Positions 1 through 34,077 of a stretch of 34,077 nt of DNA are shown here, piece by piece (position 1 is the stretch's first letter; every line of letters begins with the position of its first letter). The stretch is from Nanobdellota archaeon (GTDB lineage: Archaea > Nanobdellota > Nanobdellia > Parvarchaeales > Parvarchaeaceae). A program made the position numbers and the translations under genes. The notes beneath the pieces were generated by a model. That model had not been told where the DNA came from and searched no databases. It saw only the letters and a program-made list of their open reading frames with translations. The stretch lies in assembly GCA_021800365.1 (NCBI GenBank), contig JAJYZA010000005.1, positions 11,181-45,257 of the forward strand. The letters are read 5' to 3'.

Positions 1-1
1 A

Positions 2-1303
2 TATGCTTCTACGCTAAAAGAGCCATTAAATACGGTTTACATGCTAGGCATGGTGCTTCCCGTACTTGGTTTAGTACTTGCACCGATGATGATGGCTTTC
101 GTAACAGTGCCGGATTTTGGCGTATTACTAGCACTTATGTACGATGTCGGGCTTCCGCTTATGGTATATTTTTTGATACGTAATCGGCTCTTGGAGAGAC
201 CGGCTGGTTTTGCACCACCGGATTTGAGTTTGGTACCAGGATTGCCTAAACTCGGCAGTTTCTTCTTAAACTTCGGCAGCAGAAAAGTGCAGATAAGTGC
301 ATTACTGCCAGCTGCTGCGGTTTTCATATCCTTTATGGCCCTATTTTCGTTACTTTTGCCAAGCATGCAAATTTTTGGTCCAGATCAGATATATGTATCA
401 CTGCTAATAACCGCTGCCATAGGTTTCGCTCTTGTTGTTTATTTTAAATTATCTGTGATACAGCTGCGTGCGACAGAGGACGAACTAATAAAATTACAGG
501 ACTCATTCGGTGCGGCACTATTCCAGATGGGGTCATTCTTGTCTGAGGGATTGCCCCCGGAGACGACGATAATAAAAGTAGGCAATACCATGAAGAATAC
601 ACCGATAGCAGATTTCTTTGCCGTGACTGTTAACAATATAAGAAGTCTCGGGCTGTCCTTAAAAGATGCTTTCTTCAGTAAACTAAACGGATCTACTCGG
701 TTTTTTCCATCAGCGATGCTGACGGCCGGGATTAAAGTTTTTATAGAGTCATCGAAGAAAAGCATAGCGAATGCAGCCATGGCTACACTTTACATGTCAC
801 GCCACTTATCAAACCTAAAAAGAATAGAGCAACAGGTTCGCTCACTACTTGAGGAGGTTACCTCGGGGATGCGAGTGGAAGTTGGATTGTTAAGCCCGGT
901 TATGGCAGGTATAGTCGTAGGTCTAACTACATTGATAGGACAAGTGCTTAGATCGTTATCTGGTAGTATAAATACGATACAAAGCAGCGTGACCGGCGGT
1001 GGCAGCGCTGGCGGTATAGGCGCCGTCGTGCCTTTTGCATTTAGTCTGTTTAACTTAAGTGGGGGACAGATACCACTGTATACATTTCAGCTGATAATCG
1101 GGATATACCTTATAGTATTAAGTCTAATAATCGCGTACGCGATCTCTACAATATCACAGCCGGGGGATAAGATAGTACTTAGAGAAACAATGTCAAATGT
1201 ATTATTGACCTCGGTCGTATTATATCTATTGATATCCTTTATAGTTACTCTTGTTTTTGCCTCAGTGGGCGGACTTGTTCTTAGCGCTACACACATCGTA
1301 TGA
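2..1303 (+). CDS. TadC/FlaJ-type pilus assembly platform protein, 5' partial
   Basis: Membrane platform protein of an archaeal type IV pilus or archaellum-like secretion machine. The reading frame is open back to base 2 (YASTLKEPLNTVYM before the first in-window ATG at 41), so the gene begins outside the window. Seen: hydrophobic segments near the start, a cytoplasmic stretch with a T2SSF-like helical region (G-x-F-L-S-E-G-L-P-P-E-T, then M-K-N-T-P and S-L-G-L-S-L-K-D-A), and hydrophobic segments at the C-terminus. T2SSF-family proteins anchor the assembly ATPase, which is often encoded just upstream and so would lie off the window. The gene fits functionally with the class III-signal pilins at 3639, 14004 and 33146. 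Family assignment is fairly secure; archaellum versus adhesive pilus cannot be decided here. Confidence 0.75.
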   Translation, partial: YASTLKEPLNTVYMLGMVLPVLGLVLAPMMMAFVTVPDFGVLLALMYDVGLPLMVYFLIRNRLLERPAGFAPPDLSLVPGLPKLGSFFLNFGSRKVQISALLPAAAVFISFMALFSLLLPSMQIFGPDQIYVSLLITAAIGFALVVYFKLSVIQLRATEDELIKLQDSFGAALFQMGSFLSEGLPPETTIIKVGNTMKNTPIADFFAVTVNNIRSLGLSLKDAFFSKLNGSTRFFPSAMLTAGIKVFIESSKKSIANAAMATLYMSRHLSNLKRIEQQVRSLLEEVTSGMRVEVGLLSPVMAGIVVGLTTLIGQVLRSLSGSINTIQSSVTGGGSAGGIGAVVPFAFSLFNLSGGQIPLYTFQLIIGIYLIVLSLIIAYAISTISQPGDKIVLRETMSNVLLTSVVLYLLISFIVTLVFASVGGLVLSATHIV

Positions 1304-1350
1304 GTTTGTTGCAGTGTTCCAAGTATGGTTTTCTACCGCCGGTCCAAAAG

Positions 1351-1358
1351 CTTTTAAA
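1351..1358 (+). promoter_or_regulatory. TATA box, leaderless promoter of the 1380 gene
   Basis: CTTTTAAA centred about 26 nt before the ATG at 1380, with no room for a ribosome-binding site. This matches archaeal TBP/TFB spacing and predicts a leaderless mRNA. The same layout recurs before many genes in the window. Confidence 0.6.
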
Positions 1359-1379
1359 TTGTAATTTCGTTATGTAAAC

Positions 1380-2102
1380 ATGGCTTCCGATTTGTGGCTT
1401 GCGTCTGTTGATTTATTAAAGAGGCGAGTGCTAGATTTCGTAGTTCTATTTTTCATTTTTATCGTCATTACATTTCTTATTATTACAATATTTGGTGCAA
1501 TAGAGAATTATGTAGTAAGCACCTCTCTATCTACCGCAGCACTAATAAATTACTATTCTACCTTATCAACTGGTAGTACTTACGCGCCATTTTACACGGG
1601 ATACGTTTTGACCTTCGGAATAGCTAGTGCCATAAGTGCATTTATATTATTATGGTTTATAGGCACGCTGTTTACAGCAATGGACACCCTTAACTCAAAT
1701 AAACCCGTTGACTATATCGGTAGCGTTATAGCTGGGTTGAATAAAGTGTTCTCAAATCTACTTGCACTTATCGTGGTTATTGTACTTGGTTTTATAGGGG
1801 GTCTAGTTTCGGCTTTGTTATTTTCACCTATAGGGCTTGGAGCATACATGGGTGATTATCTTCTTTCTGCCTTTGTTTCTGGGCTATTTATTGCGCTTTA
1901 TACGGGCATAGCACTTGTTGCTTTAAGGGGCAAAACCGATATGAATTTCATAACAGTCCTTCAAAATATAAGCCGCTCATCTAATAACGCTGGGCTTTAC
2001 GTTCTTGCGGCAATAGGCATAGCGATAATACCATACCTGCAATATATACAATTTATTCTTATCCCTATGGCAGTTGTGATAATCTACTTATCTAGACAGT
2101 GA
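1380..2102 (+). CDS. Multi-pass membrane protein, unknown function
   Basis: I do not recognise this 240-residue protein. It has five or six hydrophobic segments, at roughly residues 18-41, 74-102, 124-148, 157-183 and 202-238 (the last long enough for two passes), with short polar loops. The second loop (about 45-72) is Ser/Thr/Tyr-rich and may be extracellular. No catalytic motif is visible. The general look resembles DUF4013-type or glycerophosphodiesterase-membrane-domain-like integral proteins, but I cannot assign it. It has its own TATA box at 1351-1358 and is therefore probably transcribed separately from the pilus platform gene. It is certainly coding, given its coherent hydrophobic pattern and long open frame. 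Confidence 0.75.
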   Translation: MASDLWLASVDLLKRRVLDFVVLFFIFIVITFLIITIFGAIENYVVSTSLSTAALINYYSTLSTGSTYAPFYTGYVLTFGIASAISAFILLWFIGTLFTAMDTLNSNKPVDYIGSVIAGLNKVFSNLLALIVVIVLGFIGGLVSALLFSPIGLGAYMGDYLLSAFVSGLFIALYTGIALVALRGKTDMNFITVLQNISRSSNNAGLYVLAAIGIAIIPYLQYIQFILIPMAVVIIYLSRQ

Positions 2103-2162
2103 TTATTAACCGATTAAAATTGATAAAAAGCTTTATATCATATAAATTATTACTTCGTAAGT

Positions 2163-2822
2163 ATGCCGTATATACCAAAAAAAGACAGGCCAAGGCTAGA
2201 TGTAAGAGTAAATGATCTCGCTGAAGAAATAGTATCTGAGTTAATAAAAATAAAAGGCACAGGGGAAGTTGCAGCGTTCTATGAGAAAAGTTTTATAACG
2301 ATTTATGAAGTTTTGTACGCTTTGGAAACCGACAAAAATATAAAATTTGATTCAAGAGCCAAACTTTTGGCGAAAGAGATGTTTGATATCGGGATGTCGA
2401 GAGATCATAGGCCAGCGTGGCTAGGCGAAATGAATTATTCAATCACACGCCTAATACAGATTGTTCCGAGGAAAATGGTAGAGAGGGGAGTATGGAAAGA
2501 TGAATTTAGATATTGGATATTTGCTCAGACAGCCGGTGCCTTGGAAAGAGCGGCATTGGAAATCAATAAGCAGAATATTGACGAAAAACTGACGTATATT
2601 TTGAATGGCATGGTGGGCTCGTTATTCGACATCAAAGATGAATATAAACGTCGCGTAAGTTCGGCTTATGAAGCGGTGCAGATAAGAAAATCCGGTGACT
2701 GCTATGATGGGCCGTATCACACGGAATTAGAGGACATAAAAGATGCCGGCGGAAAAATTATAGGCTATAGAGAAATTATGAAAGAATATGGGCAATCTTT
2801 AGAAGACAAAAATATTGAGTAA
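2163..2822 (+). CDS. DUF6899-like conserved protein
   Basis: Soluble 219-residue protein beginning MPYIPKKDRP, which resembles the N-terminus of the DUF6899 family found sporadically in archaea, bacteria and phages. The family's function is unknown to me. Other recognisable parts are G-E-M-N-Y-S-I-T-R-L near residues 87-96 and a mostly helical middle. The C-terminal part from about residue 170 (KSGDCYDGPYHTELED) is more polar and may be lineage-specific. A TATA box (CTTTATAT, 2131-2138) lies about 28 nt before the ATG, so a leaderless monocistronic transcript is likely. The protein has no signal peptide or membrane segment. The family call rests mainly on the N-terminal motif. Confidence 0.6.
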   Translation: MPYIPKKDRPRLDVRVNDLAEEIVSELIKIKGTGEVAAFYEKSFITIYEVLYALETDKNIKFDSRAKLLAKEMFDIGMSRDHRPAWLGEMNYSITRLIQIVPRKMVERGVWKDEFRYWIFAQTAGALERAALEINKQNIDEKLTYILNGMVGSLFDIKDEYKRRVSSAYEAVQIRKSGDCYDGPYHTELEDIKDAGGKIIGYREIMKEYGQSLEDKNIE

Positions 2823-2982
2823 ATATTATCTATCATAAGAACTTTTATCGTAAAAATTAACCGTCGCCACCGTTTCTTTAACTCGATAAATAATTTAATC
2901 TCAAGGCACCTATACGGTGATTAATCTGGCTACATCAGTAATCTTTCTAGTATCTTGCTTAGGGTTGTAAGATATACTTCAA

Positions 2983-3010
2983 CACAAAGTTTACTTTGTG
3001 GTTTTATTTG
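2983..3010 (+). terminator. Hairpin plus T-rich tail, possible terminator
   Basis: CACAAAG / CTTTGTG pair perfectly around a TTTA loop, followed directly by GTTTTATTTG. The shape resembles an intrinsic terminator, but the nearest plus-strand gene ends 160 bp upstream, so it could instead belong to an unannotated transcript. Confidence 0.3.
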
Positions 3011-3104
3011 CACCATCGGCGATTTAAGTATTTATTGGTATTCTCTTTGAAAGCGCAACTTTAGAGTCAAACCCCCATACAGAGTTCTAAACAACCTTTT
3101 TTAA

Positions 3105-3113
3105 CATATTTAT
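3105..3113 (+). promoter_or_regulatory. TATA-like element for SRP RNA
   Basis: CATATTTAT lies about 27 nt before the predicted 5' end of the SRP RNA at 3136, the expected archaeal distance, and is preceded by an A/T-rich stretch (TTTTTTAA). Confidence 0.5.
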
Positions 3114-3135
3114 TCTCTCGTAATTAGATTATTAC

Positions 3136-3399
3136 TGACAGGCAGCCGGGGAGTCAGTCCCTCTCTGTAACGCAAATGGACTTTAGGCGTGGTGGTAAAC
3201 GGCCGAGGGATAGTGATTTCATACAAGCTAGCAAAGCTATCTGTGAACCGCAGCCCGGTGGGATGCCTTTATTTATGAACCTGGCCAGGTCCGGAAGGAA
3301 GCAACCATAAATGAACGGAGGCGTGCTTGCAGGTAAACTGTGAGGAGAAAATGTTGCTATCCTCTATATGGATAGCTGTTTCGATGCCGTGGCCTGTCA
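3136..3399 (+). ncRNA. ffs: Signal recognition particle (7S) RNA
   Basis: RNA scaffold of SRP, which targets membrane and secreted proteins co-translationally. The ends pair over 8 bp (TGACAGGC at 3136-3143 with GCCTGTCA at 3392-3399), the closing helix typical of archaeal SRP RNA. Helix 8 is clear: ATTTATG (3271-3277) pairs with CATAAAT (3306-3312), and between them lie the signature CCAGGTCCGGAAGGAAGCA with its GGAA tetraloop (3293-3296) and the conserved asymmetric loop that binds SRP54. Length is about 264 nt, slightly short for an archaeal 7S RNA. Its receptor FtsY is encoded at 23564. tRNA-Ser begins 8 nt downstream, so the two are probably co-transcribed. Confidence 0.93.
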
Positions 3400-3407
3400 T
3401 ATAAAAA

Positions 3408-3506
3408 GTCGGGGTGGCCGAGCGGTTAAGGCGCACGCCTGCTAGCAGTTTTGACTGAAAGCGTGGGGGCCCAAAGCCCCGATGGGTTCAACTCCCATCC
3501 CCGACG
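3408..3506 (+). tRNA. tRNA-Ser(GCU) with a 15-nt intron
   Basis: Class II tRNA with a 7-bp acceptor (GTCGGGG / CCCCGAC), D-stem GCC/GGC, anticodon stem CACGC (3434-3438) / GCGTG (3461-3465), a long variable arm GGGGC-CCAAA-GCCCC, T-arm ATGGG-TTCAACT-CCCAT and discriminator G at 3506; CCA is not encoded. The distance between the anticodon stem halves is 22 nt instead of 7. Removing 15 nt (3445-3459) at the usual 37/38 site leaves the loop CTGCTAA with anticodon GCT (3441-3443), which reads AGC/AGU. The long variable arm independently supports serine. The intron holds a CAGT-TTTG-ACTG hairpin. The exact splice sites are inferred from tRNA geometry. Confidence 0.93.
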
Positions 3507-3593
3507 ATTATAACTTTTATATCTTTAATCACATTGGATAATCTTGAAGTTATAACCATAATAAACAATAACGTAAAGTTCATCCCATTATGG

Positions 3594-3638
3594 AAATGGC
3601 TCCTTAATCTTTAAATTCTCCCATCCGCATAAATCCTT
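3594..3638 (+). promoter_or_regulatory. Promoter of pilin-LamG gene 1
   Basis: CTTTAAAT at 3609-3616 starts exactly 30 nt before the ATG, predicting a leaderless mRNA. The segment from 3595 to the ATG aligns without gaps to 13960-14003, before pilin-LamG gene 2, with about six differences in 44 nt. The spacing and core are also kept before gene 3 (GTTTAAAT, 33117-33124). Confidence 0.65.
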
Positions 3639-3796
3639 ATGCTGCAGAAAGCAAAGCCGAACAGGAAATCCCAGTCGGCATTGGAGTACATGATGACGTA
3701 TGGCTGGGCCATACTGATCATAGTAATTGTAGCCGGCGTGCTGTACAGCTTAGGTATCTTCACTCCCTCATCGTCCACAGGCACGACGATAACAGG
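3595..3796 (+). repeat. 202-bp direct repeat, copy A (promoter plus pilin signal)
   Basis: Aligns without gaps to 13960-14161. It covers the promoter, class III signal, membrane helix and the first part of the linker. By my count there are about 6 differences in the 44 upstream bases and 14 in 158 coding bases, 13 of these synonymous. The first ~80 coding bases differ at only two sites. Confidence 0.85.
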
Positions 3797-4739
3797 CTTT
3801 TCAGATTTTGGCGTAAACGGCCAATGTATCCGGGGAGGTGCATTGCAGATGCAGATAACAAACGGCATAGGATATCTTATTAACATAACCCGCATAAACA
3901 CCACCGGTTCAAACGGACAGTCAGTTACGATAAACACTTCAGTACTGATACCACCGGATCAGTCACAGCTGGTCTTTATTCCAGGCGCATGTCCTGCTTC
4001 TACAGGCTCTTCTTATTCAAATCCTGTCACGTTTACGTACAAGGAACCTGGACAAACTTTATCTGGACCGTACTTTTCTCATGGTACTATATCTGGTGTT
4101 CCAGTAAGTACGGACCCAAACCAAGTAGCTAGCTTTAATGGACAATCAACTACAACTATATCAAATATACCTCATTCTGATTTTCCATCAGGCAGTAATG
4201 CGCTTACAATAGTTGCTTGGGTAAAAACTACTCAGGCTACGACTTATCCATTCATTTTTAATTATGGACTTTATGGTAGCAATTATGCGGATGCTATGCT
4301 CGGTATTTACTCAGGCCAGGTTTGCGGGGATTTTTGGGGCGAACATCTATGCTCTACAGCTACAGTTAGTGGCGGTACATGGGATTTCATCGCGCTTTCT
4401 TATCCGGGAGGATCCGCTTCGGCTACTACTTATATAAATGAAAGTGGCACAATAAATTCAGTATTTGCTACGCCCAATATCCAGATAGGTTCGGGTACAA
4501 TTGCGAATATCGGGTATGGTACTAATAATTATTATACTGGAGAAATTTCTAATGTCCAATTATATAGTACTGCATTGTCCTCTTCTCAAATCGATAAATT
4601 ATACGCAGAAGGTTTAGGCGGTGCGCCCATACCAAACGCCGGTCTAGTAGGCTGGTGGCCTTTGGATGGTAATGCCAACGATTACAGCGGAAACAATAAT
4701 AATGGTGTTGCAACAAACGTCCAGTGGGTCTCGCCATAA
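3639..4739 (+). CDS. Pilin-like surface protein with C-terminal LamG domain (copy 1)
   Basis: Predicted exported adhesin, 366 residues. The N-terminus carries a class III (prepilin) signal: basic segment, then R-K-S-Q-S-A-L-E-Y and one hydrophobic helix (about 18-45). Cleavage by the archaeal prepilin peptidase would fall after K-S, leaving Q at +1. Residues about 50-145 form a beta-rich head with two conserved cysteines (Q-C-I-R-G-G and A-C-P). The G-P-Y-F-S linker leads into a LamG/concanavalin-like domain (about 160-366) ending with V-G-W-W-P-L-D-G and D-Y-S-G-N. LamG domains commonly bind carbohydrate. The signal peptide and promoter are nearly identical to those of copy 2 at 14004. It is likely assembled by a platform such as the one at 2-1303, which is inference. 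Confidence 0.8.
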   Translation: MLQKAKPNRKSQSALEYMMTYGWAILIIVIVAGVLYSLGIFTPSSSTGTTITGFSDFGVNGQCIRGGALQMQITNGIGYLINITRINTTGSNGQSVTINTSVLIPPDQSQLVFIPGACPASTGSSYSNPVTFTYKEPGQTLSGPYFSHGTISGVPVSTDPNQVASFNGQSTTTISNIPHSDFPSGSNALTIVAWVKTTQATTYPFIFNYGLYGSNYADAMLGIYSGQVCGDFWGEHLCSTATVSGGTWDFIALSYPGGSASATTYINESGTINSVFATPNIQIGSGTIANIGYGTNNYYTGEISNVQLYSTALSSSQIDKLYAEGLGGAPIPNAGLVGWWPLDGNANDYSGNNNNGVATNVQWVSP

Positions 4740-4840
4740 ACATAAAATTTACTAAGTTCTTTGCATCTTCTCTTGTCGTCGGATAGTGCAAAAGAACACA
4801 AAAATACTTTTATTCTTGAAAATGCTAATGGGAGATAAGG

Positions 4841-7800
4841 ATGGACGAAAAGGAATATATAAATGAGATTTCTACCGAGGTTCTTAAGGAGTACGAGACC
4901 ATAAAAAAGATAAAAGAGATAACAATCCCACTCGCCGTAGATGTCGGCGCAAGGATAGAAGGTTTACTATCCGTTCTAAATCGCAATATATTAAATAGTG
5001 GTCTCGCGGAGTTCATAAGGGAAGACGAAAAGAAATATTCTCCAAACGATTGGAGAGTCGCATTAGATAGTGCAATTGCGATGGCCCGCTCAAAATTTAT
5101 AAAATTTGAAAATGAGAAGGATGCCATAGAGATGGGTATCCGTGTCGGCCTGGCATATATAACCTCAGCAATAGTTTCCGCGCCATTGGAAGGATTCGTT
5201 AAACTTGAATTTAAAAAGAGAAGAGACGGGCAGGAATACCTAGTGTGCCATTTTGGTGGTCCGATAAGGGGCGCCGGAGGAACCGCAGCGGCATCTGTGA
5301 TAGTAATTGCCGATGCGCTTAGGGCAGAATTCAAATTCGGCAAATATGATCCAGATGAAGCAGAAATAAGCCGTACAAAGGTAGAGGTAACGGATTATGA
5401 TGAATTTGCCGCAAGATTACAATATTTACCGGATGTAAATGAGATAGATTTTCTTGTAAGGAACCTACCTATAGAATTGGACGGCGATCCAACTTCCGAG
5501 AGAGAAGTGTCTGCATATAAGAATATTCCGCGGATAAAGACCAATCGCATACGGGGAGGAATGTGCTTAGTGCTCTGTGAGGGATTAGCACAAAAAGCTT
5601 CAAAAGTAAGCAAGATACTTAAAGCGTTTGGAAATGACTATGGAATAGGTGAAGATTTCAAATTCCTGTCAAAATACATAGAATTGAAGGAAATCGAACA
5701 TGCCAAGAGAGAAGTAGCGCCAAACACAGAAAATACTGCCGCGAAGGTGCTGCCAAATTATAGATACTTAGAGGAACTTGCCGCCGGCCGTCCAGTATTT
5801 TCCTATCCATTAAGAAGCGGTGGATTTCGATTACGTTATGGCAGAAGCAGGACCTCCGGATTTGCAGCAGCCTCAATAAATCCGATAACGAATATAATAC
5901 TCTCGAATTTTATAGCAACAGGCTCTCAATTAAGAGTCGAATTGCCAGGCAAAGCCTGCGCAGTAACGCCTTGTTCAACTATAGATGGACCCATAGTGAG
6001 ACTTGCTGATGGTACAGTGAAAAAACTGAGAACGATAAAAGAAGCTGAAGCGCTGCAACCAAAAATATCAAAAATACTTTATGTAGGTGACATATTGTTC
6101 AATTACGGTGACTTCTCAGAACAAGGACATCTTTTGATGCCTTCTCCATTTGTGAAAGAGTGGTGGGAAAGGCTTTTAGAGCAGAAAGGTACAGAGTGTA
6201 GTTCGGAGGCCGAGAAGCTTACTATATTTGACGAATATCTAAAATTCTCAAAGAAGCACGCGTTGCCACTGCACCCAGATTTCCTATATTTTTGGACTCA
6301 GATATCTCACGAGCAGTTGGTTTCTCTCATAGAGGTCGTATATACAAAAGGAAAGGTAAGCATCCAAGAAAAAATAGATGGAAAGAATTATAAAGTTTTA
6401 ACACTTCCAAATGAAGAAGAGATCAAAACAATCTTAGAGCTGTTAGGCGTAGAGCACAAACTTATAAACGAGATAATTATAGAAAATGCGGATGCCTTGC
6501 TTAGTACACTCGGTTATCCCGAATATAGTTTTGATAAAGTAACTGCTCTTGCAGCTCAATTAGATGATAACTTAAAGCTTCTAAGTGAATTGGCAGGTGT
6601 AGAAATAAAGGACAGTGCAGGAACGTTTATAGGTGGTAGGTTAGGTAGGCCAGAAAAAGCAAAAATGAGGGAGATGGATACTAATCCGAATGTGATATTT
6701 CCGATAGGAAATAATGGTGGTCCATCTCGTAATATACTTGTAGCTGGGGAAAAAGGCAATATAGAAGCCGAGTACGGTTTTTTCTTTTGCAACTCCTGCA
6801 AAAAAGAAACCATATATCCGGTCTGTCAAAGATGTGGTTCAATTTCAGAACGTTCTTTCTATTGTAAAACGTGTATGTCGAAGACAAATGTAAAAATCCA
6901 TCATGGGAAAGAAACTACGGCAAAAGGTAAAGTAAGAATAAATCTAAATGAATACTTAAATGACGCATTTGACAGATTAGCTGTGAAGGAACGCCCAAAT
7001 ATGATAAAAGGAGTAAAAGGCGTGTTTAACTCCTCAGGCACTATAGAACCACTTGAAAAAGGAATACTTAGGGCTCTATATCAGCTTAATGTAAACAAAG
7101 ATGGCACCGTAAGATTTGATGCTATAGAAGTTCCAATCACACATTTTAAACCGAAAGAAGTAGAGACTTCACTAGACATCTTAAAGGCGCTTGGCTATGA
7201 TAAGGATATCTATGGTAAAGAGTTATCTAGTCAGGATCAGATACTGCAACTAAAGGCACAGGACATAATATTACCCACTTATGGAGGACCAGATGAAAAC
7301 GGAGCAGAAGTCTTTTTAAGAGTGGCTAAGTTCGTTGATGAACTTCTAGTAAAATATTATAAGTATGAGCCTTTTATGCGTGTCGAATCTAAGAAAGACC
7401 TAATCGGTAAACTAGTTGTGGGTTTGGCACCGCATACTTCGTCTGGGATAGTTGGACGAATAATAGGATTCTCTAAAACACAAGGGCTACTCGCACACCC
7501 ATTCTTCCATGCTGCGATGCGAAGAAACTGCGATGGAGATGAAGCGTCACTTCTCCTATTAACTGATATGCTGCTTAACTTTGATAGGGGGCTGCTACCG
7601 GATTCTCGCGGTGCTAGGTATATGGACTCCCCCCTGGTTCTTTCTACTCGGCTGGATTTAAACAGTGTCGATTCGGAAGCTTACAATATAGATATTGTCG
7701 ATAAGTATCCCGTAGAGTTTTACGAAGCTACGCTTTCTTACTCAAAACCATCCGACGTAAAAATCAAACAGGTTAGGTCTATATTGAACCAACCGGATGC

Positions 7801-8269
7801 TGTAATATACTTCACCCACGATACGGACAATATAAATGAAGGGGTAAACGTATCTTCTTATAAAACTCTTGAGACTATGCGAGAGAAGGTGATCTCACAG
7901 ATGGATTTAGAGGAGAAACTGCGGGCAGTCGATTTATCAGATATAGCCAGAATAATAATTGACAAACACTTCATAAAAGACATAAAAGGTAACCTAAGAC
8001 GCTTCGGAACACAGGAATTCAGGTGCGTAAAATGCAACGAGAAATACAGAAGGATACCACTCGTAGGAAAGTGTATAAGATGTGGTGGAAATATCGTGCT
8101 TACGTCAAGTGAGGGCACTATAAAAAAGTATCTTTATCTCTCAATGGAAATAGCCGATAAATACAGTGTCCATAGTTACCTTAAGAACGAGCTTTCACTT
8201 CTGAAATCTGAGATAGATACAATATTTGGAGTCGTTATTAGCAAGCAGATGTCCCTATCTACTTTTTGA
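4841..8269 (+). CDS. polC: DNA polymerase D large (catalytic) subunit DP2
   Basis: Catalytic subunit of the archaeal replicative family-D polymerase; it works with the DP1 exonuclease subunit, which is not in this window. At 1142 residues it is close to the family's usual length and has no intein. The N-terminal region matches DP2 (E-Y-E-T-I-K-K-I, then F-G-G-P-I-R-G-A-G-G-T-A-A-A near 143-156). A zinc-binding block begins at C650 (C-N-S-C ... C-Q-R-C ... C-K-T-C). The double-psi beta-barrel active site holds N-C-D-G-D-E with D898 and D900. A second zinc motif starts at C1062. The protein ends Q-M-S-L-S-T-F, a plausible PCNA-interacting peptide. The family motif is usually N-C-D-G-D-E-D as I recall; here the next residue is Ala. 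The start is supported by GGAG seven nt upstream and an A/T-rich TATA-like stretch at 4806-4812. Confidence 0.97.
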   Translation: MDEKEYINEISTEVLKEYETIKKIKEITIPLAVDVGARIEGLLSVLNRNILNSGLAEFIREDEKKYSPNDWRVALDSAIAMARSKFIKFENEKDAIEMGIRVGLAYITSAIVSAPLEGFVKLEFKKRRDGQEYLVCHFGGPIRGAGGTAAASVIVIADALRAEFKFGKYDPDEAEISRTKVEVTDYDEFAARLQYLPDVNEIDFLVRNLPIELDGDPTSEREVSAYKNIPRIKTNRIRGGMCLVLCEGLAQKASKVSKILKAFGNDYGIGEDFKFLSKYIELKEIEHAKREVAPNTENTAAKVLPNYRYLEELAAGRPVFSYPLRSGGFRLRYGRSRTSGFAAASINPITNIILSNFIATGSQLRVELPGKACAVTPCSTIDGPIVRLADGTVKKLRTIKEAEALQPKISKILYVGDILFNYGDFSEQGHLLMPSPFVKEWWERLLEQKGTECSSEAEKLTIFDEYLKFSKKHALPLHPDFLYFWTQISHEQLVSLIEVVYTKGKVSIQEKIDGKNYKVLTLPNEEEIKTILELLGVEHKLINEIIIENADALLSTLGYPEYSFDKVTALAAQLDDNLKLLSELAGVEIKDSAGTFIGGRLGRPEKAKMREMDTNPNVIFPIGNNGGPSRNILVAGEKGNIEAEYGFFFCNSCKKETIYPVCQRCGSISERSFYCKTCMSKTNVKIHHGKETTAKGKVRINLNEYLNDAFDRLAVKERPNMIKGVKGVFNSSGTIEPLEKGILRALYQLNVNKDGTVRFDAIEVPITHFKPKEVETSLDILKALGYDKDIYGKELSSQDQILQLKAQDIILPTYGGPDENGAEVFLRVAKFVDELLVKYYKYEPFMRVESKKDLIGKLVVGLAPHTSSGIVGRIIGFSKTQGLLAHPFFHAAMRRNCDGDEASLLLLTDMLLNFDRGLLPDSRGARYMDSPLVLSTRLDLNSVDSEAYNIDIVDKYPVEFYEATLSYSKPSDVKIKQVRSILNQPDAVIYFTHDTDNINEGVNVSSYKTLETMREKVISQMDLEEKLRAVDLSDIARIIIDKHFIKDIKGNLRRFGTQEFRCVKCNEKYRRIPLVGKCIRCGGNIVLTSSEGTIKKYLYLSMEIADKYSVHSYLKNELSLLKSEIDTIFGVVISKQMSLSTF

Positions 8270-8559
8270 TTAGTTTTCATCTAATATAATAAAATTAATA
8301 GCGCAATTTTTGCAATGACTGTTTTGTCATTATTTGACTCTTAGGTTCTCTGCATATGCTTGCGAGTTATAACAACTTCGCTTTCAAATCCTGGGACCGT
8401 CATAAGATAGGTTTTGAATAATTACGAAGATTGTGATAGTACGTTAATCTTTATGAACCATGCGCTTTGGTAATATCTGCTGAACTGCGTAGCGCTAGCA
8501 AACTTTCGGTGTAATACACTAGACAATAGCTATAAATATCTTTTATGTAATTAATCACA
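8270..8559. other. 290-bp non-coding gap
   Basis: No supported gene. It holds a perfect 6-bp hairpin AATGAC-TGTTTT-GTCATT (8314-8331), preceded by a run of five T's, shortly after the DP2 stop. At its right end is CTATAAATAT (8530-8539), the TATA box of the 8560 gene. I see no tRNA, clear C/D box pair or repeat array. Confidence 0.5.
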
Positions 8560-8895
8560 ATGGAAAACGCTAAAAGTGAGCTTATCTTCTACCATATAGG
8601 TAGGATAGTAAAGCTAGTGGATCCAAAGAACAGTAAGAACTTTGACAAAAAAAGGAAGGCAGTTATAGAGATGTGGGACAATAATATAATAACTTGCGAG
8701 ACTGGCCCGGCGAGCCCCCACGATGGGGATTTTGTGATAGTAAGATTTAAAGGAATAATTCAAGGAAATAATAATCTTTTTATGAATCCTAGTGAAATAA
8801 CGGACATACTGTCTAATTCGACCGGAGAACAAGTATGGCAGAATTATAAATCCTTCTATGACAAGACAAAGCCAGCGCATCCTCTGACTGGTTGA
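8560..8895 (+). CDS. Small protein of unknown function, upstream of VIT-ferritin gene
   Basis: Not recognised. It is 111 residues, soluble, with no signal peptide or membrane helix. The N-terminal third is basic (K-N-S-K-N-F-D-K-K-R-K) and is followed by a short beta-rich centre (V-I-E-M-W, I-I-T-C-E-T, D-F-V-I-V-R-F-K-G), which could be a small beta-barrel. The C-terminal third looks helical. A TATA box (CTATAAATAT, 8530-8539) sits about 25 nt before the ATG, so the mRNA is probably leaderless. The stop lies 2 nt before the ATG of the ferritin-like/VIT1 gene, so the two are very likely co-transcribed, and a part in metal handling is possible but unproven. Confidence 0.65.
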   Translation: MENAKSELIFYHIGRIVKLVDPKNSKNFDKKRKAVIEMWDNNIITCETGPASPHDGDFVIVRFKGIIQGNNNLFMNPSEITDILSNSTGEQVWQNYKSFYDKTKPAHPLTG

Positions 8896-8897
8896 TT

Positions 8898-10040
8898 ATG
8901 CTAGATCCGGAAAGATTCATAGACTTATTTAAGAGGGAGAACACGCATTTCTGTATCTATAAAAAACTTCTTGCACACGAAAAAGATAAAAAACTAAAGA
9001 AACGCCTGGAAAGGATGATCTTTCTTGAGAAGAAACATATGGCGGTATGGAAAGATTTGGCATCTTATTGCGGCAGTACGCCAGAACAGGAAGACTATAA
9101 ATTTTTTCCATTTGCATTTCTGCTGACGCGGCAGTTGTTTGGTAAAGGTGTGACATACAGCGTTTTGGATGCATATGAAACCTCCTCTGTGTCAGCTCTT
9201 CTGAATATAATAAGTATAGTGCCAGCAAGCAGGTTGAAAGGCGTAGTAGACGTAATAACCGACGAACTTTATAACGAAAACTTGATAGAAACGACAGAAA
9301 AAATCGGCTTACTGCCGCACGTTAGAGAAATAGTTTTTGGTATGAATGATGGGCTTGTGGAGGTTCTCGCGTCGGTATCTGGTCTTGTAGGCATATACAA
9401 AAGCAATCTTCTCTCCGCACTCGCTGGCCTAATAGTTGGTATCTCCGGTACGATATCAATGGCCGTGGGCGCATATCTGTCGTCTACATCCGAGAGGGAT
9501 ATTTCTTTATCTAAAGTAAACAGGATGCAGTTAGAAATAGAAGCTGCCAAGGAAAGAGCCTCAAAGGAACTTGGTAATAACTATAAGAGCTATGCACTGC
9601 TGGAGAAAGGTCTGGATAACTTAATAAAGAAACTTAAAAATAAAAATGACCCGTTTTACAAACTGCTAGAAAAAGAAAAGAAAACGCCCCTGTTTAGGTT
9701 ATTTAATGGCTCTTACAAGTCGGAAGACGGCTGGGCAAAGGGCAGTAGTCCGCTTAGAGATTCTGCATATGTAGGGATATTTTATCTTCTCGGCGCAATA
9801 ATCCCTCTAATCAGCTTTTTTATTGGCATAATAATAAATGATTCGGTTTATCTTAATCTCGCCATAGCCGTTATCGCCACGTCAGTAGCAGTGGTAATAA
9901 CCGCCGCGCTCATTGCGGCCAATACAAATGAGAGTACGATAAAGCGGGTCTCTCAGTCGTTAGCTCTTAATCTGGGCGCTGCAGGGGTTACATTTGTTAT
10001 AGGACTTATAGTGTCCGTGTATCTGCACATCGCAATATAA
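8898..10040 (+). CDS. Ferritin-like domain fused to VIT1/CCC1-type metal transporter
   Basis: Membrane protein likely to move Fe(II) or Mn(II). The N-terminal ~140 residues are helical and ferritin/rubrerythrin-like: E14 in helix 1 and an E44-x-x-H47 metal-ligand motif in helix 2. From about residue 145 comes the VIT1/CCC1 domain, with its hallmark V-F-G-M-N-D-G-L-V-E-V-L-A, then G-L-I-V-G-I-S-G-T-I-S-M-A-V-G-A-Y-L-S, a charged cytoplasmic helical section (residues about 200-290), and three C-terminal membrane helices. This ferritin-VIT fusion is known in bacteria and archaea. I chose the ATG at 8898; an in-frame TTG at 8892 overlaps the upstream stop and is less likely. No separate promoter is needed given the 2-nt gap to the previous gene. 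Confidence 0.85.
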   Translation: MLDPERFIDLFKRENTHFCIYKKLLAHEKDKKLKKRLERMIFLEKKHMAVWKDLASYCGSTPEQEDYKFFPFAFLLTRQLFGKGVTYSVLDAYETSSVSALLNIISIVPASRLKGVVDVITDELYNENLIETTEKIGLLPHVREIVFGMNDGLVEVLASVSGLVGIYKSNLLSALAGLIVGISGTISMAVGAYLSSTSERDISLSKVNRMQLEIEAAKERASKELGNNYKSYALLEKGLDNLIKKLKNKNDPFYKLLEKEKKTPLFRLFNGSYKSEDGWAKGSSPLRDSAYVGIFYLLGAIIPLISFFIGIIINDSVYLNLAIAVIATSVAVVITAALIAANTNESTIKRVSQSLALNLGAAGVTFVIGLIVSVYLHIAI

Positions 10041-10070
10041 AACCAAAAGTGTGGAGAACGATGATGCGGG

Positions 10071-10916
10071 CTAATAGCTCAGGACTTTGCGCTTCTTGTT
10101 TCGTGCATCTGTCAGATATTTTATACGGCTTAAGGCGTCCTTTGTATTATATCCAAACAAGTCACAAATTACTTCAAGAGGATTAGGTATGCTTGTATAA
10201 ATTTTTCTTTTTATAGAATTTGAATAGTTAGAGTTACAATCGTATACCATAATTCCCCTTACTGCTGCTGCAGGTATCTTATCTGTTCGAAGTTCGCCAG
10301 CGGGAATATTTTCCACAGGTTCATAATCTTTGTCATAAAAATTACAGTAATTTACTTTCCTTAGTTCAAGTTTATTTGGGTCTAATGCGAGCACTAACTT
10401 ATAGCTAAACCCTGCTCCATCTGACCTTAGCCCTGCGAAGGCCTTTGCAACGCCCAAAAATACTGTTAGAGATTGCGGTAAATAATGACTTTCTTTGTCC
10501 TCTTTGAGTTCTTTTAGAAAGTCGTATAAATCCAGTTCACTTGAAAAACGCACGCCACGGTATACTATGCCGCTTCGCCGTGTCTCTTTGATCAATTTAT
10601 TAAAAATGTCATAGTCTACGTTCATTGGCAGGTACTCAAAACCGGATAATTTCATCCCATAAGTTCCGGGACTCACATACTTCTCAGAGATTTTTATCAA
10701 CTCTAAAAAAAGTGATTTATTGTCAGTAACTGTATCTTCGCCTGACACATAGTATCTCCAATTCTTTTGGCTAATAAGCTCGTCCAATGACCTAACCTTA
10801 GTGCATTTAGCGATCTTTGTTTGAGCATCCGCCACAGTAAAATGTTCGTTCTTATGTCTCCTTTGTTTGTCTTCTTTTCTTCTTAAAGATTCCTCTACTT
10901 CAGACCAGTGATCCAT
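10071..10916 (-). CDS. Possible ADP-ribosyltransferase-like protein
   Basis: 281-residue cytoplasmic protein with a charged helical N-terminus (about 1-50). Three spaced motifs resemble the R-S-E class of ADP-ribosyltransferases, enzymes that transfer ADP-ribose from NAD to a target: V-Y-R120-G-V-R-F; S149-L-T151-V-F-L-G-V-A-K-A-F-A, comparable to the S-T-S ... A-x-x-F-A motif; and P-A-G-E208-L-R-T-D-K-I-P with a following V-R-G-I, comparable to the catalytic glutamate region. A beta strand (Y-K-L-V-L-A-L-D) sits between the last two, as the fold expects. There is no signal peptide or toxin/immunity-like partner beside it. It is transcribed away from the SprT-like gene at 11042. It could also be a non-catalytic relative; assignment is by motif order only. 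Confidence 0.5.
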   Translation of the reverse strand: MDHWSEVEESLRRKEDKQRRHKNEHFTVADAQTKIAKCTKVRSLDELISQKNWRYYVSGEDTVTDNKSLFLELIKISEKYVSPGTYGMKLSGFEYLPMNVDYDIFNKLIKETRRSGIVYRGVRFSSELDLYDFLKELKEDKESHYLPQSLTVFLGVAKAFAGLRSDGAGFSYKLVLALDPNKLELRKVNYCNFYDKDYEPVENIPAGELRTDKIPAAAVRGIMVYDCNSNYSNSIKRKIYTSIPNPLEVICDLFGYNTKDALSRIKYLTDARNKKRKVLSY

Positions 10917-11041
10917 AAAATTCCGCCCATCTGTAATTAACCTTATGTTCCTTTTATTAGAAGTATTTTAGTATATAAATCTTTATATTTAAATTACCAC
11001 TAATAAGAAAATAAAGGTTTTTATAATAGTTATTATCTATA

Positions 11042-11821
11042 ATGCATAAGGGGTTGCTTATGAAAGAGAGCGCATCGAGAGAAAAATTAGACAGGCTTTT
11101 GCAGACTGCAAAAGAATATTGTAGAAAAAGCCCGAATTCTAGAAAATTGAAGGCAGTAATCCAGTTCTTGACACCAAAACGTTTTGATTTTGAAAAGAAT
11201 AATGCAGGTAATTATGACGCATATTATGACCCGATTAAAAGAAAGGTGTATATAAATAAAAAAATGTTAAACGCGGTCAATAAAGCATACCCGCTGTACG
11301 TAGTACTCCACGAAGTAGCACACGGCGTACTCTATTCCATAGACCCTAAGGATCGCGCAGGCATAACCGTTTCAGATGCACTGCGTGACAAAGAGGCGTC
11401 GGAGGGAGATTATCTTTATCACGGCATAGACTGGGCACATATTTGCAACTCGATGCGACTAAAAGTGCCTGAGGTGTATATCGAGTGTCCTTCCTGTCGC
11501 ACTGAAAGTTATATAGGCTTCAAGGACCTCGACAGGTTAAAAAAGAAACAAAAGAAAACTGATTGTGTGAAATGCGGGAAGGCGCTCAGTATCAAGGACG
11601 TATACATGTTAAATGTTGGCAATGCGTTTTCTGAAGAGTATGCAAAGATAACAAACGATATGATGAAATTAAATCGGTTTCATAATGGTAGACTTATCGT
11701 GGAATATGGAGACCAATTTGTATTAATAAATGGCAAGAAGACTTATGCCGTTGATATCTCCATGCCAAATGCAAATGAATTAGAAATAAAGTATAAAAAA
11801 ATAAAACTACAGCCACCTTAA
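11042..11821 (+). CDS. SprT-like zinc metalloprotease with zinc ribbon
   Basis: 259-residue soluble protein with a zincin active site: L-H90-E91-V-A-H94-G and, 33 residues on, H127-G-I-D-W, which matches the third ligand position (H-G-x-x-F/W) of the SprT family. A zinc ribbon follows (C149-P-S-C152 ... C175-V-K-C178-G), the same order as in SprT/Spartan-type proteins. Eukaryotic SPRTN degrades proteins crosslinked to DNA; the archaeal role is not established. The C-terminal ~75 residues (after N-V-G-N-A-F) are beta-rich and unassigned. A TATA-like TTTTTATAA (11018-11026) supports initiation at or just after 11042; an in-frame ATG at 11060 is an alternative. The gene diverges from the ART-like gene across a 125-bp gap. 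Confidence 0.75.
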   Translation: MHKGLLMKESASREKLDRLLQTAKEYCRKSPNSRKLKAVIQFLTPKRFDFEKNNAGNYDAYYDPIKRKVYINKKMLNAVNKAYPLYVVLHEVAHGVLYSIDPKDRAGITVSDALRDKEASEGDYLYHGIDWAHICNSMRLKVPEVYIECPSCRTESYIGFKDLDRLKKKQKKTDCVKCGKALSIKDVYMLNVGNAFSEEYAKITNDMMKLNRFHNGRLIVEYGDQFVLINGKKTYAVDISMPNANELEIKYKKIKLQPP

Positions 11822-11902
11822 GTTGAATAAAATAAAAGTATTTTAATCGCAATGAGGTATACTCTGTAGAATTAGGGTCAAAATAAGAACTTTAAGGGAT
11901 TT

Positions 11903-13114
11903 ATGCAGGGCTTTGATGTAGATGCGATAAGGAAGGATTTTCCCATCTTATCCAAACCGGTTAACGGAAAAATGCTGGCCTATTTAGATAATGCCGCGAC
12001 TTCACAAAAACCACTTGCAGTAATAGACGGCATAAAATACTTTTATGAGAATCTAAATGCAAACCCGATGCGCAGTATACATAGTTTGGCAGAAAAAGCC
12101 ACCGTGGCTTATACGGAGGCACGGGAGAAAATAGCAAAGTTCATAAACGCTTCTCCGGACGAGATAGTGTTCGTGCGCAATTCTACAGAGGCTATAAACC
12201 TAGTATCGATGTCGCTTGAATTTAATCGCGGCGATAGGATAGCAACGACATATCTCGAGCATCATTCAAATATACTACCATGGATGCGTTTGAAAGATGC
12301 CGGTGTAGATGTGGACATTGTTGATGTCGACGAGAATTTTGATTTAGACTTAGAATATTATAAAGAACTGAAGGAGAACACAAAACTAGTTACGGTGTCG
12401 CACGAATCTAATGTAAGCGGCACTATAAACGATGTAAAGATAATAAGCCGTCTAGCACACGAAGCAGGTGCACTGGCATTTGTCGATGCGGCTCAATCCG
12501 TACCGCACATGAAGGTTGATGTAAAGAATCTGGGCGCAGACTTTCTATGTTTCTCCGGTCATAAAATGCTTGGGCCGCTGGGCATAGGCGTTCTTTACAT
12601 AAGCCGCGATGTACAGTACGGGATGATGCCCTTCCTTTTGGGGGGGGAGATGATCAGGAGCGTTAAGCTTGATAAAGTGGAATATCAAGACGTGCCGGCG
12701 GTCTTTGAAGCTGGCACCCAGAACGTTGAAGGGGCTTACGGGCTAGGACTTGCTGTAGATTATCTTAATCAGATCGGGATGCAGAATATAGAAGCATACG
12801 AAAAATCACTTACTAATCATCTCTATAAAGCTGCAGAGGAGGTTTACGGACTAAGCGTATATAGTGGACGCAGCCGCAACCGCGGGACGATATTCTCGTT
12901 CAATCTAAAAAGTCTGCACCCACACGACGTTGCATACCTACTTGACAAAGAGGGTATCGCTATAAGGTCTGGTTTTCATTGTGCGCAGCCTTTCGTTGAA
13001 GATAAGTTGCATGTAGAAGGAACTGCTAGAGCCAGCCTTTATTTTTATAATACAAAATCTGAAATAGATAGATTTATAAAAAGCCTGACAGACATAAACA
13101 CCACGTATGGATGA
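11903..13114 (+). CDS. sufS: Cysteine desulfurase, SufS type
   Basis: PLP enzyme that takes sulfur from cysteine for iron-sulfur cluster (and possibly tRNA thiolation) assembly. 403 residues, the usual size for group II (SufS) desulfurases. Seen: A-Y-L-D-N-A-A-T-S-Q-K-P at the N-terminus, F-V-R-N-S-T-E-A-I-N-L-V, E-H-H-S-N, the PLP-binding lysine in F-S-G-H-K221-M-L-G-P, and the persulfide cysteine in R-S-G-F-H-C360-A-Q-P, a motif specific to SufS-type enzymes. Its last 8 nt overlap the start of the scaffold gene at 13107, so the two are translationally coupled. A TATA-like AAGTATTTTA at 11836-11845 suggests a leader of roughly 35 nt. Confidence 0.95.
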   Translation: MQGFDVDAIRKDFPILSKPVNGKMLAYLDNAATSQKPLAVIDGIKYFYENLNANPMRSIHSLAEKATVAYTEAREKIAKFINASPDEIVFVRNSTEAINLVSMSLEFNRGDRIATTYLEHHSNILPWMRLKDAGVDVDIVDVDENFDLDLEYYKELKENTKLVTVSHESNVSGTINDVKIISRLAHEAGALAFVDAAQSVPHMKVDVKNLGADFLCFSGHKMLGPLGIGVLYISRDVQYGMMPFLLGGEMIRSVKLDKVEYQDVPAVFEAGTQNVEGAYGLGLAVDYLNQIGMQNIEAYEKSLTNHLYKAAEEVYGLSVYSGRSRNRGTIFSFNLKSLHPHDVAYLLDKEGIAIRSGFHCAQPFVEDKLHVEGTARASLYFYNTKSEIDRFIKSLTDINTTYG

Positions 13115-13493
13115 AAGTAAGTATTACGAATTTATAGATCTGTACAAAAATCCGGAGCATTTTGGAAAGTTAAAAGACTTCGATGCTTCAGAGGAGAACT
13201 ACTCATCGTCATGCGGTGATAAGTTTGTAGTTTATATAAAAATGGACAGTGGAAGCATACGCGATATCTCATTTGAAGGAAATGGATGCATAATTTCTAC
13301 GGTTTCTCTCTCAAAGCTTTGTGGGGCGATAATCGGCAAACGGACGGCGGAAGTCGATAATATGCAGATATCCGACGTGAAAAAGCTTATCGGCGTAGAC
13401 CAGATAAGTTTATCGCGTATTCCATGTGCGATGATAGGCCTGGAAACTGTAAAGAAAGCGTTAAAAAGCGTGGCCAAACACGCAAAACAATAG
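13107..13493 (+). CDS. sufU: Iron-sulfur scaffold/sulfur acceptor, SufU/IscU family
   Basis: 128-residue partner of the desulfurase encoded just upstream. IscU/SufU proteins accept persulfide sulfur and, in IscU, build the cluster. The three conserved cysteines are in place: S-S-S-C36-G-D38, G-N-G-C61-I-I-S and R-I-P-C107-A-M. The N-terminal Y-K-N-P-E-H-F-G and the S-x-S after C61 also match. The 8-nt overlap with sufS suggests stoichiometric expression. SufBCD genes, which often sit beside these in other genomes, are not in the window. IscU-like scaffold versus SufU-like zinc sulfurtransferase cannot be separated from sequence alone. Confidence 0.9.
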   Translation: MDESKYYEFIDLYKNPEHFGKLKDFDASEENYSSSCGDKFVVYIKMDSGSIRDISFEGNGCIISTVSLSKLCGAIIGKRTAEVDNMQISDVKKLIGVDQISLSRIPCAMIGLETVKKALKSVAKHAKQ

Positions 13494-13532
13494 AGCGTTT
13501 AAATTTTTAAGCCACCGTAGATTAGATTAAAC

Positions 13533-13871
13533 ATGAGAGGACAGGGATTACCAATAACTCTAGTAGTATTAACGATAATTGCTCTTGTGATTTTAGTGCT
13601 GGCCATAATTTTTATAATAATACCTATTTTACACACGCCCACACCAACAACAAACAGCAATCCTTTAGTGCAATTTAAGTTTGATTGCAGCACTTATTGC
13701 GGGAATCCTTCCGATGTCGCCCCGCCGCAGACTGAATTTTGTACAAAGTCAATTTCATATAACGGTCAGGCACTTTATTGTTATAGTCCAAGTGTTGGTG
13801 CCGCACCTTGCTCATATCAGGAAAATAATGGGACATTTTGGTCAAATATAGGACAATCGCTGTGCAGTTAA
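13533..13871 (+). CDS. Small membrane-anchored or secreted six-cysteine protein
   Basis: 112 residues: M-R-G-Q-G-L-P then a single hydrophobic helix (about 8-32), a short Pro/Thr linker (T-P-T-P-T-T-N) and a 65-residue outer domain with six cysteines (D-C-S-T-Y-C, F-C-T-K, Y-C-Y, P-C-S, L-C-S), which could form three disulfides. R-G-Q-G followed by a hydrophobic stretch resembles a class III signal, so it may be a minor pilin, but it could equally be a simple signal anchor. TTTAAATTTTT at 13498-13508 is placed as a promoter. The gene sits just upstream of pilin-LamG copy 2, fitting a surface role. No family was recognised. Confidence 0.7.
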   Translation: MRGQGLPITLVVLTIIALVILVLAIIFIIIPILHTPTPTTNSNPLVQFKFDCSTYCGNPSDVAPPQTEFCTKSISYNGQALYCYSPSVGAAPCSYQENNGTFWSNIGQSLCS

Positions 13872-13958
13872 GCAACCAACCATTGCTTTATAGGATTAGT
13901 AGCTGATAAATTATACACCCGTTGTGATAATTCGTCACTATAACTTCAAAAGAGGATC

Positions 13959-14003
13959 GAATGGCCCCTTAATCTTTAAATCTTCCAGTCAGCATAAATC
14001 CTT
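13959..14003 (+). promoter_or_regulatory. Promoter of pilin-LamG gene 2
   Basis: CTTTAAAT at 13974-13981, exactly 30 nt before the ATG as in gene 1, within a gap-free match to 3595-3638. Predicts a leaderless mRNA and co-regulation with gene 1. Confidence 0.65.
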
Positions 14004-14161
14004 ATGCTGCAGAAAGCAAAGCCGAACAGGAAATCCCAGTCAGCATTGGAGTACATGATGACCTATGGCTGGGCCATACTGATTATAGTGATAGTAGCGG
14101 GAGTATTGTATAGCTTAGGTATCTTCACCCCATCGTCGTCCATAGGCACGACGATAACAGG
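13960..14161 (+). repeat. 202-bp direct repeat, copy B (promoter plus pilin signal)
   Basis: Partner of 3595-3796. Similarity at the nucleotide level falls away sharply after the shared GGCACGACGATAACAGG, where the variable head domains begin. Confidence 0.85.
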
Positions 14162-15272
14162 TTTCAATGGATTGGGAAGTGTAACTGCGCAGTGTTATGC
14201 AAATGGGCTGCTAAGAATACAATTGGGTAATAGTGTAGGTAACGTAATAAACATAACGAAAATAGTAGCCATAAATACGGCTACCGGTCAATCCGCTTCG
14301 TTTACGGGCAGTTCAGCATTGGATCCGAGCCCGGAAATATCTCCTTCGTCTTCGTATATATTCTCTATCGCAAATATCTGCCCACCCGCCGGACAAAAGT
14401 ATAGTTTAAACATCAATGTAACGTATACGGCACCCGGCCAGACTCTTTCAGGCCCTTATTTTTCTACAGGCACGACATCATCTGTAGTATCGACGGTTGC
14501 ACAACCGGTCGCCGTAGCAAGTTTTGATAATTATAATCACTTAGCTTCATATCTTTGGAGCTCTATGTTTAAGTTCTGGTACACGACTTTCGAGTTCTCT
14601 TATATAAATGCGACCCAAAGCATCTCCGGCGTGAATCAAACATATACAGTAACTATGTGGGTAGAATCAACTATTCCTTACGCTACCTATCCCCCCGCTC
14701 CTAATAGTAGTAATATACAGGAAGCTTGGCAACCAATAGCCGCCTTCGCCAATCTCGATGGATTAGAAATTAGCAGTGCAACCGGGAATCTAGCGGTGCA
14801 TAGATGTACTGCTGCAGATGCATATTTAGGCCCATCAAATCCAGTATCTAACTTTTATGATGGACACTGGCATTTCGTAGCGTTTTCTATATCGGCAACC
14901 CAATACATCGGTATGGTTGACGGATTATCCGGTACTGTTACTGGCACGAAGCAGTATTCAGATGGCTCTCAATTTTTTATTGGTGGTTTTGGAGGTTCTG
15001 GCAACACATGTTCTCCGCAGCCGTTTACTGGCTATGAATCGAACGTGCAGCTTTATAACGTGCCGCTATCTTCGGCTCAATTGATCTCTTTGTACGATGA
15101 AGGCATATCGGGAGTGCCGATTTTGGCTAAGGGCAGCGGGTTAGTAGCCTGGTGGCCGCTAAATAACACTGTAAATGGACAGGCCAAAGATTATAGTGGT
15201 AATGGTTTTAATGGGCAGTTCCATAACGCGTCAGTGACGACAGATTACATTAGTGGGGCCATTGGCGGCTAA
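14004..15272 (+). CDS. Pilin-like surface protein with C-terminal LamG domain (copy 2)
   Basis: 422 residues, with the same architecture as the 3639 gene: class III signal R-K-S-Q-S-A-L-E-Y, one membrane helix, a beta-rich head with two cysteines (A-Q-C-Y and I-C-P-P), the linker P-G-Q-T-L-S-G-P-Y-F-S-T-G, then a LamG domain ending in S-N-V-Q-L-Y, V-A-W-W-P-L and D-Y-S-G-N-G. The first ~54 residues differ from copy 1 at one position only, while the head and LamG domains are strongly diverged. The LamG part is closer to copy 3 than to copy 1 (G-V-N-Q-T-Y-T-V near its start and a W-H-F-V-A-F segment). Likely a carbohydrate- or surface-binding adhesin displayed on a pilus-like fibre; the ligand is unknown. 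Confidence 0.8.
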   Translation: MLQKAKPNRKSQSALEYMMTYGWAILIIVIVAGVLYSLGIFTPSSSIGTTITGFNGLGSVTAQCYANGLLRIQLGNSVGNVINITKIVAINTATGQSASFTGSSALDPSPEISPSSSYIFSIANICPPAGQKYSLNINVTYTAPGQTLSGPYFSTGTTSSVVSTVAQPVAVASFDNYNHLASYLWSSMFKFWYTTFEFSYINATQSISGVNQTYTVTMWVESTIPYATYPPAPNSSNIQEAWQPIAAFANLDGLEISSATGNLAVHRCTAADAYLGPSNPVSNFYDGHWHFVAFSISATQYIGMVDGLSGTVTGTKQYSDGSQFFIGGFGGSGNTCSPQPFTGYESNVQLYNVPLSSAQLISLYDEGISGVPILAKGSGLVAWWPLNNTVNGQAKDYSGNGFNGQFHNASVTTDYISGAIGG

Positions 15273-15343
15273 CACGCCACCAATAGTTACTCATAGAAGG
15301 TAACTTGTTACATTTAAATATCAGATGTTCACATAATGATTAG

Positions 15344-16360
15344 ATGGTAAATCCGAGCCTGGCATTGTTAATGCCTAACTTGAAAGCGATCAATGTAAAT
15401 AGGCGAAAGGCATTTCTTGCCGCTATAGATGCCGTTGTGCCCGCAAACACTATTATTCTTTCGGATGCTAGCGACTCATTGTCTACAGACTCATTCAAAA
15501 ATATTAAACTTATCCTATTTTCACATGGGAAAGATTTTGCAGATACCCTTAGAATGGGGTTGGCGGCCGGTATGGATCTCGGTGCGGAGCGCTTTGTTAC
15601 CTTTGAAGATTATGCATTAAGCAATGCGACATGGTTTTTAGGTTACCTGAACGCAGGAAATGTTATAGAATCAAATAAACGTGGATTTGTAGAGATGCTC
15701 GTTACGGAAATAACGAATCTTTTGTCTTTTGGCAACATTTATAACGGCTTTTCAATGAATAGGATACTAACAAGAGAAGCCGCTGAATCGTTAAAAACAA
15801 CAAAATCGAAGGGAAAGGCATTTCTTTTGGAGTCAATGTCAATCCTGAACGCTAAAGGGATAAAGACTATTGAAGTAATAAAACCAACAAAGAAGGTCGC
15901 ACCCGAAAAGCTAGCTGCTAGGGAAGCGGTTGATTCGGTGATCAAGAGCATAAATAGGTCCTCCATACTATTTAGCATGTTTGGTTCTTTAGCTTATCTG
16001 GCCAATATTTTGACTGTTTATGCAAGCCTTAGCCTCGGTTGGTTTTACCCTCTTGCAGTTTTCATAGGTGGCGAAATAAATACGCTATCGAACTTTATAA
16101 TGAATGAAAAAATAAACTTCAAAAATAGGGGTTTTATGAGTTCTGTATATCGTCTAGGCAAATTTAATGCCTTGAGTCTAACGGCGATAGTATTTGATGT
16201 TATCTTAATAGCCTATCTATCTTCTTATATGAGTGTACTTGGCAAAAATCTCTTTACGGCATTATCTATAATTTCAATAGTTGTAGTATCGATTATTTCG
16301 TTATTTGTGACCACAAAGATGGTATGGTCTAAGAATAATAACCTTAGGGTACAAACATGA
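15344..16360 (+). CDS. Degenerate GT2-like domain fused to GtrA-like membrane domain
   Basis: 338 residues. The C-terminal part (about 205-335) is GtrA/DPMS-like, with four membrane helices and the typical V-F-I-G-G-E-I-N-T-L-S-N-F-I-M-N-E and K-F-N-A-L-S segments. GtrA proteins are linked to polyprenyl-phosphate sugar transfer or flipping. The N-terminal ~180 residues follow the order of a dolichol-phosphate-mannose-type GT2 enzyme (D-T-L-R-M-G-L-A-A-G near 67-76; G-F-S-M-N-R-I-L-T-R-E-A near 135-146; I-E-V-I-K near 176-180). Where the metal-binding D-x-D should be there is F-V-T-F-E-D-Y, so catalysis may be lost. A TATA (CATTTAAATAT, 15309-15319) precedes it. It overlaps the next gene by 4 nt and may serve glycosylation of surface proteins (inference). 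Confidence 0.7.
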   Translation: MVNPSLALLMPNLKAINVNRRKAFLAAIDAVVPANTIILSDASDSLSTDSFKNIKLILFSHGKDFADTLRMGLAAGMDLGAERFVTFEDYALSNATWFLGYLNAGNVIESNKRGFVEMLVTEITNLLSFGNIYNGFSMNRILTREAAESLKTTKSKGKAFLLESMSILNAKGIKTIEVIKPTKKVAPEKLAAREAVDSVIKSINRSSILFSMFGSLAYLANILTVYASLSLGWFYPLAVFIGGEINTLSNFIMNEKINFKNRGFMSSVYRLGKFNALSLTAIVFDVILIAYLSSYMSVLGKNLFTALSIISIVVVSIISLFVTTKMVWSKNNNLRVQT

Positions 16361-16584
16361 AGAAATATAATATACATGCTCTCAAGTCCGTTTCTGAAGC
16401 GCTTTGGATATATCTTCTTTTGGTATGGGCGTACATATCTGTCGAAAATCTCATAACTCCGGCGACAGTCGCAAATGACGTATTTGCAGTATACTTCCCG
16501 GTTAAACAGAACATTTTAGTGCTGGTTTCTTTCGCTCTTTCGTTCGTTTTCTTTGTTATTTGGCGATATCTAAGCAAAGAATAG
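16357..16584 (+). CDS. Small two-helix membrane protein, unknown
   Basis: 75 residues with two hydrophobic segments (about 16-32 and 50-70) and a polar loop between them. The ATG overlaps the stop of the GT2-GtrA gene (ATGA), so it is translationally coupled and probably a partner in the same membrane process. It resembles in size the small accessory membrane proteins found beside GtrA genes, but I recognise no family. It ends 4 bp before the stop of the opposing transglutaminase-like gene, so the two genes converge tail to tail. Confidence 0.7.
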   Translation: MKKYNIHALKSVSEALWIYLLLVWAYISVENLITPATVANDVFAVYFPVKQNILVLVSFALSFVFFVIWRYLSKE

Positions 16585-16588
16585 GCCT

Positions 16589-17464
16589 CTATACAAGCTT
16601 GCCTAGTTGCGACTTCAATCTGAACAGTATTACACCATCGTTTTCTAGATCTTCTGCACTATCTGGCACGTATCTTGGTAGCGTAGAAGCACTAGCCCGA
16701 TTGTATATAAAGACTTCATTAATTGCTGGATCACAGATATATTCTATATTATAAATGCTATCACCAGGACTTGTCCTACGAAAAACTAGTCGTACCCAGC
16801 TATGCGGATCAAATTCGTGGCCCCGATCCATTCTAAAACCATTGTCTACAAGGGCCTTTCCACCAAGTCGTATTATATCTTTGTCAGCATTAAGAATGCC
16901 GCTTAAGATTAGGGCCTTTTCTAAGCACACTACTGGCAGCTTCCCATCCAAAACGGCATCTAAAGGGATTATCTTCCCCCTATAATTTTTGCTCCACACC
17001 TCCCCCATCGCGTCCTCTTCGTCTTCATTATTAGCATAATCAAATAAATGTGGGATTTTTTTGTATACGAGCATCGTATAACTTTCTATGCGATCTATGA
17101 TCCTTTCGTTTAGAAGCGGTTCTATTTCATCCTGCAGCATTTTACTTATTACCGTTGATCCGAGCATAGAAATATAATAATCGCCATTTTTGCAGATGTC
17201 TCCACCATAGACTTCATTTGCTGTAAACGGACGCCTGTCATAATCTTTAAAGCGCCTTTTTTCTACATCTTCACGTAAACTTTGCGAAGACAGTTTGCGC
17301 AATTCGGATATTCTCGGATAATCCGTCTCGATTTTTGAATATAGTCGGTCTATAATTTTTTCTAGGCTTTTATTAGCTGCCCTTCTTTCTTTTTTCTTCT
17401 CGTATATTCCGAGTGCCAGCAAATCTGCTTTAGTAAATGAACCACCCACAGTTTTTAATTCCAC
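16589..17464 (-). CDS. Transglutaminase-like cysteine enzyme candidate
   Basis: 291 residues, GTG start. The N-terminal ~130 residues are charged and helical, with a basic stretch (Y-E-K-K-K-E-R-R). The C-terminal half has residues in transglutaminase-like order: P-V-V-C180-L-E-K-A-L-I-L-S-G-I-L, then G-H-E-F-D-P-H221-S-W-V-R-L, then Y-I-C-D245-P-A. This Cys-His-Asp triad pattern, with the nucleophile at the start of a helix and H-x-W on a strand, is typical of the superfamily, whose members act as proteases, peptidases or crosslinkers. There is no signal peptide, so it is probably cytoplasmic. A TATA (minus strand, plus positions 17485-17493) lies about 25 nt before the GTG, giving a leaderless mRNA. 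Substrate unknown. Confidence 0.6.
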   Translation of the reverse strand: MELKTVGGSFTKADLLALGIYEKKKERRAANKSLEKIIDRLYSKIETDYPRISELRKLSSQSLREDVEKRRFKDYDRRPFTANEVYGGDICKNGDYYISMLGSTVISKMLQDEIEPLLNERIIDRIESYTMLVYKKIPHLFDYANNEDEEDAMGEVWSKNYRGKIIPLDAVLDGKLPVVCLEKALILSGILNADKDIIRLGGKALVDNGFRMDRGHEFDPHSWVRLVFRRTSPGDSIYNIEYICDPAINEVFIYNRASASTLPRYVPDSAEDLENDGVILFRLKSQLGKLV

Positions 17465-17560
17465 AAGTCTATTAGATAAAATTAACTATAAATCCTTTTA
17501 TTAAGAATCGGTTAACTCCAAGTAAATAAAGTTTAAATTTAACCGGTCGCTAATAAATCG

Positions 17561-18241
17561 ATGATAGGTACACAAACAACCGTAGAGATATCAACAGTGA
17601 TAATTTTTGTCCTTTCAGCTATTTTAGCCGCCTATCTAACACTAAATTATATGCAAAATCGGCGTCGTAGCAGCCTATTTTGGAGTGCCGGGATATGGGT
17701 TTTTGCCATTAGCGTACTTTTCGAAACGTTATTCGCCTTTGGGCAATATAATCGATTATTAATAGACAGCTTCCTGTTTTTGGTCGCTTTACTAGTTAAC
17801 TTGCTTGCACTTGGCTCAATAGAACTAATAAAATCATATCTTCTTAAGTTATCTTACTATGTATTCTCCGTTGCGTCATTATCATTGCTTGCATATTCTC
17901 TAATTTCAACAAATGTAGGAAATTTGATGATTACTTACGTTGTGGCGGGTCTTACTCCCGTATTTGTAACTATAACCTCTTCTATCGTCGTTTTTCCCGC
18001 AGCGGTAATATTAGTTATAATCGCGGTTCTTTCGTATCGTAAAACACATAGTTACAAAATGCTTAGCATAATCGCAGGTGTCGTCGTGGTTTCGATCGCA
18101 GGCACTCTATACATCGCCGCATTCCCGGCACTCCTTTACTATTCAGAGTTAATAGGAATAGTGTTGCTGTGGTTTGGATTCTTTAATTTCAGTGCAAGCA
18201 AATCCGGAAGTAAGACGACCAGAAAAATAGGCGCTAAATAA
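17561..18241 (+). CDS. Seven-helix membrane protein, unknown
   Basis: 226 residues that fold into seven apparent membrane helices (roughly 8-28, 42-60, 68-88, 96-114, 122-142, 148-166, 178-200, with a shorter eighth hydrophobic stretch possible) and a basic C-terminal tail (S-K-S-G-S-K-T-T-R-K). The topology resembles 7-TM sensor or histidine-kinase input domains, but there is no attached signalling domain. No retinal lysine is visible in the last helices, so it is not a standard rhodopsin. TTTAAATTT (17530-17538) is placed about 27 nt before the ATG, and the gene shares its 96-bp upstream gap with the divergent transglutaminase-like gene. No family was recognised. Confidence 0.7.
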   Translation: MIGTQTTVEISTVIIFVLSAILAAYLTLNYMQNRRRSSLFWSAGIWVFAISVLFETLFAFGQYNRLLIDSFLFLVALLVNLLALGSIELIKSYLLKLSYYVFSVASLSLLAYSLISTNVGNLMITYVVAGLTPVFVTITSSIVVFPAAVILVIIAVLSYRKTHSYKMLSIIAGVVVVSIAGTLYIAAFPALLYYSELIGIVLLWFGFFNFSASKSGSKTTRKIGAK

Positions 18242-18442
18242 ATCTAAAGTCTGTGCGTTCTTATCTTAAATATGCTTAAACAAAGTTTTTATATTAAACG
18301 ACATTATTACCAATAAATCCACTAAATTAAGTAGTCATAGAAAACACATATAATTAAAACTGGCAAGGTTTTATTTCTTGTTACAAGTAACATTTCGTTA
18401 AGCTCACTGCCAAATTATTACATTTCGGACTGCTGTTAAATT

Positions 18443-18527
18443 TGGACCGGCCGGGATTTGAACCCAGAGTCTCCGCCAATTTCGAAAGATTTGCGAAGGC
18501 GGCGTCTTGCCGTTAGACTACCGGCCC
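18443..18527 (-). tRNA. tRNA-Ala(CGC) with a 13-nt intron
   Basis: Read on the minus strand: acceptor GGGCCGG / CCGGTCC with a G3-U70 wobble, the classic alanine identity element; discriminator A; D-arm GTCT-AACGGCA-AGAC; anticodon stem CCGCC / GGCGG; five-base variable loop; T-arm CTGGG-TTCAAAT-CCCGG; CCA not encoded. The anticodon loop plus intron is 20 nt. A bulge-helix-bulge is visible: TTCG pairs with CGAA, flanked by three-base bulges CAA and ATT. Cutting each bulge after its second base removes 18479-18491 at position 37/38 and leaves anticodon CGC (18493-18495), reading GCG. A TATA (plus positions 18552-18563) lies upstream. Confidence 0.94.
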
Positions 18528-18594
18528 ATTCTGTTATATTAGCCGAGTGACATATTTATAAATTAAAAGCGATTTTATAGCCTAATAATTCGAT

Positions 18595-19032
18595 ATGTCC
18601 TCTTTAAAAGAAATCAAAGAGTATGTGCTTGAGGCGTCTCTTTTATACATAATAACAGGAGCACTTACAGCTATAACTTTAGCCAGAATATACGTTTTCC
18701 TCGGGGGTAGCGTAGAATTAGTAGTTAATGGAATTACTTTCCATCACTTCTTTATCGGTGCGTTTCTGATGGCGATAGTCGGTGTGCTATCATTTGTAAT
18801 CGCCGAGTATAAAAGCACGAATGTCGTTTCAAAGAAACTACTGCCGTTCTTTTTTGGTCTTGGATTCGGTCTAGTCATTGATGAGGCCAATCTTTTATTA
18901 ATCGGCGGGCAGGCTTATACATTGGCGAATTATTATGATGCGTATAATATTGCATTTGAATTTATCGTCATTTTACTTCTTCTAGGCGGATTGATAATCG
19001 AAACGATCTGGAAGTATAAGCATAGCGATTAG
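18595..19032 (+). CDS. Four-helix integral membrane protein with HH and DE motifs
   Basis: 145 residues with four hydrophobic segments (about 13-34, 51-70, 84-100, 117-137). Two polar motifs stand out: F-H-H-F-F-I-G-A-F near residues 49-57, at the start of helix 2, and G-L-G-F-G-L-V-I-D-E-A-N near 88-99. I have seen this combination (histidines in one helix, G-x-G-L-x-x-D-E in the next) in a widespread uncharacterised integral membrane family. Buried His, Asp and Glu could bind a metal or be catalytic, but no function is known to me. Its promoter (GATTTTATAG, about 18571-18580) lies beside and divergent from that of tRNA-Ala. Confidence 0.7.
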   Translation: MSSLKEIKEYVLEASLLYIITGALTAITLARIYVFLGGSVELVVNGITFHHFFIGAFLMAIVGVLSFVIAEYKSTNVVSKKLLPFFFGLGFGLVIDEANLLLIGGQAYTLANYYDAYNIAFEFIVILLLLGGLIIETIWKYKHSD

Positions 19033-19139
19033 AAAATAGAATAAAAATGTTATTAAACCCCCATAAAACCTGTTTTACATGCGGTTTATGCGTTGCGGAT
19101 AAGCTTAAATTCTTAAGATTCTAAGTTATAGAATAAAAT

Positions 19140-19553
19140 ATGATACTCGATGGAAAGGATGCGGTTCTTGGAAGGCTAGCGACTTACGCGGCTAAGGCGG
19201 CACTCGAGGGAGAAGAGGTCGCTGTAGTTAATGCAGGAGATATCTTAATAGTCGGCAGTAAGAATGACATAATAAAAAAGTATAGAGAAAGACTTGAAAT
19301 TGGAACGATGTCCAAAGGACCATTTTTCCCCAGAGATATAAGGGGCATAGTAAGGCGAGCAATTCGAGGAATGCTCAAAAGAAAGAGACTACATGGACGT
19401 GAGGCACTGGCGCGTATAAAAATATTTGAGGATTTACCAGCCGAATTTAAAGACAAAAATATAATAAGTACAGCTAAAGTAAGAACAGATAAACCCGTGC
19501 ATAAGCTTAAAATAGCAGAATTATCAAATATATTGAAATACAAAAAAATATGA
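19140..19553 (+). CDS. rpl13: Large-subunit ribosomal protein uL13 (L13)
   Basis: 137 residues. Typical archaeal uL13: N-terminal I-L-D-G-K-D-A-V-L-G-R-L-A-T-Y-A-A-K, the N-A-G-D-I-L-I-V-G strand, then the basic G-P-F-F-P-R-D-I-R-G-I-V-R-R-A-I-R-G-M-L region. GCTTAAATT (about 19104-19112) is a likely TATA, some 30 nt before the start. The stop overlaps the start of the uS9 gene (ATGA), the conserved archaeal L13-S9 gene order. RNA polymerase subunits N and K, which often follow in euryarchaeal genomes, are absent here. Confidence 0.95.
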   Translation: MILDGKDAVLGRLATYAAKAALEGEEVAVVNAGDILIVGSKNDIIKKYRERLEIGTMSKGPFFPRDIRGIVRRAIRGMLKRKRLHGREALARIKIFEDLPAEFKDKNIISTAKVRTDKPVHKLKIAELSNILKYKKI

Positions 19554-19948
19554 CAAAAAAGAACCAGATTATAATAGCAAAGAGAAAGACGGCGATAGCC
19601 AGCGCAGTCATAAATGATGGAAAAGGACAGGTCTTCATAAATAATAAATCGCTTTCATCTTCCCAGGATGTGCTTTTTAAGCTTCTTGTTAGTGAACCAT
19701 TAAAAATAGCAGCAGACCTCGCAGGAAAGTATGACATTTATATAAAAGTAAATGGCGGTGGATCTATGGCTAGGGCGCATGCCGCCAGATCCGCAATAGC
19801 AAAAGGCTTAGTAAAAAAGGAAAAGAGTTTAAGGAAAAGATTTTTAGAATATGATAGATCTTTACTAGTAGATGATAAACGACAGACAGAACCGCAGAAA
19901 CCTTACCGCAGCTCAGCCAGAGCATTGAAGCAGACCAGTTACCGATGA
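19550..19948 (+). CDS. rps9: Small-subunit ribosomal protein uS9 (S9)
   Basis: 132 residues. Matches archaeal uS9: I-I-A-K-R-K-T-A-I-A-S-A at the N-terminus, the core V-N-G-G-G-S-M-A-R-A-H-A-A-R-S-A-I-A-K-G-L, then L-L-V-D-D-K-R-Q-T-E-P-Q-K-P and a basic C-terminal tail ending S-Y-R. That tail reaches towards the P-site tRNA in the ribosome. The gene is translationally coupled to uL13 through the 4-nt overlap, and no other gene follows on the same strand for about 70 bp. Confidence 0.95.
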   Translation: MTKKNQIIIAKRKTAIASAVINDGKGQVFINNKSLSSSQDVLFKLLVSEPLKIAADLAGKYDIYIKVNGGGSMARAHAARSAIAKGLVKKEKSLRKRFLEYDRSLLVDDKRQTEPQKPYRSSARALKQTSYR

Positions 19949-20022
19949 ATTACGGCTAGTCTAATGCTATTACCATAGGATAGTGAAGTATTTATACAAG
20001 TTATTCTCTAATGTGTATAATT

Positions 20023-20283
20023 ATGAAAAGCTTAGATGATATGCTAAAGCGCACTGGGAGCGAACTTAAGAAGGCGAAGAACTATTTTAAATCCGCTGTT
20101 CCAGTAGCTGGCTACTTCCTTATAGACAAGGCTACGCAGTATACAGAAGGAAGTCAGAATCAGATAAACAATATGTTGAATGATGGCGCAGAAGCACTCA
20201 TAGGTCTTGGAATAGTTTCTACTGCCGCCGCCGCATATATAATTTATAGATATATAAAAAACTTAAGAGAATCTGCTTATTAA
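20023..20283 (+). CDS. Small protein with one membrane helix, unknown
   Basis: 86 residues from ATG 20023; an upstream in-frame ATG at 20011 would add four residues. I prefer 20023 because TATTTATA (19989-19996) is centred about 30 nt before it, in line with leaderless starts elsewhere in the window, whereas 20011 would be too close. The N-terminal half is basic and helical (L-K-R-T-G-S-E-L-K-K-A-K-N-Y-F-K). A hydrophobic helix (about residues 58-76) is followed by a basic end (R-Y-I-K-N-L-R). It looks like a tail-anchored protein. No family was recognised. Confidence 0.6.
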   Translation: MKSLDDMLKRTGSELKKAKNYFKSAVPVAGYFLIDKATQYTEGSQNQINNMLNDGAEALIGLGIVSTAAAAYIIYRYIKNLRESAY

Positions 20284-20304
20284 TGATTTATCATTGATGT
20301 AGCT

Positions 20305-20520
20305 TTAAATCACTATCTGGTTTTTTGCAGCCCAATCAAGTAATTTTACGATGTCTTCTATAGAGTACTTTCTGGCTTCGTCAGGAATCGCTTCTAAGAT
20401 AGTTTCCAGACTCGGTATGTATTGTTTTAAGCTGCTAGGTATAACAGAGTAGGTTTTAACCAATGAAGTAAGTATTATTTCCGCGTCTTTTTCTGTTATG
20501 TCCGTTCCTATAAAACCCAT
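20305..20520 (-). CDS. Small acidic helical protein, unknown
   Basis: 71 residues, mostly helical: D-I-T-E-K-D-A-E-I-I-L-T-S-L-V near the start and S-I-E-D-I-V-K-L-L-D-W-A-A-K-N near the end. There is no membrane segment. It starts 5 nt after the stop of the minus-strand gene at 20526-20750, so the pair is an operon. The reading frame is supported by that context rather than by a recognised family. It converges with the plus-strand gene ending at 20283. Confidence 0.6.
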   Translation of the reverse strand: MGFIGTDITEKDAEIILTSLVKTYSVIPSSLKQYIPSLETILEAIPDEARKYSIEDIVKLLDWAAKNQIVI

Positions 20521-20525
20521 AGGAC

Positions 20526-20750
20526 TTAATAGAACTTAAAATATTTTCCCATCTCAGAATGAAAAGCACCAATAAACATAAGTAATACGCCCACCACTAT
20601 AAAAGTTATAGACGAATACGTGTTACTGATTTGAAACAAGTTAAAGAAGTCAATTAAACGGAATGTAACGTGAGGTATGCTAGTGTTAGATAAAACTATG
20701 GCCCCCGCAACTATTAATATTATCCCGACGAATATCAAAGATTTATACAT
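20526..20750 (-). CDS. Small two-helix membrane protein, unknown
   Basis: 74 residues with hydrophobic segments at about 4-21 and 45-62, and a short loop with S-I-P-H-V-T-F-R-L between them. A well-placed TATA (CTTTAAAT on the minus strand, plus positions 20773-20780) is centred about 27 nt before the ATG, so this is the promoter-proximal gene of a leaderless two-gene unit with the 20305-20520 gene. The good promoter and coupled second gene argue that both are real. No family was recognised. Confidence 0.65.
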   Translation of the reverse strand: MYKSLIFVGIILIVAGAIVLSNTSIPHVTFRLIDFFNLFQISNTYSSITFIVVGVLLMFIGAFHSEMGKYFKFY

Positions 20751-20852
20751 ACTAATTATAGAAAGGTGTAGGATTTAAAGCCTTTCTCGTCTTAATTCTC
20801 TCATCATTAAGTATATATTCAGATGATATATTAAGTTTAAAGACAAAAGGGT

Positions 20853-21359
20853 ATGTTCAAGAAAAAGTGTAACGTTTGCGGCAGCACGCTGGAAAAGCAA
20901 TGGAGTTTTTGCCCGAACTGCGGTGCTTCATGTGCTGTTAGAAATATGGGTGTGCCGGGAATAAATAACATAAACCTGGATCTAACTAAAGTAATGCAAC
21001 AGGTAGTTGGTCCACTGTTAAATAGCGCGTTCGGTGGGAACATATTCAAACAGAAATCACAGCCACAAAAACAGAGTATGCAAGAAAAGTTTAATAAGAA
21101 CATAGGGAACGTAGAAGAGGTAATAGAACCGCAGGATCTAGTTTCAGAACATGGCGATACAATTGTTCATGCCATAAATCTGCCCGGCGTCAAAAGTAAA
21201 TCCGATATAAACATAACAAAGATGGAAAATTCTATAGAAGTTAGGGCACTGTGCGGTAAAAAATTATATCTTAAGATAATACAGAGAGAGAAAGGCGAAG
21301 GCGTAGTCTCTGAGGATTTCACGCAAGAGAATCTTATCCTGGTATTAAAGAAAATATAA
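20853..21359 (+). CDS. Zinc ribbon fused to Hsp20/alpha-crystallin-like domain
   Basis: 168 residues. The N-terminal zinc ribbon has C6-N-V-C9-G and C20-P-N-C23-G. A middle linker (about 30-85) is rich in Asn, Gln and Lys. The C-terminal ~80 residues follow the small heat-shock protein pattern: V-H-A-I-N-L-P-G-V-K-S-K-S-D-I-N-I, then S-I-E-V-R-A, L-Y-L-K-I-I and a final L-I-L-V-L-K-K. sHSPs hold unfolded clients; a zinc ribbon in front is unusual and could recruit a partner or nucleic acid. A TATA-like GATATATTA (20825-20832) lies about 24 nt before the ATG, so it is probably leaderless. The sHSP assignment is moderate because the domain is short. Confidence 0.65.
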   Translation: MFKKKCNVCGSTLEKQWSFCPNCGASCAVRNMGVPGINNINLDLTKVMQQVVGPLLNSAFGGNIFKQKSQPQKQSMQEKFNKNIGNVEEVIEPQDLVSEHGDTIVHAINLPGVKSKSDINITKMENSIEVRALCGKKLYLKIIQREKGEGVVSEDFTQENLILVLKKI

Positions 21360-21373
21360 TTAATTAGAAAAAG

Positions 21374-21400
21374 TTTGCTTTTAAAAAACAAAAAAGCAAA
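21374..21400. terminator. Shared terminator between convergent genes
   Basis: TTTGCTTTT and AAAAGCAAA form a perfect 9-bp inverted repeat in a 56-bp gap between the sHSP gene (plus) and the acidic small gene (minus). Long A and T runs lie on both sides, so it could end transcription in both directions. Confidence 0.5.
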
Positions 21401-21414
21401 AAAATAAATAATTT

Positions 21415-21558
21415 TTATTCTAGATCGTTATCTTCGTCAGCTTCTTCGTCGTTTTCTTCATCTTGTCCTTCATCGTACATGTCTCCAAGATCTTCGTTCT
21501 CTTCAATCATGTCCTCATCGGGCTCTTCTTTTTTCTTTTTCGTAGCCTTTTTTGGCAT
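21415..21558 (-). CDS. 47-residue highly acidic protein
   Basis: A short but well-supported gene. The N-terminus is lysine-rich (M-P-K-K-A-T-K-K-K-K); from residue 11 on nearly every second residue is acidic, with 23 Asp/Glu in 47 by my count, and the rest includes Met, Tyr and Asn. It is surely disordered. A textbook ribosome site, GGAGG (plus positions 21565-21569), lies 6 nt before the ATG, and possible TATA elements lie further up (for example CTTTTAAG, 21604-21611). Codons are unremarkable. It may be a histone-like or nucleic-acid-mimic chaperone tail, or a ribosome-associated factor. It lies divergent from the Rpp21-ribosomal operon. Confidence 0.75.
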   Translation of the reverse strand: MPKKATKKKKEEPDEDMIEENEDLGDMYDEGQDEENDEEADEDNDLE

Positions 21559-21717
21559 ACACTCCCTCCATTCGGTGCGTATTTTTATTTTGGACGCGCC
21601 TACCTTTTAAGTGAATAGCCGTCTTTATAAACGTTTCTATAATTCTAATTTGATAAAAATCACAAATTTTTTAACCTTTTTAAATCGTGTAGGCATCTAT
21701 AATTTGAACTGATAATT

Positions 21718-22020
21718 ATGATAAAATCTAAGGACAAAGTTTCATTCAAGGCCGACTTCGATTTTTTGGTAAAAGAGTCGCAGGTACTATATGATTTGAA
21801 TCGGGAATTATCTGACAGATACGCCTATATTGCGTATAAAATATATCTTTCAAAGAAACTTAAACTCGCAAAAAATGAAAAGGTTTTAATATGCAGAAAA
21901 TGCAATAAGATACTTATCCCAGGAAAAACTTTGGTAATCCGGTTAAGTAAAGGCATGATAACGTATAAATGTTTAAATTGTGCAAATGTTAGGAGGTTAA
22001 GATATGATTCGGGCATATGA
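21718..22020 (+). CDS. rnp4: RNase P protein Rpp21/Rpr2 (RNP4)
   Basis: 100 residues. Protein subunit of archaeal RNase P, the enzyme that trims tRNA 5' ends. The N-terminal helices (about 10-50) are followed by the diagnostic zinc ribbon: C59-R-K-C62-N-K-I-L-I-P-G-K, then C85-L-N-C88-A-N-V-R-R-L-R-Y. TTTTTAAA at 21677-21684 is a probable TATA giving a leader of about 10 nt for the whole operon that runs to ftsY. Its 3' end overlaps the eS19 gene by 17 nt. Confidence 0.9.
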   Translation: MIKSKDKVSFKADFDFLVKESQVLYDLNRELSDRYAYIAYKIYLSKKLKLAKNEKVLICRKCNKILIPGKTLVIRLSKGMITYKCLNCANVRRLRYDSGI

Positions 22021-22432
22021 CGTTAATCAAGTAGATCTAACGAAAGCACTGGCTGAGGAACTAAAAAAGGAGAAAGACTTTGTCCCACCGGCGTGGTCTA
22101 GATTTGTAAAAACCGGTTCATCAAAAGACAGAGTGCCATCGCAAGAGGACTGGTGGTATATCCGAGGCGCAAGCATACTCAGAAGAATGTACATTAATAG
22201 GAAACCACTTGGTGTAAACAGACTAAGAAAAGCGTATGGCGACAAAGAAAAAAATAGGTACAGCGGAAGACACTTCAAGCCGGCGAGTGGGGCAGTTATA
22301 AGAAAATTATTACAGCAGCTCGAGCAAGCCGGTCTAATAAAAAAAGTTAAGATAAAAAATAGGCCCGGTCGTAGAATATCTCCAAAAGGGATATCTTTAG
22401 CTGATAAAACAGCCAAGCTAACCGCCAAATAA
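22004..22432 (+). CDS. rps19e: Small-subunit ribosomal protein eS19
   Basis: 142 residues. Archaeal/eukaryotic S19e with A-Y-D-V-N-Q-V-D-L, the conserved W-S-R-F-V-K-T-G, D-W-W-Y-I-R-G-A-S-I-L-R-R-M-Y and L-Q-Q-L-E-Q-A-G-L-I-K-K. The start inside rpp21 is decided by a strong GGAGG at 21992-21996, with the ATG 7 nt later. Overlap and ribosome site together point to coupled translation with Rpp21. Confidence 0.95.
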   Translation: MIRAYDVNQVDLTKALAEELKKEKDFVPPAWSRFVKTGSSKDRVPSQEDWWYIRGASILRRMYINRKPLGVNRLRKAYGDKEKNRYSGRHFKPASGAVIRKLLQQLEQAGLIKKVKIKNRPGRRISPKGISLADKTAKLTAK

Positions 22433-22444
22433 GAGTGTATAACT

Positions 22445-22726
22445 ATGAACCAATCAGATTTAGAAGGGATGGAACAGAGGAAAAAATTGGAGAAGTTTAA
22501 ACAGGAAACGCTTGCTAAGTATCTTACTAGAGAAGCAAGGGAACGGCTTGGAAGTCTTAAATATGCACATCCGGAATTAGCCGAAAGCGTAGAAAATATG
22601 ATAATGCAATCAGCGATGTCCGGAAGACTTAGAGACATTATAGACGATAAAAAACTTAAGGAACTCTTAGTCGCATTATCTCCGCAAAAAGAAGAAAAAA
22701 AGATAAAATTCGAAAGAAAGATATGA
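22445..22726 (+). CDS. PDCD5/TFAR19 family DNA-binding-like protein
   Basis: 93 residues. PDCD5-type protein: a helical N-terminus (L-E-G-M-E-Q-R-K-K-L-E-K-F-K-Q-E), then the family core L-T-R-E-A-R-E-R-L-G-S-L-K-Y-A-H-P-E-L-A and a C-terminal basic tail. Archaeal members almost always sit between eS19 and eL39, as here, and bind nucleic acid in vitro; the cellular role is unclear. The stop overlaps the eL39 start (ATGA). Confidence 0.9.
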   Translation: MNQSDLEGMEQRKKLEKFKQETLAKYLTREARERLGSLKYAHPELAESVENMIMQSAMSGRLRDIIDDKKLKELLVALSPQKEEKKIKFERKI

Positions 22727-22869
22727 CACGTAACAAATCTGCAGTTTTGAAAAGAGCACTAATAAAACGAGCTAGAAAAGTTAGTCGTCCACCAGTTTTT
22801 GCACAGTTAAGAAAATTCGGTACAAGAAGAATCGATAGATCAAGGTTAAATCAGAATGTAGGTAGATAA
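22723..22869 (+). CDS. rpl39e: Large-subunit ribosomal protein eL39, divergent
   Basis: 48 residues, very basic: M-T-R-N-K-S-A-V-L-K-R then A-R-K-V-S-R-P-P-V-F-A-Q-L-R-K-F and a C-terminus rich in Arg. eL39 lines the peptide exit tunnel. The size, charge and the basic R-x-x-R-P-P pattern fit, and the position between PDCD5 and eL31 is the conserved one. The usual tryptophans (as in V-P-x-W and R-x-W-R-R) are missing, so the sequence is divergent. The ATG overlaps the PDCD5 stop, and the stop lies one base before the eL31 ATG. Confidence 0.75.
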   Translation: MTRNKSAVLKRALIKRARKVSRPPVFAQLRKFGTRRIDRSRLNQNVGR

Positions 22870-22870
22870 G

Positions 22871-23137
22871 ATGGCTGAACAAAGGATATTGAATGTAAAT
22901 ATGCGCGGAGCAATCGAGGCCGTACCTAGATATAAGCGGGCTGCGGCGGCTTCTAAATTTTTAGCCGAGTTTGTAAAAAGGCACATGAAAGCTGAAAAGG
23001 TTAGGATAGATATGCAGGTTAATGCGGCGCTTTTCCAGCGCAGTATAAAGAATCCCCCAACGCGTATTCGCGTCATCTGCTCTAAGGATGATAAAAAGGA
23101 GGTTACAATCAACCTAATTAAGATAGAAAAGGAATAG
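22871..23137 (+). CDS. rpl31e: Large-subunit ribosomal protein eL31
   Basis: 88 residues. Matches eL31: L-N-V-N-M-R-G-A-I-E-A-V-P-R-Y-K-R-A, then A-S-K-F-L-A-E-F-V-K-R-H-M-K and V-N-A-A-L-F-Q-R-S-I-K-N-P-P-T-R-I-R-V. eL31 lies at the rim of the exit tunnel, near where SRP binds. It runs directly into prefoldin alpha with no gap. In many archaea aIF6 and the LX/eL20 gene come next; they are absent here. Confidence 0.95.
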   Translation: MAEQRILNVNMRGAIEAVPRYKRAAAASKFLAEFVKRHMKAEKVRIDMQVNAALFQRSIKNPPTRIRVICSKDDKKEVTINLIKIEKE

Positions 23138-23560
23138 ATGGAAGTGGATGAAGAGGAACTTAGTAAACGCTTACTGGAAATCGAGTATATACGCAGGGAA
23201 CTAGAGAATTATATCAATGCGCTTAATGCACTTCAAATGACACAAGAGTCTCTAAGTAGATCTCTTGTTGGTTTAAGCGCCATAAAAAATAAAAGTGAGA
23301 TCCTTATCCCATACAGTCCAGACATCTTTTTTAGCGGTATTTTAACTGATGCGTCCTCCGCGCTTGTGAACATAGGCAGTAATATCTTCAAAAAACTGCC
23401 ATTTGCAGGTCTTAAGACAAGGCTAGAGAATGATTCAACGGAAATCGGCAACAATATCGCCCAAATTGCACAGATAATACAAAAATTACAAGAAGAAGGG
23501 TCAAGGCTTGAGCACGAAGCGAACGACTTGTATTCGCATTATGGAACTGGCGTAAGATGA
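23138..23560 (+). CDS. pfdA: Prefoldin alpha subunit
   Basis: 140 residues. Alpha subunit of the jellyfish-shaped co-chaperone that passes nascent chains to the thermosome. Long N- and C-terminal coiled coils (about 3-45 and 95-135) surround a beta-hairpin core with the typical I-L-I-P-Y-S-P-D-I-F-F-S-G-I-L and V-N-I-G-S-N-I-F. The ATG abuts the eL31 stop. The context joins ribosome exit-site proteins, chaperone and SRP receptor in one transcript. Confidence 0.92.
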   Translation: MEVDEEELSKRLLEIEYIRRELENYINALNALQMTQESLSRSLVGLSAIKNKSEILIPYSPDIFFSGILTDASSALVNIGSNIFKKLPFAGLKTRLENDSTEIGNNIAQIAQIIQKLQEEGSRLEHEANDLYSHYGTGVR

Positions 23561-23563
23561 GCT

Positions 23564-24667
23564 ATGTTTGACTTTCTGAAAAAGAAAATAAAAGATTCTA
23601 TTACATCAATACAGAAACGGCTTTCTAATGAAGAGAACGAAGAACAAGCTCAACAAAAAAAACAAGCATTAAACGCCGAGCACCTTTCAGAGGATAAAAT
23701 AAAACTGAAGCAGCCAGCAAGAGCTAAAAATAGTATACTAGAAAAAGAGAAGGCAACAGTATCTCGAGAAGAGTTCGAAGAGAAATCAACAGTTGCCCTA
23801 GGAGATAAGAAGAAACATGGTTTAATTCATCATAGGATAAGCGAGAGCGATATAACGGCTCTTTATACTGATATAAAAGCAGCGCTTCTCGAGAACAACG
23901 TTGCAGTTTCCGTATTAGACGCGATACACAAAGATCTTCAAGATGCTCTTGTAGGTAAGGAAGTTTCATTTCTAAACAACAAAAAAGAAATAGATCTAGC
24001 AATAAAAGCTAGTATTTCAGATGTAATGCTAGAATACCCAGTGGATGAGTTTTTAACAAAAGTAAAAAGCAAGAAGCCATTTATTATTTTGTTTATAGGT
24101 GTTAATGGTGCTGGGAAAACAACAACCCTTGCTAAATTAGTAAACTTTTTCCGGAAAAAGGGTCTTAAGGTAGTAGTATCAGCAAGTGATACATTTAGGG
24201 CGGCATCCATAGAACAACTCGAAATCCACACAAAACGACTTGGTGTAGAACTAATAAAACATAATTATGGTGCGGACCCAGCGGCAGTCGCCTTTGATGC
24301 AATAAAACATGCCGAAAGCGATAATTTTGACATAGTATTAATAGATACAGCTGGGCGCAGTGACATAAATAAAAATCTAATAGATGAATTAAAGAAAGTG
24401 AAGCGTGTAAGCAAGCCTGATTTTACAATTTTCGTAGGTGATGCCCTTACCGGGAATGACACTGTAAATCAAGCACAAATATTTGATAAGGCAATAGGCA
24501 TTGATGCAACTATATTGTCAAAAGCAGATGTTGATAAGAAAGGCGGCGCAGTTATTTCCATCTCGTATGTTACAAAGAAACCAATACTATTCCTGGGTAC
24601 CGGTCAGGGTTACGATGATTTAACGCCATTCGATAAGAAAAAAACAGCTAATTTTATTTTAGAGTAA
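23564..24667 (+). CDS. ftsY: SRP receptor FtsY
   Basis: 367 residues. GTPase that docks SRP-bound ribosomes on the membrane. The N-terminal ~85 residues form a charged, lysine- and glutamate-rich A region used for membrane attachment. The NG domain follows: helical N part (about 90-165), G1 G179-V-N-G-A-G-K-T-T, D-T-F-R-A-A-S-I-E-Q-L, D-T-A-G-R-S-D, S-K-A-D (T-K-x-D equivalent) and the closing L-G-T-G-Q-G-Y-D-D-L. FtsY is distinguished from SRP54 by the acidic/basic A region and the lack of an M domain. Last gene of the operon; the SRP RNA is at 3136-3399. Confidence 0.95.
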   Translation: MFDFLKKKIKDSITSIQKRLSNEENEEQAQQKKQALNAEHLSEDKIKLKQPARAKNSILEKEKATVSREEFEEKSTVALGDKKKHGLIHHRISESDITALYTDIKAALLENNVAVSVLDAIHKDLQDALVGKEVSFLNNKKEIDLAIKASISDVMLEYPVDEFLTKVKSKKPFIILFIGVNGAGKTTTLAKLVNFFRKKGLKVVVSASDTFRAASIEQLEIHTKRLGVELIKHNYGADPAAVAFDAIKHAESDNFDIVLIDTAGRSDINKNLIDELKKVKRVSKPDFTIFVGDALTGNDTVNQAQIFDKAIGIDATILSKADVDKKGGAVISISYVTKKPILFLGTGQGYDDLTPFDKKKTANFILE

Positions 24668-24708
24668 ACTGTCTTTTATTTTCTGCTTTTGATTTTTGAT
24701 TAAGAATT

Positions 24709-26616
24709 TCACTGTACTCCGCCAACTATAACATATGGCATTACACCGTTTGGAGGATATGCTCTTACAAGGACACCATTCCAATATTCCTCATCTAAGC
24801 TGCTAAGGCCGTCACCGATCAGACCTAGGTAGATGCCTTTATTTGAAACCGCGTATGTGTTAGATGGATTCTGCCCAAGTTCACTGCCGTACGTGCCCGG
24901 GGAGCTAGAAAGATATTGTGTTGCCGAGCCGCCAGTGACGATTACACCTGCTAAAACCCATTCGTTAGTCCACGAACCGGTATCGGGAGGAGCACCCCAG
25001 GAGGTCCAAGAAGAAGTGGCTGCTATCCCATACCAGCCTGTACCATCGCCTTGTCTAGCTAGCTGTCCAGCTCCAGTTGAATTCTCAAGAAAGAATACGT
25101 CATTTAATCCGGTAATATAAGTATAGTACTCTATAATCATGTTCGTAGATTGCCCCGGGGCTAAAGTATAAAGGAAATCTCCTACGCTGCTATTCGCATA
25201 CATTGCTTTTTTGCCAAAAGGAGAGCCGCTAGGCGCCGACGAAGTATCGCCTGCATACCCGGAGGTTGTCCATCCCGATATTGAACTTCCATTATAATAA
25301 TCATTAAATACATTTGCGCCGTCATCGTATTCTGCATAAGTAGAAGAAAGCTGAGGAGCTTCACCGGTTATTTTATTATTGAAAACATTAAAATCGGTTG
25401 GATAGAAGTCCATCAATATTTCAGTCGTAGAGTCTGCAGGAAGGCTTCCGAGTCTTAACCAATATAAAGTCTTATTGCTAGCGGCTCCGGCGAAATTAAA
25501 TAATACGCCATTATTTTGGGCACTAGGTCCGCTGGAAAGCACGTCATTTACATTGCCAATTAATGGCCACCATCCGACCAACGAGCTGTAAAACGTATTT
25601 AGGGGTGCACCGTTAAGTCCTTCATAATACATGCCGGATATAACTGCAGGAGTTAATGCAGTTGAATATATTTGTACGTTTGTTATGCTTCCATTGAATG
25701 CCGTGCCAATTATTGATCCAGTCCATGTGCCAATATTAAGAGCCGTCCATGCTTCGTGGTTATACGCAGTTTTATTACCTATCAACTTCCCATTTACATA
25801 AAAACTTAAAGTCTTAGTAACATTGCTCCAAGTAACAACGTAATAGTTCCAGGTGTCTATCGGCGCATCATAACTAAAATTAATAAAATTACTTGCACAT
25901 GTGCCATTTCTAAATTCTACTAGTATCCAACCGCCTTGGCTAGTTAATATCCCCCCGTTGCAACCGACAAGATTTATTATGTAACGCCAATTATTAGAAG
26001 GATAATTCCTTGCTTGTGCCCAAACAGACCAGGTCAGACTGGATGTAGTACTGCTTTCAGGTATGCCACTACTTACGCCGACATAAGCGCCGCTACCATT
26101 AAATATGGCCATGTTCCCGCTTTCTAACCAGGATGGAATTATGGTCCCGTTTGGATAAGAGAATCTGATATTATCGAGCGAAGGGGCTTCATATTGTGAA
26201 TACGCAGAAGAGTTAATGGTAATCAGTTGCTGAAAAGGGGCCGGTGTCGCAGTTGGTTGTGCGTTGACAATGTTTAATATAAGAGAAGGTAGAGGAGAAA
26301 CGCTCCCATATTCTCCGTTTATAACTAAACCATTACTGAAGTTTAGATTGTACTGATTAAAATATGCATTTTTAATAGCTTCTATCGCCGAAACAAGGAA
26401 AGAATTTGCCACGGAAGAAGGTGATAGACTTTGTACAAAGGCATACTGAGAAAGCAAGTTATAATAGATAGAATTTGTAATTGCAGTCCCGGTTTGTAAA
26501 ACCGTGATGTGCTGGTTCAGAATCAAGTTATTATATTCTAAACTAAAGACTGCGATTATTGCACTTATCAAAAGAATAGAGAATATTATGGTTACAAATT
26601 GCCCTTTTGAATTCAT
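24709..26616 (-). CDS. Surface protein with LamG domain inside a DUF2341-like domain
   Basis: 635 residues. The N-terminus S-K-G-Q-F-V-T-I-I-F-S-I-L-L-I plus one hydrophobic helix resembles a class III signal; a long helical/beta stalk follows to about 145. Residues near 150-170 (D-N-I-R-F-S-Y-P-N-G-T-I-I-P-S-W-L-E-S-G) look like the first half of DUF2341. A LamG domain (about 172-375, ending V-G-W-W-P-L-I-G and N-N-G-V-L-F-N-F) interrupts it. The second half resumes at L-Y-W-L-R-L-G-S-L-P-A-D-S-T and G-E-A-P-Q-L-S. A C-terminal beta region (about 440-635) looks like a second jelly-roll. Probably an exported, surface-exposed binding protein. It diverges from elp3 over 54 bp. Confidence 0.75.
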   Translation of the reverse strand: MNSKGQFVTIIFSILLISAIIAVFSLEYNNLILNQHITVLQTGTAITNSIYYNLLSQYAFVQSLSPSSVANSFLVSAIEAIKNAYFNQYNLNFSNGLVINGEYGSVSPLPSLILNIVNAQPTATPAPFQQLITINSSAYSQYEAPSLDNIRFSYPNGTIIPSWLESGNMAIFNGSGAYVGVSSGIPESSTTSSLTWSVWAQARNYPSNNWRYIINLVGCNGGILTSQGGWILVEFRNGTCASNFINFSYDAPIDTWNYYVVTWSNVTKTLSFYVNGKLIGNKTAYNHEAWTALNIGTWTGSIIGTAFNGSITNVQIYSTALTPAVISGMYYEGLNGAPLNTFYSSLVGWWPLIGNVNDVLSSGPSAQNNGVLFNFAGAASNKTLYWLRLGSLPADSTTEILMDFYPTDFNVFNNKITGEAPQLSSTYAEYDDGANVFNDYYNGSSISGWTTSGYAGDTSSAPSGSPFGKKAMYANSSVGDFLYTLAPGQSTNMIIEYYTYITGLNDVFFLENSTGAGQLARQGDGTGWYGIAATSSWTSWGAPPDTGSWTNEWVLAGVIVTGGSATQYLSSSPGTYGSELGQNPSNTYAVSNKGIYLGLIGDGLSSLDEEYWNGVLVRAYPPNGVMPYVIVGGVQ

Positions 26617-26670
26617 TAGATTTTATATCAATGTACCTATTTAATATTATAACGTAAAATGTAAAATTGT
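26617..26670. promoter_or_regulatory. Overlapping divergent promoters (LamG/DUF2341 and elp3)
   Basis: Only 54 bp separate the two start codons. The A/T-rich TATTTAATATTATAA block (about 26639-26653) lies 22-35 nt from both starts, so one TATA region has to serve both directions or the two elements overlap. Confidence 0.5.
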
Positions 26671-28242
26671 ATGATAAAATCAGCGATAAATAGATTTGTG
26701 GTATCATTCAGCGATGCTTTGATGAGTGGGCGCATAACCGACAAGCATAGTTTACTAGCTGAGAAACGGCGGATATGCGCGTATCTTGGACTAACAGACG
26801 TGCCAAAAAATGGAGAAATTCTTTCTGTGTTAGATAAAAAATATATCACAAAATTCGCAGGAATACTAAAATCCAAACCGGTAAGAACATTGTCTGGAGT
26901 AACTGTAGTTGCACTTATGACAAAACCGTTTGACTGTCCTCACGGCGTGTGCCTTTTCTGTCCGGGTGGCACAAAATTTAATACCCCTCAAAGTTATACC
27001 GGCTTCGAACCGGCTGCTAGAAGAGCAAAAATGAATAATTATGACCCGTATGAACAAATTCAGGCCAGGTTAAAGCACTATGTATTTATGGGCTATGAGC
27101 CGCAAAAGATAGAAGTAATAGTTATTGGCGGCACATTTACTACACTACCAAAAATTTACCGAGATGAATTTGTAACACAGATTTATCATGCCCTCAACGA
27201 TTTTCCGATACATGCCCCGATGCAATCCGTGCAGCTAAAAGAACAAGAAAAAATAAATGAGACCGGCCCCGTTAGATGTGTCACATTTGCGGTAGAAACG
27301 AAACCAGAACGCTGTGAGCAAGTGGACATAAATCAATTACTTGAATATGGTGTTACGCGCGTAGAGATGGGCGTGCAAAGCATTTATGATGATGTACTAA
27401 AAAGAAACAATCGCGGCCATACGATAAGAGATGTAATCGACACAACAAAGCGGCTTAGAAACAATGCGTACAAAGTAGACTATCACATTATGCTTAACTT
27501 GCCATTTTCGGATATAGACAAGGATAAAGAGACCATACGTGCGATTTATGAAAATGAAGATTTTAAGCCGGATGCAATAAAGATATACCCAACCCTCGTA
27601 ATAAATGGCACCGGACTTTATAATTTATGGAAACGCGGTTTATATAAAAGCTACCCCCTCCAAGATATAGTAGAATTAATAGCAGACGCAGAGATAAAAG
27701 CACCGAGCTGGCTGCGCATTATGCGCATAGAACGTGATATCCCTTCCAATCTTGTAAAAGGGGGGATAAAAATAACAAACCTGAGACAATTAGTGGATGA
27801 ATACATAAAGGCACGAGGTAAAAGCGCGAATGATATCCGAAGTAGGGAAATAGGGCACTTAAATTCCGTAGACTCTCCAACAATAAGACTCAACAGAGAA
27901 GATTATCGCGCGGCAGCCGGAGATGAGATCTTTCTTAGCATCGACTCAATTGAAAACAATGCGATAATAGGGTTCCTACGCTTGAGGATACCAGATAGTT
28001 CTATGGAAGGTTTAATACGTGAGCTTCATATTTATGGCGAACAGCAACCGATTTATTCATATTCAGAACAAGGTTTTCAGCACAAAGGCCTTGGAAGGGA
28101 GTTATTAAGTACGGCTGAGGAAATAGTTAAAAGTGAGTATTCTTTGAAAAGAATGAAAATAATATCCGGCGTAGGTGTTAGAGAATACTATCGAAAAGAA
28201 GGTTATATATTGGAAAATGCGTATATGGTAAAAAGATTTTAG
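26671..28242 (+). CDS. elp3: Elp3-type tRNA uridine-34 acetyltransferase
   Basis: 523 residues. Radical-SAM/GNAT enzyme that starts the cm5U34 modification of the tRNA wobble base. The iron-sulfur motif is C89-P-H-G-V-C94-L-F-C97-P-G-G, the Elp3 spacing C-x4-C-x2-C. SAM-barrel signatures include G-G-T-F-T-T-L-P, F-A-V-E-T-K-P-E and R-V-E-M-G-V-Q-S-I-Y-D-D-V. The C-terminal acetyltransferase domain (about 400-523) contains Q-H-K-G-L-G-R-E-L-L, the acetyl-CoA site, and G-V-G-V-R-E-Y-Y-R-K. Archaeal Elp3 works alone, without the other Elongator subunits. Its stop is one base before the KH gene, so it heads a four-gene unit. Confidence 0.96.
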   Translation: MIKSAINRFVVSFSDALMSGRITDKHSLLAEKRRICAYLGLTDVPKNGEILSVLDKKYITKFAGILKSKPVRTLSGVTVVALMTKPFDCPHGVCLFCPGGTKFNTPQSYTGFEPAARRAKMNNYDPYEQIQARLKHYVFMGYEPQKIEVIVIGGTFTTLPKIYRDEFVTQIYHALNDFPIHAPMQSVQLKEQEKINETGPVRCVTFAVETKPERCEQVDINQLLEYGVTRVEMGVQSIYDDVLKRNNRGHTIRDVIDTTKRLRNNAYKVDYHIMLNLPFSDIDKDKETIRAIYENEDFKPDAIKIYPTLVINGTGLYNLWKRGLYKSYPLQDIVELIADAEIKAPSWLRIMRIERDIPSNLVKGGIKITNLRQLVDEYIKARGKSANDIRSREIGHLNSVDSPTIRLNREDYRAAAGDEIFLSIDSIENNAIIGFLRLRIPDSSMEGLIRELHIYGEQQPIYSYSEQGFQHKGLGRELLSTAEEIVKSEYSLKRMKIISGVGVREYYRKEGYILENAYMVKRF

Positions 28243-28243
28243 C

Positions 28244-28759
28244 ATGGAAGAGGAAATAATGATGACCACTGATAGGGCAAAAGATGCTGCCGAGCAGAAA
28301 AAATTTATCGATGCAATAAATAAGACCGGGGTATCATTAAGTTTCAAAGGTAACCTCGTTATAATCGAGTCAAAAAGCGCCGTAAGCGTTTTACTTGCAA
28401 AAAATGCATTAACTGCATTTAATCGCGGCTTTGATGCAAAGACTTCCCTTCTACTTTTGGATGAGAACTATGATTTGGCGGTTCTTAATATAGGAAATTA
28501 TGCAAATTCCCAGAAAAGACAGATAGGGCTTAAAGGCAGAATAATAGGCAGCAGAGGCGTCATAAAGCAGCGGTTAAGCAATGCAACTTCCTGCTATATA
28601 AAAATATTCGGTAAAACCGTAAGTATAATAGGAAACTATCAAAATCTAAATATTGCCGTTGAAGCGGTGGAAATGCTTTTAAATGGTGCAAAACATGATA
28701 GAGTATTCTTAATGATAGACAAAAGAAAACTTGAAGCCTATGGAGACAGAAATAGCTGA
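28244..28759 (+). CDS. KH-domain RNA-binding protein, Pno1/Dim2-like
   Basis: 171 residues with two KH-like repeats. The second is clear: L-K-G-R-I-I-G-S-R-G-V-I-K-Q-R-L followed by I-K-I-F-G-K-T-V-S-I-I-G-N and A-V-E-M-L-L-N-G-A-K-H, which matches the archaeal relatives of Pno1/Dim2 used in 16S rRNA 3'-end maturation. In many archaea this gene sits directly before top6B, with aIF1A and Rio1 in front; here elp3 is in front instead. The 3' end overlaps the top6B start by 20 nt. Confidence 0.88.
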   Translation: MEEEIMMTTDRAKDAAEQKKFIDAINKTGVSLSFKGNLVIIESKSAVSVLLAKNALTAFNRGFDAKTSLLLLDENYDLAVLNIGNYANSQKRQIGLKGRIIGSRGVIKQRLSNATSCYIKIFGKTVSIIGNYQNLNIAVEAVEMLLNGAKHDRVFLMIDKRKLEAYGDRNS

Positions 28760-30620
28760 AGAACTTGCCAAAAATCAGCGCGCAATAAGCGTAACGGAAT
28801 TCTTTGAAAAGAACAGGCACTTGCTTGGATTTGATAATAAGCAGAAGGCTTTGCTTACGTGCGTTAAAGAAGCCGTTGACAACGCCTTAGATGCATGCGA
28901 AGAGCTCGGCCATATCCAAGAAAAGAAGAAGGAAGAAGTATCTCTTCCAGAAATAACTGTAGACGTAAAGGCCTTAAGCGATAATTATCAGTTATTAGGC
29001 GAGAAGGAAAACGTAGCACAGATGATGGTTCAGAAGAACATCTATACCCTCTTATACAAAGGAAAAACAGATTCGAAACAAATGCGAGGTGGTAAAGCAG
29101 TTTTTAAGTTTGATGATAGAGAATTTGTGATTTCTGAGAGTACGGATAAAATATTGGTTACAATGAATGGAGAACAATTGAGACTAAGGAAGACTGCGCC
29201 TATATTTGTAATAAAAGTCACGGATAACGGTCCAGGGATCTTGCCATCAAAAATACCGGATATATTTGGGAGGATGCTTTACGGTAGCAAGTTTCAATCA
29301 ATGAAACAGGGCCGCGGGCAACAGGGAATAGGAATACATTCTGCAGTTTTATATTCACAATTAACTACCGGTAAGCCGACTACTGTAATATCGAAGATAA
29401 AGAGTCAGAAAAAAGCTACGCGGATGAAAGTCCAGATTAACATAACAAAAAATGAGCCAGAGATCGTAGAAAAAGATGAAGCAGATTTTCCCTACGAACA
29501 TGGGACAGAAGTCGAATTAGAAATTGAAGGACTTTATGTCACGGGTAGTAAAGGGATAGATGAATATGTTCGAAGAACGGCGCTTGTAAACCCTTCAGCG
29601 ACTATTCATTATAGTAATCCGAACGGCGAAAAAATAAACTACAAGCGCGTTTCGAATGAACTTCCAAAGGAAGCAACCTCAATTAAACCACACCCTCAAG
29701 GTTTGGAGATTGGAATATTCATGAGAATCCTTAAAAATTCAGCTGAAAGATCCTTAATATCTGCTCTGGAAAATGAACTTTCACGAGTCAGCAGGTCCGT
29801 AGCAGACTCTACACTAAAGAGCCTGGCTCTGGATCCAAAGGTGAAACCACAAGAAATTGATCGTAGCCAAGCTACTTCTATCCTTAAAGCACTGCAGTCA
29901 CTCGACCTTATGCGTCCGCAGACAGATTGCTTGTCTCCAATAGGCACAGAAGAATTGGAAAAAAGGCTCAAACTGGAATTTAAGCCAGAATATGTAAAAG
30001 CGGTAAGCAGGAAGCCGGACGTTTATCGAGGCATGCCATTTCAGATAGAAGCTGCGGTTGCATATGGTGGCGAGATCAAGTCCGATAAGGCGATTTTGCT
30101 TCGCTATGCAAACAAAATTCCATTGCTTTTTGATTCAGCGTCTTGTGCGATAACGCAGAGTTTTCTAAACGTAGATTACTCTAGATATGGACTAAAAGTA
30201 GAAAATAAGGTACCGGTAGGAAATATCGTTTTTGTCGTTCATATGGCTTCGGTTTGGGTACCATATACTAATGAAGGTAAGACGGCAGTAGCTAACTATC
30301 CCGCGATAACAAAAGAGATAAAACTTGCATTACAAGAGTTAGTACGGACGATGTCACTTTTCTTAAATAAAAAACACAGAAGCGCACTTTTTGCCGAAAG
30401 GATAGGATTATTTGACAAGTACGGTACAGAGCTAGCTTTCTCGCTGTCAAAACTAATAGAAATAGACGAGAAAAAGATAAATGAAAAAATAACCAGTATG
30501 CTGAAAAAGAAAAAGGAGGAAGTAGAGATGCATGTAAAAGAGACCCTAAGCACTACAGACGTAGTATCTAAGAAGATAACAGACGATAGTACTACGTCTA
30601 ACGATGGATCGGAGCAGTGA
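28740..30620 (+). CDS. top6B: DNA topoisomerase VI subunit B
   Basis: 626 residues. ATPase subunit of the type IIB topoisomerase that decatenates and relaxes DNA. GHKL features: E44-A-V-D-N48-A-L-D-A in the N box, D-N-G-P-G-I, and G-R-G-Q-Q-G-I-G-I-H-S-A-V, the ATP lid. The transducer domain follows (G-M-P-F-Q-I-E-A-A-V-A-Y-G-G), then a lysine/glutamate-rich C-terminal coil. I use the ATG at 28740; an in-frame TTG at 28731 would add three residues and has no better ribosome site. It overlaps the KH gene and is followed 1 nt later by top6A. Confidence 0.96.
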   Translation: METEIAEELAKNQRAISVTEFFEKNRHLLGFDNKQKALLTCVKEAVDNALDACEELGHIQEKKKEEVSLPEITVDVKALSDNYQLLGEKENVAQMMVQKNIYTLLYKGKTDSKQMRGGKAVFKFDDREFVISESTDKILVTMNGEQLRLRKTAPIFVIKVTDNGPGILPSKIPDIFGRMLYGSKFQSMKQGRGQQGIGIHSAVLYSQLTTGKPTTVISKIKSQKKATRMKVQINITKNEPEIVEKDEADFPYEHGTEVELEIEGLYVTGSKGIDEYVRRTALVNPSATIHYSNPNGEKINYKRVSNELPKEATSIKPHPQGLEIGIFMRILKNSAERSLISALENELSRVSRSVADSTLKSLALDPKVKPQEIDRSQATSILKALQSLDLMRPQTDCLSPIGTEELEKRLKLEFKPEYVKAVSRKPDVYRGMPFQIEAAVAYGGEIKSDKAILLRYANKIPLLFDSASCAITQSFLNVDYSRYGLKVENKVPVGNIVFVVHMASVWVPYTNEGKTAVANYPAITKEIKLALQELVRTMSLFLNKKHRSALFAERIGLFDKYGTELAFSLSKLIEIDEKKINEKITSMLKKKKEEVEMHVKETLSTTDVVSKKITDDSTTSNDGSEQ

Positions 30621-30621
30621 T

Positions 30622-31722
30622 ATGGCAGAGAACCCTAAGAACACTAAGAAAAATAACATAGACGCACTCGATAAACTTGGACAAGGTATATATAATCAAA
30701 TAATTGCGGGTGAGAACCCATATTTTGACCTACCCACTAGGGGGTTAGCAAATGTAAAATACAGCGAAGAAAAAAAGATACTTACTATGGGTAGTGGCTT
30801 ATCTAGAAGATATTTTCTAAATGTAGGTCACGTAAGAAAATTCGTGCAGACTATAGCCATGGCAGCACTTAGTAAGGAATTGATACAAAGCGATAAACAC
30901 ACTAGCCTCAGGTCAGCATTCTATCAGGTAAGAAGAACAATCCCGGGTACAAAGATAGATATCGTAGATGATCAAGTTGAAACAAACAAGGCTATAGAAG
31001 ACTTAGAATTAATAATTGACTTGACAAGAGAACAATTACACATAAATGCTAACAAAGCTGGAGCAGTAGCCGGAGAAGCGATAGTCGAGGATAGAGGGGA
31101 CGTTATAGACTGGTCAAAAATGGGCAGTGGTGGTTGGGCTATCCCTAGTAATGTCGAGGACCTTATTTTCAAAAAGATAGACGCTAAGTTCGTGATATAC
31201 ATGGAGAAGCAGACAATATGGGACAGACTTAATGAAGATAAGGCATGGAAAAAGTTAAACTGCATAATAATCGCGAGCCAAGGACAAGCCACCCGCGGGA
31301 TAAGGCGTCTCCTGCAAAGACTAAACAGGGAATACAATCTGCCAGTTTACATCCTAACGGACGGAGACATCTGGGGAGTGTATATATATTCTACTATAAA
31401 ATTTGGTTCTATAGCATTAGCAAGTGCTTCTGACAAACTCGCTCTGCCAGAAGCTAAGTTTATGGGCTTAACGATGGATGATATAGAGAGGTATGGGCTT
31501 AAAAGACACCTTATAAAATTCAAAGACGTGGATATATCCAGGCTGAACCAAATAAAAAACTATGAATGGTTCAAAAAAAGCAAGCAGTGGATGGAGGAGC
31601 TTGGTAAAATGGAAAGATTAGGCGCAAAGGTAGAGCTTGATGCATTTGTTGCAAAGGGGCTTTCATTTATGACCGAACATTATCTGCCGGATAAATTAAA
31701 AGAAGGCAAGTTTTTAGATTAG
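30622..31722 (+). CDS. top6A: DNA topoisomerase VI subunit A (Spo11-like)
   Basis: 366 residues from ATG 30622. DNA-cleaving subunit. The winged-helix domain has the catalytic tyrosine in S-L-R-S-A-F-Y101-Q-V-R-R. The Toprim domain shows Y-M-E-K-Q-T-I-W-D-R-L-N-E (metal-binding Glu) and L-T-D-G-D-I-W-G-V-Y-I-Y-S (acidic pair). Archaeal sequences usually have D-G-D-P-x-G; here Ile replaces Pro. The start at 30622 is preferred because GGAG (30611-30614) lies 7 nt upstream; an earlier in-frame ATG at 30604 overlaps top6B and has no ribosome site. The pair forms the A2B2 enzyme. Confidence 0.95.
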   Translation: MAENPKNTKKNNIDALDKLGQGIYNQIIAGENPYFDLPTRGLANVKYSEEKKILTMGSGLSRRYFLNVGHVRKFVQTIAMAALSKELIQSDKHTSLRSAFYQVRRTIPGTKIDIVDDQVETNKAIEDLELIIDLTREQLHINANKAGAVAGEAIVEDRGDVIDWSKMGSGGWAIPSNVEDLIFKKIDAKFVIYMEKQTIWDRLNEDKAWKKLNCIIIASQGQATRGIRRLLQRLNREYNLPVYILTDGDIWGVYIYSTIKFGSIALASASDKLALPEAKFMGLTMDDIERYGLKRHLIKFKDVDISRLNQIKNYEWFKKSKQWMEELGKMERLGAKVELDAFVAKGLSFMTEHYLPDKLKEGKFLD

Positions 31723-31798
31723 TTGCTAAATTTAGATGAAATTAGATTCTAAACTCAAAAAAGCCAATACATAAATAACCTTACTGATATTAGTGTAA

Positions 31799-33064
31799 AT
31801 GGAAGAACTAAATCCCTTTATAATCGCGCAGAAACAACTTGACGAGGCAGCGGGTATAATGGACTTGGATAAGCAGGCCCATAAATTACTGCGAGAACCA
31901 ATGCAGATCGTAACGGTAAATTTTCCGGTAAAGTTGGATAACGGCGAAATAAATGTATTTACTGGATTCAGAGTGCTTTATAATCATGCCCGCGGCCCAG
32001 GTAAAGGGGGAATAAGGTTTCATCCAAGCGAAACGATAGATACAGTTAAAGCTCTAGCAGCATGGATGACGTGGAAATGCTCACTTGCAAATATACCTTT
32101 TGGCGGGGCAAAGGGGGGAGTTATCTGCGATGCCAAAAAAATGTCTAGTTTGGAACTTGAGCGGCTTTCAAGAGGTTACATAAGAGCGGTGGGTCGCTTT
32201 ATAGGTCCAAAAATAGATGTCCCGGCGCCGGATGTTTACACTACCCCACAAATTATGGCGTGGATGATGGATGAGTATAGCAAGCTCGTTGGTCATGAAG
32301 AGGCAGGAGTTATAACTGGGAAACCAGAAGAAGTCGGCGGATCAGAAGGACGTTTTAATTCTACAGCAATGGGTGCGATGTATGTACTGCGCGAAGCTGC
32401 AAAAAAAACTGGTATAGACCTAAAAAAGGCAAAGGTGGCGATACAGGGCTTTGGAAATGCGGGCATGTTTGCATTTGACCTAGTTACGAAATTATTCGGT
32501 TCAAAAATAGTTGCAATTAGCGATTCTATAGGAGGCACATACTCAGCCAATGGCTTGAATTACGATAAACTAATAAAAACTAAGGAAACCACTGGCAGCG
32601 TATCCAATTATGAAGGAGCGTCAAAAATAACAAATGAACAATTGCTTGAATCAGATATCGATATTCTTATTCCCGCCGCGATAGAGAACCAGATAACTGG
32701 AGACAATGCAGACAAGATAAAAGCGAAGGTAGTACTCGAACTTGCAAATGGTCCCGTTACATTAGCCGCGGATAAGATCTTATTTGAGAGAAAGGTCATG
32801 GATTTACCGGACTTTTTAGTAAATTCCGGTGGTGTTATAGTCTCTTATTTCGAATGGGTGCAGAATAATTATGGTTATTACTGGCCATTGGAAGAGGTAT
32901 ATTCTAAGCTTAACGAAATAATCACAAAATCATTTTATGATACAATTAAAGTGCAGACAGATTATTCTAGTTCTAAAAATAAGAAAATAACTATAAGGGA
33001 TTCTGCATATATCATAGCTATAGATAGAGTCGCAAAAGCGATGAAAGCTCGTGGTTGGTATTGA
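31799..33064 (+). CDS. gdhA: Glutamate dehydrogenase (Glu/Leu/Phe/Val family)
   Basis: 421 residues, the usual size of hexameric archaeal GDH. Converts glutamate to 2-oxoglutarate and ammonia, or the reverse, with NAD(P). Substrate side: G-P-G-K-G-G-I-R-F-H-P, M-T-W-K-C-S-L-A-N-I-P-F-G-G-A-K105-G-G with the catalytic lysine, and D-V-P-A-P-D-V-Y-T. Cofactor side: the Rossmann G-F-G-N-A-G in V-A-I-Q-G-F-G-N-A-G. The conserved C-terminal N-S-G-G-V-I-V-S-Y-F-E-W is present. An A/T-rich TATA-like ACATAAATA (31769-31777) precedes it by about 26 nt, so it is probably leaderless and monocistronic. Coenzyme preference cannot be read securely. Confidence 0.95.
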   Translation: MEELNPFIIAQKQLDEAAGIMDLDKQAHKLLREPMQIVTVNFPVKLDNGEINVFTGFRVLYNHARGPGKGGIRFHPSETIDTVKALAAWMTWKCSLANIPFGGAKGGVICDAKKMSSLELERLSRGYIRAVGRFIGPKIDVPAPDVYTTPQIMAWMMDEYSKLVGHEEAGVITGKPEEVGGSEGRFNSTAMGAMYVLREAAKKTGIDLKKAKVAIQGFGNAGMFAFDLVTKLFGSKIVAISDSIGGTYSANGLNYDKLIKTKETTGSVSNYEGASKITNEQLLESDIDILIPAAIENQITGDNADKIKAKVVLELANGPVTLAADKILFERKVMDLPDFLVNSGGVIVSYFEWVQNNYGYYWPLEEVYSKLNEIITKSFYDTIKVQTDYSSSKNKKITIRDSAYIIAIDRVAKAMKARGWY

Positions 33065-33109
33065 GTAAAGAGTTTAATTATAAAAAGCTTGTTTAATGAT
33101 GGTTATAAG

Positions 33110-33145
33110 GAAAAACGTTTAAATCTCCCAATGCGCATTCTTTTT
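33110..33145 (+). promoter_or_regulatory. Promoter of pilin-LamG gene 3
   Basis: GTTTAAAT at 33117-33124 starts 29 nt before the ATG, with the same general layout as the promoters of genes 1 and 2 (T-T-T-A-A-A-T, then a CTCCCA stretch), though diverged. Confidence 0.6.
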
Positions 33146-34077
33146 ATGCAGATTAAACAATATACAGCAATTCTACATTATAAGCGACGAGAATTATACA
33201 CAAAATCCCAGGCGTCCATTGAATATCTCACAACTTATGGGTTGATCATAGTTGTAATCGCCGCGGCCCTTTCAATTCTCTATGCTCTTGGCATCTTTTC
33301 TCCCCCTAACTATATACAAACCGCCGTAAATGGATTTCCAAATTTCGGTGTACAAGCACAGTGTATTCAGGGTGGGGCTTTACAGATGCAAATAACGAAT
33401 ACTCTAGATAGGCAAGTGAACATAACTGAAGTAAATGCTACAGACTCTATAAGTGGTAAGTCCTCTAATACACAAAAAGACTATATTTTACTGGATCCGG
33501 GTCAGTCCTCTTCATATTATGTTTTAAATGTTTGTCCCACCTCCACAGGCTCTCAGTATTCTATATCCGCAACGATAACTTATGACCAGATTGGATTGAT
33601 TGAGCCCGGGCCATATTTTTCTACTGGAACAATATCGGGTAGCACTGTAACCGTCACTCCAAGTCTAGTGGCCAGTTTCGATGGGCCAAAGAGCCCTTAT
33701 GAACCCTGTGGTTCTTCTACCAGCACTTGTACATATATAATCGCACACCAGCCGATAGCTGGAGTAAATAAGTCATATACTATGGTCACTTGGCTCTATA
33801 CACCTGGTTGGAACGGAGGTAGCAGCTGGGATGACGCTTTTTTTACTCTGGATGCGTACGGAGCATTCTCTTTTTCAAGTACAGATTTAAATGTACACAC
33901 GTGTTATAATGACCCGCATTCAAGTTCGCTCAATGTAAATGGAAACACGAATGAATGGCTGTTCGTCGCGGTTTCTGTCAATAATAAAACCGGATTACTG
34001 TACAGCTTTTATCTCAATAATCAACTTGTGAGCACATGGGCAAATACTACGCGGGATCAGACTTCCGGTAATGAGGT
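33146..34077 (+). CDS. Pilin-like surface protein with LamG domain (copy 3), 3' partial
   Basis: Open to the end of the window, 310 codons seen. Class III signal with a longer basic leader (M-Q-I-K-Q-Y ... K-R-R-E-L-Y-T) and T-K-S-Q-A-S-I-E-Y-L, a membrane helix, then a head domain very like copy 1 (N-F-G-V-Q-A-Q-C-I-Q-G-G-A-L-Q-M-Q-I-T-N) with the second cysteine in V-C-P-T-S-T-G-S. After G-P-Y-F-S-T-G-T-I-S-G a LamG domain begins that is more like copy 2 (G-V-N-K-S-Y-T-M-V, later E-W-L-F-V-A-V-S-V). A second in-frame ATG at 33131 is less likely, since alignment with copies 1 and 2 and the TATA spacing favour 33146. The head and LamG parts thus match different paralogues. Confidence 0.78.
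   Translation, partial: MQIKQYTAILHYKRRELYTKSQASIEYLTTYGLIIVVIAAALSILYALGIFSPPNYIQTAVNGFPNFGVQAQCIQGGALQMQITNTLDRQVNITEVNATDSISGKSSNTQKDYILLDPGQSSSYYVLNVCPTSTGSQYSISATITYDQIGLIEPGPYFSTGTISGSTVTVTPSLVASFDGPKSPYEPCGSSTSTCTYIIAHQPIAGVNKSYTMVTWLYTPGWNGGSSWDDAFFTLDAYGAFSFSSTDLNVHTCYNDPHSSSLNVNGNTNEWLFVAVSVNNKTGLLYSFYLNNQLVSTWANTTRDQTSGNE

Follow-up and report, generated by a model that had tools for sequence, protein, structure and literature searches.

A lineage-restricted, probably disordered polyacidic protein of 39 to 50 residues encoded divergently from the S19e gene run in the archaeal family Parvarchaeaceae

The known free-standing polyacidic disordered proteins are mostly eukaryotic. Among them, chaperones of the prothymosin-alpha type (prothymosin-alpha itself has about 110 residues) are small, probably disordered and extremely rich in Asp and Glu, and they are expected to act by charge. 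DSS1/Sem1, also eukaryotic, falls in a similar size range and combines acidity and probable disorder with a few hydrophobic residues. Acidic tails may also belong to a larger protein, and those of Rpb6, the bacterial RNA polymerase delta subunit and eIF1A dock in cis. PMC10250230 describes the D/E-repeat tails of DNA/RNA-binding proteins such as HMGB1 as acting electrostatically. With respect to gene expression, passages of PMC7509114 report that bacterial 5' stem-loops and strong ribosome sites can stabilize mRNAs.

Here, we describe an archaeal gene whose product shares all the features given above for the prothymosin-alpha-type chaperones, but which has only 47 residues, a Lys-rich head and no Pfam match, and which occurs in a family without histones. 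It likewise resembles DSS1/Sem1 in size range, acidity, probable disorder and the presence of a few hydrophobic residues, but differs in having no Pfam match and only 0 to 3 aromatic residues per copy. An acidic disordered stretch and electrostatic action would be held in common with the HMGB1-type tails; however, those tails act in cis on their own polypeptide, whereas the acidic protein studied here is free-standing.

The gene was analyzed in a stretch of 34,077 nucleotides, hereafter the window, from contig JAJYZA010000005.1 of assembly GCA_021800365.1 (genome of 898 kb in 30 contigs). An earlier reading made from the sequence alone (the sequence-only reading) had proposed a polyacidic ORF of 47 residues, and this was confirmed with exact coordinates: the ORF lies at 21415..21558 on the minus strand, runs from ATG to TAA, and contains 23 Asp/Glu among its 47 residues (49% D+E). 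A Lys-rich head (residues 1 to 10) precedes an Asp/Glu tail, with a conserved core at about residues 15 to 31. Among the 177 window ORFs of 30 to 100 aa, the next most acidic reaches 19% D+E, and the median is 4%. The protein thus has the extreme acidity of small acidic disordered proteins, both here and over 30 copies from the family, whose tails contain 54 to 76% D+E. The plus-strand reading of the same interval was rejected, as its first frame stops at the third codon; shorter plus-strand ORFs, e.g., 21463..21618, overlap the gene. A T-rich tract 3' of the stop codon (21378..21414, minus strand) is a possible terminator, and T-rich tracts were also seen by eye 3' of the stop in the other family copies.

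The acidic gene is divergent from a run of genes in the order Rpp21-S19e-PDCD5-L39e-L31e-prefoldin-FtsY. Pfam backs the names Rpp21, PDCD5 and prefoldin, and the other genes are presumably those for S19e, L39e, L31e and FtsY. The first gene of the run, encoding the RNase P subunit Rpp21/Rpr2 (21718..22020, plus strand), is the divergent neighbor. The divergence from a ribosomal/SRP operon that the sequence-only reading had described was therefore found as claimed, with the acidic gene on the minus strand and the Rpp21-to-FtsY run opposite.

When the protein alone was searched against 94 genomes, nine of the genus matched at E ≤ 1, its own genome included, along with one weak match outside the family. 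Since polyacidic sequence is hard to detect by similarity, loci were anchored on the neighboring S19e gene, which was found in 91 of the 94 genomes, and the adjacent DNA was then read. A copy of the acidic gene, of 39 to 50 residues, was found in 30 of the 32 family genomes. The other two were not assessable: in G028 the contig covers only about 350 bases upstream of S19e, and no S19e was found in G031. At 29 of the 30 loci, a divergent polyacidic ORF stands about 400 to 500 bases before S19e, upstream of the Rpp21-like gene; in the remaining genome (G015), the start of the contig truncates the locus, and the copy is found at the end of a different contig. The copy in G016 was missed by a profile and recovered by its position beside S19e, showing that synteny can recover mini-genes that profiles miss. 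No match came from a profile search of G016, G028 and G031, a result of little weight given that G016 does carry the gene.

In each of the 30 family genomes that could be assessed, the frame, the head/tail pattern and a ribosome site are retained, which is beyond chance. Conservation of frame and ribosome site in close relatives was the check proposed for the gene at the outset; when run, it showed both to be conserved. In nine hand-picked, non-overlapping genome pairs (377 codons), substitutions at codon positions 1, 2 and 3 numbered 37, 22 and 113. The single-step changes in these pairs comprised 64 synonymous and 38 amino-acid-changing ones, and 20 of the latter 38 were D-E swaps. Distances between the acidic proteins track those between the S19e proteins over the 30 genomes (Mantel r 0.81, 0 of 2000 permutations), with a mean identity of 51% for the acidic protein versus 67% for S19e. 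These comparisons indicate that the gene is inherited with the genome and is under selection. A chance ORF, or a non-coding RNA (e.g., a C/D-box RNA) mistaken for a protein, has one sub-threshold Rfam match in its favor (snoZ5, 20.3 bits versus a gathering cutoff of 60, E 0.66), but is contradicted by what 30 genomes show, namely an open frame, a ribosome site and a third-position bias, and its probability is next to negligible. We are nearly certain that the ORF is a translated gene, and the view of it as a real gene is upheld by the frame kept in every assessable family genome and by the third-position substitution bias.

The two parts of the protein differ in charge throughout the family. 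Each of the 30 copies has 3 to 7 Lys in the first 12 residues and 0 to 1 basic residue in the rest, lacks Arg and Cys altogether, and carries a net charge of -15 to -23. A [IVLMF][IVL][DE][DEQ] motif (IIEE, IVEE, etc.) is present in 24 of the 30 copies and missing in 6, and in the alignment a second patch (DGLDDEDLED or GDMYDEGLEEE) often comes after it. The protein is probably a disordered, two-block polyampholyte, made up of a Lys head and an Asp/Glu tail with a net charge of about -20. AlphaFold, run with the alignment, returned a mean pLDDT of 61 and a pTM of 0.15, with no secondary structure reported; this prediction is consistent with, though not proof of, disorder together with a short core that may serve for docking. 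Nucleic-acid-mimic proteins, to which the sequence-only reading had also likened the protein, are folded and present a nucleic-acid-like charge surface; AlphaFold yielded no confident fold for the acidic protein.

None of the 27 distinct members matched any Pfam or NCBIfam model at E ≤ 0.1, the Pfam result extending to the Prothymosin and DSS1/Sem1 families, in searches that are weak for such composition. A profile built from the 27 distinct copies found no PDB chain at E ≤ 10, a search that is weak for the same reason. Scanned against 234 genomes of the class, the profile gave 29 matches at E ≤ 0.1, all within the family, and against 371 genomes of the phylum it gave 16, of which 15 were in the family. 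The 16th was a partial match inside a 931-codon frame and was set aside as a matter of composition, leaving no convincing copy outside the family in either scan. Since the profile missed G016, such absence elsewhere is no proof, and distant copies are possible.

We also inspected the DNA upstream of S19e in 59 of the 60 genomes from other families of the class that have S19e (G093 was left out) and found no comparable ORF; the nearest, in G051, had 34% D+E. Contig ends shortened 4 of these 59 stretches, and the shortened G028 stretch was included as well. The 59 loci without the gene indicate that these ribosomal proteins can generally do without it. At 52 named archaeal S19e loci, the gene was present at three, all belonging to family genomes (G024, G012 and G019). 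No paper on the gene was found among the literature matches listed. The acidic proteins form a new family that is confined to this lineage and belongs to a kind known descriptively.

Upstream of the ORF, a Shine-Dalgarno GGAGG lies 6 nt before the ATG (21565..21569, minus strand). The 16S-3'-end-like sequence of the same genome reads TGCGGCTGGATCACCTCC and ends GGATCACCTCC, the complement of GGAGG. All 30 copies start with ATG and have a ribosome site 4 to 6 nt away, which is GGAGG in 29; the exception, G022, has AGGTGA, also complementary to the 16S end. The strong ribosome site noted in the sequence-only reading is therefore found here and in nearly the whole family. For comparison within the window, 35 ATG-started genes were picked by eye, leaving out GTG- and TTG-started ones. 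GGAGG occupied the ribosome-site position in two of them (the acidic gene and S19e), two more had a 4-base match, and the other 31 had no ribosome site.

A TATA-like box, TTTATAAA, lies at 21624..21631 on the minus strand. TTTATA is found 68 to 83 nt before the ATG in 26 of the 30 copies, with variants in the other 4, and GAAA often stands directly upstream of the box (by eye). Transcription is predicted to start at 21602..21604 (minus strand), some 28 nt downstream of the first T in the box, a prediction based on a spacing that no more than 7 of the 20 window genes examined show: these seven have TTTAAA or TTTATA 27 to 31 nt before the ATG, as expected of leaderless genes. In six of the other 13, the box stands at a different distance, and the remaining genes show either no box or some other AT-rich match. 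A spacing of 28 nt would bring the start to the base of an inverted repeat, or close to it; this repeat forms a putative hairpin in the 5' leader (21574..21600, minus strand; p 0.08 in this genome, significant over the family). Near the predicted start, between the TATA box and the hairpin and about 50 nt before the ATG, many copies also carry a CTCTTAAAAGTAA-like element, which is perhaps an initiator. The conserved CTCTTAAAAG upstream of the hairpin might have served as an anti-Shine-Dalgarno sequence, but this idea was rejected because the sequence precedes the predicted start and some copies lack it.

Folding was compared over 28 distinct leaders, taken from the predicted start to the ribosome site with TATA positions set by hand. 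The predicted leaders fold better than dinucleotide shuffles (mean z -2.62), with p < 0.05 in 20 of 28 and p < 0.1 in 24 of 28, a level that 4 of the 28 miss; mean z was +0.10 and -0.61 at two control positions in 29 loci. With a fixed window, the mean z was -2.13 (p < 0.05 in 17 of 28) versus -0.07 for 29 control windows, and a stem of at least 5 pairs formed in 20 of 28 leaders compared to 10.5 in shuffled sets. Judged by folding energies, the leader hairpin is thus stronger than chance, as expected of stabilizing stem-loops. The stem sequences vary between species, and MAFFT fails to align leader stems of different sequence. RNAalifold on the 28 leaders gave no pairs, and a count of pairs retained in 11 close leaders was not significant (71% versus 67.5% in shuffles, with 68 of 500 reaching it), while slid pairings in the same 11 leaders gave only 22 to 46%. 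With both the RNAalifold and the pair-count results null, the case for the hairpin rests on folding energies.

By eye, the hairpin is followed by an A-rich spacer, the ribosome site and the ATG. The hairpin, spacer and strong Shine-Dalgarno site are features shared with the mRNA-stabilizing 5' leaders of bacteria treated in passages of PMC7509114, but the acidic gene is archaeal and its start is predicted from TATA spacing. Scanning its own genome for TTTATA, 36 to 64 bases, GGAGG, 3 to 7 bases and ATG gave six places, so that the arrangement is rare, but not unique, in this genome. One of the five other places (L199, G000:C28:68814-68886) has a predicted leader hairpin of -4.6 kcal/mol, upstream of a gene that we take to resemble FtsZ, and another has a weak one. 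With its leader and probable hairpin, the acidic gene stands in a window most of whose checked genes lack a ribosome site.

With regard to function, we tentatively favor a soluble polyanion that shields basic RNA/DNA-binding proteins as an electrostatic chaperone or decoy, by analogy with the prothymosin-like chaperones and with the D/E tails of PMC10250230. A TATA-type promoter would set the mRNA start near the 5' hairpin and translation would proceed from the near-perfect Shine-Dalgarno site; taken together, these features suggest that expression is steady and high. The protein would then act stoichiometrically, transiently shielding basic RNA/DNA-binding proteins that are prone to aggregate. 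Candidate partners are newly made ribosomal proteins, for example S19e/L39e, or Alba, which was found in 23 of 26 family genomes searched, and the Lys head together with the I-I/V-E-E...L-G/D core may give some target preference. The divergent neighbors, being ribosomal and RNase P proteins, speak for charge shielding; their divergent arrangement with the acidic gene may be incidental. Histones are another matter. The sequence-only reading had likened the protein to histone chaperones, and its composition is like that of the prothymosin-like polyacidic chaperones, but the client is missing: none of the 32 family genomes (G000-G031) has a match to the histone fold PF00808, which was detected in 17 of 23 genomes from elsewhere in the class and in 3 of 14 controls, and the relevant passages of PMC6136690 report Parvarchaeota without histones and with Alba present. 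As the family has no histone fold, a histone chaperone is contradicted and extremely improbable, unless a histone outside PF00808 or a target in a host were involved. A very doubtful extension of charge shielding would make the free polyanion a core, family-wide part of the histone-free Parvarchaeota, an "acidic tail" acting in trans to tune the binding of Alba to DNA or of ribosomal proteins to RNA, with feedback from a partner on its synthesis via the gene's own structured leader.

The strongest rival to charge shielding is docking on RNA polymerase or the ribosome. As an accessory of the transcription or translation machinery, the protein would use its hydrophobic core to dock an acidic tail on RNA polymerase, an initiation factor or the ribosome. 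The motif in 24 of 30 copies means that the acidic tail is not featureless, and the gene adjoins Rpp21/S19e. The motif is absent from the other 6 copies, however, and the searches, weak as they are here, gave neither a Pfam/NCBIfam match for any of the 27 distinct members (E ≤ 0.1) nor a PDB chain (E ≤ 10); we consider docking rather unlikely. A polyanion buffering metal ions or protons in acid, metal-rich habitats would fit the extreme charge and the drift between D and E (20 of 38 single-step changes in the nine pairs), and PMC10134863 describes the Parvarchaeales as adapted to acid environments, but a pure buffer leaves the hydrophobic core and the Lys head unexplained and is quite improbable. 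One small polyacidic protein across reduced, histone-less archaea would provide a minimal natural test case for a pure charge-block protein.

On its other side, the acidic gene has a convergent neighbor in the window, encoding a zinc-ribbon-like protein of 168 aa (20853..21359, plus strand; best Pfam score 24.7 bits, cutoff 27). A similar gene was seen by eye beside the acidic gene in 29 of 29 loci, inverted in G011 and G024. An Hsp20-like "LPGV" stretch was also noted by eye in the zinc-ribbon-like protein. Elsewhere in the window, two pilin-like genes (3639..4739 and 14004..15272, both plus strand) have identical N-terminal 46 residues and similar upstream DNA. The remainder of the two has diverged and is Laminin_G-like, above the Pfam cutoff in the first and below it in the second, and a third Laminin_G_3 protein is encoded at 24709..26616 on the minus strand.
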